Below are positions 1-64,000 of a stretch of DNA of 64,000 bases, piece after piece. Source of the stretch: Rhizobium sp. C1 (GTDB lineage Bacteria > Pseudomonadota > Alphaproteobacteria > Rhizobiales > Rhizobiaceae). Numbering within the stretch: position 1 is the stretch's first letter; each line of letters starts with the position of its first letter. A model generated the notes under the pieces. That model saw nothing but the letters and a program-made list of their open reading frames with translations. It was not told where the DNA came from and did no database searches. The stretch is taken from NCBI RefSeq assembly GCF_021026335.1, contig NZ_JAJNCY010000008.1:62001-126000 (forward strand), read 5' to 3'. The position numbers and the translations under genes are program-made.

Positions 1-1788
1 ATCATCGAGGCCGCGCGATTGAGCGGCGCCGAGGCGATCCATCCGGGTTATGGGTTCCTCTCGGAAAATGCCGGTTTTGCTCAAGCCGTCGCGGCGGCCG
101 GTCTCGTCTTCATCGGGCCGCCGGTCGAGGCGATCCGGGTCATGGGCGACAAGGCGGGTGCCAAGCGCGCCATGATCGCCGCCGGCGTGCCCTGCGTTCC
201 GGGCTATGAAGGGCTCGACCAGAGCGACGCGACATTCATCGCGGAGGCGGATCGCATCGGCTTCCCGGTCATGGTCAAGGCCTCTGCCGGTGGCGGCGGG
301 CGCGGCATGCGGCTGGTCGAAGAGCCTGTCGAGTTGGCGGATGCGTTGACGCGGGCGCGGGCGGAAGCGCTGAGCGCCTTCGGCTCCGGCGATCTCATTC
401 TCGAAAAGGCCGTGCGCCGGCCGCGCCATGTCGAAATCCAGGTCTTTGCCGATGCGCATGGCCATGTCATCCATCTCGGCGAACGCGACTGCTCGGTGCA
501 GCGCCGGCATCAGAAAGTGGTCGAGGAGGCCCCGTCGCCGGTCGTTTCGCCGGAGCTCCGCGCCCGCATGGGCAAGGCGGCGGTCGAGGCGGCGCGCGCG
601 GTGGATTATCGCGGCGCGGGCACGGTCGAATTCCTGCTGGATGAGCGCGGCGAATTCTATTTCCTCGAAATGAACACGCGGCTTCAGGTCGAGCATCCGG
701 TGACGGAAATGGTGACGGGGCTCGATCTCGTCGCCATGCAGATCGCCGTGGCGCAAGGCGAGCCGCTGCCGCTGAGCCAGGGCGAGCTGCGGCTCGACGG
801 CCACGCCATCGAGGTGCGGCTTTATGCCGAAGACCCGGCGGGGGGCTTCCTGCCGGTGACGGGCGATATCGCGCTCTGGCAGCCGGCGAGCGGTCCCGGC
901 GTTCGCATCGATGCGGGCATCGTGACCGGGCAGACGGTGTCGCCCTTCTACGATCCGATGCTCGCCAAGGTGATCGCCCATGGCCCGACGCGCGATGTTG
1001 CCCGGCGGCGGCTGATCGGGGCGCTGAAGGAAACGGCGGTGCTGGGGCTTTCCACCAATGCCGAATTCCTGATCGACATTCTGGAGCGCCCAGACTTTGC
1101 CGACGGGCGCGCCACGACCGCCTTCATCGGCGAGAACTATCCCGATGGCGTGAAGGAGACCGGGATCGACACTCTCAGCCTCGCCATGGGGGCGGCCCTG
1201 AAGGTTCATCTCGAAAGCCGCAAGGCGCTCGCGGCCTCGACCCTGCCGGATGAGAGCCTGATCGGCTTTCAGTCCGCAGCACCTCTCGCCTCGCGTCTCG
1301 ACTTGACGCTTGCCGGCCAACTTCGCCGCCTCACCGGCCTCTGCGCCGGAAAGGTCTGGACGATGGCCGAGGGCGGCGCTTGGCAACATGCGATCGAGAT
1401 TGTCCGCATCGAGGGGCATGAGGCGGTGCTTCTGGCCGGTGGCAAGCGCCAGACCGTGCTCTGGAGCGAGCGCCGCGATGGCGAACTGCTGCTGGCCATC
1501 GGTCCGCGCCGCTTTTCGCTGAAGCCGCATCGCCCGTGGGAGGACGCAGCCGCGGCGGCAGGCTCCGGCCGCGTCGTTGCCCCCATGCCGGGACTTGTCG
1601 TCTCCGTCCTGGTCGAGCCGGGCCAGACGGTCGAGGCCGGTCAGCCGCTGGCGGTGCTGGAGGCGATGAAGATGCAGCATACGCTGAAAGCGACCGTGCG
1701 CGGCACGATCGCGGAAATCCGCATCGCCAAGGGCCAGCAGCTCGCGGCCGGGACGCTGATGGTTGCAATCGAGGAGGACGCCGCATGA
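1..1788 (+). CDS. Acyl-CoA carboxylase biotin carboxylase/biotin carrier subunit (5' truncated)
   Basis: The frame is open from base 1, so the N-terminus lies outside the window. The visible part has the biotin carboxylase ATP-grasp core: the glycine-rich SAGGGGRGM loop near codon 95, then EMNTRLQVEHP near codon 225. A C-terminal biotinyl domain follows, with the EAMKMQH motif; the biotin-accepting Lys is codon 557 (bases 1669-1671). This layout matches the alpha subunit of methylcrotonyl-, propionyl- or geranyl-CoA carboxylases: ATP-dependent carboxylation of biotin, then transfer to an acyl-CoA by a beta subunit that is not in the window and probably lies upstream. The stop overlaps the next ATG (ATGA), so the two genes are translationally coupled. 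The substrate cannot be read from this subunit. Confidence 0.93.
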   Translation: MIEAARLSGAEAIHPGYGFLSENAGFAQAVAAAGLVFIGPPVEAIRVMGDKAGAKRAMIAAGVPCVPGYEGLDQSDATFIAEADRIGFPVMVKASAGGGGRGMRLVEEPVELADALTRARAEALSAFGSGDLILEKAVRRPRHVEIQVFADAHGHVIHLGERDCSVQRRHQKVVEEAPSPVVSPELRARMGKAAVEAARAVDYRGAGTVEFLLDERGEFYFLEMNTRLQVEHPVTEMVTGLDLVAMQIAVAQGEPLPLSQGELRLDGHAIEVRLYAEDPAGGFLPVTGDIALWQPASGPGVRIDAGIVTGQTVSPFYDPMLAKVIAHGPTRDVARRRLIGALKETAVLGLSTNAEFLIDILERPDFADGRATTAFIGENYPDGVKETGIDTLSLAMGAALKVHLESRKALAASTLPDESLIGFQSAAPLASRLDLTLAGQLRRLTGLCAGKVWTMAEGGAWQHAIEIVRIEGHEAVLLAGGKRQTVLWSERRDGELLLAIGPRRFSLKPHRPWEDAAAAAGSGRVVAPMPGLVVSVLVEPGQTVEAGQPLAVLEAMKMQHTLKATVRGTIAEIRIAKGQQLAAGTLMVAIEEDAA

Positions 1789-2585
1789 GCCTGAAGGAAG
1801 CCGCTGATTTCCTGGAGGAAAGCCGCACGCTCGCCGCCCTTCTCGAAGGGGAGAGCGAGGCCACTTTCTCCAAGCCTACCCAGTTCAAGGGCTGGACGAT
1901 CAATGACGTGCTCGTCCACCTGCATTTCTGGAACAAGGCCGTCGATCTCGCCGCCACCGACGAGGCGGGCTTCAAGGCGATGCTCGATCCGCTGATGGCG
2001 GCGCTGACCAAGGGCGGGCTTCGCTCTTACGAAAACGGGACGATCGCGGAGCGCGGCCATGCGCTCTTCACGCTCTGGAAGGACACGGCGGAGGACATCG
2101 CCGCGCGCTTTGCCGGGATCGATCCCAGGCAGCGCATTTCCTGGGTCGGCCCCAGCATGTCGGCACGCTCGGCGATCACGGCGAGGCAGATGGAGACCTG
2201 GGCGCATGGCTTCGAGGTGTTCGATCTGCTCGGCCGGGTGCGGCCGGAAAGCGACCGCATCCGCAATCTCGTCGTGCTCGGCGTCAACACATTCGGCTGG
2301 TCGCACCAGGTTCATCGCCTGGCGGTTCCGGACACCATGCCGGAACTGACGCTGACGGCGCCGTCCGGTGAGGTCTGGACCTTTGGCGAGGCAGGTGCGG
2401 GGCGCATTTCCGGCCCGGCTGTGGATTTCGCCGCCGTGGTCACGCAGACGAGGGCGGTCGCCGATACCGCCCTCGTGATCGAAGGCGATGTGGCGCGGAC
2501 ATGGATGGACCATGCGCAATGCTTTGCCGGGCCGCCGGAAAAGCCGCCCGTTGCCGGTTCGCGGCACCGCGCGGTTGAGAAGTAG
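1785..2585 (+). CDS. TIGR03084-like protein (DinB/maleylpyruvate-isomerase-like fold)
   Basis: A 266-residue protein whose ATG overlaps the stop of the carboxylase gene by four bases. The N-terminal part (WTINDVLVHLHFWN, about residues 35-50) has the helix and metal-ligand-type His residues of the DinB/mycothiol-dependent maleylpyruvate isomerase superfamily. A second cluster, METWAHGFEVFDLLG, is near residue 140. I recall the TIGR03084 family next to acyl-CoA carboxylase genes in proteobacteria. Such organisms make no mycothiol, so the co-substrate is unknown. The coupling to the carboxylase and the following BKACE gene points to a role in the same acyl-CoA pathway. Function not established. 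Confidence 0.75.
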   Translation: MSLKEAADFLEESRTLAALLEGESEATFSKPTQFKGWTINDVLVHLHFWNKAVDLAATDEAGFKAMLDPLMAALTKGGLRSYENGTIAERGHALFTLWKDTAEDIAARFAGIDPRQRISWVGPSMSARSAITARQMETWAHGFEVFDLLGRVRPESDRIRNLVVLGVNTFGWSHQVHRLAVPDTMPELTLTAPSGEVWTFGEAGAGRISGPAVDFAAVVTQTRAVADTALVIEGDVARTWMDHAQCFAGPPEKPPVAGSRHRAVEK

Positions 2586-2599
2586 GATTGGATATTCAG

Positions 2600-3481
2600 A
2601 TGACTGCACCCGAAAAAGCCATCGTCACCTGCGCGCTGAATGGCGTTCTGACCGACCCGAGCCTGCACAATATCGCGGTGACGCCGGCGCAATGCGCGGC
2701 GTCTGCGCGCGAGGCCTATGATGCAGGCGCGGCGATCATCCATATCCACTTCCGCCGGCAGGAGCCGGGCAAAGGCCATCTTCCCTCCTGGGAGCCGGCC
2801 GTGGCCGGCGAGATCGTCGAGGCGATCCGCGCCGCCTGTCCGGGCATCATCATCAATGCCACGACCGGCGTCGTCGGCCCGGATTATCAGGGGCCGCTCG
2901 ATGTCGTGCGCGCACTGAAGCCGGAAATCGCGGCCTGCAATGCGGGCACGCTGAACTATCTGAAGATCCGCTCCAATGGCGAATGGGCCTGGCCGCCCAT
3001 GGTCTTCGACAATCCGCCCTCCAAGGTGCAGGATTTTCTCGACGTGATGGGCGAGACCGGCACGCTGCCGGAAATGGAGTGCTTCGACACCGGCATCGTC
3101 CGCTCGGTGGCCATGTATATCGCCAACGGCATGCTCAAGCGGGCACAATACAATCTCGTGATGGGCGTGGCCTCGGGCATGCCGGTCGATGCGCGCCTGC
3201 TGCCAATCCTGAAGGACTATCTGCAGGAAGGGTCGCGCTGGCAGGCGACGCTGATCGGTCGGGAGGAGATATGGCCGGTCCATGCCGCCGCCGCCCGGCT
3301 TGGCGGCATGCTGCGCACCGGGCTGGAGGACACGTTCTACCTGCCAGACGGCTCGCGGGCACGCGGCAATGGCGATCTCATCGAAGCGCTCGTCTCGACC
3401 GCCCGCGGGCAAGGCCGCGATATCGCGACGCCTCAGGAGGCGCGCGCGATGCTGTTCGGGACAGGCGCCCGCCAGGGCTGA
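2600..3481 (+). CDS. BKACE-family beta-keto acid cleavage enzyme
   Basis: A 293-residue protein of the 3-keto-5-aminohexanoate cleavage (BKACE, DUF849) family, full length. The HIH metal-binding motif lies near residue 52 in AAIIHIHFR; the family is a zinc TIM barrel that condenses a beta-keto acid with acetyl-CoA and splits it into acetoacetate and a new acyl-CoA. Other conserved blocks are the NATTG segment and the ECFD and NLVMGV segments. I chose the ATG at 2600; an in-frame TTG at 2588 is possible, but the AGGA at 2584 sits directly against it. It lies 14 bases after the TIGR03084-like gene and is probably in the same operon. The natural beta-keto acid is unknown; a terminal step of a CoA-dependent breakdown route fits the context. 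Confidence 0.85.
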   Translation: MTAPEKAIVTCALNGVLTDPSLHNIAVTPAQCAASAREAYDAGAAIIHIHFRRQEPGKGHLPSWEPAVAGEIVEAIRAACPGIIINATTGVVGPDYQGPLDVVRALKPEIAACNAGTLNYLKIRSNGEWAWPPMVFDNPPSKVQDFLDVMGETGTLPEMECFDTGIVRSVAMYIANGMLKRAQYNLVMGVASGMPVDARLLPILKDYLQEGSRWQATLIGREEIWPVHAAAARLGGMLRTGLEDTFYLPDGSRARGNGDLIEALVSTARGQGRDIATPQEARAMLFGTGARQG

Positions 3482-3532
3482 CGCGCCAGAACAGACCATA
3501 GAAACGAAAGGATTTCACGAGGAGGACGTGAC

Positions 3533-5428
3533 ATGCCGATTGCATCGCTGCGCGATATCGAAACGCTTGAAGAAACGACGGCCGAGGCCGTCTGGGCCAG
3601 AGGCTCGGTCTATGAGCAGATCGCCCGTGTCGCGGAGCGTAGTCCGGAAAGGGTCGCGATCCGGGCGCTGCAGAGCGGGGCGGCGGACACGCCCGTCGAA
3701 ACCGTCACCTATGGTGCACTGCTGCGGCGCATTCATGCGATGGCGCATCTCTTCCGCCAATGCGGAGTGGGGCCGGGGGACGCCGTCTCGATGCTGCTTG
3801 CTACCGTGCCGGATGCCTTCGCGGCGATGATCGGCGCGCATCTGGTGGGCCGGGCCAATCCGGTCAATTTCCTGCTCGAGCCCGCGCATATCGCCGCCTT
3901 GCTGAAAGCCGCCAAGGCAAAAGTCCTGCTGGTGCCGGACGCAAGCGTTCTTCCGGGCATCATCGACAAGCTGCCGGCCATTCTCGCGGCGCTGGACACG
4001 CCCTTGCATGTCTTCCGCGTGGGGGGGCAGCCTGGCGGGGCAGATGATGCCGTTCGCTCCATCGATGACGCCCTGTCGGGCCAGCCGCAGACCCGGCCGG
4101 ATTTCTGGCGCGCGCCGGCGCCCGATGATATCGCGGCCCTCTTCCACACGGGCGGAACGACCAGCACGCCGAAGCTCGCGGTGCACAACCATGGCGGCAT
4201 CGCGCACCATTGCTGGGCGCTGGGATCGGCCTGGTGCAAGGGCGAAGACGAGATCGTGTTCAACGGCCTGCCGCCCTTTCATGTCGGTGGCGGCTATGCG
4301 GCGGGTCTGATGCCGCTCTCGCTCGGCGCCGAAATCGTGCTGATGACGGCGACGGGCTTTCGAAATCGCGATGTGATTGCGAATTTCTGGCGGCATGTCG
4401 AACGTTTCCGACCGACCGTGGTCGCCATGGTGCCGACGAGCTGGAGCGCGGTGATGAATGTTCCGGTCGAGAACGCCGATATCTCCTCCGTTCGCCTCTG
4501 CCATGCGGGCGGCGCGGCGATGCCTCTGGAAACGGCGCGTCAGGTGGAGCAGCGGCTCGGCCGGCAGATTGTCGAAGGCTGGGGCATGACCGAGCTTCAT
4601 GGCTTCGGCGCGATGAACCCGGCGACGGGCGAATGCCGCATCGGCTCCGTCGGCTTTCGCCTGCCTTTCACGGAGATCATTGTCGCGAGAGTCGAGGCCG
4701 GCCGCATCGCGCATGTCTGCGAAGCCGACGAAGCCGGCCATGTCCTCGTGCGCGGCGAGCAGGTCTTCGGCGGCTATCTCGATGCGGCGCATAACGAGAG
4801 CGCCTGGTATGACCCCTTGCCGGGGGAGGCGAGGCCAAACTGGAGCAAGGGTGGCCGCTGGTTCGACACGGGCGATCTGGGGCGCAAGGATGCGCAAGGC
4901 TATCTCTGGCTCACCGGCCGCTCGAAGGACGTCATCATTCGCGGCGGTCACAATATCGATCCGCTGGTGATCGAGGAGGCGCTTTATCGTCATCCTGCGG
5001 TGGAACTGGCTGCGGCCGTCGGCCGGCCGGATGCCTATGCCGGCGAATTGCCCGTTGCCTTCGTCCAGCTGCGCGCCGGCCACGAAGCCGAAGCAGATGT
5101 GTTGCGTGCCTTCAGCGCTGAATTGATCGCTGAACGCGCGGCCGTGCCGGTCGCGGTCTCCATTGTTCCGGCCATGCCGCTGACGGCCGTCGGCAAGATC
5201 TTCAAGCCAGCGCTCCGGGAGCGGGCCGCGGTGGAGGAGGTGCGCTCATGGGCAAACGGTATGCTCGGTGACACCGTGGTAATAACGGCCCGACATGACC
5301 CGCGCCACGGTCTGCTTGTCATCATTGAGCCACCACCCGTCACGCCCATCGCTACGCTGGACGCCCTCAAGCACCGGTTGGCTGTCTACCATTTTGCAAG
5401 CGAGATCATCGGTCTTGAGTCATACTGA
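3533..5428 (+). CDS. AMP-dependent acyl-CoA synthetase
   Basis: A 631-residue ANL-superfamily ligase (acid + ATP + CoA to acyl-CoA). The phosphate-binding motif FHTGGTTSTPK is near residue 205, the GWGMTE motif near 347, the hinge block DTGDLG...GRSKDVIIRGG near 450-470, and the catalytic C-terminal Lys in VGKIFKP near 560. The start ATG follows a strong AGGAGG ribosome site at about 3520. About 60 residues after the last canonical motif form an extra tail not needed for catalysis. Last of four co-directional genes; it could activate the acid made by the nearby aldehyde dehydrogenases. Substrate unknown. Confidence 0.9.
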   Translation: MPIASLRDIETLEETTAEAVWARGSVYEQIARVAERSPERVAIRALQSGAADTPVETVTYGALLRRIHAMAHLFRQCGVGPGDAVSMLLATVPDAFAAMIGAHLVGRANPVNFLLEPAHIAALLKAAKAKVLLVPDASVLPGIIDKLPAILAALDTPLHVFRVGGQPGGADDAVRSIDDALSGQPQTRPDFWRAPAPDDIAALFHTGGTTSTPKLAVHNHGGIAHHCWALGSAWCKGEDEIVFNGLPPFHVGGGYAAGLMPLSLGAEIVLMTATGFRNRDVIANFWRHVERFRPTVVAMVPTSWSAVMNVPVENADISSVRLCHAGGAAMPLETARQVEQRLGRQIVEGWGMTELHGFGAMNPATGECRIGSVGFRLPFTEIIVARVEAGRIAHVCEADEAGHVLVRGEQVFGGYLDAAHNESAWYDPLPGEARPNWSKGGRWFDTGDLGRKDAQGYLWLTGRSKDVIIRGGHNIDPLVIEEALYRHPAVELAAAVGRPDAYAGELPVAFVQLRAGHEAEADVLRAFSAELIAERAAVPVAVSIVPAMPLTAVGKIFKPALRERAAVEEVRSWANGMLGDTVVITARHDPRHGLLVIIEPPPVTPIATLDALKHRLAVYHFASEIIGLESY

Positions 5429-5654
5429 AGACCGGTTGCTTGCCGGAATGCGATCCTGAGCCTCCTTCCGCCGGCCGCGTCAGATCGAAAGTGCCGGCGG
5501 ACTTGTGCATTGCGTTCGACCTTTCCCTTCGGTACCTCGAATTTTGCAGATATCGGCAATGGACCCTCTTGCTCCAAAGAGCCTATGGCGATGTCCGTCG
5601 ATTGGTCTGCAAAGTTGCACCCAGATGGGCGGGGTTTCCTCAGACTTTTCCGCC

Positions 5655-6560
5655 TTAAGGCCAGTCGAAATATTCCGGGGAAACGGCGTGTGCTGCGCGC
5701 CCCTCCGGTCCCGTGATCCGGCGCCGGTAGTCATGAGGCGATATTCCGGTTACCCGCTTATAGGCGTGGCTGAAATAGGTCTGGTCCGGAAAGCCGAGTT
5801 GCGCGGCAATCTCCTGGATGGAGCTCGCCGAGCGCTCCAGCCGAAGGTTCGCCTCCTGCATGATCCGCTGCTGGATCAGGGCCTTCGGTGTCCGCTCCAG
5901 CGTGCGCGTGCAGATGGCATGCAGCCTGTCGTGGCTGAGCCCGAGAGACTTGGCGTAGAAAGCCATGGGACGGCGCTCGCGGAAGTGCAGTTCGACCAAC
6001 TGGCGGAAACGCTGCAGGATCGCGACGTCCAGACCGTGCCCGGTCGCAGTCGGCTTTTCCCATTCACCGGTCCGCCATAGCGTCATCATCAGGAGCCGGG
6101 CATAGCCGGCAATCGCCAGATCCGAACCGCGGCCCGGAACCATCACCTCCTTGATGAATCCCCTGGCGAGGTTGATCAGGTCGCCAAATGTCTCTGTTGA
6201 CGCAGCATCCAGCGTCACGATGGCCGGCCGTTCGGTAAAGGTGCGCAGCAGCACCGACTCCGCCTTGTTGCCGATCGCATCGATCAGAAGCTCCTGCGAC
6301 AGGCCAACGAGGAGCGCTTCCGCGCCCGGATCGATCGAAAGCGTCGGCGCTACGGAGGCCGGGAATGTGAAGGCTGCCTGTTCCGAGAGCGCATGCGATT
6401 CCTGCGAGAACTCCGCCTGTGCATGACCGTCGATCAACACGAAGACATGGAAAAACTGGCCGTAGGGCGGGCGGCCGGGTTTGACGATCCGCCGAAAAAG
6501 CGTCGGAGTGAACGTCTCGCCGCGAAACTGCTCGACGCTAATGCCAGCCTGACTGTTCAT
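5655..6560 (-). CDS. AraC-family transcriptional regulator
   Basis: A 301-residue regulator. The C-terminal 100 residues carry two helix-turn-helix units; the second includes IQEIAAQLGFPDQTYFSHAYKRVTGISPHDYRR, here split only by description: IQEIAAQLGF followed by YFSHAYKRVTG. The N-terminal part is a cupin-like sensor. ATG at 6560 is preferred over the TTG four codons earlier because GGAG lies six bases upstream of it. Divergent from the aldehyde dehydrogenase at 6767, so it is the likely activator of the 6.8-15.2 kb genes. Confidence 0.88.
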   Translation of the reverse strand: MNSQAGISVEQFRGETFTPTLFRRIVKPGRPPYGQFFHVFVLIDGHAQAEFSQESHALSEQAAFTFPASVAPTLSIDPGAEALLVGLSQELLIDAIGNKAESVLLRTFTERPAIVTLDAASTETFGDLINLARGFIKEVMVPGRGSDLAIAGYARLLMMTLWRTGEWEKPTATGHGLDVAILQRFRQLVELHFRERRPMAFYAKSLGLSHDRLHAICTRTLERTPKALIQQRIMQEANLRLERSASSIQEIAAQLGFPDQTYFSHAYKRVTGISPHDYRRRITGPEGRAAHAVSPEYFDWP

Positions 6561-6766
6561 GGTCTGCTCCAAATGAACTGCAATTACCCAAAAAATATCA
6601 AATTAATGCCAATAAACAACATTCCTGAAATTGAAAGCCGCGCCTAAGGTTATCGTGCCTTATGGGAGGAGGCGGATCTGCCTGACATGCGCGAAATCAA
6701 GCGCGGCGGCAGATAAAGGTTCAGGCGCTGATGCGCAGACCTTTCTCCCGGGCTGGGAGGCTGGCG

Positions 6767-8218
6767 ATGCTTGATGCAAAATTGCTGATCAATGCCAAGG
6801 ATGTCGATGCGACGGGCTCCGCCGTGTTCGAGCGCCGAAGCCCCATTTCCGACCACGTGGTTACCGTCGCCTCTGCCGCGACCGTCGCGGATGCGCGCCA
6901 TGCCGCAAATGTCGCGGCCTCTGCCTTTCCGGCGTGGTCTGAAGCCAGCCCGTCCTTTCGCCGCGACATTCTCATGAAGGCGGCCGAAAAGCTCCTGGAC
7001 ATGCAGTCCGCGTTCTGCGAGGCGATGTATGACGAGCTCGGCGCCACGCGGGAATGGGCCGAGTTCAACGTGACCGTCGCCCAGAACATCTTCATCGAGG
7101 CGGCCTCGATGACGAACGCGGTCACGGGCGAAGTGGTGCCCTCGTCAAGGCCAGGTTCGTTTTCCATGGCCTACCGGCAGCCGGTCGGCGTTTGTCTCGG
7201 CATTGCGCCCTGGAATGCACCGGTCATTCTGGGTGTTCGGGCCATTGCCATGGCACTTGCTTGCGGGAATACGGTTCTGCTGAAAGGTTCCGAACTCTGC
7301 CCGCGCACCCATCGCCTTATCGGCGAGGTCCTGCAGGACGCGGGGCTTCCGGCCGGCGTGCTCAACGTCATCCTCAATGCGCCGCCCGAGGCCGAGCGGA
7401 TCGTGCATGCGCTGATCGAGCATCCGGCGGTGCGGCGCATCAATTTCACCGGCTCGACGCGTGTCGGTCGCCAGATCGCGGAAAAGGCGGCGCGGCATCT
7501 CAAGCGTTGCCTGCTGGAACTGGGCGGCAAGGCGCCGCTGATCGTGCTCGACGATGCAGACATCGACGAGGCGGTCAAGGCCGCCGCCTTCGGGGCCTTC
7601 ATGAACCAGGGCCAGATCTGCATGTCGACGGAGCGGATCATCCTGCATGAGGCGATTGCCGACGGCTTCGTCACAAAGTTCGTGGAGCGTGCGCGCGGGA
7701 TCATCGCCGGGGACACGCGCAGCCAGCAATTTCCGCTCGGGCCGGTCATCAACGAGTTCGCAGCCGCCCGCATCCGGGCGCTGATCAGCGACGCCGTCGC
7801 GAAGGGCGCGCAAGTTCTCTGCGGCGGCGACATGCACGGCAATTTTCTGGACGCAACCGTGCTGGACCGCGTCACGCCCGCCATGCGGATCTACGAGGAG
7901 GAATCCTTCGGGCCGATCGTCAGCCTCTTGCGCTGCGGTTCCGACGACGAGGCGGTGACGATCGCCAATGCCTCCGAATACGGCCTGTCATCGGCCGTCT
8001 TCAGCCGAGACATCGGCCGCGCCCTTTCGATCGCCAAGCGCATCGAGAGCGGCATCTGCCATATCAACGGGGCGACGGTGGCAGACGAACCGCAAATGCC
8101 GTTCGGCGGCGTCAAGGCCTCCGGCTACGGCCGGTTTGGCGGCAGCTCCGCGCTCGATGAATTTACCGAACTTCGCTGGATTTCGATCGAAACCGGGCCA
8201 TCCGCCTATCCGATCTGA
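6767..8218 (+). CDS. NAD(P)-dependent aldehyde dehydrogenase (vanillin/salicylaldehyde dehydrogenase type)
   Basis: A 483-residue full-length ALDH. Seen: the N-terminal nucleotide region APWNAPVILG near residue 145, FTGSTRVG near 225, the general-base segment LELGGKAP near 247, and the nucleophile in GQICMSTER, where Cys is about residue 285. The GQICMS variant is typical of aromatic aldehyde dehydrogenases of the vanillin/salicylaldehyde group. Start at 6767 chosen because GGGAGG ends six bases before it; an upstream ATG at 6731 lacks such a site. A closely similar paralogue lies at 13796. It probably oxidises the aldehyde imported or made by this cluster. Confidence 0.92.
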   Translation: MLDAKLLINAKDVDATGSAVFERRSPISDHVVTVASAATVADARHAANVAASAFPAWSEASPSFRRDILMKAAEKLLDMQSAFCEAMYDELGATREWAEFNVTVAQNIFIEAASMTNAVTGEVVPSSRPGSFSMAYRQPVGVCLGIAPWNAPVILGVRAIAMALACGNTVLLKGSELCPRTHRLIGEVLQDAGLPAGVLNVILNAPPEAERIVHALIEHPAVRRINFTGSTRVGRQIAEKAARHLKRCLLELGGKAPLIVLDDADIDEAVKAAAFGAFMNQGQICMSTERIILHEAIADGFVTKFVERARGIIAGDTRSQQFPLGPVINEFAAARIRALISDAVAKGAQVLCGGDMHGNFLDATVLDRVTPAMRIYEEESFGPIVSLLRCGSDDEAVTIANASEYGLSSAVFSRDIGRALSIAKRIESGICHINGATVADEPQMPFGGVKASGYGRFGGSSALDEFTELRWISIETGPSAYPI

Positions 8219-8261
8219 ACCCGGCTATCTGCAACATGCGTCATCAAACTGGGAGGAAACC

Positions 8262-9554
8262 ATGACGACGAACATCCTGAACATCAGCCGCCGCGGCTTC
8301 GTGTCGGCGTCGATCGCCGGCACTGCGGCTCTTGCGCTCGGCGGTCGCGGCCTTGCGGCCGATGCGCCCAAGCTCAAGGTGGGCTTCATCAGCCCGCGCA
8401 CCGGCCCCCTCGCAGGCTTCGGCCAGACCGACGGCTATGTGCTGGAAAAGGTCCGCGAAACGCTGGCCAAGGGCGTGACGCTCGGCGGCAAGGCCTATGC
8501 CGTGGAAATCCTCGACCGCGACACGCAGTCGGATCCCTCGCGCGCTGGCCAGCTGGCCAAGGATCTGATCAACAATGACGGCATCGACATGATGCTGGTC
8601 ATTTCCACGCCGGAAGTCATCAATCCGGTCTCGGACGCCTGCGAGGCCGCCGGCGTGCCCTGCCTGTCGACCGTCATGCCGTGGGAAGCCTGGTATTTCG
8701 GCCGTGGCGCCAAGCCCGGCCAGCCGTCGCCCTTCAAGTGGACCTACCATTTCGGCTTCGGCGTCGACGAGTTCTACAAGGCCTATGTATCGCAGTGGTC
8801 GCTGATCGAGACGAACAAGAAGGTCGGTGTGATGTACCCGAACGACGCCGACGGCAACGCCATCCGCGCCGCACTCGCACCCAAGCTTGCCGCCGCTGGC
8901 TTCACCATCATCGATCCGGGCCCGTATGAAGACGGCACGACCGACTATTCCTCGCAGATCGCTCTGTTCAAGAAGGAGAAGGTCGAGATCTTCAACACCT
9001 TTCCGATTCCGCCGGACTTTGCCGCCTTCTGGCGCCAGGCCGCGCAGCAGGGCCTGCACAAGCAGGTCAAGATCGTGCAGGTCGCCAAGACAGGTCTCTT
9101 CCCGTCCGACGTGGAAGCGCTCGGCAGCCTCGGCAACAAGATCGCCGGCGCCTGCTACTGGCACAAGGCCTTCCCGTACAAGTCGCCTTTGACGGGTCTG
9201 AGCGGCACCGATCTGGCGGACGGCTACGAAGCCAAGACCGGCAAGGAATGGACGCAACAGCTCGGCGCCACGATGTCGCTCTTCGATGCCGGCTTTGCCG
9301 CGCTCAACAAGGCCAGCGACGCCAAGGACAAGGCCTCCGTCGCCAAGTCGCTTGCCGGGCTGAACACCGAAACCATGATCGGCAAGGTCGATTTCACCAG
9401 CGGTCCGTTCCCGAATGTTTCGCCCGGCCCGATCATCGGCGGTCAGTGGGTCAAGTCGCAGAACCCGAAGTTCAAGTACGACTTCGTGGTCACTGAAAAC
9501 GCGACCGACAAGAATGTACCCGTCGCAGCCAAGCTGCAGCCGTATAACGCTTAA
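8262..9554 (+). CDS. Branched-chain-type ABC transporter periplasmic binding protein
   Basis: A 430-residue solute-binding protein of the Liv/amide-urea class. The N-terminus holds a twin-arginine-type leader (SRRGFV, then a hydrophobic run ending GLAA near residue 30), so Tat export is possible. The mature part opens with LKVGFISPRTGPLAG, typical of type I periplasmic binding proteins. GGAGG lies six bases before the ATG. Followed at once by two ATPase and two permease genes, giving a complete importer. The ligand is unknown; the flanking aldehyde dehydrogenases and SDR favour an aromatic or terpenoid carbon source rather than an amino acid. Confidence 0.92.
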   Translation: MTTNILNISRRGFVSASIAGTAALALGGRGLAADAPKLKVGFISPRTGPLAGFGQTDGYVLEKVRETLAKGVTLGGKAYAVEILDRDTQSDPSRAGQLAKDLINNDGIDMMLVISTPEVINPVSDACEAAGVPCLSTVMPWEAWYFGRGAKPGQPSPFKWTYHFGFGVDEFYKAYVSQWSLIETNKKVGVMYPNDADGNAIRAALAPKLAAAGFTIIDPGPYEDGTTDYSSQIALFKKEKVEIFNTFPIPPDFAAFWRQAAQQGLHKQVKIVQVAKTGLFPSDVEALGSLGNKIAGACYWHKAFPYKSPLTGLSGTDLADGYEAKTGKEWTQQLGATMSLFDAGFAALNKASDAKDKASVAKSLAGLNTETMIGKVDFTSGPFPNVSPGPIIGGQWVKSQNPKFKYDFVVTENATDKNVPVAAKLQPYNA

Positions 9555-9570
9555 GGAACGGGACAAGGCG

Positions 9571-10311
9571 ATGGCAGAGACGGCGGGACCAATACTTCTG
9601 GAGGCGAAGGGCGTTGCCAAACGCTTCGGTGCGCTCCAGGTGCTGAGCGGGGTCAACTTCACGATGAGCCAGGGTGAGGCGGTCGGCATTGTCGGTCCCA
9701 ACGGGGCGGGCAAGACGACATTCCTCAGCGTGCTGTCTGGAGCGCATGCGGCAAGCGAAGGCCGCATCGCCTTCTTCGGGAAGGACATCACTGCCATCCC
9801 CGCCATGCAACGCTGCCATATGGGACTGGTGCGCACGCACCAGGTCCCGCGCCCGTTTTCCGGGATGACTGTCTTTGAAAACGTCCATGTCGCGGCCGTG
9901 CATAACGGCGGCCGCGGCCGAGAAGCCGCGTATCAGGCGACGCTTGAAGCGCTCGACCTCTGCGGCATGCTTGCCATCGCCAACCGGCAAGCCGACACGA
10001 TCGGCCTGCTCGATCGTAAGCGTCTGGAGCTGGCCCGCGCGCTGGCTGCTGACCCCAAGCTGCTGCTTCTCGACGAAATCGGGGGCGGCCTGACGGAAAG
10101 CGAGGCGGAAGAGCTTGTGCAGACCATTTCGAAACTCACGGCGCGCGGCATCTCCGTCATCTGGATCGAGCATATCGTCCATGTGCTTCTGAAGATTGCC
10201 CGGCGGCTTATCTGCATGGATGCGGGCCGCATCATTGCCGATGGCGACCCGCAGGCGGTGATGAGCCATCCGGAGGTGGTCAAGGCCTATCTCGGAGGAT
10301 CGCCGGAATGA
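9571..10311 (+). CDS. Liv-type ABC transporter ATPase (LivG-like)
   Basis: A 246-residue ATPase with Walker A GPNGAGKTT near residue 44 and the LivG insert (VRTHQVPRPFSGMTVFENV). The ABC signature is not the usual LSxGQ: the site reads LLDRKRLELARAL, and Walker B reads LLLLDEIGGG rather than LLLLDEP. I believe this variant recurs in a subgroup of Liv-like transporters, so it is probably functional. ATG at 9571 is 16 bases after the binding-protein stop, and the 3' end overlaps the next ATPase by four bases. Confidence 0.92.
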   Translation: MAETAGPILLEAKGVAKRFGALQVLSGVNFTMSQGEAVGIVGPNGAGKTTFLSVLSGAHAASEGRIAFFGKDITAIPAMQRCHMGLVRTHQVPRPFSGMTVFENVHVAAVHNGGRGREAAYQATLEALDLCGMLAIANRQADTIGLLDRKRLELARALAADPKLLLLDEIGGGLTESEAEELVQTISKLTARGISVIWIEHIVHVLLKIARRLICMDAGRIIADGDPQAVMSHPEVVKAYLGGSPE

Positions 10312-11054
10312 CGCTTCTGTCGATTGAAAATCTCGATGTCCGCTATGGGCAGTTCAAGGCCGTGCGCTCCGTCAGCCTCAAGGTCGGCGCGGGCGAGGTC
10401 GTGGCGATGATCGGGGCCAACGGCGCAGGGAAGACGACGCTTCTGCGCACGCTGGCCGGCGCGATCCGCCCCGCAAGCGGCCGCATCCTGTTCAAGGACA
10501 AGGATGTGACGGCGCTGTCGGCACATGAGCGCGTGAAATCCGGCATGGTTCTTGTTCCCGAAGGGCGACGTCTTTTTGCCCGCATGACGGTTGAGGAAAA
10601 CCTGCAGCTCGGCGGCCTCGTCAAACGCGGCGGCGACTGGTCCGTCGATCGCATTTTCTCGATCTTCCCGAACCTCGTGAAGCGCCGTCATGCCAAGACC
10701 GGCACACTGTCGGGCGGTGAGCAGCAGGCGACCGCCATCGGCCGCGCGCTGATGACCAACCCCGACGTCATCTTCTTCGACGAAATCTCGCTCGGCCTGT
10801 CGCCGCTGGTGGTCGATCAGGTCTATGCCTCGCTTGCTGAGCTTCTGAAATCCGGCGTGACCGTCGTGCTTGTCGAGCAGGATCTGAAGCGCGCCATGGC
10901 GGTTGCCGGCCGCGCGATCTGCATGCTCGAAGGGCAGGTCGTGCTGGATCGCACCATGGCAGAGACCTCCCGCGACGAGATCACCGAGGCCTATTTCGGG
11001 CTCAAGCGCGGCCAGAGAAATGACCATGGACATGGAATGGGGGGAGCACACTGA
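10308..11054 (+). CDS. Liv-type ABC transporter ATPase (LivF-like)
   Basis: A 248-residue ATPase with Walker A GANGAGKTT near residue 38, a normal signature LSGGEQQ near 138 and Walker B VIFFDEIS near 158. It pairs with the LivG-like protein, which lacks a normal signature, so the two composite ATP sites may be unequal. Starts inside the ATGA overlap with the gene before and its TGA overlaps the next ATG by one base. Confidence 0.93.
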   Translation: MTLLSIENLDVRYGQFKAVRSVSLKVGAGEVVAMIGANGAGKTTLLRTLAGAIRPASGRILFKDKDVTALSAHERVKSGMVLVPEGRRLFARMTVEENLQLGGLVKRGGDWSVDRIFSIFPNLVKRRHAKTGTLSGGEQQATAIGRALMTNPDVIFFDEISLGLSPLVVDQVYASLAELLKSGVTVVLVEQDLKRAMAVAGRAICMLEGQVVLDRTMAETSRDEITEAYFGLKRGQRNDHGHGMGGAH

Positions 11055-11950
11055 TGCTGAACCAGATCGCCCAAGCCATCGTCCTCGGCGGCTATTATGC
11101 ACTGATCGCCTGCGGGCTGTCCTTCATGCTGTCGGTGATGCGCGTCATCAATCTGGCGCATGGCAGCCTTCTCGTCCTCGGCGGCTATTTTCTCTGGTAT
11201 CTCGGCGAGAATTATCAGGTTTCGCCGTTTGTCGGGCTTCTCGCCCTCGTACCGCTTCTGGCGCTCGCCGGCTGGGCGCTTCAGCGCTTCCTGCTGGAAC
11301 GCAGTGCCCGCGGCGGCGAGCTTCTGCCGATCCTGACCACGTTCGGCCTGTCCATCGTGCTCGACAATCTTCTCTTCGAGCAGTTCGGCGCCGATACCCG
11401 CTCGCTTGCACCCTATATCGGCGATCTCGCCTGGGACAGCTTTGAACTTCCCGGTGGCATATTTGTCGGCCAGATCGGCGTCTTGACGCTCGTCGCTGCC
11501 ATCGTGCTTCTCGGCGGTCTTCAGCTCTTCCTAAGCCGCACCGGCACGGGCAAGGCAATCCGCGCGACGGCGGAAGATCCGGATACGGCGGGCATTGTCG
11601 GGATCGACGCGCGCAAGGCAAGCGCGATTGCTTCAGCGATTGCCGTCGGCTCCATCGGCGTTGCCAGTGCCGCACTCGGCATGCGCGCCACGTTCGACGC
11701 CTATGCGGGCGGCGCGCAACTGCTCTTCGCCTTCGAGGCGACGATCATCGGCGGCGCGGGCTCGCTCTGGGGCACGCTCATTGGCGGCATCGTGCTGGCG
11801 CTGGCGCAGACGGCGGGGGCGGCGATCCACCCGCAGGGCTTCCTGATCGGCGGGCACCTGGCCTTCATCCTGGTCCTTTTTGCCCGCTTCCTCTTCCTTC
11901 CGGGCGAATTCACCTATCGGCTGAGACGCATTGCGGGGCTCGCGAAATGA
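11054..11950 (+). CDS. Liv-type ABC transporter permease (LivH-like)
   Basis: A 298-residue inner-membrane protein with about eight hydrophobic segments. It begins MLNQIAQAIVLGGYYALIA and carries the LivH hallmark VMRVINLAHGSLLVLGGY near residue 32. The loop EDPDTAGIVGID near residue 178 is the usual ATPase-coupling region. It overlaps both neighbours (1 and 4 bases), so it is made with them as one operon. Confidence 0.93.
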   Translation: MLNQIAQAIVLGGYYALIACGLSFMLSVMRVINLAHGSLLVLGGYFLWYLGENYQVSPFVGLLALVPLLALAGWALQRFLLERSARGGELLPILTTFGLSIVLDNLLFEQFGADTRSLAPYIGDLAWDSFELPGGIFVGQIGVLTLVAAIVLLGGLQLFLSRTGTGKAIRATAEDPDTAGIVGIDARKASAIASAIAVGSIGVASAALGMRATFDAYAGGAQLLFAFEATIIGGAGSLWGTLIGGIVLALAQTAGAAIHPQGFLIGGHLAFILVLFARFLFLPGEFTYRLRRIAGLAK

Positions 11951-12945
11951 CCACGACCAACCTCACTTCCTTCCGCATTGAACGCTGGACGACGGCCTCG
12001 GTCGTTGCCGTCTGCCTTTGCGTTGCCGCCATCGTGGCGCTCGCCATCGCGCCGGCCGTGCTCGGTGCAGGGGCCGTCGATCGCCTCACCGCGCTCTTCA
12101 TTTATATCGTGCTCGCCGCGATGTGGAATGCGCTCGCCGGCTATGGCGGCCTTGTTTCGATCGGCCAGCAGCTCTTCTTCGGGCTCGGGGCTTATTTTAC
12201 CATCCGCATCGCCAATCTGGGTGTAGATCCGTTCATCGCCATGGCGTTCGGCGCCATCGTGACGACCGTCATCGCCTATCCTGTTGGCCGTTTCATGTTG
12301 AAGCTGAAGGGTGGCGAATTTGCCATCGGCATGTGGGTTCTGGCCGAACTCGCGCACCTGCTGGTGAACCTCGATACGCTCATCCAGGGCGAAACCGGCA
12401 CCTCGCTGATCTCCCTCAACGCCTATGACATCGGGCTCCGTCGCAACCTGATCTACTGGCTGGCGCTCGCCACCATGGCCGGGCTTCTCTCGGCGCTCTT
12501 CTTCCTGCTGCGCAGCCGGACGGGCGCCGCCATCCAGGCGATCCGCGACAGCGAGGAGGCGGCCGCGTCGCTTGGCGTCGACGCCATCCGCACCAAGAGG
12601 CTGATCTTCGTGATTGCGGCCGGCGGCATTGCCGCAGCAGGTGCGCTGTGGCTTGCCTCCGCCATTTCCTTCCAGCCGAAGACCTATTTCTCGGTGCAGT
12701 GGACGGCCTACATGATCTTCATGGTGCTGGTCGGCGGGATCGGCAAGTTCGAGGGCGCGATCCTGGGGGCCATCCTCTTCTTCCTGATCGAGACATGGTT
12801 TGCCGCCGCAGGCGTCTGGTACCTCATCGGCCTTGGCGCCGTCGCGCTCATCTTCTCCCTCGTCCTGCCCAAGGGGCTCTGGGGCTATTTCGCGGACCGC
12901 ACGGGGCTTCGGCTTCTGCCGGTCGGCTATGTCGTGCGCGAGTGA
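11947..12945 (+). CDS. Liv-type ABC transporter permease (LivM-like)
   Basis: A 332-residue multi-pass membrane protein. The LivM features are the first helices ending in IVLAAMWNALAGYGGLVSIG near residue 60 and the coupling loop AIRDSEEAAASLGVD near residue 197. It completes the importer (binding protein, two ATPases, two permeases). A 43-base gap with AAGGAGG separates it from the SDR gene, probably still co-transcribed. Confidence 0.93.
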   Translation: MTTTNLTSFRIERWTTASVVAVCLCVAAIVALAIAPAVLGAGAVDRLTALFIYIVLAAMWNALAGYGGLVSIGQQLFFGLGAYFTIRIANLGVDPFIAMAFGAIVTTVIAYPVGRFMLKLKGGEFAIGMWVLAELAHLLVNLDTLIQGETGTSLISLNAYDIGLRRNLIYWLALATMAGLLSALFFLLRSRTGAAIQAIRDSEEAAASLGVDAIRTKRLIFVIAAGGIAAAGALWLASAISFQPKTYFSVQWTAYMIFMVLVGGIGKFEGAILGAILFFLIETWFAAAGVWYLIGLGAVALIFSLVLPKGLWGYFADRTGLRLLPVGYVVRE

Positions 12946-12988
12946 TCGCGCCGACTGTGAACACAACAAAATCAAGGAGGATTGAACC

Positions 12989-13774
12989 ATGCTTTTTGGC
13001 AAGAAGATCGTCATCACCGGGGTTGCGTCCGGGATCGGCAAGCGCACGGCGGAGCTCGCCGCGCAACTGGGTGCAGATGTCATCGGCATTGATGTCAGGA
13101 AGCCTGACGTCAAGGTCGGCCACTTCGTCGAGGGCGATATCGGCTCGGCGGCAGGCGTGCAAGCGATTGCCGCAGCGCTGCCGCGCGGCATCGATGCGCT
13201 TTGCAATGTTGCCGGCATTTCCGGCAAGGCGGGAATCGTGCCGACGCTGGCGATCAATTTCTACGGGCTGCGCGAGCTTTCCTATGCCGTTTCGGCCAAG
13301 ATCCGCGAGGGCGGCTCCATCGTGAACGTTGCCTCCATTGCCGGCTATGGCTGGCGGGCCAATCTGGAGCGGGCGAAGAAACTGGTTGCCGTCAAGGGCT
13401 TCCCGGATGTCGACGCCGTGCTCAGGGCCGAGGGCCTGCATAACGAATTCGGCTATCCGCTGTCCAAGGAACTGCTGCTTCTTTGGAACATGCAGGCCGC
13501 ACACGAGCCGGTCTTCAAGGATCGCGGAATCCGCGTGAATGCGGTCAGCCCCGGTCCTGTCGAAACGCCGATCCTCACCCAGTTCCGCGAAGTGCTCGGC
13601 AATCCCCGCGTCGACAGCGATATCGAACGCGTTGGCCGCGCCGGCACCGCAGAAGACATCGCACCGCCCGTGCTCTTCCTCTGCTCGGACGCCGCACGCT
13701 GGATCAACGGCGCCAACATTCCCTGCGACGGCGGGCTTGAAGCATCCATCAACGCCGAAGTTCTCGGCTTCTGA
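12989..13774 (+). CDS. Short-chain dehydrogenase, coniferyl-alcohol-dehydrogenase-like
   Basis: A 261-residue SDR. The nucleotide motif TGVASGIG is at residues 9-16, the NVAGIS (NAG-equivalent) at about 71, and the active site is Ser in NVASIAG with Y-x3-K in GYPLSKELL near residue 153. The order and the long insertion before the catalytic Tyr resemble coniferyl-alcohol/3-alpha-hydroxysteroid dehydrogenases. AAGGAGGATTGAACC gives a strong ribosome site. Lying between the importer and an aldehyde dehydrogenase, it would turn an alcohol into the aldehyde oxidised by its neighbour. True substrate unknown. Confidence 0.88.
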   Translation: MLFGKKIVITGVASGIGKRTAELAAQLGADVIGIDVRKPDVKVGHFVEGDIGSAAGVQAIAAALPRGIDALCNVAGISGKAGIVPTLAINFYGLRELSYAVSAKIREGGSIVNVASIAGYGWRANLERAKKLVAVKGFPDVDAVLRAEGLHNEFGYPLSKELLLLWNMQAAHEPVFKDRGIRVNAVSPGPVETPILTQFREVLGNPRVDSDIERVGRAGTAEDIAPPVLFLCSDAARWINGANIPCDGGLEASINAEVLGF

Positions 13775-13795
13775 ATTATCTGAACGGAGACTCCC

Positions 13796-15241
13796 ATGAA
13801 CATCCATCTTCTCATCGACGGCGAGGCAAAGGCTGCGGCCAGCGGACGGACCTTCGAACGGCTTGATCCGGTGACCGGCGCGGTTGCCTCGACCTCGGCC
13901 GCTGCCGGCATCGAGGATGCCAATGCCGCCGTTGCGTCTGCCGCTGCCGCCTTCGAAAGCTGGTCGAAGACCGGCCCTGGCGAGCGCCGCGCACTCCTGA
14001 TGAAGGCTGCCGACATCATGGATGCCAAGGCGGGCGACTTTATCGCCGCGATGATCGCCGAAACCGGCGCGACCGGCGGATGGGCCGGCTTTAACGTCAT
14101 GCTTGCCGCCGGCATCATCCGCGAGGCTGCTGCGATGACGACGCAGATCGGCGGCGAGATCATTCCGTCGAACAAGCCGAACACGCTGGCTATGGGTGTC
14201 TACAAGCCCAAGGGCGTCTGCCTCGGCATCGCGCCGTGGAACGCACCGGTCATTCTGGGCACCCGCGCGGTCGCGATGCCGATTGCCTGCGGCAACACCG
14301 TCGTCCTGAAGGCGTCGGAACTTTGCCCGGCGGTGCATCGCCTCATCGGCGAGTGCTTCAACGAGGCGGGCCTGCCGAAGGGCGTTCTCAACGTCGTGAC
14401 CAATGCGCCCGAAGATGCCGCCGCGATCGTCGAGGCGCTGATTTCCAACCCGGCGGTGAAGCATGTCAATTTCACCGGCTCCTCGCGCGTCGGCCGCATC
14501 ATCGGCCGTCTCGCAGGCGAAAACCTGAAGCCGGCGCTGCTCGAACTCGGCGGCAAGGCGCCGCTCATCGTGCTGGACGACGCCGATATCGACGGCGCGG
14601 TGAATGCCGCCATTTTCGGCGCCTTCATGAACCAGGGCCAGATCTGCATGTCGACCGAGCGTATCATCGTCGACGAGAAGATCGCCGACGAGTTCGTGGC
14701 GAAGCTGTCCGCGCGCGCTGCAGCGCTGCCGGCCGGCAATCCGCGCGAACATGTGGTGCTCGGTGCGCTCGTCACCCCGCAGGCGGCCGAGAAGATGGAT
14801 CGGATCATGGCGGACGCCACCGCAAAGGGCGGAAAAATCGTCGCCGGCGGCAAGCGCACCGGGGCGATCGTCGAGGCCACCGTGGTCGACCATGTGAAGC
14901 CCGGCATGACCATCTACGAGGAAGAGTCCTTCGGCCCGGTCAAGCCGGTCATCCGCGTGCAAGGCGAAGAAGAGGCCATCCGCGTCGCCAACGACACCGA
15001 ATACGGTCTCTCGGCCGCGGTTTTCAGCCGCGACGTCCAGCGCGCCATGCGCGTGGCCGACCGCATTCAGAGCGGCATCTGCCACATCAACGGTCCGACG
15101 CTGAACGACGAGCCGCAAATGCCCTTCGGCGGCGTCAAGGCCTCTGGCTACGGCCGTTTCGGCGGCAAGGCGGCGATTGCGGAATTCACCGACCTGCGCT
15201 GGATCACCATCGAAGATTCACAGCAGCATTACCCGTTCTGA
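13796..15241 (+). CDS. NAD(P)-dependent aldehyde dehydrogenase (second paralogue)
   Basis: A 481-residue ALDH closely similar along its length to the product of 6767-8218, sharing APWNAPVILG, LELGGKAPLIVLDDADID and the nucleophile motif GQICMSTERII. The two copies flank the importer and SDR genes, which suggests an old duplication with a division of labour, for example different chain or ring substituents. GGAG lies ten bases before the ATG. It probably finishes oxidation of the SDR product to a carboxylic acid, the substrate type of the acyl-CoA synthetase at 3533. Confidence 0.92.
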   Translation: MNIHLLIDGEAKAAASGRTFERLDPVTGAVASTSAAAGIEDANAAVASAAAAFESWSKTGPGERRALLMKAADIMDAKAGDFIAAMIAETGATGGWAGFNVMLAAGIIREAAAMTTQIGGEIIPSNKPNTLAMGVYKPKGVCLGIAPWNAPVILGTRAVAMPIACGNTVVLKASELCPAVHRLIGECFNEAGLPKGVLNVVTNAPEDAAAIVEALISNPAVKHVNFTGSSRVGRIIGRLAGENLKPALLELGGKAPLIVLDDADIDGAVNAAIFGAFMNQGQICMSTERIIVDEKIADEFVAKLSARAAALPAGNPREHVVLGALVTPQAAEKMDRIMADATAKGGKIVAGGKRTGAIVEATVVDHVKPGMTIYEEESFGPVKPVIRVQGEEEAIRVANDTEYGLSAAVFSRDVQRAMRVADRIQSGICHINGPTLNDEPQMPFGGVKASGYGRFGGKAAIAEFTDLRWITIEDSQQHYPF

Positions 15242-15446
15242 GTTCTTTGAGGGATCTCAAAACATGCTGGCGGAAGTGTTCCATCTTTCGCCAGCAAACA
15301 AAACAGATATGCGTGCGCACCCCAAGAAGCGAAATCGCGGGCACGAGAACGAAAGGTGCTCCTCGCCGGTTGGAGCCTTCAGCATCGCTGTTCGGCGAAC
15401 GCGCGGTGAAGACATTTTGCTGACCCGGCCGGGAAACGCATGAAAT

Positions 15447-15471
15447 CCGGTCCGCCTCCAAGGCGGACCGG
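15447..15471. terminator. Hairpin terminator between convergent genes
   Basis: An 11-bp perfect stem (CCGGTCCGCCT paired with its complement) around a CCA loop, placed between the end of the aldehyde dehydrogenase and the end of the GMC gene. No long T-run follows on either strand, so its strength is uncertain. The 267 bases between these genes hold no recognisable gene. Confidence 0.6.
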
Positions 15472-15508
15472 ACATTGCGGGTCTCTGCTCAACAGCCGGC
15501 TGCGGCCA

Positions 15509-17245
15509 TCAACCCGTCTTGCCGAGAAGAATGTCAGCCATGCGCTCGCCGATGATGACGGTCGAGGCCATGGTATTGCCTGTCGACACCCGCGGCATGA
15601 CCGAGGCATCGGCAATCGAAAGCCCTTCAATCCCATGGACCGACAGGCGGCCATCGACGACCGACAGTGCATCCTTGCCCATTTTGCAGGTGCAGCTTTC
15701 ATGGAAATACGTGCCGGCTGCATTGCGAGCGAAGTTGCGAAGATCCTCACCGCGCAACGGACCGGGCATGACTTCGCGCTTCACGAACTCCTTCATCACC
15801 GCCGAGTTGCCGATCTCCCGACAGAGTTCGATGCAAGTCACGAGCGCCTTCATGTCGGATTCTTCCTTGAGGAAGCCGCCGTCGATCTTGACCGGGTCCT
15901 TGGGGCCAGCACCCGTCAGGCGAACCTCACCGCGCGATTTCGGTCGTACCAGGCCCGGAGCGATCGTCCAGGCGCCTGCCGGCGGATTGAAGGCGGGTCC
16001 AGTCACTTCGGATGCAAACGGCACCTCGATCTGGAAGGGCTGGAGATCGGGCGTCTCGAGGCTGGAATCCGACTTCCAGAAGAAGGTCGCCTCGGCGGCC
16101 GAATTCTTCGGAGGCAGCGGGGTATTATACTCCCAGATGCAGCCGGCAGCCAGAATGTGATCCTGAAAGTTCTGCCCGACACCGGGAAGATCATGGACAA
16201 CCGCAACGCCCGCTTCTTTCAGATGCGCAGCAGGACCGATGCCGGACTGCATGAGGATCTTCGGCGTGTTGATGGCGCCCGCCGACAACACGACGCGCTG
16301 GTTCGCGGTGACCGTATGGAGGACACCATCCTTCTCGAAGGTCAGACCGGTCAAGCGGGTGCCGTTCAGGTTCAGACGATGCACGACGGCACCGGTCAGA
16401 AGCGTGATGTTCGGCCGCTTCAGCGTCTCCCACAGGTAGTCCGAGGGTACGTTGCGCCGCATGCCGTCCTTGATGCGGACATTGGCGAGTGCGGCGCCGC
16501 CCTTTCCTTCCATCATCGCGCCGTTCATATCGGCATGGGCGGGAATACCGACGCTTTCGCATGCCTTGAGGAAAGCCGGCGCAATCGGATTGGGATCCTG
16601 AACTTCGGTCACATAGAGACGTCCGCCCGTGCCGCGACGGCTGGCATCCTGCGGGCCATGCCAGTCCTCGATCCGCTTGTAGATCTTCAGCACATTCTCA
16701 TAGCCCCAGGCCTTGTCACCGGTTTCGGAGGCCCAGAAATCGAAGTCGTTCTTGTGGCCGCGCGCCCAGATCATGACATTGATCGACGAGCCACCGCCGA
16801 CCACCTTACCCATCGGCAGGATGATCGAACGCCCGTTGACCTTGTCCGAAGGGGCAGCGCTATATCCCCAGTCCCGCTCGGAGCGAATGTTGGTCGGCCA
16901 CAGGAGCGGGTTCAGGACGGCGTCCAGCTGGTCGGTTCCGCCGGCTTCCAGAACGAGAACGGTAGCATCTGTTTCGGCCGCCAGCCGGCCGGCGACCACA
17001 GCGCCGCCCGAGCCCGACCCGATCACGATGTAATCGTAGCTGGAAGCCAGTTTTTTGGCGTTATAGCGCTGGGTGATCGCGGCATCGCCGAGGCCCTCTG
17101 CCCAAGCTTGCGCCGTGGCAACCGTTGCGCCGGCGGCGACCGCCATCGTGATGAAGGCGCGTCGCCCGATCCGGCCATGAACGAGACCGGCTTGCAACGC
17201 CATAAGTTTATCGCCCTGTTCGAGCGCGTTTGAATTGAAGTGCAT
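15509..17245 (-). CDS. GMC-family FAD oxidoreductase (alcohol/choline-dehydrogenase type), Tat-exported
   Basis: A 578-residue flavoprotein. Residues 1-50 form a twin-arginine leader (GRIGRRAFITMAVAAG, ending AQAWA), so it should act in the periplasm, unlike ordinary choline dehydrogenase. The FAD-binding motif GSGSGGAVVAGRLA follows near residue 77; GMC signature 1 is around GKVVGGGSSINVM and signature 2 around LSAGAINTPKILMQSGIG. The active site has TYFHESCTCKMG near residue 510 and Asn in STGNTMAST near 555, the His/Asn pair of alcohol-oxidising members. GGGAGGAG sits four bases before the start. Likely a periplasmic alcohol oxidation step that feeds the ALDH upstream at 17315-18808; electron acceptor unknown. 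Confidence 0.88.
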   Translation of the reverse strand: MHFNSNALEQGDKLMALQAGLVHGRIGRRAFITMAVAAGATVATAQAWAEGLGDAAITQRYNAKKLASSYDYIVIGSGSGGAVVAGRLAAETDATVLVLEAGGTDQLDAVLNPLLWPTNIRSERDWGYSAAPSDKVNGRSIILPMGKVVGGGSSINVMIWARGHKNDFDFWASETGDKAWGYENVLKIYKRIEDWHGPQDASRRGTGGRLYVTEVQDPNPIAPAFLKACESVGIPAHADMNGAMMEGKGGAALANVRIKDGMRRNVPSDYLWETLKRPNITLLTGAVVHRLNLNGTRLTGLTFEKDGVLHTVTANQRVVLSAGAINTPKILMQSGIGPAAHLKEAGVAVVHDLPGVGQNFQDHILAAGCIWEYNTPLPPKNSAAEATFFWKSDSSLETPDLQPFQIEVPFASEVTGPAFNPPAGAWTIAPGLVRPKSRGEVRLTGAGPKDPVKIDGGFLKEESDMKALVTCIELCREIGNSAVMKEFVKREVMPGPLRGEDLRNFARNAAGTYFHESCTCKMGKDALSVVDGRLSVHGIEGLSIADASVMPRVSTGNTMASTVIIGERMADILLGKTG

Positions 17246-17314
17246 GATGCTCCTCCCAGAGCGGTGTTGGTTTGGGTCCGCGGCTCCAACCCCACGGGCC
17301 CCATATGCTCATCA

Positions 17315-18808
17315 TCAGAATGGCAGGCGATGCGCCTGACGCTGCGTCGAAATCCAGCGCTGGGTCGTGAAGGCTTCGATGGCGCCTTTTGAGCCCCATT
17401 TGCCGCCACCGCCCGAGGCGCCGAGCCCCGAGAACGGGCAATGCGGCTCGTCATGCACGGTGGAATCATTGACATGGACCATGCCGGCGTGGATGCGCTC
17501 CGCCAGCAGTTCGCCGCGCAGCACGTCGCCCGTAATCACCGAGGCCGAAAGCCCGTAGACCGTGTCGTTGGCCAGCGCGATCGCCTCGTCCTCACTGTCG
17601 AACGGCGTGACCGTCGTCACGGGCCCGAAGATTTCTTCGTTCCAGACGCCCATGGATCGCGTCACATCCGTGAGCACGGTGGCCGTATAGAAGCGCCCTT
17701 CGGCCTTGCCGCCGCAGTGAAGCTTTGCACCATCCTTGACAGCCTGATCGACGAGGGCTTCGATCCGGCGAAGCTGGCGCTCGTTGATGATCGGTCCGAT
17801 GACGCAGGTTTGCTCCTCGGGATTGGTGGGCACGAAATGAACGGTCTTGGCCACCAGCTTCTCGACGAAGCGGTCATAAAGGCCGCGGCTCACCAGGATC
17901 TTGTCGCAGGACATGCAGATCTGGCCCTGATGCAGGAAGGACCCGAAGAAGGCGAGATCGACGGCGCGATCCAGATCCGCGTCATCCAGAATCACCATCG
18001 GGTTCTTGCCGCCGAGTTCCAGAATGATCGGCTTGAAGGCCTGGGCACAGGCGGTCGCCAGCGACTGCCCGACGCGGGTCGATCCCGTGAAGCTGATGAC
18101 AGCAATGCGGTTGTCCTTCACGAAGCTGTCCCCGACCATGGAAGCGCCGTCGCGCGAGGTGGTGATCACGTTGAATACGCCGGCCGGGAAGCCGGCATCT
18201 TCAAAGAGCTTCGCCAGCATCAGGCCTCCGACGATGGGACTGTCTTCCGACGGCTTCAGAACCGCCGTGTTGCCCAGCGCCAGCGCATAGATGAAGCCGC
18301 GCAGCGAAAGATAAAGCGGGAAATTCCACGGGCTGACGACACCCACCACGCCGGCCGGCGCACGCATGGTACGATTGATCTTGCCGGGCACCTGGCTCGG
18401 ATAGATCTCGCCAATTTCGCGGGTGGTGAGGCCTGCAGCCTCGGCGAGCGCCAGGGGCACGAGAGAGCATTCGAACATGGCCTTGCCGAAACCGGAGCCG
18501 GTCTCGGCGATCAGCATGTCGACAAACTCCTGCTGCCGCTCGACGAACAGGGATGCAGCACGGTGGAAGACACCGGCGCGCGCGGCCGGCGGAAGGGCGG
18601 CCCAGCCCGGCTGTGCCGCAGCGGCCGCAGTGATGGCCGCATCGATATCCGACTGACGAGCGTCGGGCACATGGGCGATGACGCCGCCATGGCTCGGATT
18701 GATGGTGGCAAACGTCGCCCCACCCTCCGCAGCACGCCAATTGCCACCGATATGCATTTCATAAACGAGACCAGCCTCGTTTTCAGATGACTTGATACGC
18801 TCCAGCAT
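17315..18808 (-). CDS. NAD(P)-dependent aldehyde dehydrogenase (benzaldehyde-dehydrogenase-like)
   Basis: A 497-residue ALDH of a different subgroup from the two on the plus strand. The motif VSPWNFPLYLS is near residue 150, FTGSTRVGQ near 228, LELGGKNP near 252, and the nucleophile in GQICMSCDK is near 285. The C-terminal segment has VHDEPHCPFSG, common in benzaldehyde/vanillin dehydrogenases. The start at 18808 has GGGAGG upstream; an earlier in-frame ATG at 18862 lacks one. Same strand as, and 69 bases upstream of, the GMC gene, so the pair probably runs alcohol to aldehyde to acid. Confidence 0.9.
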   Translation of the reverse strand: MLERIKSSENEAGLVYEMHIGGNWRAAEGGATFATINPSHGGVIAHVPDARQSDIDAAITAAAAAQPGWAALPPAARAGVFHRAASLFVERQQEFVDMLIAETGSGFGKAMFECSLVPLALAEAAGLTTREIGEIYPSQVPGKINRTMRAPAGVVGVVSPWNFPLYLSLRGFIYALALGNTAVLKPSEDSPIVGGLMLAKLFEDAGFPAGVFNVITTSRDGASMVGDSFVKDNRIAVISFTGSTRVGQSLATACAQAFKPIILELGGKNPMVILDDADLDRAVDLAFFGSFLHQGQICMSCDKILVSRGLYDRFVEKLVAKTVHFVPTNPEEQTCVIGPIINERQLRRIEALVDQAVKDGAKLHCGGKAEGRFYTATVLTDVTRSMGVWNEEIFGPVTTVTPFDSEDEAIALANDTVYGLSASVITGDVLRGELLAERIHAGMVHVNDSTVHDEPHCPFSGLGASGGGGKWGSKGAIEAFTTQRWISTQRQAHRLPF

Positions 18809-18895
18809 TGATTTCCTCCCAGAAGCTCTGGACTTCATCAAAGCGGATCGCGTCAGCGCCAACCATGAACAGGACTCGCAGATTTCGGCACGAGA

Positions 18896-19831
18896 TTACC
18901 AATCGAGCATGCTGGTCGGTTGCTGACGCAGCTTGCGGTATTCCGCCGGGCTATCGCCCGTCGCTTTCCGAAATTCACGGCTGAAATGGCTGGCATCCGA
19001 AAAACCAAGCTCGAAGGCCAGCACCTCGATCGGGTCGCGTGACTGACGCAGCCGGCGTTTGGCTTCCATGATCCGCAGCCGATTGGCGAAGCGAGCCGGT
19101 GTGGTGCCGAAGAACTTCCGGAACTGGCGATGCAGCGTCGCTTCCGACGTGACGGCAACGCGGGCGAGTTCGGTCGTCGGAACATGCCGACCGAGGTTTT
19201 CCCTGATCAGATGGGCTGCTGCGCGAATGCCCGTGTCTTCGATTGCATGATCGAGCACCAGAAGCTCGCTGCTGCGGCTCTGCATCAGTCTCAAGATGGC
19301 ATCATCGAGCCTGATGTCGATCCTCAAATCGGCAAAGACGTCGCGCTCACAGCAAAAGAGTTCCATGAGACTTGTCAGTTGCAGATGTCGGGCTTCTTCT
19401 CCGCGCAGGACCGCAAAAGCCGACCAGTCCAATGCGGCAACCGTGCGGTTGCCGGCTCGTGTCATCCTCTCGTTCAGCCGGCTGATGATCCCTTCAAGTC
19501 GGTCCGTTTCAATCTCGAAACAGTTGCATTCGATGGGTGTCGCCTGGCTCGCCATACCCAGATCGACATCGATTTCGAGCCCAGGCGGCACGAACATGAC
19601 ATCGCCGGTGAAAAACTCGAAGGCATCGCTGCCGCCGACGCGCATGACCTTGGTGCCGCCTCTCAGGTCACAGATGATGGGATTGGAAAACCGGAATTTG
19701 ACCTGGGCCGGCGTGTTGGTGAAATAGCTTGCCGCTTCGGAAAAGGCCGCGTAATGGGCAGTCCGGTACTCGATCAGTTTCTCGACATGACCGGATGACC
19801 GCTCATGCGCGTGATTGGAATATGCTTCCAT
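18896..19831 (-). CDS. AraC-family transcriptional regulator
   Basis: A 311-residue regulator with an N-terminal AraC-binding-like domain (FTGDVMFVPPGLEID near residue 75) and a C-terminal double helix-turn-helix, whose last unit is EVLAFELGFSDASHFSREFRK. The start at 19831 has GGGAGG seven bases upstream; a frame extension to 19885 has no such site. It reads in the same direction as the ALDH and GMC genes and probably activates them. A perfect ATACC-N5-GGTAT palindrome lies 72 bases before its start. Confidence 0.88.
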   Translation of the reverse strand: MEAYSNHAHERSSGHVEKLIEYRTAHYAAFSEAASYFTNTPAQVKFRFSNPIICDLRGGTKVMRVGGSDAFEFFTGDVMFVPPGLEIDVDLGMASQATPIECNCFEIETDRLEGIISRLNERMTRAGNRTVAALDWSAFAVLRGEEARHLQLTSLMELFCCERDVFADLRIDIRLDDAILRLMQSRSSELLVLDHAIEDTGIRAAAHLIRENLGRHVPTTELARVAVTSEATLHRQFRKFFGTTPARFANRLRIMEAKRRLRQSRDPIEVLAFELGFSDASHFSREFRKATGDSPAEYRKLRQQPTSMLDW

Positions 19832-19903
19832 TCTCTCCTCCCTGCCTCGAGGAAGGCTAACGGTCCGCAAAAACCCAGTCCACAACTATAAAAGTGGCGT
19901 TCT

Positions 19904-19918
19904 ATACCTGATGGGTAT
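19904..19918. promoter_or_regulatory. ATACC-N5-GGTAT palindrome upstream of AraC gene
   Basis: A perfect inverted repeat, ATACC and GGTAT separated by TGATG, with the T-N11-A form of LysR-type binding sites. The same arms occur between catB and catR (55596). It may be a promoter-proximal LysR site for the AraC-ALDH-GMC unit, or a remnant left by rearrangement beside the IS3 relic. Confidence 0.4.
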
Positions 19919-19960
19919 GAAGGCTGAGGCAAAATAGCGATCGTACTTCATTGCCGACAT

Positions 19961-20182
19961 TGAGCCGCGCCTGGTTTTCCGGAGGCTTCAACTTCTGAGA
20001 AAGTGGAGCTGACATGCGCAGGACAACGAACGAGTTCTCAGCTGAAATGCGTGAGCGTGCCATCCGCATGGTGCTGGATCGCGAAGCAGAACTTCCGCGT
20101 CTACGGCGTTCGGAAGGTATGCATGAAGGAGATCCGAACCGGTCGCGTTCGCTACCCTGGAATGGGTAGACTGGTTCAATCA
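19961..20182 (+). mobile_element. IS3-family insertion sequence relic
   Basis: It starts with a 27-bp end sequence (TGAGCCGCGC... to 19987) of the kind that opens IS3-subgroup elements. An ATG follows at 20014 for the first codons of OrfA (MRRTTNEFSAEMRERAIRMV). Near 20080 the frame joins an internal OrfB piece (QNFRVYGVRKV), and a third piece in another frame gives ATLEWVDWFNH, the OrfB integrase-core end. The element is thus internally deleted and frameshifted, and the right end is missing. The same 27-bp end occurs at 31147. Confidence 0.78.
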
Positions 20183-20240
20183 CATAAAATCTCTTTCGGT
20201 GATTGACCCTTGAGACCAATGCGGCAATTGTAACTTCCAT

Positions 20241-20450
20241 CGTGGTTCTACGGGTGATGCGACCCGTAGCTAAGAGGGAATACGGTGAAGGTGCTCGATG
20301 CGCCCATGCCGAAGCTGCCCCCGCAACTGTAGGCGGAGAGCCGTCGTCCATTGATGTCACTGAGGCGGATACCTCGGGAAGACGGACGACGGTGATGACT
20401 CGCAAGCCAGGAGACCTGCCGCGATACATATCGTCCACGGGCGGGGTGTC
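20241..20450 (+). ncRNA. Cobalamin riboswitch 1 (upstream of thioesterase)
   Basis: The conserved cobalamin core is present in order: AAGAGGGAA near 20272, GGTG at 20284, the B12-box segment GCTGCCCCCGCAACTGTA at about 20314, CACTGAGG near 20359, GGGAAG near 20375, and GCAAGCCAGGAGACCTGCC at 20402-20420. A GGGCGGGGTGTCCC stretch at 20440 probably belongs to the expression platform. It is 90-100 bases upstream of an acyl-CoA thioesterase gene in the same orientation. Cobalamin binding would be expected to lower expression of that gene. Boundaries are approximate. Confidence 0.92.
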
Positions 20451-20539
20451 CCGGTGTGCCGCTTTGCGAACGGTACGCCTTTGTCCGTCTCGCGGATCGT
20501 CGTGCCAGCCTTTGCCCATCACCTTCGGGGTACAAGGAA

Positions 20540-21346
20540 ATGAGCATGAAGACGCAGAAACCCATCGAACGAGAACCAATTGCGCAACCGGTCTCCACCA
20601 GCCTTATTGATGTGGTTTTCCCCGGCCATTCGAACCATCATGGAACCCTTTTCGGAGGCGCAGCCTTCGCGCTCATGGATCGGGTTGCCTTCATTTCGGC
20701 GACGCGGTTCGGCCGGGTTCCTTTCGTCACCGCCTCATGTGAACGGATAGATTTCAAGTGGCCAGTGCGGATCGGCCAAATTGTCGAAGCGACGGCGCGA
20801 CCTCTTTGGGCGGGGCGGAAGACACTCACGATCGAGGTGGAGCTGATCGCCGAAAACCTGCTGGGTGGCGAACGGCGAACCTGTACGCGGGGCCTCTTCA
20901 ACATGGTTGCTGCAATTGGACAGGACGTTCCATCGGATTGGGCATTGGCGACTTTGCCGCGGCGCGGTGGTTATCAGGCCCGTGAAGGCGAAACCGTCAT
21001 GACCGAAATTGTCTTTGCCGATCAGTCCAATGCATCGGGCAACATGTTCGGTGGAGAGGCGATTGCGGCGATGACAAAGGCGGCCTTCGTCTGTGCCACG
21101 CGCCATTGCCGAATGCCGACGGTGGTTGCCGCATCCGACGAGGTGCATTTTCATCATCCCGTGAAAGTGGGCTCCATCATCGAACTTGTCGCGCATATTT
21201 CCAGAAGGGGGAACCGCTCGATGGTCGTTGCGGTCCAGCTTTGGGAAGAGGGTGTTCTGTCCGGAAAGCGCTCGATGGCGGCCGAAAGCCGGTTCACCAT
21301 GGTGGCAACGAAGGTCGGAGATGCCCCGGAATCCTTGGCGCTTTGA
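20540..21346 (+). CDS. Acyl-CoA thioesterase with two hotdog domains
   Basis: A 268-residue protein made of two tandem YciA/BACH-like hotdog repeats. Repeat 1 has FPGHSNHHGTLFGGAAFALMD (residues about 28-48) and repeat 2 has FADQSNASGNMFGGEAIAAM near residue 160; each carries the N-x-x-G-x-(L/M)-FGG motif of hot-dog thioesterases. It hydrolyses acyl-CoA to acid and CoA in the cytoplasm. Start is the first ATG of ATGAGCATG; AAGG lies just before it, better spaced for the second ATG at 20546. The cobalamin riboswitch just upstream is unusual for this family and suggests the enzyme is needed when B12 is scarce. Confidence 0.88.
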   Translation: MSMKTQKPIEREPIAQPVSTSLIDVVFPGHSNHHGTLFGGAAFALMDRVAFISATRFGRVPFVTASCERIDFKWPVRIGQIVEATARPLWAGRKTLTIEVELIAENLLGGERRTCTRGLFNMVAAIGQDVPSDWALATLPRRGGYQAREGETVMTEIVFADQSNASGNMFGGEAIAAMTKAAFVCATRHCRMPTVVAASDEVHFHHPVKVGSIIELVAHISRRGNRSMVVAVQLWEEGVLSGKRSMAAESRFTMVATKVGDAPESLAL

Positions 21347-21423
21347 AAGGTCTCCTTCAGTTTCCACAGTCAAAATCCGTTTACATGTTGACGGAAACGC
21401 AAGGATTACTACTATATCTAGTG

Positions 21424-21650
21424 TTCGAGGTTCTCATCGATTCGGCATCGGTTCGATGAGCTAAGACGGGAATTCGGTAGCGGACATGATGTTCGTGATG
21501 CCGAGGCTGCCCCCGCAACTGTGAACGGCGAGTGTCCGCGCCAACATGCCACTGGGATTTCCCGGGAAGGCGGCGCGGGTGCATGGAGCTGTGAGCCAGG
21601 AGACCTGCCTGGAACAAAACGTCCGCCGGCGGGGTGTCCGGCAGGGTGCG
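21424..21650 (+). ncRNA. Cobalamin riboswitch 2 (upstream of nrdHIEF)
   Basis: Conserved blocks in order: ACGGGAATTCGGT near 21466, GAGGCTGCCCCCGCAACTGTG near 21503-21523 (core GCTGCCCCCGCAACTGT), CCACTGGG near 21549, CCCGGGAAGG near 21561, and GAGCCAGGAGACCTGCC near 21594-21610. A CGGCGGGGTGTCCGG segment near 21626 matches the one after riboswitch 1. About 220 bases separate it from nrdH. Cobalamin control of the B12-independent ribonucleotide reductase is known in bacteria that also own the B12-dependent class II enzyme. Confidence 0.93.
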
Positions 21651-21727
21651 GTTGATTGTGTCCGGATTTCACCGGGCCGGTTCCGTCCTGTCTTCCCCTC
21701 TTTTCTGTCTGCTTCGGGGTGAAGGCC

Positions 21728-21763
21728 ATGAACATGCCATTCAAGATCGCTTCCATTCCGTAG
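21728..21763 (+). other. Possible leader peptide ORF (11 codons)
   Basis: An ATG after GGTGAAGGCC encodes MNMPFKIASIP and stops at 21763, inside the left arm of a hairpin at 21758-21778. It lies between riboswitch 2 and nrdH. The spacing to the ribosome-binding-like GAAGG is good, but with only one sequence I cannot show that it is translated. Confidence 0.3.
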
Positions 21764-21778
21764 TCATTTCGACTGCGG
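21758..21778 (+). terminator. Hairpin in the nrd leader
   Basis: An 8-bp stem, CCGTAGTC with GACTGCGG (one G-T pair), around ATTTC. No T-run follows, so it may be part of the riboswitch expression platform or an RNA-stability element rather than a classical terminator. Confidence 0.35.
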
Positions 21779-21867
21779 TCATCGGAATTGTCTCGCCATA
21801 ACCCCTTCTGCTCCGGTCTGTGCTCAGTCCGGAACGCTTTTCTGCGACCTTCTGTTACGAGGAACTC

Positions 21868-22089
21868 ATGTCCATTACCGTTTATTCCAAGCCCGCCTGC
21901 GTTCAGTGCAACGCCACCACCCGCGCCCTTGACCGGCAGGGTATCGACTACACCGTCGTCGATGTCTCCGAGGATGCCCAGGCTTTCGCGCTGGTCCAGG
22001 GGCTAGGCTACCGCCAGGTGCCCGTGGTGATTGCCGGGGAGCAGCATTGGGCAGGCTTCCGTCCGGACATGATCAGCGCTCTCGCCTGA
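21868..22089 (+). CDS. nrdH: NrdH glutaredoxin-like redoxin
   Basis: A 73-residue redoxin with the CVQC redox pair at residues 11 and 14 and the NrdH-type ending WAGFRPDMI. It passes electrons from thioredoxin reductase to class Ib ribonucleotide reductase NrdEF. First gene of the nrdHIEF operon; expression is presumably reduced by cobalamin through the riboswitch at 21424. An AGGAA lies five bases before the ATG. Confidence 0.95.
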
Positions 22090-22100
22090 GATCCGGCCCC

Positions 22101-22486
22101 ATGGGCGGTCTCGTCTATTTTTCCAGCACATCGGAAAATACCCGCCGCTTCGTCGAGAAGCTGGGGATCGAGGCGCTGCGCCTGCCGGTCACGCCGGGCG
22201 ATGACCTGCCGGCCGTGACGCGGCCCTATGTTCTCGTGACACCCACCTATGGCGGTGGCGAGGACAAGGGCGCAGTGCCGAAACCGGTCATCCGCTTTCT
22301 GAACGACCCGCATCATCGAGCGCTCATTCGTGGCGTGATCGCGGCGGGCAACACCAATTTCGGCGCGGCCTATGGGCGCGCCGGCAAGATCATCGCAGAC
22401 AAATGCGGCGTGCCGCTTCTCTACCGGTTCGAACTTCTCGGCACGGACGAGGATGTGGACCGTGTCAAATCAGGACTGGAACGATT

Positions 22487-22499
<13 letters not shown>
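22101..22499 (+). CDS. nrdI: NrdI flavodoxin-like maturation protein
   Basis: A 132-residue flavodoxin-fold protein. The FMN phosphate loop [11 protein letters not shown] starts near residue 7 and TPTYGGG follows near residue 47. NrdI supplies the oxidant that builds the dimanganese-tyrosyl radical in NrdF. ATG at 22101 is 11 bases after nrdH, and its 3' end overlaps the proposed nrdE start. Confidence 0.95.
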
Positions 22500-25647
<3,148 letters not shown>

Positions 25648-26251
25648 GGCTCGACCGCGAACTCTCGACGGAACACGATAGAAATCTTCATCGAAGGAAC
25701 ATTCCCATACCAGCCAGGTCTCGACGACGGCGACGGGACCTGTGAGATCGGAAAACCCGCGTCCGATCTCCAGCTCGCGCCAGCCGGTGTTGCCGCGCAG
25801 CATGACGACGATGCTCTGGTCAAGGATCTCGATCCGGCCGCGTCTATGCTCGCTCTTGTCGCGTCCGGCGGTGGAGCGCCACGATTTCGGAACGACGCAG
25901 GCCTGCCGCAAAGCCGATCAGCAGCCTGAGATTAATCCCAAGGCCGAACGTCTGCGATGCATCCACATTCAGGTTAAAGTGGCAGTGCCATCACAAACGC
26001 TCCATGCAAATCCACGTGGCAACCAGCGGGCAGGCTCTGCTTGCGCCCCGGCGGGATCAACCTGCGGCGTCTGGCGTCTTCGCAAATCGAGGGATTATGC
26101 GCGGCTTAACGCACCGTCGAGGAAATCGCGCTGTGTGTCACCACGCGGGGGAGGCAAGACTGTTCGGCGAGCCACTCTGTGGTGGCAAAACCTCAGCTTC
26201 TGTTCTATATCGTAAAACTGGGCAAATTTATTCAAGTAAAGGCAACACCTC
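25648..26251. other. Intergenic stretch without a recognised gene
   Basis: About 600 bases between nrdF and the methyltransferase. Both strands have open frames of moderate length (minus 25546-25911, plus 25742-26215), but neither gives a protein I recognise, and the plus one is rich in Arg/Ser as expected of an out-of-frame reading. The base composition resembles decayed coding sequence. The last 40 bases turn AT-rich (near 26210-26240) and could hold the methyltransferase promoter. Confidence 0.5.
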
Positions 26252-26944
26252 ATGAGCGCCCCACCAATCAAGCAAGCGGCCACGATTTCCACCTGGTATA
26301 TCGATCCAGACGCCGAGGATGCCATGGCGGATGGGCATGCGCCGATCTGGCGGCATCTGATCGGCCTGGTGCCGGAAAAGGACCTGTCGCGCGCTGCGGT
26401 GCTGGATTTCGGCTGCAATCAGGGCGGGTTCCTGCGCCATCTCCATGCGCTGCGCCCCTTTCACAAGGCACTGGGCGTCGATATTGCCCGGCAATCCGTC
26501 GACAAGGCGAATGCACTGAAGGGCAACCTGCCCATCCAGTATCAGACGGACACGAAGCTTGCCGGCTGGGACGGCGAATTCGACATCGCCTTCAGCCATG
26601 AGGTCATCTACCTCGTCGAGGATATTGCCGGCCATGCGGCCGACATGATACGCGTGCTGAAATCCGGTGGTGTCTATTATGCGGTGACCGGTTGCCATAC
26701 CGATAATCCGCTCTGGCCCGCCTGGCGCAAGCTGGTGGCGGAGCGGACGAATACGGTGGTGCAGGATCGTTCGGTGACGGATTATGCGCGCATCTTTGCG
26801 GAGACCGGCTTCCAGGTGTCGGCCCGCAAGCTCGAATTCGACGGCTTCGTCCCTTATGCGCCGGGCGGCTGGACGCCGGATTACGCCACCGCGCTCGACT
26901 ACTACACGCAGACGAAGATCGTCTTCCGCCTGGTGAAGTCATAA
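26252..26944 (+). CDS. Class I SAM-dependent methyltransferase
   Basis: A 230-residue protein with the SAM-binding motif I VLDFGCNQGGFL near residue 50, the acidic end of strand 2 in ALGVDIARQS near 76 and the motif IV-like FDIAFSHEVIYLVED near 110. Methyl acceptor unknown. It ends 34 bases before the convergent siderophore ABC operon. Standing alone on its strand, it is not clearly tied to either neighbour. Confidence 0.82.
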   Translation: MSAPPIKQAATISTWYIDPDAEDAMADGHAPIWRHLIGLVPEKDLSRAAVLDFGCNQGGFLRHLHALRPFHKALGVDIARQSVDKANALKGNLPIQYQTDTKLAGWDGEFDIAFSHEVIYLVEDIAGHAADMIRVLKSGGVYYAVTGCHTDNPLWPAWRKLVAERTNTVVQDRSVTDYARIFAETGFQVSARKLEFDGFVPYAPGGWTPDYATALDYYTQTKIVFRLVKS

Positions 26945-26978
26945 AGGAGCGGCCTCTCAGGCGGCCGGTCCCGTCAAC

Positions 26979-27803
26979 TCAAGAGGCTGGAGCGTGTTTT
27001 GCGCTTTCGAAACCACGCTTGCCGCTCCAGCGCTTGAGATGCACGTCGAAATGTGGCGGACCATCTGACGCAATCTGCACGAACCGGCCTTCGACACGGA
27101 AGACCTGTTCGATCAGCCCGCTTTCGGCCAGCGCGTCAGAGGTACCGTCAAAGACGACGCGGCCTTTTTCCATCAGTGTGATGCGGTCGGCGATCGACAT
27201 GGCCTGGTTGAGATCGTGGATCGCCATGACCACGGTCACGCCGCGCTCGCGGCTCAGCCGATGGACGAGATCGAGCACCTCGATCTGATAGCCGATATCG
27301 AGAAACGTGGTCGGCTCGTCGAGCAGCAGGACCTTTGCCTCCTGCGCCAGCGCCGCCGAGATCCAGGCGCGCTGGCGTTCGCCGCCGGAAAGCGCGCTCA
27401 AGGGCCGTTCGGCGAGCGGGGCCAGGCCCGTGCTTTCCAGTGCCCAGGCGATGGCGTCCTCATCCTCCCGGCGATAGCGGCGGAAAAGACCGACATGGGC
27501 AAAACGGCCTTGGCGAACCAGCTGCTCCACCGTCATCTCATCGGGTGCGGTGGGCTGTTGCGGCAGGAATGAGAGGCGGTGCGCAATCTCGCGTCGGGTC
27601 ATGCCTGACATTTGCGCGCCGTCAATGGTCACGGCTCCGGCCTCCGGCTTCACGAGACCGGCCATGCCTTGCAGGGCCGTGCTTTTGCCGGAGCCGTTAG
27701 GGCCGATCAGCGCGCGGATTTCGCCGGGAGCGAGCGCGATGTTGAAGTTGTCGAGCGCCTTGCGCGGCCCGTAGCAGATTGACAGGTTCGTGGCGGTGAG
27801 CAT
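26979..27803 (-). CDS. Fe-siderophore ABC transporter ATPase (FecE/FhuC-like)
   Basis: A 274-residue ATPase with Walker A GPNGSGKST near residue 35, signature LSGGERQRAWIS near 137, Walker B VLLLDEPTTFLDI near 158 and the switch His in MAIHDLNQA near 190; the DEPTTFLDI form is typical of iron-siderophore and cobalamin importers. Start at 27803 follows the permease stop by eight bases. Last gene of a four-gene operon read right to left. Confidence 0.93.
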   Translation of the reverse strand: MLTATNLSICYGPRKALDNFNIALAPGEIRALIGPNGSGKSTALQGMAGLVKPEAGAVTIDGAQMSGMTRREIAHRLSFLPQQPTAPDEMTVEQLVRQGRFAHVGLFRRYRREDEDAIAWALESTGLAPLAERPLSALSGGERQRAWISAALAQEAKVLLLDEPTTFLDIGYQIEVLDLVHRLSRERGVTVVMAIHDLNQAMSIADRITLMEKGRVVFDGTSDALAESGLIEQVFRVEGRFVQIASDGPPHFDVHLKRWSGKRGFESAKHAPAS

Positions 27804-27811
27804 GGGCGACC

Positions 27812-28855
27812 TCACGGGGTTTTGCGCAGCAGCGCGACGAGAAGCGGTACGCCGCAGATCGCGGTGACGACGCCGATGGGAATTTCTTCCGCCCCGCCGG
27901 CCAGCCGGCCGGCGAGATCGGCGAGCGTCATCGCGATGGCGCCGAGCGCGACGGTGAGCGGCAGGACGATGCGGGTCTGTCGCCCGGCCAGAAACCGAGC
28001 CATATGCGGCACGATGAGCCCGACAAAGACGACCGGGCCGACGACGCCAACCGCGCTTGCCGCGAGCGCACAGGCGACGAGCAGCACGACGGAGAATTGC
28101 GCCCGATACGACAGGCCGAAGGACCTGGCGACCGTGGCATCGAAGCGGAGCAGTTCCATCGGCCGGCGGATGATCGGGAGCACGGCAAGCCCCGCCGCCG
28201 TGAAGGGCAGGAGAAACAGCGCATGCTGCCAGCCGCGCGCATAGAGGCTGCCGGAGAACCATTCGAGCAGCACTTCCAGCCGCCCGGAGCCCCAGCCGGC
28301 CATCAGGCCGATGCCGATGGCATGGAGGACCGCGCCGACCGCAATGCCGCAAAGCGTGATGCGCAGCGGCCCGAGATCGCGGCGGAAGGCGATGAGATAG
28401 ATAAACCCGCCGGCCGCCAGACCGCCGAGCGTGCCGATCAGCGGCAGCCAGTGTACGGGCAGTTCCTGTAGCGTGGTCGAGCCGGTGTCGTGGCTGTAGA
28501 CAGTGAAAACCAGAAAGCCGCTGACGGCGAGCATCGCGCCCTGCGAGACGCCCATGAGCGAGGGATCGGCGAGCGGATTGCGGGTGATCGACTGCAGGAG
28601 CAGCCCCGCCAGTGCAAAATGAATGCCCGCCAGCATGCCCGTGAGGATGCGCGGCAGGCGGATGTCGAGGATGATGGCGCGCGCTTCCGGCGAGCCGTGA
28701 CCCGTCAGCGCGGCGAGCGTATCGGAAGGGTTGAGATCGACGACGCCGAGGAAGATGGCGAGGGCGAGCGAGGCTAGCGCGAGGAGAAACAGCAGCGTCA
28801 TGAGATAGGCCGGGCGCGCGGCGCGGTGTGGCGTGGTGGAGGCGGTGCTGGTCAT
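27812..28855 (-). CDS. Fe-siderophore ABC transporter permease (FecCD family)
   Basis: A 347-residue inner-membrane protein with about nine to ten hydrophobic helices. FecCD hallmarks are the RLPRILTGMLAG segment near residue 68, NPLADPSLMGVSQGA near 95, and GVVGPVVFVGLIVPHMAR near 268, where the GLxxPHxxR loop contacts the ATPase. It starts four bases inside the end of the other permease gene, so the two are coupled and probably form a heterodimer. Confidence 0.93.
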   Translation of the reverse strand: MTSTASTTPHRAARPAYLMTLLFLLALASLALAIFLGVVDLNPSDTLAALTGHGSPEARAIILDIRLPRILTGMLAGIHFALAGLLLQSITRNPLADPSLMGVSQGAMLAVSGFLVFTVYSHDTGSTTLQELPVHWLPLIGTLGGLAAGGFIYLIAFRRDLGPLRITLCGIAVGAVLHAIGIGLMAGWGSGRLEVLLEWFSGSLYARGWQHALFLLPFTAAGLAVLPIIRRPMELLRFDATVARSFGLSYRAQFSVVLLVACALAASAVGVVGPVVFVGLIVPHMARFLAGRQTRIVLPLTVALGAIAMTLADLAGRLAGGAEEIPIGVVTAICGVPLLVALLRKTP

Positions 28856-29886
28856 GCTTCCCCCGCAAATCGCAGGCTCCGGCGCTGCACGAGATAGACG
28901 AAGATCGGCCCGCCGATGAGCGCCGTGACGATGCCGACCGGGATTTCCTTCGGCAGCGCGACGGTGCGGGCGACCAGATCGGCGCTGACGGTCATCAGCC
29001 CGCCCAGTGCAACATTGAGGACGATCGCTGCGGCCGGCCCGCCAGGGCGCAAGAGGCGCACGATATGCGGCGTGGCGAGCCCCACGAAGGCGACCGGACC
29101 GGCCACCGGTGCGACGCCCGCCACGGGAAGCGCAGCGATGAGCAGCAGCAGCGGCTTCCAGAACGCCAGGTTGAGCCCCATGCCGGCGGCGGCCTGATCG
29201 CTGAGCGACAGGATCTGCAGGATGCGGTGACTGAAAAGCGCCAGCAGCGTACCGCCGATGACCCAGGGCAGCATCTGGAAAAGCTGCGGCCAGCTGCGGC
29301 CCTGAAAACCGCCGGAGAGCCAGAAGAGCAGGGAGGGGACCTGCGGGCCGCTGAGCAGAAGAATGTAGGTGGTGATCGCGCCGAGAAACAGCGACACGCT
29401 GATGCCGGCCAGCGCCAGATGCAACGGCCGGGCATTGCCGCCGCGGGCAATCCAGAAGGTGGCACTGGCGGCACCGAGCCCGCCGATGAGCCCAATTATG
29501 GGATAATAGATCGAGGACAGCGCCGGCAGGAAGACGAAACAGGCGACGATGGGCGCCACCGCGCCGGCGCTGACGCCCGTGAGGCCCGGCCCGGCGAGCG
29601 GATTGCGGGTCAGCGTCTGCAGCAGATAGCCGGAGACGGCAAGGCCCGCGCCGCCCGCGAAGGCAGCAAGGCTGCGCGGCAGGCGCAGGGTCCAGACGAG
29701 AATGGAATCGAGCTTCCCGTCCGGGTGGATGAGCGCGCTGAGCGCTTGCGCCGGGGAGAGCGTTTTCGTACCGACGGTCAGGCCGCCGGCGATGACGACG
29801 GCGGAGAGGGCCAGCAGGGCGGTGACCAGGAGGACGGCGCGGGTATTGCCGGCCCGCAAGGGGCCGGCGAAGGTCGCCGTTGTCAT
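28852..29886 (-). CDS. Fe-siderophore ABC transporter permease (FecCD family)
   Basis: A 344-residue multi-pass permease with the same signatures as its partner: TLRLPRSLAAFAGG near residue 58, NPLAGPGLTGVSAGA near 86 and GPVAFVGLATPHIVR near 260. The ATG at 29886 overlaps the end of the binding-protein gene (29883) by four bases; a longer reading to 30033 would cover that gene and is rejected. Confidence 0.93.
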   Translation of the reverse strand: MTTATFAGPLRAGNTRAVLLVTALLALSAVVIAGGLTVGTKTLSPAQALSALIHPDGKLDSILVWTLRLPRSLAAFAGGAGLAVSGYLLQTLTRNPLAGPGLTGVSAGAVAPIVACFVFLPALSSIYYPIIGLIGGLGAASATFWIARGGNARPLHLALAGISVSLFLGAITTYILLLSGPQVPSLLFWLSGGFQGRSWPQLFQMLPWVIGGTLLALFSHRILQILSLSDQAAAGMGLNLAFWKPLLLLIAALPVAGVAPVAGPVAFVGLATPHIVRLLRPGGPAAAIVLNVALGGLMTVSADLVARTVALPKEIPVGIVTALIGGPIFVYLVQRRSLRFAGEA

Positions 29887-30863
29887 TGGTTCAGACTGGA
29901 TTTCAGGCTGGCGGGAATGAATTTCGCCGCCTCGGCCTTGATGTCCACCTTCGGGAAGGTGTCCGGATAGAGATAATGCGCGGCCTCGCGCAGAACGAGC
30001 TCGCGGGCGATCGGGCCGTTGGTTTCCACCCATTCGTCGCCGACATAGAAGACGCGCTTGTTCTTGACCGCCGAGAGCTGGCTCCAGATCGGGTTGTTTT
30101 CATGCGGGCGGTCGGGGCCGCTATCCATGACGAAGATGACGTCCGGGTCCTTGGCAAGCATGGTCTCGAGGCTGATTTCCAGCCCGAAATTGCCGCCCGG
30201 CGTCATCGGCCCGGCAATGTTGTCGCCGCCCAGCGCCGCAACGATCGAGGCTGCAGTGTTTTCCGTGTGGAAGGAGAAGGGCGTGTCGCCGCCCCACATG
30301 ATCTGGAAGCGCGGATGCTTGTCCTTCGGCGCCTTGGCCGCGAATTCGGCGAGGTGCTTCTTGAAATCGGCATTCAGCTCGGCGCCACGCTCGGGCTTGC
30401 CCAATATGTCGGAAAGCTGTGCCACTTCCGTGTAGCTCTCGCTCAAAAGTTCCATGTTGTAGGCGATGTAAGGCGCGATCTTCTGCAGCGCATCGGCATT
30501 GCCGACCGTGTAACGCTTCATGCCGACGATGAGGTCAGGCTTGGCTTCCGAAAGCAGCTCCAGATTGGGCTTGGCGCGCTGGCCGATCTGCTTGATGTCC
30601 TTCGTCAGCCCGAGCAGATAATCCGGATAACGATTGGCGACCATGTAGGTCGTGGCGACCGGCTTGAGGCCGAGCGCGAACGCGACGTCCGTGGCGAAGT
30701 AGGAAATCGAGGCAATCCGCTGCGGATGCGCCGGCACCTGAACCGTCACGCCGCGCTCGTCGGTAAAGGGTCGGGTCTTGGCCTCCTGCGCATGGCCCAC
30801 TGCCGCGCCCGCCAGGCAAAGCGTGAGGGAGAGGCCGAGGGCGATCTTCGAAAATCCAGGCAT
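29883..30863 (-). CDS. Fe-siderophore ABC transporter periplasmic binding protein
   Basis: A 326-residue type III (FepB/FhuD-like) binding protein. A Sec signal peptide is evident: a positively charged start, then LGLSLTLCLAGAAVGHAQ with a cleavage site after AQA-like residues near 25. The mature part begins with the RPFTDERGVTVQVPAHPQRI block common to these proteins. First gene of the operon, 48 bases downstream of a TGA-N9-TCA box, so it should be induced by iron shortage. The siderophore is unknown and no receptor gene is in the window. Confidence 0.92.
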   Translation of the reverse strand: MPGFSKIALGLSLTLCLAGAAVGHAQEAKTRPFTDERGVTVQVPAHPQRIASISYFATDVAFALGLKPVATTYMVANRYPDYLLGLTKDIKQIGQRAKPNLELLSEAKPDLIVGMKRYTVGNADALQKIAPYIAYNMELLSESYTEVAQLSDILGKPERGAELNADFKKHLAEFAAKAPKDKHPRFQIMWGGDTPFSFHTENTAASIVAALGGDNIAGPMTPGGNFGLEISLETMLAKDPDVIFVMDSGPDRPHENNPIWSQLSAVKNKRVFYVGDEWVETNGPIARELVLREAAHYLYPDTFPKVDIKAEAAKFIPASLKSSLNQ

Positions 30864-30910
30864 GTGCAGCGCTCCGTTGATGTCGTTGCGCGATGCTTAG
30901 CCAATTAACT

Positions 30911-30925
30911 TGAGTGTTTCAATCA
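30911..30925. promoter_or_regulatory. Iron-responsive operator (RirA-type, TGA-N9-TCA)
   Basis: TGA, nine bases (GTGTTTCAA), TCA, placed 48 bases before the binding-protein start. TGA-N9-TCA is the published IRO consensus for RirA in Rhizobiaceae. The position fits repression of the siderophore operon under iron-rich conditions. One match of this short form could arise by chance, but its place at a siderophore promoter makes it credible. Confidence 0.6.
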
Positions 30926-31146
30926 CCTTTATTTGACAATGACGTTGGAGGGATTGCGCGGAATTTGACTTGCGGATCTGCAATTACAGCCTGGAAAGGG
31001 GCGAGAACGTCGAAATTGAAAGGGTCTACAATATGGCCTCTGAACATTAAGGGGGCACAGACGTACGATAGCTGGCAGAACAGCGGTCATTGAAAATTCT
31101 GCCGGACAGCATCCGCCACCCAGTCAGAGAACATTCCCAAGCGCGT

Positions 31147-31173
31147 TGAACCGCGCCTGGTTTTCCGGAGGCT
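31147..31173. repeat. Isolated IS3-family end (27 bp)
   Basis: A copy of the end at 19961-19987, in the same orientation, with a single difference at position 4 (A instead of G). No IS3 coding sequence follows; the base after it already belongs to the IS6-like transposase relic. It shows that an IS3 element once inserted in, or recombined with, the IS6-like element. Bases 31174 onward and 31047-31146 give no further IS3 sequence. Confidence 0.7.
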
Positions 31174-31535
31174 GCCTTGGCATTGCGGCGGCTTTGCACC
31201 AGCGCCTCGAGCACAAATCCGTCCTGATCAACGGCGCGCCATGGCCAATGATTCTCGGCTCGGATCGAAATGACGATCTCGTCGAGATGCCATTTATCGC
31301 CGAGCCGGCCGCACGAACGTTGACGGATCTGGCTGGCGAAGGCGCGTCCGAATGTCTCTGCCCAAAGCCGGACCGTTTGATGCGAAACGATGATCCCTCG
31401 CGCCGCCAGCATGTCCTCGACCATCCGCAGGCTGATGGGAAACCGGAAATACAGCCACACGGCATGGGCAATGATTTCAGCGGGGAAGCGATGCCCCTCC
31501 AAGAGTTGCGAATGGTGGATTTTTCCTCTATCGCC
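31174..31535 (-). pseudogene. IS6-family transposase, N-terminal fragment
   Basis: About 110 residues of an IS6 (IS26-type) transposase read on the minus strand: HRFPAEIIAHAVWLYFRF, then LRMVEDMLAARGI, VSHQTVRLWAE, the first catalytic Asp in DKWHLDEIVI and WRAVDQDGFVLE...LVQSRRNAKAA. At AKAA the frame runs into the IS3 end and the remaining DDE residues are lost, so it is inactive. The fragment's 5' end lies about 90 bases before iacR, which means the native upstream DNA of iacR may have been replaced. Confidence 0.85.
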
Positions 31536-31625
31536 TTCGAGGCTGATCCGGCGGGAAGGCGCGTTTACGCGTCTTTGCCCGACCGGTGAGGAAAAGCAAA
31601 AAGACCTTGTAGGCGCGAGACATCC

Positions 31626-32120
31626 ATGACTGACACAAGAGCTTCCGATGCGAGTGTTCATGCCGGCGATTATCCCGTCGTCGCCGCGGAAAAGCGCATG
31701 AAGAAAGACTGGCCATTTTACTGGGTGTCGCGGGTGAACGCGCGCTACGCGCAGGTTCTGGAGCGCCGGCTGAAGCCACTCGATCTCGACCTCGCGCGCT
31801 GGCGTGTCCTGATGTCGCTTTACGAGGACGAGCATCTGAGCGTCTCGGAAATTGCCGATTACGCGGTCATCAAGCTCAACACTGTCACCAAGATCGTCCA
31901 GCGCATGATTGCCGACGGCCTGGTCGTGACCCGTGTGCGGCCCAGCGACGGGCGCGTGACGGAAGTCTGCCTCACAACGGAGGGTGACCGCTTGCGCCGT
32001 CTTGCCCGCAAGGAGGCCGACCATGTCTTTGCCTCCTCTTTCGTAAACATTACGCCCGACGAACTGGCGCAGCTGAACGGCCTTCTCGAGAAGGTCTTCC
32101 TGCAGCTCGAAGGGGCGTAA
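31626..32120 (+). CDS. iacR: MarR-family regulator of indole-3-acetate catabolism
   Basis: A 164-residue winged-helix protein. The MarR core is clear: DLARWRVLMSLYEDEHLSVSEIADY near residues 55-80 (recognition helix after LSVSEIADYAVIKLNTV) and the wing VVTRVRPSDGRVTEVCLT near 105. In Pseudomonas and related iac clusters a MarR protein, IacR, represses the operon until indole-3-acetate binds. Here it stands convergent to iacG, 18 bases away, at the end of the cluster. The conserved palindrome at 38940 and 39199 is its likely target, by inference only. Confidence 0.85.
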   Translation: MTDTRASDASVHAGDYPVVAAEKRMKKDWPFYWVSRVNARYAQVLERRLKPLDLDLARWRVLMSLYEDEHLSVSEIADYAVIKLNTVTKIVQRMIADGLVVTRVRPSDGRVTEVCLTTEGDRLRRLARKEADHVFASSFVNITPDELAQLNGLLEKVFLQLEGA

Positions 32121-32138
32121 GGTCGGTCGCGCGGGCCA

Positions 32139-32666
32139 TCAATGTGGCTCGAGCGGGTGGAAGGCGCGGTCGAACCAGACGAGACCATTGGCCTCTCCCT
32201 CGGCGACCTCGGTCGTGACAACCTCGCAGAAGAACACCGTGTGCGTGCCACGTGACTGCTGATCGACGATGCGGCAGTCGAAGGCGACAGCGGCATCCGC
32301 CAGAACCGGCGCGCCGGTTGCCCGCGTGTGCCATTCGGTCGTGGCAAAGCGGTCCTCGCCGGTCCAGCGGGCAAAGGCGCGCGACAGGTCCTGATGCGTC
32401 GGGCTCAAAACGTTGACGCAGATCGCGCCGTTTTCCACGAAGGCATCATGCGAGAAGGCCTTGCGGTTGATGCAGACGAGCAGCGTCGGCGGCTGGTCGG
32501 TGACGGAGCAGACGGCCGAGACGGTCAGCCCGTGGCGACCCGCCGGGCCGTCGGTGGTCACGATGTTCACGGCCGCGCCCAGGCGGCTCATGCCGTTGCG
32601 GAAGGCAAGCGCTTCCGGCGAGGGGACTTGCGGATTGGTGACTTGGGGGGTGGCATCTTGGGTCAT
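32139..32666 (-). CDS. iacG: Flavin reductase, IacG-like
   Basis: A 175-residue HpaC/flavin-reductase-like protein with the split-barrel FMN-binding pattern GLTVSAVCSVTDQPPTLLVCINR near residues 47-70 and HTVFFCEV near 145. In the iac pathway IacG is the proposed flavin reductase serving the flavin-dependent oxygenase IacA. The start ATG lies two bases after the iacF stop. Last gene of the minus-strand iac run. Confidence 0.85.
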   Translation of the reverse strand: MTQDATPQVTNPQVPSPEALAFRNGMSRLGAAVNIVTTDGPAGRHGLTVSAVCSVTDQPPTLLVCINRKAFSHDAFVENGAICVNVLSPTHQDLSRAFARWTGEDRFATTEWHTRATGAPVLADAAVAFDCRIVDQQSRGTHTVFFCEVVTTEVAEGEANGLVWFDRAFHPLEPH

Positions 32667-32668
32667 GA

Positions 32669-33637
32669 TCAAACATCCAGTACCAGGGTGGGGGTGGCTG
32701 CGCGCGAGCAGCAGGCGCAGATCATCGAGCATTCCTCGCGTTCCTCATCGGTGAGGAATTTGTCGCGATGGTCGGGTATGCCGTCCAGCACGTCCGTGAC
32801 GCAGGTGCCGCACACGCCTTCCTCGCATTTCACTTCGATCTTGATGCCGGCGGCGGCCAGCGCCTTGGCGATCGTGTTGCCGGCCTCGACGCGGACGGTC
32901 ACACCGGAGCGGTTCGCGACCACCTCGAACCCGCCGCCGGACTGGTCGACATCGGCCGAGAAATACTCGCGGTGGACATTCGCCCTGGCGTGGCCGGCCC
33001 CTTCCGCCGTGTTGATCACCCAATCCATGAAGCCCTGCGGGCCGCAGACATAGAGATGCGTGCCGGGGGCCGGCTTCGGCAGATCGCGGGCGAGATCGAG
33101 TCGCTGTTCTGCCGGCTGGTCGTCAAAGTGGAAGACCACCTTGTCGGCCCAGGATGCGGATTCGATCAGGCTCTTGAAGGCCGTCACGCTTTCCGAGCGC
33201 GTGCAGTAATGCAGCACGAAATCGCGGTTCAGCGCGTGGAGACGCTGCGCCATGGCCAGCATGGGCGTAATCCCGATGCCACCGCCGAGCAGAACGGAGA
33301 CCTCCGCGTTCTCTTCCAGCGGGAAATGATTGCGCGGGCCATCGACCTCGAAGGTGCTTCCAGCCTGCGCCAGCTTGTGGACGGCGACGGAGCCGCCGCG
33401 CGATTTCGGATCGCGCAGCACGCCGATCTCGTAAGCGTCTGATTTCGAGGGATCGGAGCAGAGCGAATATTGCCGCCACAGATCCGTCGAACCATCCTTG
33501 AGATGCAGATCGAGATGTGCGCCGGCCTCGAAGGCCGGGAGCGGCGCGCCGGAAGCTTCAACGAGCCGCAGGCGCAGGATGTTGCCGGGCTCCTCGATGC
33601 GCTCGGCGACTTTCAGTTTCAGCGTGTTCGCGCCCAT
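32669..33637 (-). CDS. iacF: Ferredoxin-reductase component of the Rieske oxygenase (VanB type)
   Basis: A 322-residue phthalate-dioxygenase-reductase-like protein: FMN/NAD domain with RQYSLCSDP near residue 55 and GGGIGITPMLAMA near 118, then a C-terminal plant-type 2Fe-2S domain with Cys271, Cys276, Cys279 and a fourth ligand at Cys307 or 309 (CEEGVCGTC, then CACC). It moves electrons from NADH to the IacCD oxygenase. Twelve bases downstream of iacE. Confidence 0.9.
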   Translation of the reverse strand: MGANTLKLKVAERIEEPGNILRLRLVEASGAPLPAFEAGAHLDLHLKDGSTDLWRQYSLCSDPSKSDAYEIGVLRDPKSRGGSVAVHKLAQAGSTFEVDGPRNHFPLEENAEVSVLLGGGIGITPMLAMAQRLHALNRDFVLHYCTRSESVTAFKSLIESASWADKVVFHFDDQPAEQRLDLARDLPKPAPGTHLYVCGPQGFMDWVINTAEGAGHARANVHREYFSADVDQSGGGFEVVANRSGVTVRVEAGNTIAKALAAAGIKIEVKCEEGVCGTCVTDVLDGIPDHRDKFLTDEEREECSMICACCSRAATPTLVLDV

Positions 33638-33648
33638 GTTCTCCTCCG

Positions 33649-34410
33649 TTATCGCATGTAGATGCCGCCATTGACGTCCCAGCAGGCGCCATTGACGAAG
33701 GATGCTTTCGGCCCGGCCAGCAGTGCCACCAGTTCGGCGACGAAGACCGGGTCACCCAGTTGGCCTACCGGGATATTGGCCAGCGCCGCCGCCATCTTGT
33801 CCGGTGTGATCACCGAGCGGACCATGGGCGTATCCATGGGACCGGGGGCGATTGCGTTGCAGGTCACGCCGAAGGAGGCGAGATCGCGGGCGAACACCTT
33901 GGTCAGCGTCAGGATCGCGCCCTTGGAGGCGGCGTAATGCGCGCCCGTCGCCGTGCCGCCATTCTGTCCCGCCAGCGAGGCGAGATTGACGATGCGACCA
34001 TAGCCGCGGTCCTTGAAATGCCGACCGAAGATCTGGCTGCCGGCAAAGGTGCCGCCGGCATTGGTCGTCAGGATCGCGTTGAAGTCCGCCGGATCGATGT
34101 CGAGCAGCGGCTTGACCGCCGTGCGCGCCGCATTGTTGACCAGCACTTCCACCGACCCCCAGCGCTCGACGCTCTTGTCGAGAACCTCCTGGAAATCGGC
34201 AGGCTTGTTCACGTCGAGCGTTGCCGTCACCGCTGTTTCGCCGGCGAGATCGAGTTCGGAGGCGAGCGCTGCGCCTGCATCCGCCTCGATATCGGTGATC
34301 ACGACCCGGAACCCTTCGCGGTGGAGCGCGCGCACGATCTCGGCCCCGAGGCCGCGTGCGCCGCCCGTCACCACGGCGGTCTGGATCTTCTCAGGCAGGG
34401 GGGCCGCCAT
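33649..34410 (-). CDS. iacE: Short-chain dehydrogenase, IacE-like
   Basis: A 253-residue SDR with TGGARGLG at about residue 15, NNAA near 92, catalytic Ser in NLASLAG near 142 and Y-x3-K in HYAASKGA near 159. Position 5 in the iac order and overlap of one base with iacD support IacE, which acts on an oxidised indole-acetate intermediate before catechol is released. The exact reaction in this organism is unverified. Confidence 0.85.
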   Translation of the reverse strand: MAAPLPEKIQTAVVTGGARGLGAEIVRALHREGFRVVITDIEADAGAALASELDLAGETAVTATLDVNKPADFQEVLDKSVERWGSVEVLVNNAARTAVKPLLDIDPADFNAILTTNAGGTFAGSQIFGRHFKDRGYGRIVNLASLAGQNGGTATGAHYAASKGAILTLTKVFARDLASFGVTCNAIAPGPMDTPMVRSVITPDKMAAALANIPVGQLGDPVFVAELVALLAGPKASFVNGACWDVNGGIYMR

Positions 34411-34904
34411 CAGAACAGATAGCTGAACGAATTCAGCATCCCATCCGAGTTGAGCAGCCGCACGACCTTGGCGCGGATCTTGAAGCCATCGCCGGAGGCA
34501 ACGAGCGTGTGGCGCATATTGCCGGCCCAGACGCGCTGGCGGCCGAACTTGTCCTCGATCACATGTTCGGCGCTGGAAACCGTCACCGTGTCGCCCTCGA
34601 CGCTTTCGATGACGAAGCGGGAGACCGTGCGCACGGTGCGGGCCGGCGGGGCCGAGGAGATCGAGAAGCCCTGCTGGAAACGCTGTATGCGGTCGCGCCG
34701 CATCCGGTCATTGTCGTGGCAGAGGTTGAGCTGATTGTCGAAGTCGTCGCCTTCGCCGATCGGCAGCGTGTAGAAGCCTTCGGTCAGCCAGAGCGAAAGC
34801 CAGGTGCCGTAGTCCTTGGCGTCGAGAAGGGCAGCTTCCTCCCAGAGGAAGGCACTGACCTTCTGCAGGAGCGCCAGATCGTTGGTTTTCGTCATCATGT
34901 TCAT
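34410..34904 (-). CDS. iacD: Aromatic-ring-hydroxylating dioxygenase small subunit, IacD-like
   Basis: A 164-residue beta subunit of the cystatin/NTF2-like fold: FLWEEAALLDAKDYGTWLSLW near the start and DRIQRFQQGF near residue 70 are typical. Structural partner of IacC. The ATG overlaps the iacC stop by four bases (ATGA). A longer frame to 34925 was rejected for that reason. Confidence 0.9.
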   Translation of the reverse strand: MNMMTKTNDLALLQKVSAFLWEEAALLDAKDYGTWLSLWLTEGFYTLPIGEGDDFDNQLNLCHDNDRMRRDRIQRFQQGFSISSAPPARTVRTVSRFVIESVEGDTVTVSSAEHVIEDKFGRQRVWAGNMRHTLVASGDGFKIRAKVVRLLNSDGMLNSFSYLF

Positions 34905-36175
34905 AGCGACATCATCCTCTTCCACATCTTGTAGGCGGCGCGCATGCCGGTTTCGGCGCTGATATGGCCCCGGGGGCCGAGCGCGCCGGGCTGTTCGTCG
35001 ACCAGACCGCGATTGACGAGGATGGGCAGGTCCTCACCGCCCTTGGTGCCGCGCTGCACGCGTTCCCACACTTCCGCATCGTCCGGCGAGCCGAAGCCCA
35101 TCGGGCCCTGGAAATGCTCATGCAGCCGCATCCGCATGCGGTTGGCCGCGGCCGGCCCGCCGTCCATGCCGAGCGCGATGTGGCGGATGTCGGTCCGTTC
35201 CACGTTGACCGGGGTCAGCACACGGAAGAAGGCGAGCGAGAAGGAGACATTCGGGAAGAGGTTGAGGTTGAAGCCCGCCCCGCCGACGGCGCGGACGATC
35301 TTCTTGACCTGGTCCTCCGGATAGCCCTCGTCACGCAATTCCTGCACGAGCGGCTGGAAGCGCTCCTCGATAGGATCGTCGAGATTTTCATCGAGATCGA
35401 TGCGCTCGGGGATCATGACCATGACGGAATGGCCGTTGCCGAGGTCTTCGACATAGCCCTTGCCGGTGTCGAGGAACTTGAAGGCCTCTTCCGCATCGCC
35501 GTCGAGCGACTGCATGAAGCTCTTGTGCACGACAGGGAAGTGATAGGCGTCGGTCGTGTTCTCGAGCTGCACCTTCCAGTTCATGGGCACAGTGAACTGA
35601 TGTTCGCCGAGAACCTTGATCGGGAAGCCGCCGCCCTGCTTCATGAAGAGGTCGATATAGCGGCACACTTCCGGCCCGAGGAAGTCGACAAGCGGCTCGA
35701 CCTCGTCGTTGAAAGTCGCGAAGATCATGCCGTTATAGCTCTCGGTGCGCAGCTTCTTCAGGCCATGCGCGCCCTTGTCGAAATCCTCGCCATACTGTTC
35801 GGGATAGGGCAGGCCGCGCAGCGAGCCGTCAAGGCCATAGCCCCAGCCGTGATAGGGGCACTGGAAGGACGACGTCTTGCCCTTCTTCACCTCGCAGACG
35901 GTGGCGGCGCGGTGGCGACACCGGTTGACCAGCACATTTACATCGCCCTTGCGGTCGCGGACGACAATGACCGGTTCCAAGCCCACATTCGACAGCTTGA
36001 ACGAGCCCTTGTCGGCGAGTTCGCTGTCATGGGCGACCCAGACCCAGGTGCGCTTGAAGATGCGTTCCATCTCTTCGTTGAAGAGGTCGGAATTCTCGTA
36101 CATGGAGGTCGCGACCTTGGCGTCCGGCGAATAGAGCGCGTCGAGATCACTGAATTTCTCTTGAGCCTGCAACAT
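34901..36175 (-). CDS. iacC: Rieske dioxygenase large subunit, IacC-like
   Basis: A 424-residue alpha subunit. Rieske 2Fe-2S ligands are Cys86, His88, Cys105 and His108 (CRH and CPYH). The mononuclear iron site has the DAYHFPVVH pattern (D-x2-H-x4-H) near residue 215. It belongs to the oxygenase expected to hydroxylate the oxidised indole ring on the way from indole-3-acetate to catechol. It follows iacB by 18 bases. Confidence 0.92.
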   Translation of the reverse strand: MLQAQEKFSDLDALYSPDAKVATSMYENSDLFNEEMERIFKRTWVWVAHDSELADKGSFKLSNVGLEPVIVVRDRKGDVNVLVNRCRHRAATVCEVKKGKTSSFQCPYHGWGYGLDGSLRGLPYPEQYGEDFDKGAHGLKKLRTESYNGMIFATFNDEVEPLVDFLGPEVCRYIDLFMKQGGGFPIKVLGEHQFTVPMNWKVQLENTTDAYHFPVVHKSFMQSLDGDAEEAFKFLDTGKGYVEDLGNGHSVMVMIPERIDLDENLDDPIEERFQPLVQELRDEGYPEDQVKKIVRAVGGAGFNLNLFPNVSFSLAFFRVLTPVNVERTDIRHIALGMDGGPAAANRMRMRLHEHFQGPMGFGSPDDAEVWERVQRGTKGGEDLPILVNRGLVDEQPGALGPRGHISAETGMRAAYKMWKRMMSL

Positions 36176-36193
36176 GGCTGCTCCTTTCAGGGT

Positions 36194-36556
36194 TCAAAGT
36201 TCGGGAATGGTGAGCGCCCGGCCCATGCGGGCCTCGACGCGCATGTATTTCCACAGGCGGTGATCGGCATCATCGACGACGATCGTGCGCAGCAGGTTGC
36301 AGGCGGCAATCACCGACTGGCGGTCGGGGAAATCGCACAGCATGTACCAGGTCCAGGGGAAGGACGGCGACGTGCCGACCTGGGTCTGGTCATCGTCGAG
36401 CGTGCCGAGGACGGTCACGCCTTCGAGTTTCGCGACGCCGGACATGAAGGCCTGCGTCGCCTTCCAGACCGCGCCGATCTCGCTGAAGGGCAGATCGAAA
36501 AAGGCCGGCTGAACGGCGAGGCAAAGAAGCGTGCGGATGGGTGTCGGTTCAGACAT
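36194..36556 (-). CDS. iacB: IacB-like small protein
   Basis: A 120-residue protein with no catalytic motif that I recognise; the size, its place between iacA and iacC, and a ferredoxin-like/EthD-type pattern (FPWTWYMLCDFPDRQSVIAA) match the small IacB protein of known iac clusters. Probably an accessory or small-molecule-binding protein of the oxidation steps. Named by synteny. Confidence 0.78.
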   Translation of the reverse strand: MSEPTPIRTLLCLAVQPAFFDLPFSEIGAVWKATQAFMSGVAKLEGVTVLGTLDDDQTQVGTSPSFPWTWYMLCDFPDRQSVIAACNLLRTIVVDDADHRLWKYMRVEARMGRALTIPEL

Positions 36557-36580
36557 ACTATTGTTCCTCTCGTGCCGTGA

Positions 36581-37720
36581 TCACGGATAACCGGGCGGGG
36601 TTGGCTGGCCGAAGAGCGCGGCGCCCGCCGCCTGCCAGCTGCCCGAATTGATAAAGGCGTGTTGGGCGACGCAGGCCGCGTCGATCATCTTGCGGCCGAG
36701 CGGATGGCCGGTTGCCATGGCTTCCGAGCCGCCCATGACAAAGGCGAGACGGGCCGCTTCCGCGCCATCCTGCGCGGCCTTCGACGCTGCGTGGCGCAGG
36801 CGGATGAGCGTCGGGCGATCGACTTCGCCGTTCGCCTGCATCTGCCGCCAGCCTTCCTCGATCGCGTCGTAGAAGGCCGAGCGCGCGCCCATCAAAATGC
36901 CCTCTGCCTTGGCGAAATCGATCTGGATATAGGCCCGCGCGGCCGGGCTCGGTGCACCGGTGACGGAGGCGCGGGCGAGCGCATTGCTGTGCACCCAGTC
37001 GAGTGCTGAGCGGGCCGCGCCGAGCGCCACGACGGCGAGAACCTGCGCGGCAAGCGCCATGGCCGGATAGCGGAAGATCAGGTCGTCCTGCTGCGGCTTG
37101 CCGCCGCGAATGAAGGTCCATTCCTCCGGCACGATGGCCTTGTCGATGACGATGTCGTGGCTGCCGGTGGCGCGAAGGCCGACCGTGTCCCAGTCCTCGT
37201 CGACACGCGCCTTGGCGCGCGGCAGGACGGCGGTGCGGGGCAGGGGGCTGTCCTCGCCCTCGATCTTGATGCCGGCGCCGACAATGTCCGCACCCATGAC
37301 GCCCGAGCCCCAGGGCCAGCGGCCGGAGACTTCCAGACCGCCTTCGACGCGTTTGGCGGGCTGTGGCGGGAACATGGCGCCGGCAAAAACCGTGTTCGGG
37401 TTCGCGCCATAGATCGCGGCATAGGTTTCCGGCGGCAGCGCGGCCAGATAGGTGGCCGAGACGCCGAAGCTTGCTACCCAACCTGCGGAGGCGTCGGCGG
37501 CCGAAATATCCTCGATGAGGCGACAGAAATCCTGCGGGGCCAGTTCATCGCCGCCGAAACGCTTCGGCACGAAGGCGCGGTAGACGCCGACGGCCTGAAA
37601 CTTGGCGACAATGTCCTTCGGGATATGGCGCAGCGCCTGGAACTCTTCCGACCGGGCGCTGATTTCGCTCTTCAACGCCTCAAGCGCTGCGGCCGAAGCC
37701 GGAGGGGCATGATAATTCAT
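36581..37720 (-). CDS. iacA: Acyl-CoA-dehydrogenase-fold flavin-dependent oxygenase, IacA-like
   Basis: A 379-residue protein of the acyl-CoA dehydrogenase/HpaH class-D flavin oxygenase fold: GVYRAFVPKRFGGDEL near residue 45, DASAGWVASFGVSATY near 75, WDTVGLRATGSHD near 180 and GGSEAMATGHPLGRKMID near 335. In iac systems IacA starts attack on indole-3-acetate by hydroxylating the indole ring, with reduced flavin from IacG. The upstream iacH stop lies four bases before its start. Confidence 0.88.
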   Translation of the reverse strand: MNYHAPPASAAALEALKSEISARSEEFQALRHIPKDIVAKFQAVGVYRAFVPKRFGGDELAPQDFCRLIEDISAADASAGWVASFGVSATYLAALPPETYAAIYGANPNTVFAGAMFPPQPAKRVEGGLEVSGRWPWGSGVMGADIVGAGIKIEGEDSPLPRTAVLPRAKARVDEDWDTVGLRATGSHDIVIDKAIVPEEWTFIRGGKPQQDDLIFRYPAMALAAQVLAVVALGAARSALDWVHSNALARASVTGAPSPAARAYIQIDFAKAEGILMGARSAFYDAIEEGWRQMQANGEVDRPTLIRLRHAASKAAQDGAEAARLAFVMGGSEAMATGHPLGRKMIDAACVAQHAFINSGSWQAAGAALFGQPTPPGYP

Positions 37721-37724
37721 CGTC

Positions 37725-38906
37725 TTATTCCTCCATCTGGAAAGTCGAATTGGTTTCGATGAGCCGGCGGGCCATCGCGATCAGCCGGGCGTCCGCGCCC
37801 TTGGGGGCCACAAGCTGGATGCCCGAGGGCAGGCTGTCGGACGTTTCGGCTGGGAGCACGAGGGCCGGGTGACCCGAAAGATTGAAGGGCCGCAGATAGC
37901 GCGTCAGCGTCAGCACCTTTGCCGGTTCGTTTGCCTCCGACAAAAGCGGCGGCGGCACCGGCAGGGCAGGGGTCAGCAGTATGTCGAACCGCTCGAACAG
38001 CGCATCGACTTCGGCCGTGAAATGGGTCCGAATGTCTTCGGCCTCCGCGATTTCGGCGTCGCTCACGCTGCGGGCACCTTCCAGACGCTTGCGCACATCG
38101 TCGCCCAACAGTTCAGGGCGCTCCATCAGGGCGGCATTGGCCAGAAGCGTCTCGCGGGCGATGATCGTCATGCCGGCCTTGAAGGCGGCATCGAGCAGCG
38201 GCAGTTCGATGTCTTCGATCACGCCGTTTTCACCGGCCTCCACGGCCTGCATCGCCGCGGCCATGCGGGGCTCGATACCGTCGTCCAGCCCGAGCCGGCC
38301 GATGCGGAGCGGGCGATCGAAGCCCTCGGCCTGAAACGTCGGGTCGATGGCGGACATGGCGCGCTCGATCATGGAGAGGCTGCGCGCAAACGGGCCGATA
38401 CAGTCGAGCGAGGACTGCGCGGGCAGCGCACCCTTGCGGCTGACGCGGCCAAAGGTCGGCTTGAACCCGATGACGCCGCAGCAGATGGCCGGCTGGCGGA
38501 TGGAGCCGCCCGTATCCGTGCCGACGGCGAAATCGACGAGGCCGGCAGCCACGGCTGCCGCCGAACCAGACGACGATCCGCCCGGAATACGGTCGGGATA
38601 GCGCGGATTGATGGGCGTTCCCTCGAACGCGTTGATGCCGGTCATGCCATAGGCAAGCTCATGCATCTTCGTCTTGCCGACGATGCGGCAGCCGGCGGAC
38701 AGCAGGCTCGCAACCACATCGGCATGGGATTTTGCAGGCGCGGCATCGGCCAGCGCCTGAGAACCACAGCGCGTCACCAGGCCTTCGATATCGAGGCAAT
38801 CTTTGATCGCAGCCGTCAGGACCTGCGTGGCGCCGTCCTGCGGCCCAAGCGCAAATTGCGATGCGAAGACGCCATAGGCGTCGTGATGGCTTGCTGCGTG
38901 CGACAT
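37725..38906 (-). CDS. iacH: Amidase-signature protein, IacH-like
   Basis: A 393-residue amidase-signature enzyme. Catalytic triad candidates: Lys in AAIKDCLDIEG near residue 31, cis-Ser in PGGSSSGSAAAVAAG near 111 and nucleophile Ser in GTDTGGSIRQP near 136. Known iac clusters have such a gene (IacH); whether it hydrolyses an indole-acetamide or a conjugate is unsettled. First gene of the minus-strand iac operon, 33 bases from a TTACG palindrome. Confidence 0.88.
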   Translation of the reverse strand: MSHAASHHDAYGVFASQFALGPQDGATQVLTAAIKDCLDIEGLVTRCGSQALADAAPAKSHADVVASLLSAGCRIVGKTKMHELAYGMTGINAFEGTPINPRYPDRIPGGSSSGSAAAVAAGLVDFAVGTDTGGSIRQPAICCGVIGFKPTFGRVSRKGALPAQSSLDCIGPFARSLSMIERAMSAIDPTFQAEGFDRPLRIGRLGLDDGIEPRMAAAMQAVEAGENGVIEDIELPLLDAAFKAGMTIIARETLLANAALMERPELLGDDVRKRLEGARSVSDAEIAEAEDIRTHFTAEVDALFERFDILLTPALPVPPPLLSEANEPAKVLTLTRYLRPFNLSGHPALVLPAETSDSLPSGIQLVAPKGADARLIAMARRLIETNSTFQMEE

Positions 38907-38939
38907 TGAACAGTCGGGCTTCTGCCCGTTCCCCAGTTA

Positions 38940-38959
38940 TTACGTGAATGTTACCGTAA
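38940..38959. promoter_or_regulatory. iac operator copy 1 (TTACG palindrome)
   Basis: A 20-bp imperfect palindrome, TTACG-N2-AA-N2-TT-N2-CGTAA, 14 of 20 positions symmetric. It lies 33 bases upstream of iacH, where a repressor would block transcription. The 395-base iacH-iacI gap otherwise has an AT-rich stretch near 38990-39020 that probably holds promoters. Confidence 0.65.
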
Positions 38960-39198
38960 ATCTGAGGACTGTCAATTGGCGATTTTGAGAAATGTGAAAA
39001 ATAATCTTTTATATCAATAACTTGAAACGCCAAAAGCGGCGCCGCCGCTGGGACGGGCCGTTTCGAACAGGTCTCGATCATGCTCAATTTTCGGCCCCAC
39101 CACTTCAGCAAGGGTAGAGCGCAGCGACATCTATAGCACGAGTCCCGGCCGATCATTCTTGCAGAATCCGGGAAAGTGTTTTCTCCCATGACCGCAAA

Positions 39199-39218
39199 TT
39201 ACGTGAATATTACCGCTT
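39199..39218. promoter_or_regulatory. iac operator copy 2
   Basis: TTACGTGAATATTACCG followed by CTT. It matches copy 1 in all but one of the first 17 bases, then diverges. It lies 83 bases before iacI and 259 bases from copy 1, a spacing that would allow looping or independent control of the two divergent units. Confidence 0.62.
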
Positions 39219-39301
39219 GACGCTTGTCAGGTCGAGACTAGGATTTCTGGGGAAGGCGCGCCCGCTGACGGGCTTGAAGCGCCCGCGAACGGGATACCAT
39301 C

Positions 39302-39868
39302 ATGACCAATCAGACAGACATCGCGGCGCTGGTGCGTCGTATCGAGACTTTGGAAGCAGAAGCCGACATCCGCCGCATCCAGGCGCGCTACATGTTCCTC
39401 TGCGATACGCCCAACCCGGAATTCGGCGTGGCCGACGATGCCGAGCGGATCGAACTGATCATGCAGCTCTATACGGAAGACGCGGTCTGGGAAGGCGTCG
39501 GCGAATATTACGATAACCAGTTCGGCCGCGCCGTGGGTGCCGCCGCCATCCGCAAGCACTTCCAGGGTTTCTGGGGCGGGAAGACCGATCCGGCGCTGAT
39601 CCTCAACTGTCATTACCTGACATCGGAACAGATCCACGTCCATGCGAACGGCACGACGGCTGACGGCCAGTGGGTCCACATGCAGCCCTGGCTCTTCTCC
39701 GACGGCAAGGCGCTCCTTCGTTCCTCTCGCCTCAACAACACGTTCCGCAAGGAGCCGGACGGCGTGTGGAAGATCACCCGCACCCGCACCGAAAACGTCT
39801 TTGTCGCTCCGCTTCCCGCCACCTGGGCCTCGGATTATCCGTCGAAGTCGGTGCTGATGAAGCCTTGA
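39302..39868 (+). CDS. iacI: SnoaL/NTF2-like protein, IacI
   Basis: A 188-residue NTF2-fold protein: an N-terminal helix IETLEAEADIRRIQARYMFLCD, a strand DAVWEGVGEYYDNQFG near 65, and FRKEPDGVWKITRTR near 150. The family includes SnoaL-like cyclases, isomerases and oxygenase small subunits. Known iac clusters contain a SnoaL-like iacI, so I use that name. Divergent from iacH across the two operators. Confidence 0.83.
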   Translation: MTNQTDIAALVRRIETLEAEADIRRIQARYMFLCDTPNPEFGVADDAERIELIMQLYTEDAVWEGVGEYYDNQFGRAVGAAAIRKHFQGFWGGKTDPALILNCHYLTSEQIHVHANGTTADGQWVHMQPWLFSDGKALLRSSRLNNTFRKEPDGVWKITRTRTENVFVAPLPATWASDYPSKSVLMKP

Positions 39869-39892
39869 AGGCTCAGCTTAGCGCCCAATTCT

Positions 39893-40007
39893 CCGTCATA
39901 CCGGCCTTGAACCGGTATCCAGCCACGGCGCGTATGCGCCGTGAAAAGAGTCTCTCGCGATCACGGACGTGATCGCACTGGATGCCGGCTCAAGTCCGGC
40001 ATGACGG
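39893..40007. repeat. Modular palindromic intergenic repeat
   Basis: Outer arms CCGTCAT and ATGACGG enclose four further hairpins: CCGGCCTTGAACCGG, CACGGCGC-GTAT-GCGCCGTG, GCGATCAC-GGAC-GTGATCGC and GCCGGCTCAAGTCCGGC. The two inner stems are perfect 8-bp stems with 4-base loops. The pattern resembles mosaic (RIME-like) repeats of Rhizobiaceae. It follows iacI and precedes a terminator; no coding sequence is present. Confidence 0.6.
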
Positions 40008-40019
40008 AATAAAGGAAAA

Positions 40020-40039
40020 GGGCCGGTTTTGACCGGCCC
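40020..40039 (-). terminator. Intrinsic terminator, mainly for the aldehyde dehydrogenase
   Basis: An 8-bp GC-rich stem, GGGCCGGT with ACCGGCCC, loop TTTG. Read on the minus strand it is followed by CTTTTCCTTTATT, so it terminates the gene at 40066-41574; on the plus strand, TTCGTGTTT follows, so it may also stop iacI transcription. Confidence 0.75.
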
Positions 40040-40065
40040 TTCGTGTTTCGAGAGATTGCAGTCCA

Positions 40066-41574
40066 TCACCGATAGGCGATGCAGACCGATTTCGTCTCCA
40101 GATAATTCTCCAGCGCGCGGCTGCCGTGTTCGCGGCCGATGCCGGATTGTTTGAAGCCGCCGAAGGGCATGTTCTGGTCGGGGATGTTGTGGCTGTTGAC
40201 CCAGACCGTGCCAGCCTGGATTCTCGGCACATAGCGCATGACCTTGTTGAGATCGTTGGTCCAGATGGATGCGCCGAGGCCGTAGCGGGTGTCGTTGGCC
40301 TTGGCGATCGCCTCGTCCGCGTCCTCGAAGGGCGTGATCGTGACGACCGGGCCGAAGACCTCGTCCTGCATGAGGGACATGTCCTGGCGGACATCGGTGA
40401 AGAGTTCCGGTGCGACGAAGAAGCCCTTGTCCGGTGCGCTGCCGTTGATGACCGGTGTCGCGCCCTGCTCGATGCCACGGGCGATGCAGGCTTTCACGTG
40501 CTTCTGATGTTTGGCGGAAACCAGCGGATTGATCTGGTTCATCGGATTGAGGCCCGAGCCGATCGCAAGGCTGCGCGACACATTGGCGATCACCTCCAGC
40601 GCCTTCTCATAGATGCCCTTCTGGGCATAGATGCGGGTGGCGGCGCAGCAGGTCTGCCCGGTGTTGAAGAAGACGCCGATGCCGGCGGCGGCACCGAGAA
40701 GATCGAGATCCATGTCGTCGAACATGACCATCGGGGCCTTGCCGCCGAGTTCGAGCGTGACGCGCTTCATGTCCTTCATGGCCTGAACGCCGATCAGCTT
40801 GCCGGTCTCGGTCGAGCCTGTGAAGGTGATCTTGGCGACGCCCGGATGGGCGACGAGTGCTGCGCCCGCCGTCTCGCCCATGCCGGTGACGACGTTCACG
40901 ACGCCCTCCGGGAAACCGGCTTCGCGGCAGAGTTCAACCAGCCGGATCGATGTGAGCGGCGTTTCCTCGGCCGGCTTCAGCACGACGGTGCAGCCGGCGG
41001 CCAGCGCCGGCGCGATCTTCCAGGAGGCCATGTTGAGCGGAAAATTCCACGGCGTGATCGCGGCCACGACGCCGACCGGTTCCTTGCGCGTCTGCGCCTG
41101 ATAGCGCATGCCGGGCGGAATGGCGATCGAGACATCAAGTGTCGAGCCCTCGATCTTGGTGGCGGCACCCGCCATGTAGCGGAAATATTCGGCCGAGGAC
41201 TGTACCTCGATCAGGCGCGAAAGCATGATCGACTTGCCCTGGTTCAGCGTTTCGAGTTGCGCCAGTTCCTCGCCATTGGCCTCGATCAGATCGGCAAGCT
41301 TCAGCATCAGCGCCTGTCGCTGAACCGGCAGCATCGTTGACCACGGCCCCTCGAAAGCTGCTGCGGCTGCCTTCACCGCGCGATCGACATCAGCCGCGTC
41401 GCAGGCCGGAACATGGGCGAGGACATCGCCTGTTGCGGGGTTGTTCACGGGGTAGGTAGCCCCGGATTGGGCCCCGGAAGACTGGCCGCCAATCAAGACA
41501 TTTGGCGATTTCAGGAAGGTGTCGACGGCGGCGGACACCGTTTCGACGGCGCTGTCAGGTCGGGCGATATGCAT
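40066..41574 (-). CDS. Aldehyde dehydrogenase (phenylacetaldehyde/indole-acetaldehyde type)
   Basis: A 502-residue ALDH of the phenylacetaldehyde dehydrogenase (FeaB-like) kind: AITPWNFPLNM near residue 170, FTGSTETGKLIG near 246, LELGGKAPMVMFDD near 268, and the nucleophile in TGQTCCAATR near 305. The TxxQxC-CA motif separates it from the other ALDHs in the window. It is divergent from a LysR gene, and a copy of the 20-bp operator lies between them. Next to the iac genes it is the natural candidate to make indole-3-acetate from indole-3-acetaldehyde. Confidence 0.88.
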   Translation of the reverse strand: MHIARPDSAVETVSAAVDTFLKSPNVLIGGQSSGAQSGATYPVNNPATGDVLAHVPACDAADVDRAVKAAAAAFEGPWSTMLPVQRQALMLKLADLIEANGEELAQLETLNQGKSIMLSRLIEVQSSAEYFRYMAGAATKIEGSTLDVSIAIPPGMRYQAQTRKEPVGVVAAITPWNFPLNMASWKIAPALAAGCTVVLKPAEETPLTSIRLVELCREAGFPEGVVNVVTGMGETAGAALVAHPGVAKITFTGSTETGKLIGVQAMKDMKRVTLELGGKAPMVMFDDMDLDLLGAAAGIGVFFNTGQTCCAATRIYAQKGIYEKALEVIANVSRSLAIGSGLNPMNQINPLVSAKHQKHVKACIARGIEQGATPVINGSAPDKGFFVAPELFTDVRQDMSLMQDEVFGPVVTITPFEDADEAIAKANDTRYGLGASIWTNDLNKVMRYVPRIQAGTVWVNSHNIPDQNMPFGGFKQSGIGREHGSRALENYLETKSVCIAYR

Positions 41575-41766
41575 GGTAATCCCTCTGTAGGTTATTGTTT
41601 TAATGATATTTTCTCGTGTATCTGGGAAGCCGTGAGCCCTCCCGATGCTCGCACGCAGCCTGTCACTCTCTTGAAGCGTGATAAATCATGTAAGCTGGAA
41701 AACTCTCTTGCGCGGTTCGCAAAAATTTGGAGAGCGGAGGCAAACGGCTCTTGCGCTTCATCAATA

Positions 41767-41786
41767 TTAGATGAATATTACCGTAA
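41767..41786. promoter_or_regulatory. iac-type operator copy 3
   Basis: TTAGATGAATATTACCGTAA: right half identical to copy 1 apart from one base, left half changed at two positions. It sits 25 bases upstream of the LysR gene and 192 bases upstream of the divergent aldehyde dehydrogenase, so it would control mainly the LysR promoter. Confidence 0.6.
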
Positions 41787-41810
41787 ATAAAAAGGGGAGC
41801 TCGTAATGCC

Positions 41811-42755
41811 ATGGATCGTTTTACCGAACTGGAAGTGTTTACCCGTATCGCAGACGAGGCGAGCCTGACGCGCGCGGCCGATCTTCTCGGCCTGTCCGTA
41901 TCCGGCGTCAGCCGCTGTCTGGCCAGCCTTGAAAACCGCCTCGGCGTGCGCCTCGTCCAGCGCACGACACGGCAATTGTCGCTGACGCTCGAGGGCGAGC
42001 GCTTTGCAGGAAAGGCCCGCGAAATCCTCGGCACTCTCAACGCGGCGGAAGAGAGCGTCAGCGCGGTCAAGGCCGAACCGCTCGGCATGCTGCGGGTGGG
42101 TGCGTCGCTGGCCTTCTCGCTGCTGCATCTTTTGCCGGTGATCCGGCAATTCAAGATTGATCATCCGGCCGTGCAGGTCGATCTGCAGATTTCCAACCGC
42201 TATTGCGACCTCGTCGAAAGCGGCCTCGATCTCGCCATCCGCACCCGCCGCGTTGAGGCGGACAGTTCGGTGACCATGCGCAAGCTGGCCGAAGTGCCGC
42301 GCATCCTGACCGTTTCGCCCTCTTATCTCGCGGCGCGAGGCGCGCCGGCGGTTCCGGAAGATCTGGAGCGTCATGCGCTGCTGCTCTACACCCTTTCCGA
42401 CGATTGGGATCATCTCACCTTTCACCGTCAGGGTTTGGTCAAGCGTCTGCCGGTCTACGGAGAGATGACCTGCAACGACGGCATGGCTCTTAAACGGGCA
42501 GCGCTTGATGGCATGGGCATTCTCGTCCAGCCGGCCTATGTCGTGCGCGACGACATCGAGGCCGGGCGTCTGGTGCAGGTTCTTCCCGATTGGCGGCTGC
42601 AGCCGCTGACGATGAACGTCGCTTTCCCGACGCGTACGCATCTTCCGGCCCGCACCCGGCTTTTCATCGATGCCCTGGTGCGCTACGTCCGCGACAATGA
42701 TCTCGAACGGGCCTGGGGCGCCGAAGCGGATGTTCCGGCTCGCTTCTCCGCCTGA
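41811..42755 (+). CDS. LysR-family transcriptional regulator
   Basis: A 314-residue LTTR. The N-terminal helix-turn-helix is ELEVFTRIADEASLTRAADLLGLSVSGVSRCLASLE near residues 5-40; the effector domain contains MLRVGASLAFSLLHLLPV near 95. The C-terminal part carries the FXSXXXXXHXP-like end typical of the CrgA/aaeR branch. No specific effector can be named. Divergent from the ALDH gene and downstream of an operator copy. Confidence 0.88.
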   Translation: MDRFTELEVFTRIADEASLTRAADLLGLSVSGVSRCLASLENRLGVRLVQRTTRQLSLTLEGERFAGKAREILGTLNAAEESVSAVKAEPLGMLRVGASLAFSLLHLLPVIRQFKIDHPAVQVDLQISNRYCDLVESGLDLAIRTRRVEADSSVTMRKLAEVPRILTVSPSYLAARGAPAVPEDLERHALLLYTLSDDWDHLTFHRQGLVKRLPVYGEMTCNDGMALKRAALDGMGILVQPAYVVRDDIEAGRLVQVLPDWRLQPLTMNVAFPTRTHLPARTRLFIDALVRYVRDNDLERAWGAEADVPARFSA

Positions 42756-42802
42756 ACGTTTCCCATACCTTCATTGACACTTCACAGACAAAGGTCTCTC
42801 TC

Positions 42803-43186
42803 ATGTCCGCTACCACTGCTTATGTCGAACACACGGCCTTCTTCGTCCGGGACATCGTACCGATGATCGATTTTTTCGCTGAGGTGCTGGGCATGGGCGT
42901 GACCAAGCGGGACGGGACCCAGGAGGCCCCAACGCAGGTCTGGCTGCAGGGTGGTATTCAGTTGATTGCCGATCCGAATTTTACTGGACCTGAGGGCCGC
43001 TTCGGTCATCTCGGCATTGTCTGCAAGGACGTGCCGGCCGCTATCGAGGCTTCCCGAGCCCGCGGTGCAGTCTCCACTGCAAAGGGCGACAATTGGCTTC
43101 TTCTGGAAAATGGCATCCTGCTGGAATTCCTGCCGGAGAAGGGCAACGCAGTGGCGGTGATCCGTAGCCTTGATCCCAGAATCTGA
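42803..43186 (+). CDS. VOC-family (glyoxalase-fold) protein
   Basis: A 127-residue vicinal-oxygen-chelate protein. It has the first-repeat pattern VEHTAFFVRDIVPMIDFFAEVLGM and the second FGHLGIVCKDV, each with a metal-binding-type His; the paired Glu is in LLEFLPE. Too generic to assign a reaction: dioxygenase, epimerase or isomerase are all possible. It follows the LysR gene by 47 bases and runs convergent with the AraC gene. Confidence 0.78.
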   Translation: MSATTAYVEHTAFFVRDIVPMIDFFAEVLGMGVTKRDGTQEAPTQVWLQGGIQLIADPNFTGPEGRFGHLGIVCKDVPAAIEASRARGAVSTAKGDNWLLLENGILLEFLPEKGNAVAVIRSLDPRI

Positions 43187-43189
43187 GGC

Positions 43190-44215
43190 CTATTTTCCTG
43201 TCCGTGATGGTGCGTGCCCGGTCCAGGTCTTGAAGGCCCGGCCGAACACGGCGCTGTCGGCATAGCCCAGCGTCTCGGCGATTTCCGAAATTGAGCTCTT
43301 TTTGCCCGCGGCAAGCAGGTTCGCGGCAAGCTGTTGCCGGTGGGTCTGCATGAGACTGCGCACGCTCGTGCCTTCGCGCTCGAGCTGGCGTTGCAGCGTG
43401 CGTGCGTTCATGCCCAATTCCTCCGCAAGGAAGCCGATCGTCACCGGCCTGCGGCCGACATAGTGCTCAATCAGCGCCGTCACCTTTGAGGCCATGCTCT
43501 GGCCCACTTCCGTTTCCTCGATCAGGTCGGCGATATGGCGTTCGAGGATCGCCGCCAGTTCCTTGTTATCGCTGCGATAGACGCGCGTGATCTCTTGTGT
43601 GCGCATGATCATGCGGTTGCTCGACTGGCGGAAGAGAACCGGCGCGCGGAAGATCCGGCGCAGGACATCCGGATCCGCCGGCGCGTCATGCTCGAAATGC
43701 ACCTCGTCCGGTTTCCAGGTTGAGGAGAAGTTCGAGCGCACCAGCTGGCAGCTGGCCGCAAGCGAATATTCGGCATCCTGCCGCCGTGGCCAGATCGACT
43801 GGTCTGCGATGCGGTAGGTCCAGACGAAGCTGTCACCGTCCTCGACGAACTGCGAACTGGTGGAGTTCTGCAGCGAATTGACGAACTTGGATATCCGCTC
43901 GAATGCATCCTTGATCGTGGGAGATAGCGAAAACAGCATGCCGAGCGGGCCGATGTCGGCCGGCTTGAAGACCGAGCCAAGCTTCGCGCCAAAGAAGGGG
44001 TCTTCGAGAGCTTCCGCCGCATCTTCGAAAAAGGCGATGAACCTTTGCAGCGGGATCACTGCGTAAGGATCTTCCAGCAGGGATTGCGGGAGCCGGTGGC
44101 GGGCGAGAAGCACGCGCGCCTTTTCCTGCCGCCTGTCGAACTGATGGATCAGCGGCGTGATCGCGGCCACGCGGATGAAGGCGACATTCCCGGTCCGGCG
44201 ATGCACTTCCTTCAT
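43190..44215 (-). CDS. AraC-family regulator (OruR/Arabinose-binding N-domain type)
   Basis: A 341-residue regulator. The N-terminal 190 residues match the PF12625-type sensor of OruR-like regulators (YAVIPLQRFIAFFEDAAE near 50, DIGPLGMLFSLSPTIKDA near 85). The C-terminal HTH pair contains IGFLAEELGMNARTLQRQL and ISEIAETLGYADSAVFGRAFK. Start at 44215 has GGAG upstream; a longer frame to 44302 is unlikely. Divergent from the permease at 44356; probably its activator with the amine-oxidation genes. Confidence 0.85.
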   Translation of the reverse strand: MKEVHRRTGNVAFIRVAAITPLIHQFDRRQEKARVLLARHRLPQSLLEDPYAVIPLQRFIAFFEDAAEALEDPFFGAKLGSVFKPADIGPLGMLFSLSPTIKDAFERISKFVNSLQNSTSSQFVEDGDSFVWTYRIADQSIWPRRQDAEYSLAASCQLVRSNFSSTWKPDEVHFEHDAPADPDVLRRIFRAPVLFRQSSNRMIMRTQEITRVYRSDNKELAAILERHIADLIEETEVGQSMASKVTALIEHYVGRRPVTIGFLAEELGMNARTLQRQLEREGTSVRSLMQTHRQQLAANLLAAGKKSSISEIAETLGYADSAVFGRAFKTWTGHAPSRTGK

Positions 44216-44241
44216 GCCACGACTCCGCGACAGTGTGAAAA

Positions 44242-44261
44242 TTGCGTGAATGGTGACGTAA
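44242..44261. promoter_or_regulatory. iac-type operator copy 4
   Basis: TTGCGTGAATGGTGACGTAA, a 20-bp imperfect palindrome matching the TTACG-N-GAAT-N-CGTAA pattern of copies 1-3. It lies 27 bases before the AraC start and 94 bases before the permease start, in the gap between them. Confidence 0.55.
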
Positions 44262-44284
44262 ATTATCAAATTTGCGGCATGGAT

Positions 44285-44296
44285 TGCAATATTGCA
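44285..44296. promoter_or_regulatory. Perfect 12-bp palindrome TGCAATATTGCA
   Basis: It lies between the AraC gene and the permease, 59 bases before the permease start. It is flanked by a wider TTTGCG/CGCAAA arm pair. Could be a second regulator site; there is no independent support. Confidence 0.3.
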
Positions 44297-44355
44297 GCGC
44301 AAAAATCTTCCCTAGATTTCGCAAATAACAATTAATCACATAAAAGGGGTTCAAC

Positions 44356-45801
44356 ATGAAAACTGGTGAGAGTCTCACTGCGCCCAGTGGAAAGCTGGCC
44401 GGCAATTCTGTCGGCATTGCGCACATCGTCTTCTTCGTCGTAGCGGCTGCCGCGCCGCTCACGGCCGTTGTCGGCGCCACGCCGCCGGCATTCGCCTTCG
44501 GAAACGGGGCCGGCGTTCCCGGCGCCTTCGTTCTCGCGGGCCTTCTCTATCTGATCTTTTCCGTCGGCTTCACGGCCATGAGCCGTCACATCAGCGGTGC
44601 CGGCGCGTTCTATACCTATATCGCCAACGGCATCGGCAAGCCGGCCGGCGTGGCCGGCGCCTTCATCGCGCTCCTGACCTACAGTGCTGTGCAGATCGCT
44701 GTCTACGGTCTCATCGGCGTCTTCACCAATGGCGCCTTCGCGGCCCTTGGGCTCGATCTGCCCTGGTGGGTCTGGTCCTTCGTTGTCCTCGTCATCACGC
44801 ATCTCGCCGGACAGCGCAACATCGCCTTTTCGGGTGCGATCCTTGGCGTATGCATGTTCGCCGAAATGCTGATCCTGTTGCTGCTCGACATCGGCATCAT
44901 CCTGCATGGCGGGGGTCCGGAAGGCATGAGCGCATCCGCCTTCATGCCGTCGACCGTGTTCACGCCGGGCTTGGGTGTCTCGCTCGTCTTCGTCGTCGGC
45001 TCCTTCATCGGCTTCGAGGCAACCGCCATTTTCGGCGAGGAAGCTCATCGTCCGGAAATCACAATTCCGCGCGCCACCTATCTCTCGGTTCTGCTGATCG
45101 CAGTCTTCTATGCCTTCTCGACCTGGGCGATCGTGCAGTACTATGGCCCGTCCAAGATCCAGGCGACGGCGAATGGCGCGCTCAACACGCTCTATTTCGA
45201 TGCCGCCGCGACCGTCATTGGTCCCTGGGCCGCGCATGCGATGAACATCCTGCTGATCACCAGCCTGTTTGCCTGCATCCTGTCCTTCCACAACACGCTG
45301 AACCGCTATTTCTTCGCGCTCGGCCGGGAAGGGCTGGCTTTCAAGGTCCTGGGCAAGGTGCATGAAGTGCATGGCTCGCCGCATGTCGCCGGCATGCTGC
45401 AGTCGGGTATCGCCGCCTTCTTCCTGGCCGCCTTCGCCATCACCGGACAGGACCCGTTCGCGGTCGTCTTCTCCTACATGTCGGCGCTTGCGGTGCTGGG
45501 CATCCTGTCGGTGCAGGCGCTGGTCTCTATCGCCATCGTCATGTTCTTCCGCAAGGACAACAAGGGCTACGGCCCGTGGCGGACCACGATCGCGCCGATC
45601 TTGGCGCTCATTGGCCTTGCCGGTGCAATCGTCCTCGTCATTTCCAATCTCGGCCTGCTGGCGGGTGCATCGAACATCGTGGTCGACTCCTTCCCCGTCC
45701 TCGTGGTCCTGATCGGCCTGATCGGCGCGGCCTTCGCCCTTTCGATCAAGAAGGCGAGCCCCGAGCGCTATGCCGCTCTCGGCCGGGTCTTCGCCGACTG
45801 A
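44356..45801 (+). CDS. APC-family amino acid/amine permease
   Basis: A 481-residue inner-membrane protein with about 12 to 13 helices. Family features are the unwound helix-1 motif GNSVGIAHIVFFVVAAAAPLTA near the start and GAGAFYTYIANGIGKPAG near residue 80, followed by FIGFEATAIFGEEAHRP near 220. The substrate is unknown; an aromatic amine or amino acid fits the deamination genes next to it. AAGGGG lies eight bases before the ATG. Confidence 0.9.
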   Translation: MKTGESLTAPSGKLAGNSVGIAHIVFFVVAAAAPLTAVVGATPPAFAFGNGAGVPGAFVLAGLLYLIFSVGFTAMSRHISGAGAFYTYIANGIGKPAGVAGAFIALLTYSAVQIAVYGLIGVFTNGAFAALGLDLPWWVWSFVVLVITHLAGQRNIAFSGAILGVCMFAEMLILLLLDIGIILHGGGPEGMSASAFMPSTVFTPGLGVSLVFVVGSFIGFEATAIFGEEAHRPEITIPRATYLSVLLIAVFYAFSTWAIVQYYGPSKIQATANGALNTLYFDAAATVIGPWAAHAMNILLITSLFACILSFHNTLNRYFFALGREGLAFKVLGKVHEVHGSPHVAGMLQSGIAAFFLAAFAITGQDPFAVVFSYMSALAVLGILSVQALVSIAIVMFFRKDNKGYGPWRTTIAPILALIGLAGAIVLVISNLGLLAGASNIVVDSFPVLVVLIGLIGAAFALSIKKASPERYAALGRVFAD

Positions 45802-45811
45802 GAACAATATC

Positions 45812-45834
45812 GGGCATGGCGCATAGCCATGCCC
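45812..45834 (+). terminator. Hairpin terminator after the permease
   Basis: A 9-bp perfect stem, GGGCATGGC with GCCATGCCC, loop GCATA, followed by TTCACC. It sits 11 bases after the permease stop and separates it from the OCD-like gene. Confidence 0.65.
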
Positions 45835-45933
45835 TTCACCCCCTGGAAACAAGCCTTCACACGCCAACCCGCCCGCAGCCGCAGTTGCTGAGAGGCAGGC
45901 CAGCGAAGCCTTACCCGAACGAGAGTAAAATCC

Positions 45934-47073
45934 ATGACCGAGAATACCAAGATCGACTTCATCTATCTCTCCGAGCAGGACATGATCCGCGCCGGCGTCA
46001 CCGAAATGCCGGCCTGCGTCGATGCCATGGAAGAAATGTTCGGCCTGCTCTATCACGGCGACTACCGAATGGCCGGTCCCAACAGCGACAGCCATGGCGC
46101 CGCCATCAGCTTCCCGGAAAACTCGCCCTTTCCGGACATGCCGAAGCCGACGGCCGACCGCCGCTTCATGGCCATGCCCGCCTATCTCGGCGGCCGTTTC
46201 CGCACCGCCGGCATGAAATGGTATGGCTCCAACATCGAGAACCGCGAAAAGGGCCTGCCGCGCTCGATCCTCATGTTCTGCCTGAACGATGCCGATACCG
46301 GCGCGCCGCTCGCCTTCATGTCGGCGAACCTGCTTTCGGCCTATCGCACCGGTGCGATCCCGGGTGTCGGCGCCCGCCATCTGGCGCGCAAGGATTCCCG
46401 CGTGGTCGGCATTCTTGGCCCGGGTGTGATGGCGAAGACGACGCTTGCCGCCTTCATCGCCGCCTGCCCGAATATCGATACGGTCAAGGTCAAGGGCCGC
46501 GGCCAGAAGAGCCTCGACAGCTTCCTGTCCTGGCTGAAGGAAACCTATCCGCAGGTCACCAAGGTCGAACTGGTCGACACGATCGAGGACGTGGTCCGCA
46601 ATTCCGATCTCGTCACCTATTGCAATTCCGGTGCGGTCGGCGATCCGTCCACCTATCCGATGGTCAAGCGCGAATGGGTCAGCCCCGGCACGTTCCTCGC
46701 CATGCCGGCACTCTGCAACATCGATGAGGGCATGGAGAGCCCGGATGTCCGCAAGGTCGTCGACAATACCGGCCTCTACGACGCCTGGTTCCACGAACTG
46801 CCGAAGCCAGCGCATGTGCATGTTCCGATCATCGGCGTCAAATTCCTCGACATGATCGCCGAAGGCCGGATGAGCCGCGACCAGCTCGAGGACATCGGCA
46901 AGATCGTCGCCGGCGATGCGCCCGGCCGCAAGAACGACGACGAGATCATCATCATGTCGGTCGGCGGCATGCCGGTGGAAGACGTGGCCTGGGGCACGAT
47001 CGTCTACCGCAACGCGATCGAACGCGGCATCGGTGTCAAGCTCAACCTCTGGGACGTTCCCGTTCTGCGCTGA
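45934..47073 (+). CDS. Ornithine cyclodeaminase/mu-crystallin-like protein (tyramine oxidase subunit B-like)
   Basis: A 379-residue NAD(P)-binding protein of the OCD/mu-crystallin fold: RFMAMPAYLGGRFRTAGMKW near residue 68, LSAYRTGAIPGVGARHLAR near 133, the nucleotide loop GILGPGVMAKT near 158 and ENSD-type metal or substrate residues in NSGAVGD near 230. The family catalyses imine or ketimine reduction or cyclodeamination. I recall the long (about 380 residue) form being annotated as a tyramine oxidase subunit. It is followed by RidA and an FAD oxidoreductase, consistent with amine deamination. Confidence 0.78.
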   Translation: MTENTKIDFIYLSEQDMIRAGVTEMPACVDAMEEMFGLLYHGDYRMAGPNSDSHGAAISFPENSPFPDMPKPTADRRFMAMPAYLGGRFRTAGMKWYGSNIENREKGLPRSILMFCLNDADTGAPLAFMSANLLSAYRTGAIPGVGARHLARKDSRVVGILGPGVMAKTTLAAFIAACPNIDTVKVKGRGQKSLDSFLSWLKETYPQVTKVELVDTIEDVVRNSDLVTYCNSGAVGDPSTYPMVKREWVSPGTFLAMPALCNIDEGMESPDVRKVVDNTGLYDAWFHELPKPAHVHVPIIGVKFLDMIAEGRMSRDQLEDIGKIVAGDAPGRKNDDEIIIMSVGGMPVEDVAWGTIVYRNAIERGIGVKLNLWDVPVLR

Positions 47074-47156
47074 TTTCCCCTGCGCCAACTTGGTCGAGCC
47101 GCGAACCCTGTCGCGCCCGGCCCCTCTCTTTTCCATCTCAGCAGCAAGGAGCGATC

Positions 47157-47579
47157 ATGACCAAGGTCGTGAAGATCAAGACCGGTTCGAAATTCGAGGA
47201 CCATGGCAGCTATTCCCGCCTCGTTGCGGTCGACAACTGGATTTTCGTGTCGAACACCGCCGGCCGCAATCCGGAGACGAAGGAGATTCCCGAAGATGTC
47301 GGTGCGCAGACGCATCAGGTCTTCGCCAATATCGAACGGGCGCTGGCAGCCGTGGGTGCGAGCCTTGCCGATGTCGTCATGTCCCGCGTCTTTATCCAGG
47401 AGCCGAAGGATACCGAAACGGTGATGACCATTGTCGGCGAGAAGTTCCGCGGCACCGATCCGGCCTCGACCGTGACCTGCCCGCCGCTCGGCTCGACCGT
47501 CTACAAGGTCGAGATCGAAGTGACGGCCTATCGCGGCGCCTCCAGCGCCGAGATCGAAAAGCGCACCATTTCCCTCTGA
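47157..47579 (+). CDS. RidA-family imine/enamine deaminase
   Basis: A 140-residue RidA/YjgF protein. The substrate pocket Arg is in VMSRVFIQEP near residue 80, VFVSNTAGRNPETKEIPEDVGAQT near 23-46 carries the conserved first loop, and LIEVEVTA-type KVEIEVTAY near 120 the end. RidA proteins hydrolyse the imine formed by flavin amine oxidases to ketone or aldehyde plus ammonia. GGAGCGATC precedes the ATG. Confidence 0.9.
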   Translation: MTKVVKIKTGSKFEDHGSYSRLVAVDNWIFVSNTAGRNPETKEIPEDVGAQTHQVFANIERALAAVGASLADVVMSRVFIQEPKDTETVMTIVGEKFRGTDPASTVTCPPLGSTVYKVEIEVTAYRGASSAEIEKRTISL

Positions 47580-47580
47580 C

Positions 47581-47601
47581 GGCAGGCTTTGCCCGCCTGC
47601 C
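47581..47601 (+). terminator. Terminator-like hairpin after RidA
   Basis: A 7-bp stem, GGCAGGC with GCCTGCC, loop TTTGCCC, then CATTTTT. It lies between RidA and the FAD oxidoreductase, so it may reduce expression of the downstream gene relative to RidA. Confidence 0.65.
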
Positions 47602-47622
47602 CATTTTTCAAGGACGATTGCC

Positions 47623-48918
47623 ATGGCTCCCGCAATTACACCGGTTCAGACCTCGCCCGATTTTCCGAAGGAGACGACCGTCGTCGTTATCGGCGCGGGG
47701 ATCGTCGGCCTCACGGCGGCGCTGACGCTGGCAGAGCGGGGAATTCCGGTCGTGGTTCTCGAAAAGGGCAGGGTGGCTGGCGAACAGTCGTCGCGCAATC
47801 TCGGCTGGTGCCGCAAGATGGGTCGCTCGGCGCCTGACGTGCCGATGGCAGTTGCCGCCGACCAGCTCTGGGCCGAGATGCCGCAGCGCGTCGGCGTCGA
47901 TGTCGGCTATCGCCAGGCCGGCATCATGTATCTCGCCCGCACCGAGGCCGAGATGGAAATGCATCGCGGCTGGATGAAATCGGTCAGCGACCTGACGCTG
48001 GATTCGAAATTGCTCAGCGCCCGCGAAATCGACGGCCTCGTTCCCGGTGGCAAGGGTCAATGGGCCGGTGGCATCTTCACCGCCTCTGATGGTCGTGCCG
48101 AACCGACGCTGGCGCCGAGCGCCATTGCCAATGCCGCTGCGCGTCTCGGCGTCAAGATCGTCGAGAACTGCGCGGTCCGCACGCTGTCGCGCACGGGCGG
48201 GAAGGTGACCGGCGTCGTCACCGAGCGCGGCGAAATCCGCTGCGATCAGGTCTTGCTCGCTGCGGGCCTGTGGTCGCGCAAGTTCCTCGCCAATCTTGGT
48301 ATCTCCTTGCCGACGTTGCCGCTCGTCTCCTCCGTCATGCGCACCGCGCCGATGGATGGCCCGACGGAGATTGCGGTCGGCGGTCCCGACTTCTCCTTCC
48401 GTAAGCGCAGCGATGGCGGCTATACCGTGACGCAGCGCGGCGCACTTGGCGCGCCGCTCATGATCGACCATCTCCTGATCGGCATGCGCTACCTGCACAT
48501 GCTGCGCCATCAGCGGAGCCTGCTGCGCATCAACCTGGGCAAGGATTTCCTCGACGATATCAGGCTGCCTCGGCGCTGGGGCCCGAAGAGCGTCTCCCCC
48601 TTCGAGCGCATCCGTACAATGGACCCGCAGGCGGATGAGGGGATCAATGCCGAGGCGATCCGCAATCTTGTGGCGGCATGGCCGATCTTCAAGGACATGG
48701 TGGTTCAGGACGTCTGGGCCGGCATGATGGATATTACGCCGGACTCGCTGCCCGCCATCGAGCGTGTCGACAGCATTCCAGGCTTCACCATCGCCACCGG
48801 CTTTTCCGGCCACGGTTTCGGCACAGGGCCGGCGGCCGGCCAGCTCGCCGCCGATCTGGTCACCAATGCCCCGCCGATCCTTGATCCGGCGCCCTACAAG
48901 CTGAAACGCTTCGGCTAG
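47623..48918 (+). CDS. D-amino-acid-oxidase-family FAD oxidoreductase
   Basis: A 431-residue DAO-fold flavoenzyme. The dinucleotide motif VVVIGAGIVGLTAAL is at about residue 20, EKGRVAGEQSSRNLGWCRKMGR near 47, and the C-terminal FAD block GFTIATGFSGHGFGTGPAAG near 385. Such enzymes oxidise amines or amino acids to imines, which RidA then hydrolyses. Neighbouring OCD-like, RidA and permease genes make a four-gene amine uptake/deamination unit. Substrate inferred as an aromatic amine, unproven. AAGGA lies upstream of the ATG. Confidence 0.85.
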   Translation: MAPAITPVQTSPDFPKETTVVVIGAGIVGLTAALTLAERGIPVVVLEKGRVAGEQSSRNLGWCRKMGRSAPDVPMAVAADQLWAEMPQRVGVDVGYRQAGIMYLARTEAEMEMHRGWMKSVSDLTLDSKLLSAREIDGLVPGGKGQWAGGIFTASDGRAEPTLAPSAIANAAARLGVKIVENCAVRTLSRTGGKVTGVVTERGEIRCDQVLLAAGLWSRKFLANLGISLPTLPLVSSVMRTAPMDGPTEIAVGGPDFSFRKRSDGGYTVTQRGALGAPLMIDHLLIGMRYLHMLRHQRSLLRINLGKDFLDDIRLPRRWGPKSVSPFERIRTMDPQADEGINAEAIRNLVAAWPIFKDMVVQDVWAGMMDITPDSLPAIERVDSIPGFTIATGFSGHGFGTGPAAGQLAADLVTNAPPILDPAPYKLKRFG

Positions 48919-49250
48919 CGCACCCAGGCAATGTGCCGCCGGTTCCGTCCCTCAATGCAAGTTCTCACGATCTATCCCCGAGATCACTTGCTCGATCAGT
49001 TCGATGTAGAGGGCTCGGTCGCTTAGGATAACCGGGGACGTCGCATGTTCCTCGGCAACGAGGCGGTAAGGCAGGTCGCGAAGCTGGCGAAGATCCAATC
49101 CGGTTTCTATGGATGCGATGCTGTCAAAGCGTGGCCGATGTCTTGACAAGCTCTCAAGCTCATTTGCTCTCGAGTTTCGGTCGGCAGTCCCGACTTGGCT
49201 AGCGTCTCATCCCGGCTGCCAAGCCAAAGGACCTATCCCAGTAGGCCGTC
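48919..49250. other. Intergenic gap with a small unrecognised ORF
   Basis: About 330 bases between the FAD oxidoreductase and benD. A minus-strand frame (48952-49149, 65 codons) reads RALYIELIEQVISGIDREN but I do not recognise it and see no clear ribosome site. It may be a decayed gene end; the rest shows no feature. Confidence 0.35.
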
Positions 49251-50036
49251 TCAGCCAAGATCGCCGCCAGCGACCGGCAAGACGTCGCCGGTGATGTAGG
49301 AGGCTTCGTCGGACGCCAGGAAAAGGATCGGTGCGACCTGTTCTTCGATTGTCCCGTAGCGTTTCATCAATGCGCTGTCCGTGACCTGCCGGACGGCTTG
49401 CGACATCCAGGCTTTCTCCGCATCGCTATCTCCTTCCCCATTGCGCGGGATGCGGCGTGGGGGTGCGTTGGTGCCGCCCGGTGCGGTTGCGACCACGCGG
49501 ATGTTTTTCTCCGCGAGTTCCATGGCGAGCGATTGCGTCAGTGCATTGATGCCGCCCTTGGCCGCAGAATAGGGAACGCGATGGATGCCGCGGGTTGCGT
49601 TGGACGAGACGTTGACGATCGTCCCGCCGCCGCGTTTCAACAGATGCGGCACGGCGGCATGCGTGGCATAGAGCGTCGGCATCAGCGACCGGCGAATTTC
49701 GGCGTCGATCTGCTGTGGCTCGAACTCCTGGAAGGGGCGCATGCGGATTGCGCCACCGACATTGTTGATGAGAATGTCAACGCCGCCGAAGGTCGCGTCA
49801 GCATGCGCAAGGGCTGCTGCCGCACCCTCATAGGTTTCCAGATCGGCGATGAAGAACGAAGCCGCCTCACCGGCCTCCGCCGCGACATCCGCGACGAAAT
49901 CCGCCCGATCGACGAGGAGCACGCGTGCGCCCTCTTTTGCAGCGCGAAGGGCTACAGCACGGCCGATCCCCTGCGCTGCGCCGGTGATCACCATGACCTT
50001 GCCGTCAAACCGGCCCGGAAAGAAATCCGTCATCAC
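49251..50036 (-). CDS. benD: Benzoate cis-diol dehydrogenase
   Basis: A 261-residue SDR with GAAQGIGRAVALRAA near residue 20, INNVGGAI near 92, catalytic NVSSNATRG near 142 and Y-x3-K in PYSAAKGGIN near 155. It oxidises 1,6-dihydroxycyclohexa-2,4-diene-1-carboxylate, with loss of CO2, to catechol. Four-base overlap with benC and the benABC neighbours fix the role. Last gene of the cat-ben run on this strand. Confidence 0.92.
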   Translation of the reverse strand: MMTDFFPGRFDGKVMVITGAAQGIGRAVALRAAKEGARVLLVDRADFVADVAAEAGEAASFFIADLETYEGAAAALAHADATFGGVDILINNVGGAIRMRPFQEFEPQQIDAEIRRSLMPTLYATHAAVPHLLKRGGGTIVNVSSNATRGIHRVPYSAAKGGINALTQSLAMELAEKNIRVVATAPGGTNAPPRRIPRNGEGDSDAEKAWMSQAVRQVTDSALMKRYGTIEEQVAPILFLASDEASYITGDVLPVAGGDLG

Positions 50037-51064
50037 GCCGCCTCCCTCGCGGAAGCGTTCGGTGTGAACTTCTCATAGTGGAAACTGCGCGGTTTCAGGC
50101 CTTTCTCGTCGAAATAACGGCGCACGGCCTCGACCATTGGCGGAGGGCCGCAAAGATAGGTGTCGAATTCGCCATCCAAAAGACCGTCCTGCGGCATATG
50201 CTGGGTAACCCAGCCCTTGCGCGGATGACCGGATGCAGCGTCTGCGACAACCGTCGTGAAGGAGAATGACGGCAGGCGCTCGCGGAATGCGGCAATCTGG
50301 TCGATCAGAACCAGATCGAGATCGCGCGTGACGCCATAGACGAGGTGGATCTTCTCCTTGCAGGCCGCTCTGGCGAGTTCCTCAAGCATGGAAAGAAAAG
50401 GCGCAAGCCCGGTGCCGCCGGCCAGAAGCAGCAGAGGCCGCTGCACTTCGCGGAGATAGAAGCTGCCAAGGGGACCGGTCAGTTGCAAGCGTTCTCCGGC
50501 GGACGCTTTTGCGAGCCAGGAACTCATCAGACCGCCGGGGATCGTCTTGATCAGAAAGCTGACGCGGGCGTCGCCGGGCGCAGAACTGAAGGAATACGAG
50601 CGCGTCTGTCCGCTCTGGGGCACCGCGATATTGACATATTGCCCCGGCAGGAAGGCCGCCGCAGATGCCGGATCGTCGACGTCCAGCTCGACGACATACG
50701 CGGCATCGTTATGGGGAACGATGCGCGTGACCGTTGCTTCAAACGTCTGGTGCCCTGTCTTGCAGGCTGCAGAGGTGGCCGGAACCGCGATTACGCAATC
50801 CGAAGAAGGCTTCATCTGGCAGGTCAGCACAAGGCCCTGTCTTGCCTCGTCGGCCGTCAGCGCATCGTCAATGAAATCGTCGCCGAGGTCGTAGGTGCCG
50901 CTTTCGGCGCGGCATTTACAGGTGCCGCAGACACCGTCGGAACAGTCCATCGGCAGGTTGACGCGGTTGCGGAAGGCGGCGTCGAGGACCTTCTCGTTCT
51001 CGCCGCATTCGACAAACCGGGTGACGCCATCCTCGAAGTTCAGGGCAATCTTGTAGCTGACCAT
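50033..51064 (-). CDS. benC: Benzoate 1,2-dioxygenase electron-transfer reductase
   Basis: A 343-residue reductase with an N-terminal plant-type 2Fe-2S domain (Cys41, Cys46, Cys49, Cys82), an FAD domain (RSYSFSSAPG near residue 160) and an NAD domain (LLAGGTGLAPFLSMLEEL near 220). It passes electrons from NADH to BenAB. The order Fe-S, FAD, NAD is that of BenC, opposite to IacF, whose Fe-S domain is C-terminal. The 37 bases before it after benB carry GGAGG. Confidence 0.93.
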   Translation of the reverse strand: MVSYKIALNFEDGVTRFVECGENEKVLDAAFRNRVNLPMDCSDGVCGTCKCRAESGTYDLGDDFIDDALTADEARQGLVLTCQMKPSSDCVIAVPATSAACKTGHQTFEATVTRIVPHNDAAYVVELDVDDPASAAAFLPGQYVNIAVPQSGQTRSYSFSSAPGDARVSFLIKTIPGGLMSSWLAKASAGERLQLTGPLGSFYLREVQRPLLLLAGGTGLAPFLSMLEELARAACKEKIHLVYGVTRDLDLVLIDQIAAFRERLPSFSFTTVVADAASGHPRKGWVTQHMPQDGLLDGEFDTYLCGPPPMVEAVRRYFDEKGLKPRSFHYEKFTPNASAREAA

Positions 51065-51101
51065 GGATAATCCTCCATTCTCCCGATCGGTGCGGTCATC
51101 G

Positions 51102-51590
51102 TCAGATGTGATAGATGTCGATGACCTGACGGATGTAATCGTTCTTCAGGACGATCTTCTTTCGGACGATCAAGAGACCGTCCGCTTCCTTGCGGATCGT
51201 TACAAAAATGGTGCCGAAGAACTGGTCCGTGACCTTGTAGCGGTGGTTCAGTGTGTGGAAGTTATAGCGGACATCCACCTCCTCGCCGCGCTGCTCGATG
51301 ATCTCCACGTTGGTAACATTGTGGCTGGTGCGCGGTTCCGGCGTGGATGCGCCGGACCGTTCGGTCTTGATGCGGAAGACGCGGTCTTCCAGCCCGTCTC
51401 GATTGGGATAATAGATGAGCGATATTTCCGACTGAGGATCTTCGGTCGGAAGGTCGTTGTCATCCCAGGACGGCATCCAGTAGCTTGCATCCGGGCTATA
51501 GCAGGTCAGCCACTCGTCCCAGCAGCGGTCGTCCAGAAGGCGCGCCTCGCGGTAGAGGAAAGCGCAGATGGCTTCATACGAAATCGTCAT
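51102..51590 (-). CDS. benB: Benzoate 1,2-dioxygenase small subunit
   Basis: A 162-residue ring-hydroxylating beta subunit: [34 protein letters not shown] near the N-terminus (split region residues 8-40), [11 protein letters not shown] near 85 and [13 protein letters not shown] near 112. ATG overlaps the benA stop (ATGA). It is the structural partner of BenA. Confidence 0.93.
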
Positions 51591-52945
51591 TGCGCTGCTC
51601 CGTTCTTTTCCGAGGCAAGGGCCTGCCGCATGGTCCTCGCCCAATATTCGTGCTGGCGTACGAACAGGCCTTCGTCCTCGCTACGCTCGCCGGACAGGAG
51701 AGGATTGATCCCCATTTTCTGCGCATTTTCGTCCGGTCCGTCGATCCACAGCGGAGCTCCGCGGGACAGATCGTTCCACAGCGCGGAAATGCCGGCATAG
51801 CCTTGCTGGCAGGCGCGGAATTCTTCCAGATCGTCGGCCGTGCCCATGCCGGACACGTTGAAGAAATCCTCGTACTGGCGAATGCGCAAGGCCCGGTCGG
51901 AGGCGCTTTCACCCTTCGGCGCAAAGCAGAAAATGTTGATCTCGGTCTTGTCGACGCTGATGGGCCGGGTCACACGGATCTGCGTCGAGAACTGGTCCAT
52001 CAGGAAGACATTCGGATAGAGGCAAAGGTTGCGCGTCTGGTTGACGATGAAGTCGGCCTTCTCCTGGCCGAGGCGCTGTTTGAGCAGTTCCCGCTGACCG
52101 TAGACCGGACGAACCTCGGGGTTCATTGTGGTGGTCCATAACAGGATGTGCCCGTTGTCGAAGCCATAGACGCCGGCGACGGACCGGCTCCAGCCGTTGG
52201 CATCGACAGCCTTGGTACCCTCTTCCTTGCGGCGGCCCATCGTGGCGGCATAGTTCCAGTGCACGGAGCTGACGTGATATCCGTCGCAGCCGTTCTCCAT
52301 CTGGAGCTTCCAGTTCCCGTCATAGATGTAGGACGAGTTGCCGCGCAGAACTTCCAGCCCTTCCGGGGCCTGATCGACGATCTGGTCGATGATGACCTTC
52401 GTTTCGCCGAGGAATTCCTCCAGCGAAGTGACGTCCTCACTCAGGCTTCCGAACAGGAAACCGCGATAGCTTTCAAACCGCGCCAGGCGCTTGAGGTCGT
52501 GGGAGCCGTTCTGGGCGAATTGCGGCGGATATTGCGTCGTCTTCTCGTCCTTCACCTTGAGCAGTTTCCCGGTGTTGGAGAAGGTCCAGCCGTGGAACGG
52601 GCAGGTGAAGCTGCCCTTGTTGCCATGCTTGCGGCGACAGATCATCGCGCCGCGATGTGCGCAGGCATTGATGACCGCGTGCAACGCGCCGGTCTTGTCG
52701 CGTGTGATGACAATCGGCTGCCGGCCGATATAGGTCGTGTAGTAATCGTTGTTCTCGGGAACCTGGCTTTCATGCGCCAGATAGACCCAGTTGCTCTCGA
52801 AGATGTGCTTCATCTCGAGTTCGAACAGCTCGGCATTCGTGAAGATGTCGCGGCGGCAGCGGAAGACGCCAGCATCGGGGTCATCCTGAACGGCTGTTGC
52901 AAGCAGTTCTTCCAGTTCGCCCAGGTTCCGGTTCGTATCGGACAT
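51587..52945 (-). CDS. benA: Benzoate 1,2-dioxygenase large subunit
   Basis: A 452-residue Rieske oxygenase. Ligands: Cys95, His97, Cys115, His118 for the 2Fe-2S cluster, and DGYHVSSVH (D-x2-H-x4-H) near residue 215 for the mononuclear iron. With BenB and BenC it converts benzoate to the cis-diol. Full length for the BenA/XylX family. No second copy is seen in the window; IacC is a separate, different oxygenase. Confidence 0.95.
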
Positions 52946-53053
52946 GATCTCTCCTCCCGCTGCAGCCGGGGTCAGGCGCAGCGCTCAAAAGTCTGGTGGG
53001 TTATCGGATCGGGGAGCGAGGCAGGGGCGGCGTGCCCCTGTCTCTCAGCCGTC

Positions 53054-53992
53054 TCAGGCAGCGGCGCGCTTGCGCTGTTCGTTGATCTGGTTGTCGACGC
53101 CGTTGACCAGCGGGGTCAGGTGGATGTCGAAGGTGATCTCAGCGAAGGGACCCTTGAGGTTGTTGGCCTTGATGCTTGCCTCGTCGCTGCGTTCGACAAC
53201 ATCCGGGACCAGCCCGTCACGGGTGGCATAGGCGAAATCGTCGTTGACGAGCGGATCGCCGGCAATATTGATCTGCGTCGTCAGCTTGCGATGGTCCGCG
53301 CCACTCACGAAAAAGTGGATGTGGGCCGGGCGCTGGCCGTGACGGCCGAGTGCGGACAGCAGCTGTTCCGTCGGGCTGCCCGGCGGTACGCCGTAGCCGT
53401 GCGGCACGATGCTCTGGAACTTGTAGCGCCCGTTTTCGTCGGCAATGATCGTGCGGCGCATGTTGAACGGGGCCTGCTTTCCGGTCGGGTCGAAATGCGA
53501 ATAGAAGCCCCTGGTGTCACAGTGCCAGACTTCGACGGTCGCACCGGCAAAGGGCGTACCGTCGGCCTTGAAGACCGTGCCATGCATGATCAGCGTGTGG
53601 CCGTTTTCATCCGTGCCGTCGTCCAGGCGGGCATAGCCCGTGGAAACCGGGGCGCCGGCGACGTAGAGCGGACCCTCGATGGTGCGGGGCGTCTCATTCT
53701 TGATGCCGAGTGCATCGTCGATCGCGTCCAGACGTTCGTCCAGGAAGTGATCGAGGCCGAGGCCGGGAGAGATCAGGCCAGCCTGACCGGAAGCGCCGAT
53801 CTCGTTGAGCCAGGCGATCGCGGTCCAGTATTCGTCGGGCGTCACGTTGAGATCGTCGATCGCCTTGTACAGGTCCGACAGGATTCGATGGACCACCTGC
53901 TTCACGCGCGGATTGCCGCCCGCCTTGTCGAGCCCGGATACGGTCTCCAGAAACGACTTCGTTTCCGGCCGGTCGAAAATCTTTACACTCAT
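53054..53992 (-). CDS. catA: Catechol 1,2-dioxygenase
   Basis: A 312-residue intradiol dioxygenase. Iron ligands: Tyr in GFYSHF near residue 170 and in PHGYGVP near 208, and His pair in RPAHIHFFVSG near 230. It splits catechol to cis,cis-muconate. Start at 53992 chosen because GGAGG is seven bases upstream; the longer ATG at 53998 is only one base from it. Placed after catC and before benA, so catechol from either IAA or benzoate is handled here. Confidence 0.95.
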   Translation of the reverse strand: MSVKIFDRPETKSFLETVSGLDKAGGNPRVKQVVHRILSDLYKAIDDLNVTPDEYWTAIAWLNEIGASGQAGLISPGLGLDHFLDERLDAIDDALGIKNETPRTIEGPLYVAGAPVSTGYARLDDGTDENGHTLIMHGTVFKADGTPFAGATVEVWHCDTRGFYSHFDPTGKQAPFNMRRTIIADENGRYKFQSIVPHGYGVPPGSPTEQLLSALGRHGQRPAHIHFFVSGADHRKLTTQINIAGDPLVNDDFAYATRDGLVPDVVERSDEASIKANNLKGPFAEITFDIHLTPLVNGVDNQINEQRKRAAA

Positions 53993-54057
53993 GTTCATTC
54001 CTCCACTTTTACAGTCTTGGGGCATGCGCGTGTCCTGCGAATGCCGGGTACAACGGA

Positions 54058-54348
54058 TCAGGTATCGTCTTCGCGAATGGCCGAGGGATGCCGCAGCAGC
54101 GGCGTCACTTCGATCTCCATGAACTTGAAGAGCGGAAGCTGCGACAGGATGTCGTGCAACTCGGCGTTATCGCGCACGTCGAAAATGCTGTAATTGGCGT
54201 ATTGGCCGGCGATTCTCCAAATGTGCCGCCACTTGCCAGACGCCTGAAGTTCCTGCGAATAGGCCTTCTCGCGGGCAAGAATGCCTGCAACCTCGTCGGC
54301 CGGCAGGCCATGGGGTATTTTTACATCCATACGGACATGAAAAAGCAT
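54058..54348 (-). CDS. catC: Muconolactone delta-isomerase
   Basis: A 96-residue protein with the catC pattern MLFHVRMDVKIP...WRIAGQYANYSIFDV...LSQLPLFKFMEIEVTPL. It isomerises muconolactone to 3-oxoadipate enol-lactone as a small multimeric barrel. Nine bases after catB. The later enzymes (enol-lactone hydrolase, CoA transferase, thiolase) are not in the window. Confidence 0.95.
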   Translation of the reverse strand: MLFHVRMDVKIPHGLPADEVAGILAREKAYSQELQASGKWRHIWRIAGQYANYSIFDVRDNAELHDILSQLPLFKFMEIEVTPLLRHPSAIREDDT

Positions 54349-54357
54349 GTTCTCACC

Positions 54358-55539
54358 CTAGCCTTTCACACTAATCGTCTTGCGGGCCCCGTCACGGGTG
54401 AAGAAGGCAAGCCTGTCCTCATCCAGCGCAATCCCAAGCCCCGGCCCCGTGGGAACCGTGAGTTCGAAATTGCTGTAATCGAGCGGTTCACGTAGGATTT
54501 CCTCGGTCAGCAGCAGAGGTCCGAAAAGCTCCGTCCCCCAGGCGAGATTGTTGAACGTCGAGAAAAGATGCGCAGAGGCGGCGGTGCTGACGGCCCCTTC
54601 CAGCATCGTGCCGCCATAAAGCTCAATGCCGGCTGCATCGGCGATGGCGGCAACACGCTGCGCCTCGAAAAGCCCGCCGCTCTGTTCGATCTTGATGGCG
54701 AAGACATCCGCGCCGCGCCCGACGGCGAGATCGAAGGCCGTTTCCGGCCCGTTCAGCACTTCATCCGCCATGAGGGCGACAGGAAAGCGGCGAACCAGCC
54801 GGCGTAGTGCCGCGGCCGTGGCCACCGGCTGCTCCACGAGTTCGCATCCCACATCCGCCAGTGCCGCCATGCCTTCGGCGGCCTGCGTCTCGCTCCAGGC
54901 CATGTTGACATCGACGCGCACCGCGGCGCGGTCGCCGAGTGCCCGCTTGATGGCCGCAACATGGGCAACATCTTCGCCGACGCTTCTCTTGCCGATCTTC
55001 AGCTTGAAAATCCGGTGGCGGCGAAGGTCCAGCATCTGTTCGGCTTCGGCGATGTCGCGCGCCGTATCGCCGGAGGCCAGCGTCCAGGCCACCGGCAACC
55101 GATCCCTGAGCCGCCCGCCCAGCAGCTCGCTGACTGCCAATCCGGTTCTCTTGCCTTCCGCATCCAGAAGCGCCGTCTCAACCGCGCTCTTGGCGAAGCG
55201 GTTTTCCTTCACCATCTTGCCGATACGGACCATCAGGGCGCGGACACGCCGCGCGTCCTGTCCGGTCATGACCGGCCCGAAATAGTGATCGACCGCAAGC
55301 TTCATGCTTTCCGGGCTTTCGCCACCGTAAGCCAGGCCGCCGATCGTCGTGCCCTCGCCCACGCCGACAATGCCGTCGCTGCAATAGACTCTGACGATCA
55401 TCAGGGTCTGCCCATCCATCGTGGCGACGGAGAGTTTGTGAGGCCTGATCGTTGGCAGATCGACCAGAATGGTCTCTACACGCTCGACAGTGGCTGCCAG
55501 CCGGGAAGACGCTATATCGGGGAGAAAGCTCGTGTTCAT
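54358..55539 (-). CDS. catB: Muconate cycloisomerase
   Basis: A 393-residue enolase-superfamily enzyme. The catalytic K-x-K is in FKLKIGKRS near residue 170, metal ligands Asp in VDVNMAW near 198, Glu in ELVEQP near 222 and Asp in MADEVL near 245, and the second base Lys in AIKIEQSGG near 270. It cyclises cis,cis-muconate to muconolactone. Start at 55539; an extension to 55581 lacks a ribosome site. First gene of catB-C-A-ben, divergent from catR. Confidence 0.95.
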   Translation of the reverse strand: MNTSFLPDIASSRLAATVERVETILVDLPTIRPHKLSVATMDGQTLMIVRVYCSDGIVGVGEGTTIGGLAYGGESPESMKLAVDHYFGPVMTGQDARRVRALMVRIGKMVKENRFAKSAVETALLDAEGKRTGLAVSELLGGRLRDRLPVAWTLASGDTARDIAEAEQMLDLRRHRIFKLKIGKRSVGEDVAHVAAIKRALGDRAAVRVDVNMAWSETQAAEGMAALADVGCELVEQPVATAAALRRLVRRFPVALMADEVLNGPETAFDLAVGRGADVFAIKIEQSGGLFEAQRVAAIADAAGIELYGGTMLEGAVSTAASAHLFSTFNNLAWGTELFGPLLLTEEILREPLDYSNFELTVPTGPGLGIALDEDRLAFFTRDGARKTISVKG

Positions 55540-55595
55540 GGTGCGAGCTTGGCGCGTTTGAATGAGAACGTCCAACACCAATTCGGTACATTGCG

Positions 55596-55610
55596 ATACC
55601 TCAAAGGTAT
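55596..55610. promoter_or_regulatory. CatR-type LysR binding palindrome
   Basis: ATACC-TCAAA-GGTAT in the 156-base catB-catR gap, T-N11-A form, 57 bases before catB. It agrees well with the known CatR/BenM site (ATAC-N7-GTAT), so muconate-bound CatR is expected to activate catB from here and to repress catR. Confidence 0.75.
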
Positions 55611-55695
55611 GTTTATGGTCGAATGCGGCCCTTCTTGGCCTTGTTGCACTGCAAAATACCTGAAATAATGGCGAAGGGATATCGGAGAGGCATGG

Positions 55696-56631
55696 ATGGA
55701 ACTCAGGCAGCTACGCTACTTCGTCGCGGTCGCACGCGAACGGAACATCACCAAAGCGGCCCAGCTACTGAATATGGCGCAACCGCCGCTCAGCCGCCAG
55801 ATCCAGATGCTGGAGGAGGAGCTTGGGGTTCCGCTGCTGCTGCGCTCGAGCCGGCCGGTGAAACTGACGGAAGCCGGCCGCGTCTTCTATGAGCAGGCTC
55901 TGCAAATCCTCGGGCGCATTGACCAGATGAAGGCTGCAACGCGACGCGTCGGGCTGAACCAGAACAAGATCGTTTCGATCGGCTTTGTCGCTTCGACGCT
56001 CTATGGCGGGCTTCCGACCCTGGTGCGCAAGCTGCGTCAGCATGCCCCTGCGCTTGATATTCAACTGCTGGACATGGCTTCTGTTGAACAGATCGCGGCG
56101 CTCAAGGAAGGCAGGATCGACGTTGGCTTCGGGCGTGTGCAGCACAGCGATCCGGGCATCGTCGGCATCGTCTTGCGCGAGGAACGTCTTGCCCTCGCGA
56201 TTGCAAGGGGATCGGCACTGGCGGAGGCATCGGCGCCCCTGCCGGTGCGTGCGCTGAATGGCCAGAAGCTGATCGTCTATCCGAAAAAGCCCCGGCCCGG
56301 CTATGCCGATCAGGTTCTCAATCTCCTGCATAGCCACGACGTCTACCCGGAGAGTGTTCATGAAGTCGGCGACATTCAGACCGCGCTCGGCCTAGTGGCG
56401 GCAGAAGCCGGCTTGTGCATTGTCCCTTCCTCGGCGCGCCAGTTGCGCTCCGACCTGGAATACAGGCTGATCGAGGGGGATCGCGCCAAGTCTCCGGTCA
56501 TCCTCAACCATCGGCTTGGAGACAACTCTCCCCATATCGAACTGATCAAGCAACTCATTCAGGACATGTACACCGAAAGCCCGCCCTGGCTTGATACCGA
56601 ACATCACCTGCCGACGCGCCCGAAGTTTTAG
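55696..56631 (+). CDS. catR: LysR-family activator of catechol genes
   Basis: A 311-residue LTTR opening MELRQLRYFVAVARERNITKAA, a CatR/BenM-like N-terminus, with the HTH NITKAAQLLNMAQPPLSRQI. The effector region has DIGFGRVQHSDPGI-like VGFGRVQHSDPGI near 155. Divergent from catB with the palindrome between. Only one such regulator is visible although both ben and cat genes are present, so it may answer to muconate alone or to benzoate as well. Confidence 0.9.
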   Translation: MELRQLRYFVAVARERNITKAAQLLNMAQPPLSRQIQMLEEELGVPLLLRSSRPVKLTEAGRVFYEQALQILGRIDQMKAATRRVGLNQNKIVSIGFVASTLYGGLPTLVRKLRQHAPALDIQLLDMASVEQIAALKEGRIDVGFGRVQHSDPGIVGIVLREERLALAIARGSALAEASAPLPVRALNGQKLIVYPKKPRPGYADQVLNLLHSHDVYPESVHEVGDIQTALGLVAAEAGLCIVPSSARQLRSDLEYRLIEGDRAKSPVILNHRLGDNSPHIELIKQLIQDMYTESPPWLDTEHHLPTRPKF

Positions 56632-56674
56632 ACGCATCGGAGTCGCGGCGTCCTCTACGCTCGGTACCTTCATA

Positions 56675-56689
56675 ATATCCCCGAGGTAT
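56675..56689. promoter_or_regulatory. Possible second CatR-type site
   Basis: ATATC-CCCGA-GGTAT, one mismatch from the ATACC-N5-GGTAT form, in the 240-base gap after catR and 183 bases before the amidase. Could be a weaker LysR site for the amidase. Low certainty. Confidence 0.3.
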
Positions 56690-56871
56690 GGAACCAGACC
56701 GAAGCGGTCTTTGACTATCGTTATCATGTCATTTCATCCTGACAGACAGAGCGGGTTCTGGGGGGAGTATCGGATCCAGGCGGCCCGCCGGTTTGCCCGG
56801 CATAAGCCTGAAGTTTCGTCCGGCTTCGCGGGTATTTTGTCTGTTTCAAACTGCCGATTAAGGAGCCGCAC

Positions 56872-58341
56872 ATGGATTACAAACAACCCCTGTCAGATCG
56901 CCGAACGTTCTCCGCAACGGCCCCGGAGGCCGGACACGCCTCTGCGCCTCTCTGGAGCTGGGGTGCGGCTGACCTCGCGAAGGCCATCAAGCGCGGCGAC
57001 ATCAGCAGCAGAGAGGCCACGATCAGCGCTCTTGAACGCCTTGCAGCCGTCAATCCGAAGGTCAATGCGGTTGCGGAGGTGCTGACCGATGAGGCTCTGG
57101 CGGCGGCGGATCGCGCCGATGCTGCGGTGCTGAAGGGTGAAACGCTCGGCATCCTCCATGGCGTTCCCGTCACCACGAAGATCAACGTCGACATGCAAGG
57201 GCACGCGACGACCAACGGTGTTACAGCATTCAAGGACATGATTGCCGAGCAGGACAGCCCGCCGGTCCGGAATTTCCGGCGCGCCGGCGCCGTCATCATC
57301 GGGCGGACCAACACGCCGGCATTCTCCTTCCGGTGGTTCACGGACAACGATCTGCACGGCCGGACCTACAACCCGTGGGACAAGGAACGCACTCCCGGCG
57401 GCTCCAGCGGCGGGGCTGCCAGTGCGGTTGCGGTCGGTATCGGCGCGCTTGCCCATGGCAACGACATTGCCGGTTCGGTTCGCTATCCCGCCTATGTCTG
57501 CGGCGTCCCCGGACTGCGTCCGACCTATGGGCGAATCCCAAGCATCATGGGGCCGGGACGAGGCGTTTGCGGCGCGATCATGGGTGTTGAAGGCGTCATG
57601 GGCCGCAACATCGCCGATGTCGCTCTCGGCCTCGAGGCGTTGGCGCAACCGGACGCAAGAGATGCCTGGCAGGTGCCGGCTCCCCTGGCGATGCCGGGTG
57701 CGGGCGAGCCTTGCAAGGTCGCGCTTTTCTCCGGCGGCGGCAAGTATCGGCCTGAACCCGGGGTGGCTGCGGCGCTTGCAAGTGCCGCAAGGGCGCTGAC
57801 AGCCGCCGGCTATAGCGTCGAGGAGGTCGAGCTTCCCGATTTCGCCGAGGGTCAGGACCTCTGGTCAAAACTGGTCATCAACGAGTTTCGCGAAACGCTG
57901 GGCGCGGCTGCCCTGGCATTGGGCGATGCCCCGATCAAGAAGAAATTCGAAACCTGGGCGGGTATCGTGGACCCGATCACGCTCACGGAATTTTCGATCG
58001 CCATTTCGCTGCGGGAGAAAATCGCCGCCGCCTGGCAGATTCTCATGGAAACCTATCCGGTCATTCTGATGCCGAATTCCTGGGAGCTTGCCATGACGGT
58101 CGACAGGGATCAGGGCGGCGCGGACGATATCCGCAAGATCCTCGACATCCAGTCTCCGATGCTGTTGCCGGCACTGTTGGGCATGCCCGGCCTTTCCGTT
58201 CCGACAGGCCTTTCTGACGGCATTCCGTCCGGTGTCCAGGTTGTTGCCGGGCGCTTCAGGGAGGACCGTTGTCTTGCCGTCGGGCAGGTGATCGAATCCG
58301 CCCACCCCATGCAGACGCCGATCGACCCGAGGGGCTTCTAA
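56872..58341 (+). CDS. Amidase-signature hydrolase
   Basis: A 489-residue amidase-signature protein. Catalytic Lys in VTTKINVDMQG near residue 103, cis-Ser in PGGSSGGAASAVAVG near 180 and the nucleophile Ser in GNDIAGSVRYP near 203. AAGGAG lies seven bases before the ATG. The substrate is unknown; a benzamide or an aromatic amide feeding benzoate would fit the catR/ben neighbourhood, but a simple aliphatic amidase is equally possible. Confidence 0.85.
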   Translation: MDYKQPLSDRRTFSATAPEAGHASAPLWSWGAADLAKAIKRGDISSREATISALERLAAVNPKVNAVAEVLTDEALAAADRADAAVLKGETLGILHGVPVTTKINVDMQGHATTNGVTAFKDMIAEQDSPPVRNFRRAGAVIIGRTNTPAFSFRWFTDNDLHGRTYNPWDKERTPGGSSGGAASAVAVGIGALAHGNDIAGSVRYPAYVCGVPGLRPTYGRIPSIMGPGRGVCGAIMGVEGVMGRNIADVALGLEALAQPDARDAWQVPAPLAMPGAGEPCKVALFSGGGKYRPEPGVAAALASAARALTAAGYSVEEVELPDFAEGQDLWSKLVINEFRETLGAAALALGDAPIKKKFETWAGIVDPITLTEFSIAISLREKIAAAWQILMETYPVILMPNSWELAMTVDRDQGGADDIRKILDIQSPMLLPALLGMPGLSVPTGLSDGIPSGVQVVAGRFREDRCLAVGQVIESAHPMQTPIDPRGF

Positions 58342-58410
58342 GCGATCAGGTCTGGCCACGGAAGCCGCGTTGCTTTGTGATGCGGCTTTTAAACCCTGCG
58401 AGATAAGATT

Positions 58411-58426
58411 GCCTGCTTTCAGGCAT
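58411..58426 (+). terminator. Weak hairpin after the amidase
   Basis: A 6-bp stem, TGCCTG with CAGGCA, loop CTTT, flanked by TT and TT. Placed 70 bases after the amidase stop and before the convergent kinase gene. No T-run. Confidence 0.35.
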
Positions 58427-58486
58427 TCGGAGCTATTCTTGCGGGCGCGCTAGCCCAGTTCGTGATAGCGCGTGCCCATCGATCGT

Positions 58487-61180
58487 TCACAGGCGGCTGC
58501 GCCAGTCGCCGATGGCGCGCATCACGGTTCCGCGGTCTTCCTGCAGTCGGTCGATCTCCGCGAGGTCGACGAGCGCCTGCTCCTCGCGGGCGATCCGCTC
58601 GAAGCGGGCGGCGGTTTCGGCAATGGTGCGCGCGCCGACGTTGAAGCTCATCGATTTCAGCGCATGGGCGACGCGGCCGAGCCGTTCGACATTCTCGCTT
58701 GCGACGGCCTCGCGCAGTTCGGCGATCCGGTCTGCCGACTGGGTCTCGTAGAGACCGACAATGCGATCCACGACGGGGACCGCCCCGCCGGCCATTTTCA
58801 GCAGGTCTTCCAGCACGACGAGATCAAGCTGCGTTGCGCCGGCTTCGCTTTCGGTCACAGCCTGCTCCTCGGGCAGGGCATGGTCGCCGCGCGCATGCGT
58901 CGCGATGATTTCGGCGAGCCGTGCGAGCGTGAATGGTTTGTGCAGAACACCATCCATGCCGGCCTCGCGCCAGGCATCCGCCGCCGTGCCGATGACATGG
59001 GCGGTGAGTGCCACGATCGGTGTGCGATCGCGGCCGCCGCCCAGCTCTGCCGCGCGAATTTCGCGTGTGGCGTCGAAGCCGTCGAGTTCGGGCATCGAGC
59101 CGTCCATGAGAACCAGATCGTAGCGCGTCTTGAGAACCGCATCGACGGCCTGTCGCCCGTCCTCGACAAAATCCGCCGTGATCCCGAGACGGCGCAGCGC
59201 CGCATCGGCCACCTCGCGATTGACCTCGGCGTCATCCGCCACAAGAACCTTGAGGCCGCGAAAGCTGGGTGTCGCGTTGTCCCGTTGCTCGGTTCCGCGC
59301 GTCTCCTCGCTGAGCGGACGGCCTTCGACAAGCCGGGTCACGATATCGTTGATCTCGAATGCGGAGACGGGTCGCGTGAGGACGCAGTCGGCGCGGCGCG
59401 TGGCCAGAAGACCCTCGGGCCGCTCCTCGGCAAAGCCGATGGCGACGATCGCGCCGGAGGCGCCGGGTTCGAGCCGCGACCGGCCGGAGAGGCGATCCAT
59501 AGCGGCGATAACAAGCTGCGCCCCGTGAGCGCGGCTGTCGAGCATGTCGGCAGCGACCGCTTCGACGGCGAAGCCTGCTCGTTTGAGGTAATGCGCGAGC
59601 GCATCCTGCGTCTGCTCGCCGTCAAGTGAAATGACCGCACGGGGTGTTGCGGCGTTCCGGCTGCTCCAGCGCGCCCAGTCCGTGTCGGAGGAGGCCTGGG
59701 TCAGCGGCAGCGAAAAATGGAAATTCGTGCCGGTGCCGGGTTTGCTGGTGACCGCGATCTCGCCGCCCATGGCCGTGACCAGCCGGCGGGCAATGGTGAG
59801 GCCGAGGCCCGTGCCTCCGAACTGGCGGGTGGTGGTCTGGTCGGCCTGGGAAAAGGCCTCGAAGATCGTGCCGAGCTTGTCCTCGGCAATGCCGATCCCG
59901 GTGTCGATAACCGAGAAGCGTACCCGATCCTTGCCATCCTGCTGGACATGGATGGTCACGCCGCCCTTCTCGGTAAATTTGAGCGCATTGTTGACCAGAT
60001 TGCCGAGAACCTGCCCAAGCCGCGTCGGGTCTGCATCGACACGCGTGTTGCGCGGCAGGTCGAGCTTGGCGGTCAGATCGAGTTTCTTGGTATACGCGCG
60101 GTCGGCAAAGAGCCTCAGCACGGTGTCGACCGCCTCGAACGGGCTCACCTCCAGATGCTCGACGTCGAGCTTGCCGGCTTCGATCTTCGACAGATCCAGA
60201 ATGTCGTTGATGATGGCGAGCAGGCTGGCGCCCGAGCGGGCGATGACCTCGGCCTGCTTGCGGGCGCGTTCGGGCATTTCGCTGCCCGCCAGCAATTCCG
60301 CCATCACGAGAATGCCGTTCATCGGAGTGCGGATTTCGTGGCTCATGGTGGCCAGGAAGTCCGACTTGGCGCGATCGGCAGCCATGGCTTCGGAGGCGGC
60401 GCGCTGATAATCGGCGGTGCGGTCGGCAACATCCTGTTCCAGGCGCTCGCGGTGACGGGCGAGGCGTTCGTCCCGCTCGTGAATGTCGGCGAGCATGCCG
60501 TTGAAGCCTTCAACGAGCAGACCGACCTCGTCATTGCTCTCCGTCTTCAGCGTGATGCGGTAATCGTGCTTGGCCTTGATCTGCGCCATGGCCCCGGCGA
60601 GCCGGATCAGCGGGCGGGTGATCGCGCCCTGCAGCTTGAGTGCAATCAAGATGGCGATGACCAGTGCCGCGGCGCCGCCGAGGAGTGCGTTCTGTACCGC
60701 CGACCAGACGATGCCCGGCAGATCGCGCGTGTCGCCGATCAGGCGCAGCAGGCCGATCTGCTGGCCCGCCAGGATGACCGGAACCTGCACCTCGATGGTG
60801 CGGCTGCCGAGAATGTCGGACATGGTGATCTTCTGTTCTGGATTGATGAGCACGAGATCGCTCGCCAGCTGCTCGGTGGCGCCGAAATCGGCCAGCGTCT
60901 CGCCATCGGGCAGGTTCAATCCGACATAAACCAGCCCGTTGATCTCACCCATGCCTCGCATGGCGGCCTGGGCAAGGCTGACATCGCGCGTTGCTGCGGC
61001 ATTCGCTGAAGTTGAGGCGATGATGCGTGCAACTGAAAATAGTGCTTGCGGGCGCGAAATGGCGTATCGCGAGGCTTCCTGCCAGGCTGTGAAGGTAATG
61101 ACGAAGATTTCCGCGAGCGATATAGCGCCAATAACGAGCAGGACTAATTTTGTTCGGATGGAAAATGTTCTATTCGCCAT
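58487..61180 (-). CDS. Hybrid sensor histidine kinase
   Basis: An 897-residue kinase. Helices at about 11-33 and 160-183 enclose a periplasmic sensor; HAMP follows (about 185-240), then a coiled coil. The phospho-acceptor His281 is in MSHEIRTPMNG. The ATPase domain has NNALKFTEKGG, DTGIGIAED and GGTGLGLTIA boxes. A receiver-like domain with a weak Asp site follows (about 520-620), then a good receiver (VLVADDAEVNREVA, acceptor Asp in LVLMDGSMPE) and a C-terminal HPt (VAHALKSMSFNVG). This is a His-Asp-His relay. Start at 61180 is uncertain; the frame runs to 61231. Divergent from the response regulator. Confidence 0.9.
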   Translation of the reverse strand: MANRTFSIRTKLVLLVIGAISLAEIFVITFTAWQEASRYAISRPQALFSVARIIASTSANAAATRDVSLAQAAMRGMGEINGLVYVGLNLPDGETLADFGATEQLASDLVLINPEQKITMSDILGSRTIEVQVPVILAGQQIGLLRLIGDTRDLPGIVWSAVQNALLGGAAALVIAILIALKLQGAITRPLIRLAGAMAQIKAKHDYRITLKTESNDEVGLLVEGFNGMLADIHERDERLARHRERLEQDVADRTADYQRAASEAMAADRAKSDFLATMSHEIRTPMNGILVMAELLAGSEMPERARKQAEVIARSGASLLAIINDILDLSKIEAGKLDVEHLEVSPFEAVDTVLRLFADRAYTKKLDLTAKLDLPRNTRVDADPTRLGQVLGNLVNNALKFTEKGGVTIHVQQDGKDRVRFSVIDTGIGIAEDKLGTIFEAFSQADQTTTRQFGGTGLGLTIARRLVTAMGGEIAVTSKPGTGTNFHFSLPLTQASSDTDWARWSSRNAATPRAVISLDGEQTQDALAHYLKRAGFAVEAVAADMLDSRAHGAQLVIAAMDRLSGRSRLEPGASGAIVAIGFAEERPEGLLATRRADCVLTRPVSAFEINDIVTRLVEGRPLSEETRGTEQRDNATPSFRGLKVLVADDAEVNREVADAALRRLGITADFVEDGRQAVDAVLKTRYDLVLMDGSMPELDGFDATREIRAAELGGGRDRTPIVALTAHVIGTAADAWREAGMDGVLHKPFTLARLAEIIATHARGDHALPEEQAVTESEAGATQLDLVVLEDLLKMAGGAVPVVDRIVGLYETQSADRIAELREAVASENVERLGRVAHALKSMSFNVGARTIAETAARFERIAREEQALVDLAEIDRLQEDRGTVMRAIGDWRSRL

Positions 61181-61335
61181 TGTCACGTTTTCTTCAAATT
61201 CAGACTGCTTATAGAATCGTAAACCAAGCATCCTTACAAAACCTTAGCGCTCCGCACGGTATAGGAATTTTCGTATCTGGAGGGGTTCCGGGGGTGCCAG
61301 CGGTTCAGAGCCGGGCTCAGCAGACGAGAGTGTCA

Positions 61336-61821
61336 ATGGCTACAGTCGCGCGAAACGTAAAATTCGACTATGTCGACACCGATGCGCTGAACATTTTGGC
61401 CGTTGATGACGATCCCATTCAGCGCGAGTTCTGCTCCGTTTACATGACCACGCCCACCGTCTCGGTGGAGACGGCGGACTGTGCGGAGAGCGGACTAGAG
61501 CGTCTCGAAGCGCAGGACTATGGTGCGTTGCTGGTCGATGTCGACATGCCCGGCATGAGCGGTATCGAACTCGTCGCGCTCCTTCGCAGCCGGCCGCGCT
61601 ACGACAAGATGCCGATCATGGTGATCACCGGCAACGAGGATATTCCGTCCATCGACGCGGCCTATGCCGCCGGGGCGACGGCCTTCATGTGCAAGCCAGT
61701 GAACTGGCGGCTGCTGTCGCATCAGGTCCGCTTCATGGTGCGCGCGCATCGCGCGCTGCTGGCTGTTGGCGTCGATGCCGCCACATCGGTTGCAGAGGGC
61801 GATCAGACCGCCGTGTGTTGA
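61336..61821 (+). CDS. Single-domain response regulator
   Basis: A 161-residue receiver: acidic pocket LAVDDDPIQREF near residue 22, acceptor Asp in LLVDVDMPGMSG near 70, Thr in VITGNED near 100 and Lys in FMCKPVNW near 120. No output domain follows, so it signals by protein contact. It is divergent from the kinase and directly followed by an EAL gene, so the phosphoryl group may control c-di-GMP turnover. An upstream in-frame codon at about 61294 is possible, but the ATG at 61336 has the best context. Confidence 0.85.
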   Translation: MATVARNVKFDYVDTDALNILAVDDDPIQREFCSVYMTTPTVSVETADCAESGLERLEAQDYGALLVDVDMPGMSGIELVALLRSRPRYDKMPIMVITGNEDIPSIDAAYAAGATAFMCKPVNWRLLSHQVRFMVRAHRALLAVGVDAATSVAEGDQTAVC

Positions 61822-61832
61822 GGGAGCGCAGT

Positions 61833-62579
61833 TTGATTTTGCATGATAGCTTTCTCGACCATTTGACGCTGCATTATCAGCCGCAGATGACCGCCGACGG
61901 ACAGGGCGTGGCCGCAGCGGAGGCCTTGCTGCGGGTTGTCGAGCCCACCGAACAGTTCAGGAATACCGCGGATGTGCTGGCCTATGTGGAGGCAACCGAT
62001 CGGGTCGAGCAACTCGACTGGTGGATTGCCGAGCGCGCCTGCCGCGACGCGCTGCGCTGGCCGGGCCTGTCCATCGGCATCAACCTTTCGGCCGGTCGTT
62101 TCCGCGACCCGAACTTCGCACCGCGCTTCATCGAGATGGTCAGGGAGATCGGCGTTCCGGCGACGCAGATCGAACTGGAAATTGTCGAAAGCTCCTATAT
62201 CGAAGACTTCGAGACGGCCAATCTCAACATCAATGCGCTGCGCGCTGCGAAGATCCGCATCGCGCTTGACGACTTCGGCACCGGGTTCTCCTCCCTCACC
62301 TATCTGCTGAAAATGCCGGTCGACAAGCTGAAGATCGACAAGTCTTTTGTCGACGGGCTGGGTGACCTCAAGTCGACGGCCATCGTGCATGCCGTGGTGG
62401 CGCTGGCCCGCGCCGTCGGTCTCAAGATTACCGCTGAAGGCATCGAAACCGAGCATCAGTGGAAACTGCTGAAACTGGCCGGCTGCCATTACATGCAGGG
62501 CTGGCATTTCTACAAGGCGATGGACCCGGATGCGCTAACGGCGCTGCTTGCAGACTATCGGATCGTCAAGCCGTTCTAA
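61833..62579 (+). CDS. EAL-domain cyclic-di-GMP phosphodiesterase
   Basis: A 248-residue EAL protein without other domains. Active-site elements look complete: EALLR at about residue 35, NLSAGR near 88, ELEIVESS near 116, LDDFGTGFSSL near 147, KIDKSFV near 168 and TAEGIET near 205. TTG start at 61833 with GGGAG upstream, 11 bases after the response regulator stop. It most probably hydrolyses c-di-GMP under control of the two-component pair. Confidence 0.88.
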   Translation: MILHDSFLDHLTLHYQPQMTADGQGVAAAEALLRVVEPTEQFRNTADVLAYVEATDRVEQLDWWIAERACRDALRWPGLSIGINLSAGRFRDPNFAPRFIEMVREIGVPATQIELEIVESSYIEDFETANLNINALRAAKIRIALDDFGTGFSSLTYLLKMPVDKLKIDKSFVDGLGDLKSTAIVHAVVALARAVGLKITAEGIETEHQWKLLKLAGCHYMQGWHFYKAMDPDALTALLADYRIVKPF

Positions 62580-62584
62580 CCGGC

Positions 62585-64000
62585 TTAGCCGTGATCGGGC
62601 GCCTGAACGGCTTTGTCCGAGACGCCGATGAGTTTGGTCATGCCCTCGATCTGGTCAGCCTGCTTGCGAAAGTCCTCAAGCGAGTTTCCGGAGAGGACCG
62701 TGCCGGCCGGCAGAGGATTGGCGGTCGGGTCGAGATAGCGGTTATTCTTGCGCAGTTCGTAATAAAGGTGTGGACCGGTCGAAAGTCCGGTCGAGCCGAC
62801 ATAGGCAATGACCTGGCCTTGCGTCACGCGCTGGCCAACGGAGAGGCCCTTCGCGGCTCTGGCGATATGGGCATAGGTGGTGAAATAGCCCTGGTCGTGG
62901 CGCACACGCACATAGCGGCCATAGCCCGGCTCCCAGGAGATCAGAACCACGGTGCCGTCGCCGGCAGCCAGAATGGGTGACCCCATCGGGCCGGCATAGT
63001 CAACGCCGTCGTGGTGCTTGCGCACATGCAGGATCGGATGGATGCGCCAGGCGAAGCCGTCGCCGAGCCGTCCGCCGGGCACTGGATTGGCCAGAAGGAA
63101 TTTCGAAACGGAGTGGCCCTTTTCGTCGAAGAATTCTGCTGGCGATGTCTTGTTGAGCTTGTAGCGGTAGAATTTGCGCTCGCCATCCTTGGTCTTGAAG
63201 GCGACCGAAATCAGCTCGCGCTTGCCGCTCCCCTCGCGGAAGACCAGATTGATCTTCTTGGCCAGATCATCGTGTCTGGCGGCGCTGATTCCGTTCTTCT
63301 TGGCGAGATCCACCACATCGACAATGATCTTCGGCGGCACATGGGCGGCGAGCATCTTCTTGACGAGAAGCGGCGCGAAGGCGGTTTCTTCCTTCAGGTC
63401 GGGCGTGGCGTTGGTATCGGCATCGATCACATTGCCCTGCTCGCTGGCAATGGCTTCCCGCTTCAGGCGCTCGTAGAGCGCCGGCTTGGTGATGCGCTGA
63501 AAGCTCTGGTCCTCGACGCGGGCGAGGATCGTATCCTCGCCGGAGGCCTTTTGCAGGCGCGCCATGACGATATGCTTGCCGTCATTGTCGTTGGCGAGAA
63601 TGACTTCGAAGGCATCGCCGAAATGGAGAACGGAGGTTGCGAGCGCAGCCGACAGGCGGCGCGCCTCGGCAAGGGGAACCTCCAGACCGCCAAGCGCTTC
63701 TTCCAGCACTTCGTCGGCCTTCGGCATCAGCGCAACCCGCGAGACCGGCTCGGCCTGCTGCTTGACCGACAGGCTGACATTGAGCGGCTTGCCCGCCTTG
63801 TGGTCGTTGCCGAAATCCGCATAGGCCAGCGGCATGCCGGCAATGCGGCTGGAGCGCACGGGCTTCACGTCTCTCAAGACCGCCGCGAACACGTCTTCGG
63901 GTCCGGGGCGGCCTGCCGGTGCTGAAAAGGCCTGTTCAGGCTTCGTCTCCTCGGCGGATGCCTGGGCCTCGAGGTCGATATTCGTCATGAAATAGGTGTA
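62585..64000 (-). CDS. M23-family metallopeptidase (5' truncated by window)
   Basis: At least 472 codons; the frame stays open to base 64000, so the usual N-terminal membrane anchor lies outside. An internal ATG at 63988 is probably not the start. The C-terminal LytM-type domain has the HxxxD zinc motif in KHHDGVDYAGP near residue 335 and GLSTGPHLYYELR near 415, where the usual zinc ligand His of HxH is Tyr. A M23 domain with one missing ligand may be inactive or a regulator of another peptidoglycan enzyme. Convergent ends with the EAL gene, six bases apart. Confidence 0.85.
   Translation of the reverse strand, partial: YTYFMTNIDLEAQASAEETKPEQAFSAPAGRPGPEDVFAAVLRDVKPVRSSRIAGMPLAYADFGNDHKAGKPLNVSLSVKQQAEPVSRVALMPKADEVLEEALGGLEVPLAEARRLSAALATSVLHFGDAFEVILANDNDGKHIVMARLQKASGEDTILARVEDQSFQRITKPALYERLKREAIASEQGNVIDADTNATPDLKEETAFAPLLVKKMLAAHVPPKIIVDVVDLAKKNGISAARHDDLAKKINLVFREGSGKRELISVAFKTKDGERKFYRYKLNKTSPAEFFDEKGHSVSKFLLANPVPGGRLGDGFAWRIHPILHVRKHHDGVDYAGPMGSPILAAGDGTVVLISWEPGYGRYVRVRHDQGYFTTYAHIARAAKGLSVGQRVTQGQVIAYVGSTGLSTGPHLYYELRKNNRYLDPTANPLPAGTVLSGNSLEDFRKQADQIEGMTKLIGVSDKAVQAPDHG

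Follow-up and report, generated by a model that had tools for sequence, protein, structure and literature searches.

The window (the whole analysed stretch of 64,000 nucleotides from Rhizobium sp. C1) contains a cobalamin riboswitch aptamer of the metE type at positions 20226-20437 (riboswitch 1; forward strand, as for all features below). It matched Rfam family RF00174 with 126.8 bits (gathering score 31.5, E 1.8e-31) over model positions 1-189 of 189 and is thus complete, and our own covariance model R1, built partly from the riboswitch 1 sequence, gave 134.4 bits. The aptamer has the B12-box core and the conserved junction columns common to 25 other sequences (alignment A2). Its nearest kin are metE-type riboswitches, with 87% over 244 bases to that of a Ciceribacter locus (L051). 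Riboswitch 1 is followed on its strand by an open reading frame for a tandem-hotdog acyl-CoA thioesterase of 268 aa, here called TE (20540-21346). A preliminary description of this DNA had recognized a cobalamin riboswitch upstream of a thioesterase gene, and the complete Rfam match with TE directly after it bears this out; the span given there, 20241-21346, starts 15 bases after the first base of the aptamer and is correct apart from this. A hairpin resembling P13/L13 follows the aptamer at 20436-20456 with the loop CGGGGTGT, and its segment GGGCGGGG is identical in 16/16 aligned leaders. As in the riboswitch class generally, this hairpin would presumably kiss the GCCCCC loop of the aptamer.

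Downstream of TE lies riboswitch 2 (21411-21626; RF00174, 115.2 bits, complete), which was absent from the preliminary description and which falls among nrd-type riboswitches (the smallest such group has an SH-aLRT of 100). It precedes a class Ib ribonucleotide reductase unit, nrdHIEF, consisting of a glutaredoxin-like nrdH of 73 aa (21868-22089; read by eye, with position and length as in annotated relatives), nrdI (22101-22499; TIGR00333, 158 bits, and PF07972), the nrdE frame (22403-24640, conserved part from about 22535; TIGR04170, 1277.8 bits) and the nrdF frame (24637-25647; TIGR04171, 477.3 bits).

TE starts at ATG 20540 or at the in-frame ATG 20546, both right behind AAGGA; a longer GTG frame from 20456 is an unlikely start. 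The protein has two stretches of PF03061 (4HBT hotdog, 113 bits), and among solved structures it is closest to 2GVH, the Agrobacterium protein AGR_L_2016p, which is its best PDB match (E 1e-83, TE residues 10-261). YciA was ruled out as the identity of TE by an NF007970 score of 75.1 against an equivalog cut-off of 162 bits. In ACOT7, Asn24 and Asp213 act together, and Asp44 is catalytic in YciA (PMC2698920, in part); no activity for the 2GVH protein is given there. An alignment of 84 TE rows shows no variation at N30 and D45 of the first domain (83/83 rows having a residue there). Position 162 of the second domain is Asn in 68/82 rows (N162 in TE) and Ser in 14/82, and the position of its Asp is Asp in 0/82 rows, being Gly, Thr, Ser or Ala instead. 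Since the first-domain pair is invariant and the second-domain Asp position is never Asp, the alignment suggests one complete active site per double hotdog.

TE is 48-56% identical to compared relatives whose NrdE is 88-94% identical, so TE changes fast, which fits loose specificity as well as dedicated specificity. Broad substrate ranges are common among hotdog thioesterases like TE. We know of no B12-dependent thioester hydrolase, and TE, a hydrolase by homology, probably does not catalyze the same reaction as a B12-dependent enzyme.

Predicted control of TE and the genomic background

The leader contains a predicted expression platform (20510-20537), in which CTTTGCCC (20510-20517) would form a helix with GGGGT..AAGG (20527-20537) that masks the Shine-Dalgarno sequence. 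The minimum free energy fold shows this helix, with the segment in its RNA form CUUUGCCC paired with GGGGU..AAGG, and the local fold has -9.7 kcal/mol. The alternative partner of this segment is GGGCGGGG of the downstream hairpin (20439-20446). Both helices are complementary in 14/16 aligned leaders; the other two, L054 and L068, have another complementary pair by eye. Because the leader columns barely vary, and so offer little covariation, and because the z-score of the leader stretch is -0.41, no more stable than shuffles, the Shine-Dalgarno switch remains a prediction. A terminator controlling TE was considered and rejected, because a pattern scan was negative for the interval from riboswitch 1 to the start codon. 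The Caulobacter metE leader was reported to repress translation with B12 (PMC6538847, in part). As the leader, Shine-Dalgarno region and start codon of the window match those of metE, TE is likely repressed by B12, with direction and mechanism both inferred. With plentiful cobalamin, the leader would be bound and the hairpin loop engaged, the other helix would hide the ribosome-binding site and translation of TE would be off; with scarce cobalamin, TE would be made.

The source genome (4.53 Mb, 22 contigs, 99.69% complete) contains seven cobalamin riboswitches in total. The other five precede genes for a BtuD-like ABC ATPase, a CbiM-like transporter, bluB, a GbcA-like Rieske protein and cobU; except for the Rieske protein, which is glycine-betaine-oxygenase-like, these targets were read by eye from adjacent frames. 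MetE was not found in the genome by a profile search that was positive in 10/14 control genomes, so a surviving metE copy was rejected, and the MesX model found no MesX there. The MetE model also picks up MesD, at 2e-27. The genome encodes a B12-dependent NrdJ (573.2 bits over the frame), a 1262-residue frame that is MetH-like by a domain match rather than by a MetH model and that has a B12-binding domain, and a single match to PF01642, the B12-dependent acyl-CoA mutase family, with a B12-binding domain in the same 728-residue frame. By score and size rather than by a tree, this single mutase is apparently a methylmalonyl-CoA mutase. TE and a B12-free ribonucleotide reductase therefore coexist with B12-dependent systems.

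The riboswitch before the Rieske gene lies on another contig (C11; L006, 1501-3140) and scores 86.9 bits. The Rieske oxygenase reached 508.8 bits with NF058607, under the cut-off of 670. Its genome has, in addition, a gene for an MtgC-like corrinoid protein (L134), which scores 212 bits against a cut-off of 370. The oxygenase perhaps demethylates glycine betaine with O2 and without B12, as a counterpart of the corrinoid route.

Recurrence of the pairing and its changing partners

A scan of named genomes with alignment A1 gave 126 TE loci, of which the best 80 by similarity, a non-random sample, were kept. Their layout was read by tblastn of partner proteins and with R1. A same-strand cobalamin riboswitch lies upstream of TE at 66 of these best 80 loci. 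The order is riboswitch-metE-TE at 43/80 (in L042 metE is a remnant) and riboswitch-mesX-mesD-TE at 2/80 (L108, L114), and at 21/80 the riboswitch stands directly before TE, including loci of Rhizobiaceae, Azospirillaceae and Sphingomonadales; L098 of Sphingobium sp. SYK-6 is of this direct kind. Thirteen of these 21 direct loci are divergent from mesX-mesD with metR behind TE. Same-strand nrd genes with a riboswitch occur downstream of TE at 17/80 loci, mostly immediately; the nrd unit comes behind metR in L061 and after about 2.7 kb in L065. The upstream riboswitch is absent from 14/80 loci (L038, L041, L053, L079, L081, L083, L084, L085, L086, L087, L104, L106, L110 and L113), two of which, L083 and L053, are cut by contig ends. 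Two loci carry doubtful labels. L038, labelled 'Bacillus subtilis', has a Pseudochrobactrum-like TE region, L053, a contig of an 'Arenimonas' MAG, has a rhizobial TE-nrdHIEF order, and both are probably mislabelled or misbinned.

The training set of R1 consisted of 26 sequences taken from the window and the TE loci, which makes its matches there partly circular. It also scores divergent riboswitches poorly, giving 22.9 bits for the riboswitch before the Rieske gene. Rfam, run on 20 of the 80 loci, agrees with 7/8 R1-positive and 12/12 R1-negative loci; the R1 match in L044 is not over the Rfam gathering score, and without this locus the upstream count is 65/80. As a control, R1 found a riboswitch at 0/27 other hotdog thioesterase loci with flanks of up to 1.5 kb, and Rfam found none at the 20 of these 27 that were searched. 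With seven riboswitches in 4.53 Mb, a given gene would have one on its strand in the 350 bases before it with a probability of about 0.0003. Compared with 21/80 direct pairs and 66/80 in all, the pairing exceeds chance. Recurrence of the pair in other genomes, which the preliminary description had proposed to survey, is thus found, at 66/80 TE loci and in two classes of Pseudomonadota. Because the pairing recurs, mostly with B12-independent backup genes, and is found at 0/27 control loci, TE is by its genomic context a recurrent member of a B12-shortage regulon, and a B12-shortage role of TE is well supported by this context.

TE itself is uncommon. Full-length TE was found in 3/151 genomes of the family, of which 126/151 have some hotdog match, and tandem TE in 6/385 genomes of the class, two of them (G279, G395) at contig ends and G279 showing one domain only. 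Nine genomes of the class sample match at 1e-40, of which G338, G439 and G469 are single-domain and were left out of tandem TE. A riboswitch or metE lies beside TE in 3/6 of the TE genomes of this sample (G000, G526, G576); the order in G526 is riboswitch-TE-metE, and G576 has metE beside TE. In G469 the single-hotdog gene lies upstream of a riboswitch-metE unit and not behind the riboswitch.

The frequent company of methionine genes raises an alternative, that TE serves B12-independent methionine synthesis by MetE or MesX/MesD, e.g. by clearing an inhibitory thioester or supplying a methyl precursor. Its position behind metE and behind mesX-mesD on one riboswitch (43/80 and 2/80), as well as beside divergent mesX-mesD with metR behind TE (13/80), agrees with this, and TE is common to two distinct kinds of methionine synthase. 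Still, neither the MetE model, which also detects MesD, nor the MesX model matched anything in the source genome, so TE does without a B12-independent methionine synthase there. Moreover, ribonucleotide reductase genes follow TE in Azospira, and stand-alone riboswitch-TE pairs occur in seven places of the TE tree, though in those genomes other than that of the window metE may lie elsewhere. A methionine-related function seems quite improbable to us. MetR is a homocysteine-responsive activator whose regulon includes PF08908-metE2, i.e. mesX-mesD (PMC4239095, in part). With metR behind riboswitch-TE, the switch may gate the mesX-mesD locus through MetR.

The TE tree was calculated from 82 rows, after L049 and L107 had been dropped because their sequences read short and L139, L141, L143 and the window had been added; L083 was grouped with metE though its contig ends before any riboswitch. 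The label changes needed on this tree are 12 for metE, three for mesX-mesD, seven for stand-alone pairs (for seven rows) and eight for loci with no riboswitch, so TE changes its partner often and the switch was lost or absent several times too. The TE of the window stands on a long branch (1.44), and its exact place in the tree is unsure. The switch is often kept while its partner varies among metE, mesX-mesD and none, with ribonucleotide reductase genes in Azospira. Direct placement of the riboswitch before TE at seven separate positions in the tree argues that control of TE itself is under selection.

Proposed origin and probable mobility of the arrangement

The alignment with metE-type leaders covers the Shine-Dalgarno region and extends beyond the start codon of metE, after which the window reads TE in frame. 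The junction sequence is GGGGTACAAGGAAATGAGCATGAAGACG in the window and GGGGTACAAGGAAATGAGCATCAAGACG in metE of L051 and L050. Three aligned TE starts also contain GCATGAA, so the junction lies within a short stretch common to metE and TE. The simplest reading is that an in-frame loss of metE put TE on the riboswitch, ribosome-binding site and start codon of metE, and we infer that the window order would have arisen in this way from the common order riboswitch-metE-TE-riboswitch-nrdHIEF.

Among the TE loci compared, blastn matched the 630 bases upstream only in the window's own locus. The stretch 19990-20206, immediately before riboswitch 1, carries pieces of an IS3-family transposase whose frames are interrupted by stops. 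The decayed remnant at 19990-20097 has 82.7-88.0% identity over 107-110 bases across the five matches listed from 169 plasmid records; two of the five are annotated there as IS3 family transposase. This remnant is possibly the edge of an acquired island. In five congeners, searches of the nrd region gave riboswitch-core matches only and no nrdHIEF, nor was there an NrdE-like second match to the NrdJ model, and full-length TE was absent from both congeners examined for it. Thirteen plasmid records contain TE, at 38-57% identity. A Shinella plasmid has the order riboswitch-metE-TE-riboswitch-nrdHIEF, a Sinorhizobium medicae plasmid riboswitch-TE-metR-mesX-mesD and then riboswitch-nrdHIEF, and a Sphingomonas plasmid riboswitch-TE divergent from riboswitch-mesX-mesD. 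On a plasmid of the betaproteobacterium Azospira sp. I09 (L152), a TE that is 38% identical to that of the window directly follows a riboswitch and is followed by aerobic and anaerobic ribonucleotide reductase genes; the divergent arm has a riboswitch before genes for a TonB receptor, an ABC transporter and cobalamin adenosyltransferase. Since TE is uncommon, the two congeners examined lack it in full length, plasmids carry copies and an IS3 remnant lies upstream, the island is accessory and probably mobile.

These plasmids carry further genes near TE. The Azospira region combines B12 independence with B12 uptake in one island, on a plasmid typed as conjugative, IncP. On the Shinella plasmid (L139, NZ_OZ000532.1, 3968-5197) a gene for a GbcA-like Rieske oxygenase (257 bits, below the cut-off) lies just upstream of the riboswitch-metE-TE-riboswitch-nrdHIEF unit, and Rfam found no riboswitch directly before it on its strand; on the same plasmid a riboswitch leads a gene with a (2Fe-2S) ferredoxin domain and an ABC transporter. 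On the Sinorhizobium medicae plasmid (L151, 5555-8496) the riboswitch divergent from that of TE is followed by genes for a DUF1636 protein, a methyltransferase and an ABC transporter.

Mobility also permits the explanation that TE is a hitchhiker on a mobile island which came directly under the switch by accident when metE was lost in the window. The five congeners without nrdHIEF, two of them also without full-length TE, the 13 plasmid records, the IS3 remnant, the metE-TE fusion and the 14/80 loci without an upstream riboswitch would all fit such a history. An accident would not account well for a switch directly before TE at 21 loci in several lineages and on one betaproteobacterial plasmid, for a switch that is kept while its partners change, or for N30 and D45 in 83/83 rows with a residue there. 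We consider mere hitchhiking distinctly improbable.

Candidate substrate and role

The preliminary description had supposed that acyl-CoA substrates of B12-dependent mutases pile up in B12 shortage. This premise is published for the alphaproteobacterium Methylobacterium extorquens, where plasmid-induced cobalt limitation raised methylmalonyl-CoA 35-fold, ethylmalonyl-CoA 6-fold and propionyl-CoA 3.6-fold and cobalt reversed the effect (PMC2773004, in part). In the same organism, YciA, which is broadly the same type of hotdog thioesterase as TE, was used in vivo to release acids from esters of the ethylmalonyl-CoA pathway (PMC10560148, in part). Of the two mutases named in that description, the methylmalonyl-CoA enzyme is apparently present in the source genome; an ethylmalonyl-CoA mutase was rejected there, as the single PF01642 match looks like the methylmalonyl-CoA enzyme, and the part of the idea that concerns ethylmalonyl-CoA is inapplicable to this genome. 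The neighbours of TE were also inspected as a substrate clue, and ten proteins at eight loci, most without a riboswitch, included nothing plainly related to propionate or methylmalonate.

A B12-dependent acyl-CoA mutase was found in 72/79 TE genomes (45/50 and 27/29) vs 233/385 genomes of the class, an enrichment with a Fisher p of about 2e-8 in which kinship and genome size are ignored. It was sought in 79 of the 80 TE genomes (not L038) with a cut-off of E 0.001, and in the class with E 1e-40; the best matches of the positives are far below both. The genomes without a match are L087, L088 and one Pseudochrobactrum clade (L039, L041, L042, L043 and L044), with which the mislabelled L038 groups. 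Draft gaps are a possible cause for single genomes and hardly one for the clade. NrdJ over the cut-off was absent from G096, the one clade member examined for it. The clade has thus perhaps abandoned B12, but not TE. The riboswitch of this clade is weak in L042 and L044 and was not found in L038 and L041. The TE system may be decaying, or have turned constitutive, where the B12-dependent enzymes are gone. In L042 (Pseudochrobactrum sp. sp1633, 5044-5557) the weak riboswitch scores 46.7 bits and overlaps the remains of metE, and the TE that follows is intact; among its relatives, metE is kept in L039 and L044, and L041 has neither riboswitch nor metE.

We favour, at about an even chance of being right, an explanation in which TE is a B12-shortage gene, placed behind the old switch of metE, that hydrolyses acyl-CoAs stranded by a mutase without its cofactor. 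TE would then hydrolyse methylmalonyl-CoA and the propionyl-CoA behind it, which would return free CoA, and the acids could leave the cell. This freeing of CoA is the best available candidate mechanism for TE, and the substrate is the least certain part of the explanation. The exceptional clade bears on a different possibility, that TE is a general CoA-recycling or acid-releasing enzyme of B12-starved cells with no special tie to a mutase. TE is kept in Pseudochrobactrum without a mutase match, and the fast change of its sequence and the breadth common among enzymes of its type are what a general enzyme would lead one to expect. Control by a riboswitch, though, calls for a B12-specific reason, and the mutase is commoner in TE genomes than in the class, so we regard a purely general role as unlikely. 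The favoured hydrolysis of stranded acyl-CoAs could be taken further. TE would then act as a dedicated, riboswitch-triggered acyl-CoA overflow valve, the excreted acids would parallel the methylmalonic acid excretion of human B12 deficiency, and TE with metE or mesX-mesD and ribonucleotide reductase genes would form a B12-independence module spread by plasmids. This extended proposal falls somewhat short of an even chance. The pairing offers a testable answer to the question how bacteria handle acyl-CoA build-up when B12 runs out, and a thioesterase target recurring in two classes of Pseudomonadota would add damage control to the kinds of riboswitch targets.

With respect to known systems, riboswitch 1 belongs to the RNA family that controls metE in the Caulobacter type of cobalamin riboswitch control (PMC6538847, in part), and the leader, Shine-Dalgarno region and start codon of rhizobial metE riboswitches match those of the window. 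Unlike these systems, riboswitch 1 would control a thioesterase, and metE was not found in the genome. At the mesX-mesD-flavin reductase locus with metR (PMC7857596, PMC4239095), loci of the Agrobacterium type place TE and metR behind one riboswitch, divergent from mesX-mesD; the word thioesterase is absent from the main texts of both papers. The double-hotdog thioesterases 2GVH, ACOT7 and ACOT12 (YciA being a single-hotdog form) share with TE the tandem domains and the first-domain Asn and Asp, and unlike them TE lies behind a B12 riboswitch and its second-domain Asp position is never Asp. Proteins built like 2GVH thereby gain a candidate physiological role. A large survey grouped the targets of cobalamin riboswitches into B12 synthesis, B12 transport, cobalt transport, isozymes and unknowns (PMC3766115, in part), and the word thioesterase is absent from its main text. 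A literature search covering parts of papers, supplements aside, found no published record of a cobalamin riboswitch paired with a thioesterase, and in the parts seen of papers naming both no link is drawn between them. As in the class of isozymes of B12-dependent enzymes defined by that survey (PMC3766115, in part), TE keeps company with metE, mesX-mesD and nrd genes behind cobalamin riboswitches; unlike the isozymes, it probably replaces no B12-dependent reaction and would at most relieve a block. Control by a cobalamin riboswitch is of a known kind, and the thioesterase as its target is new.
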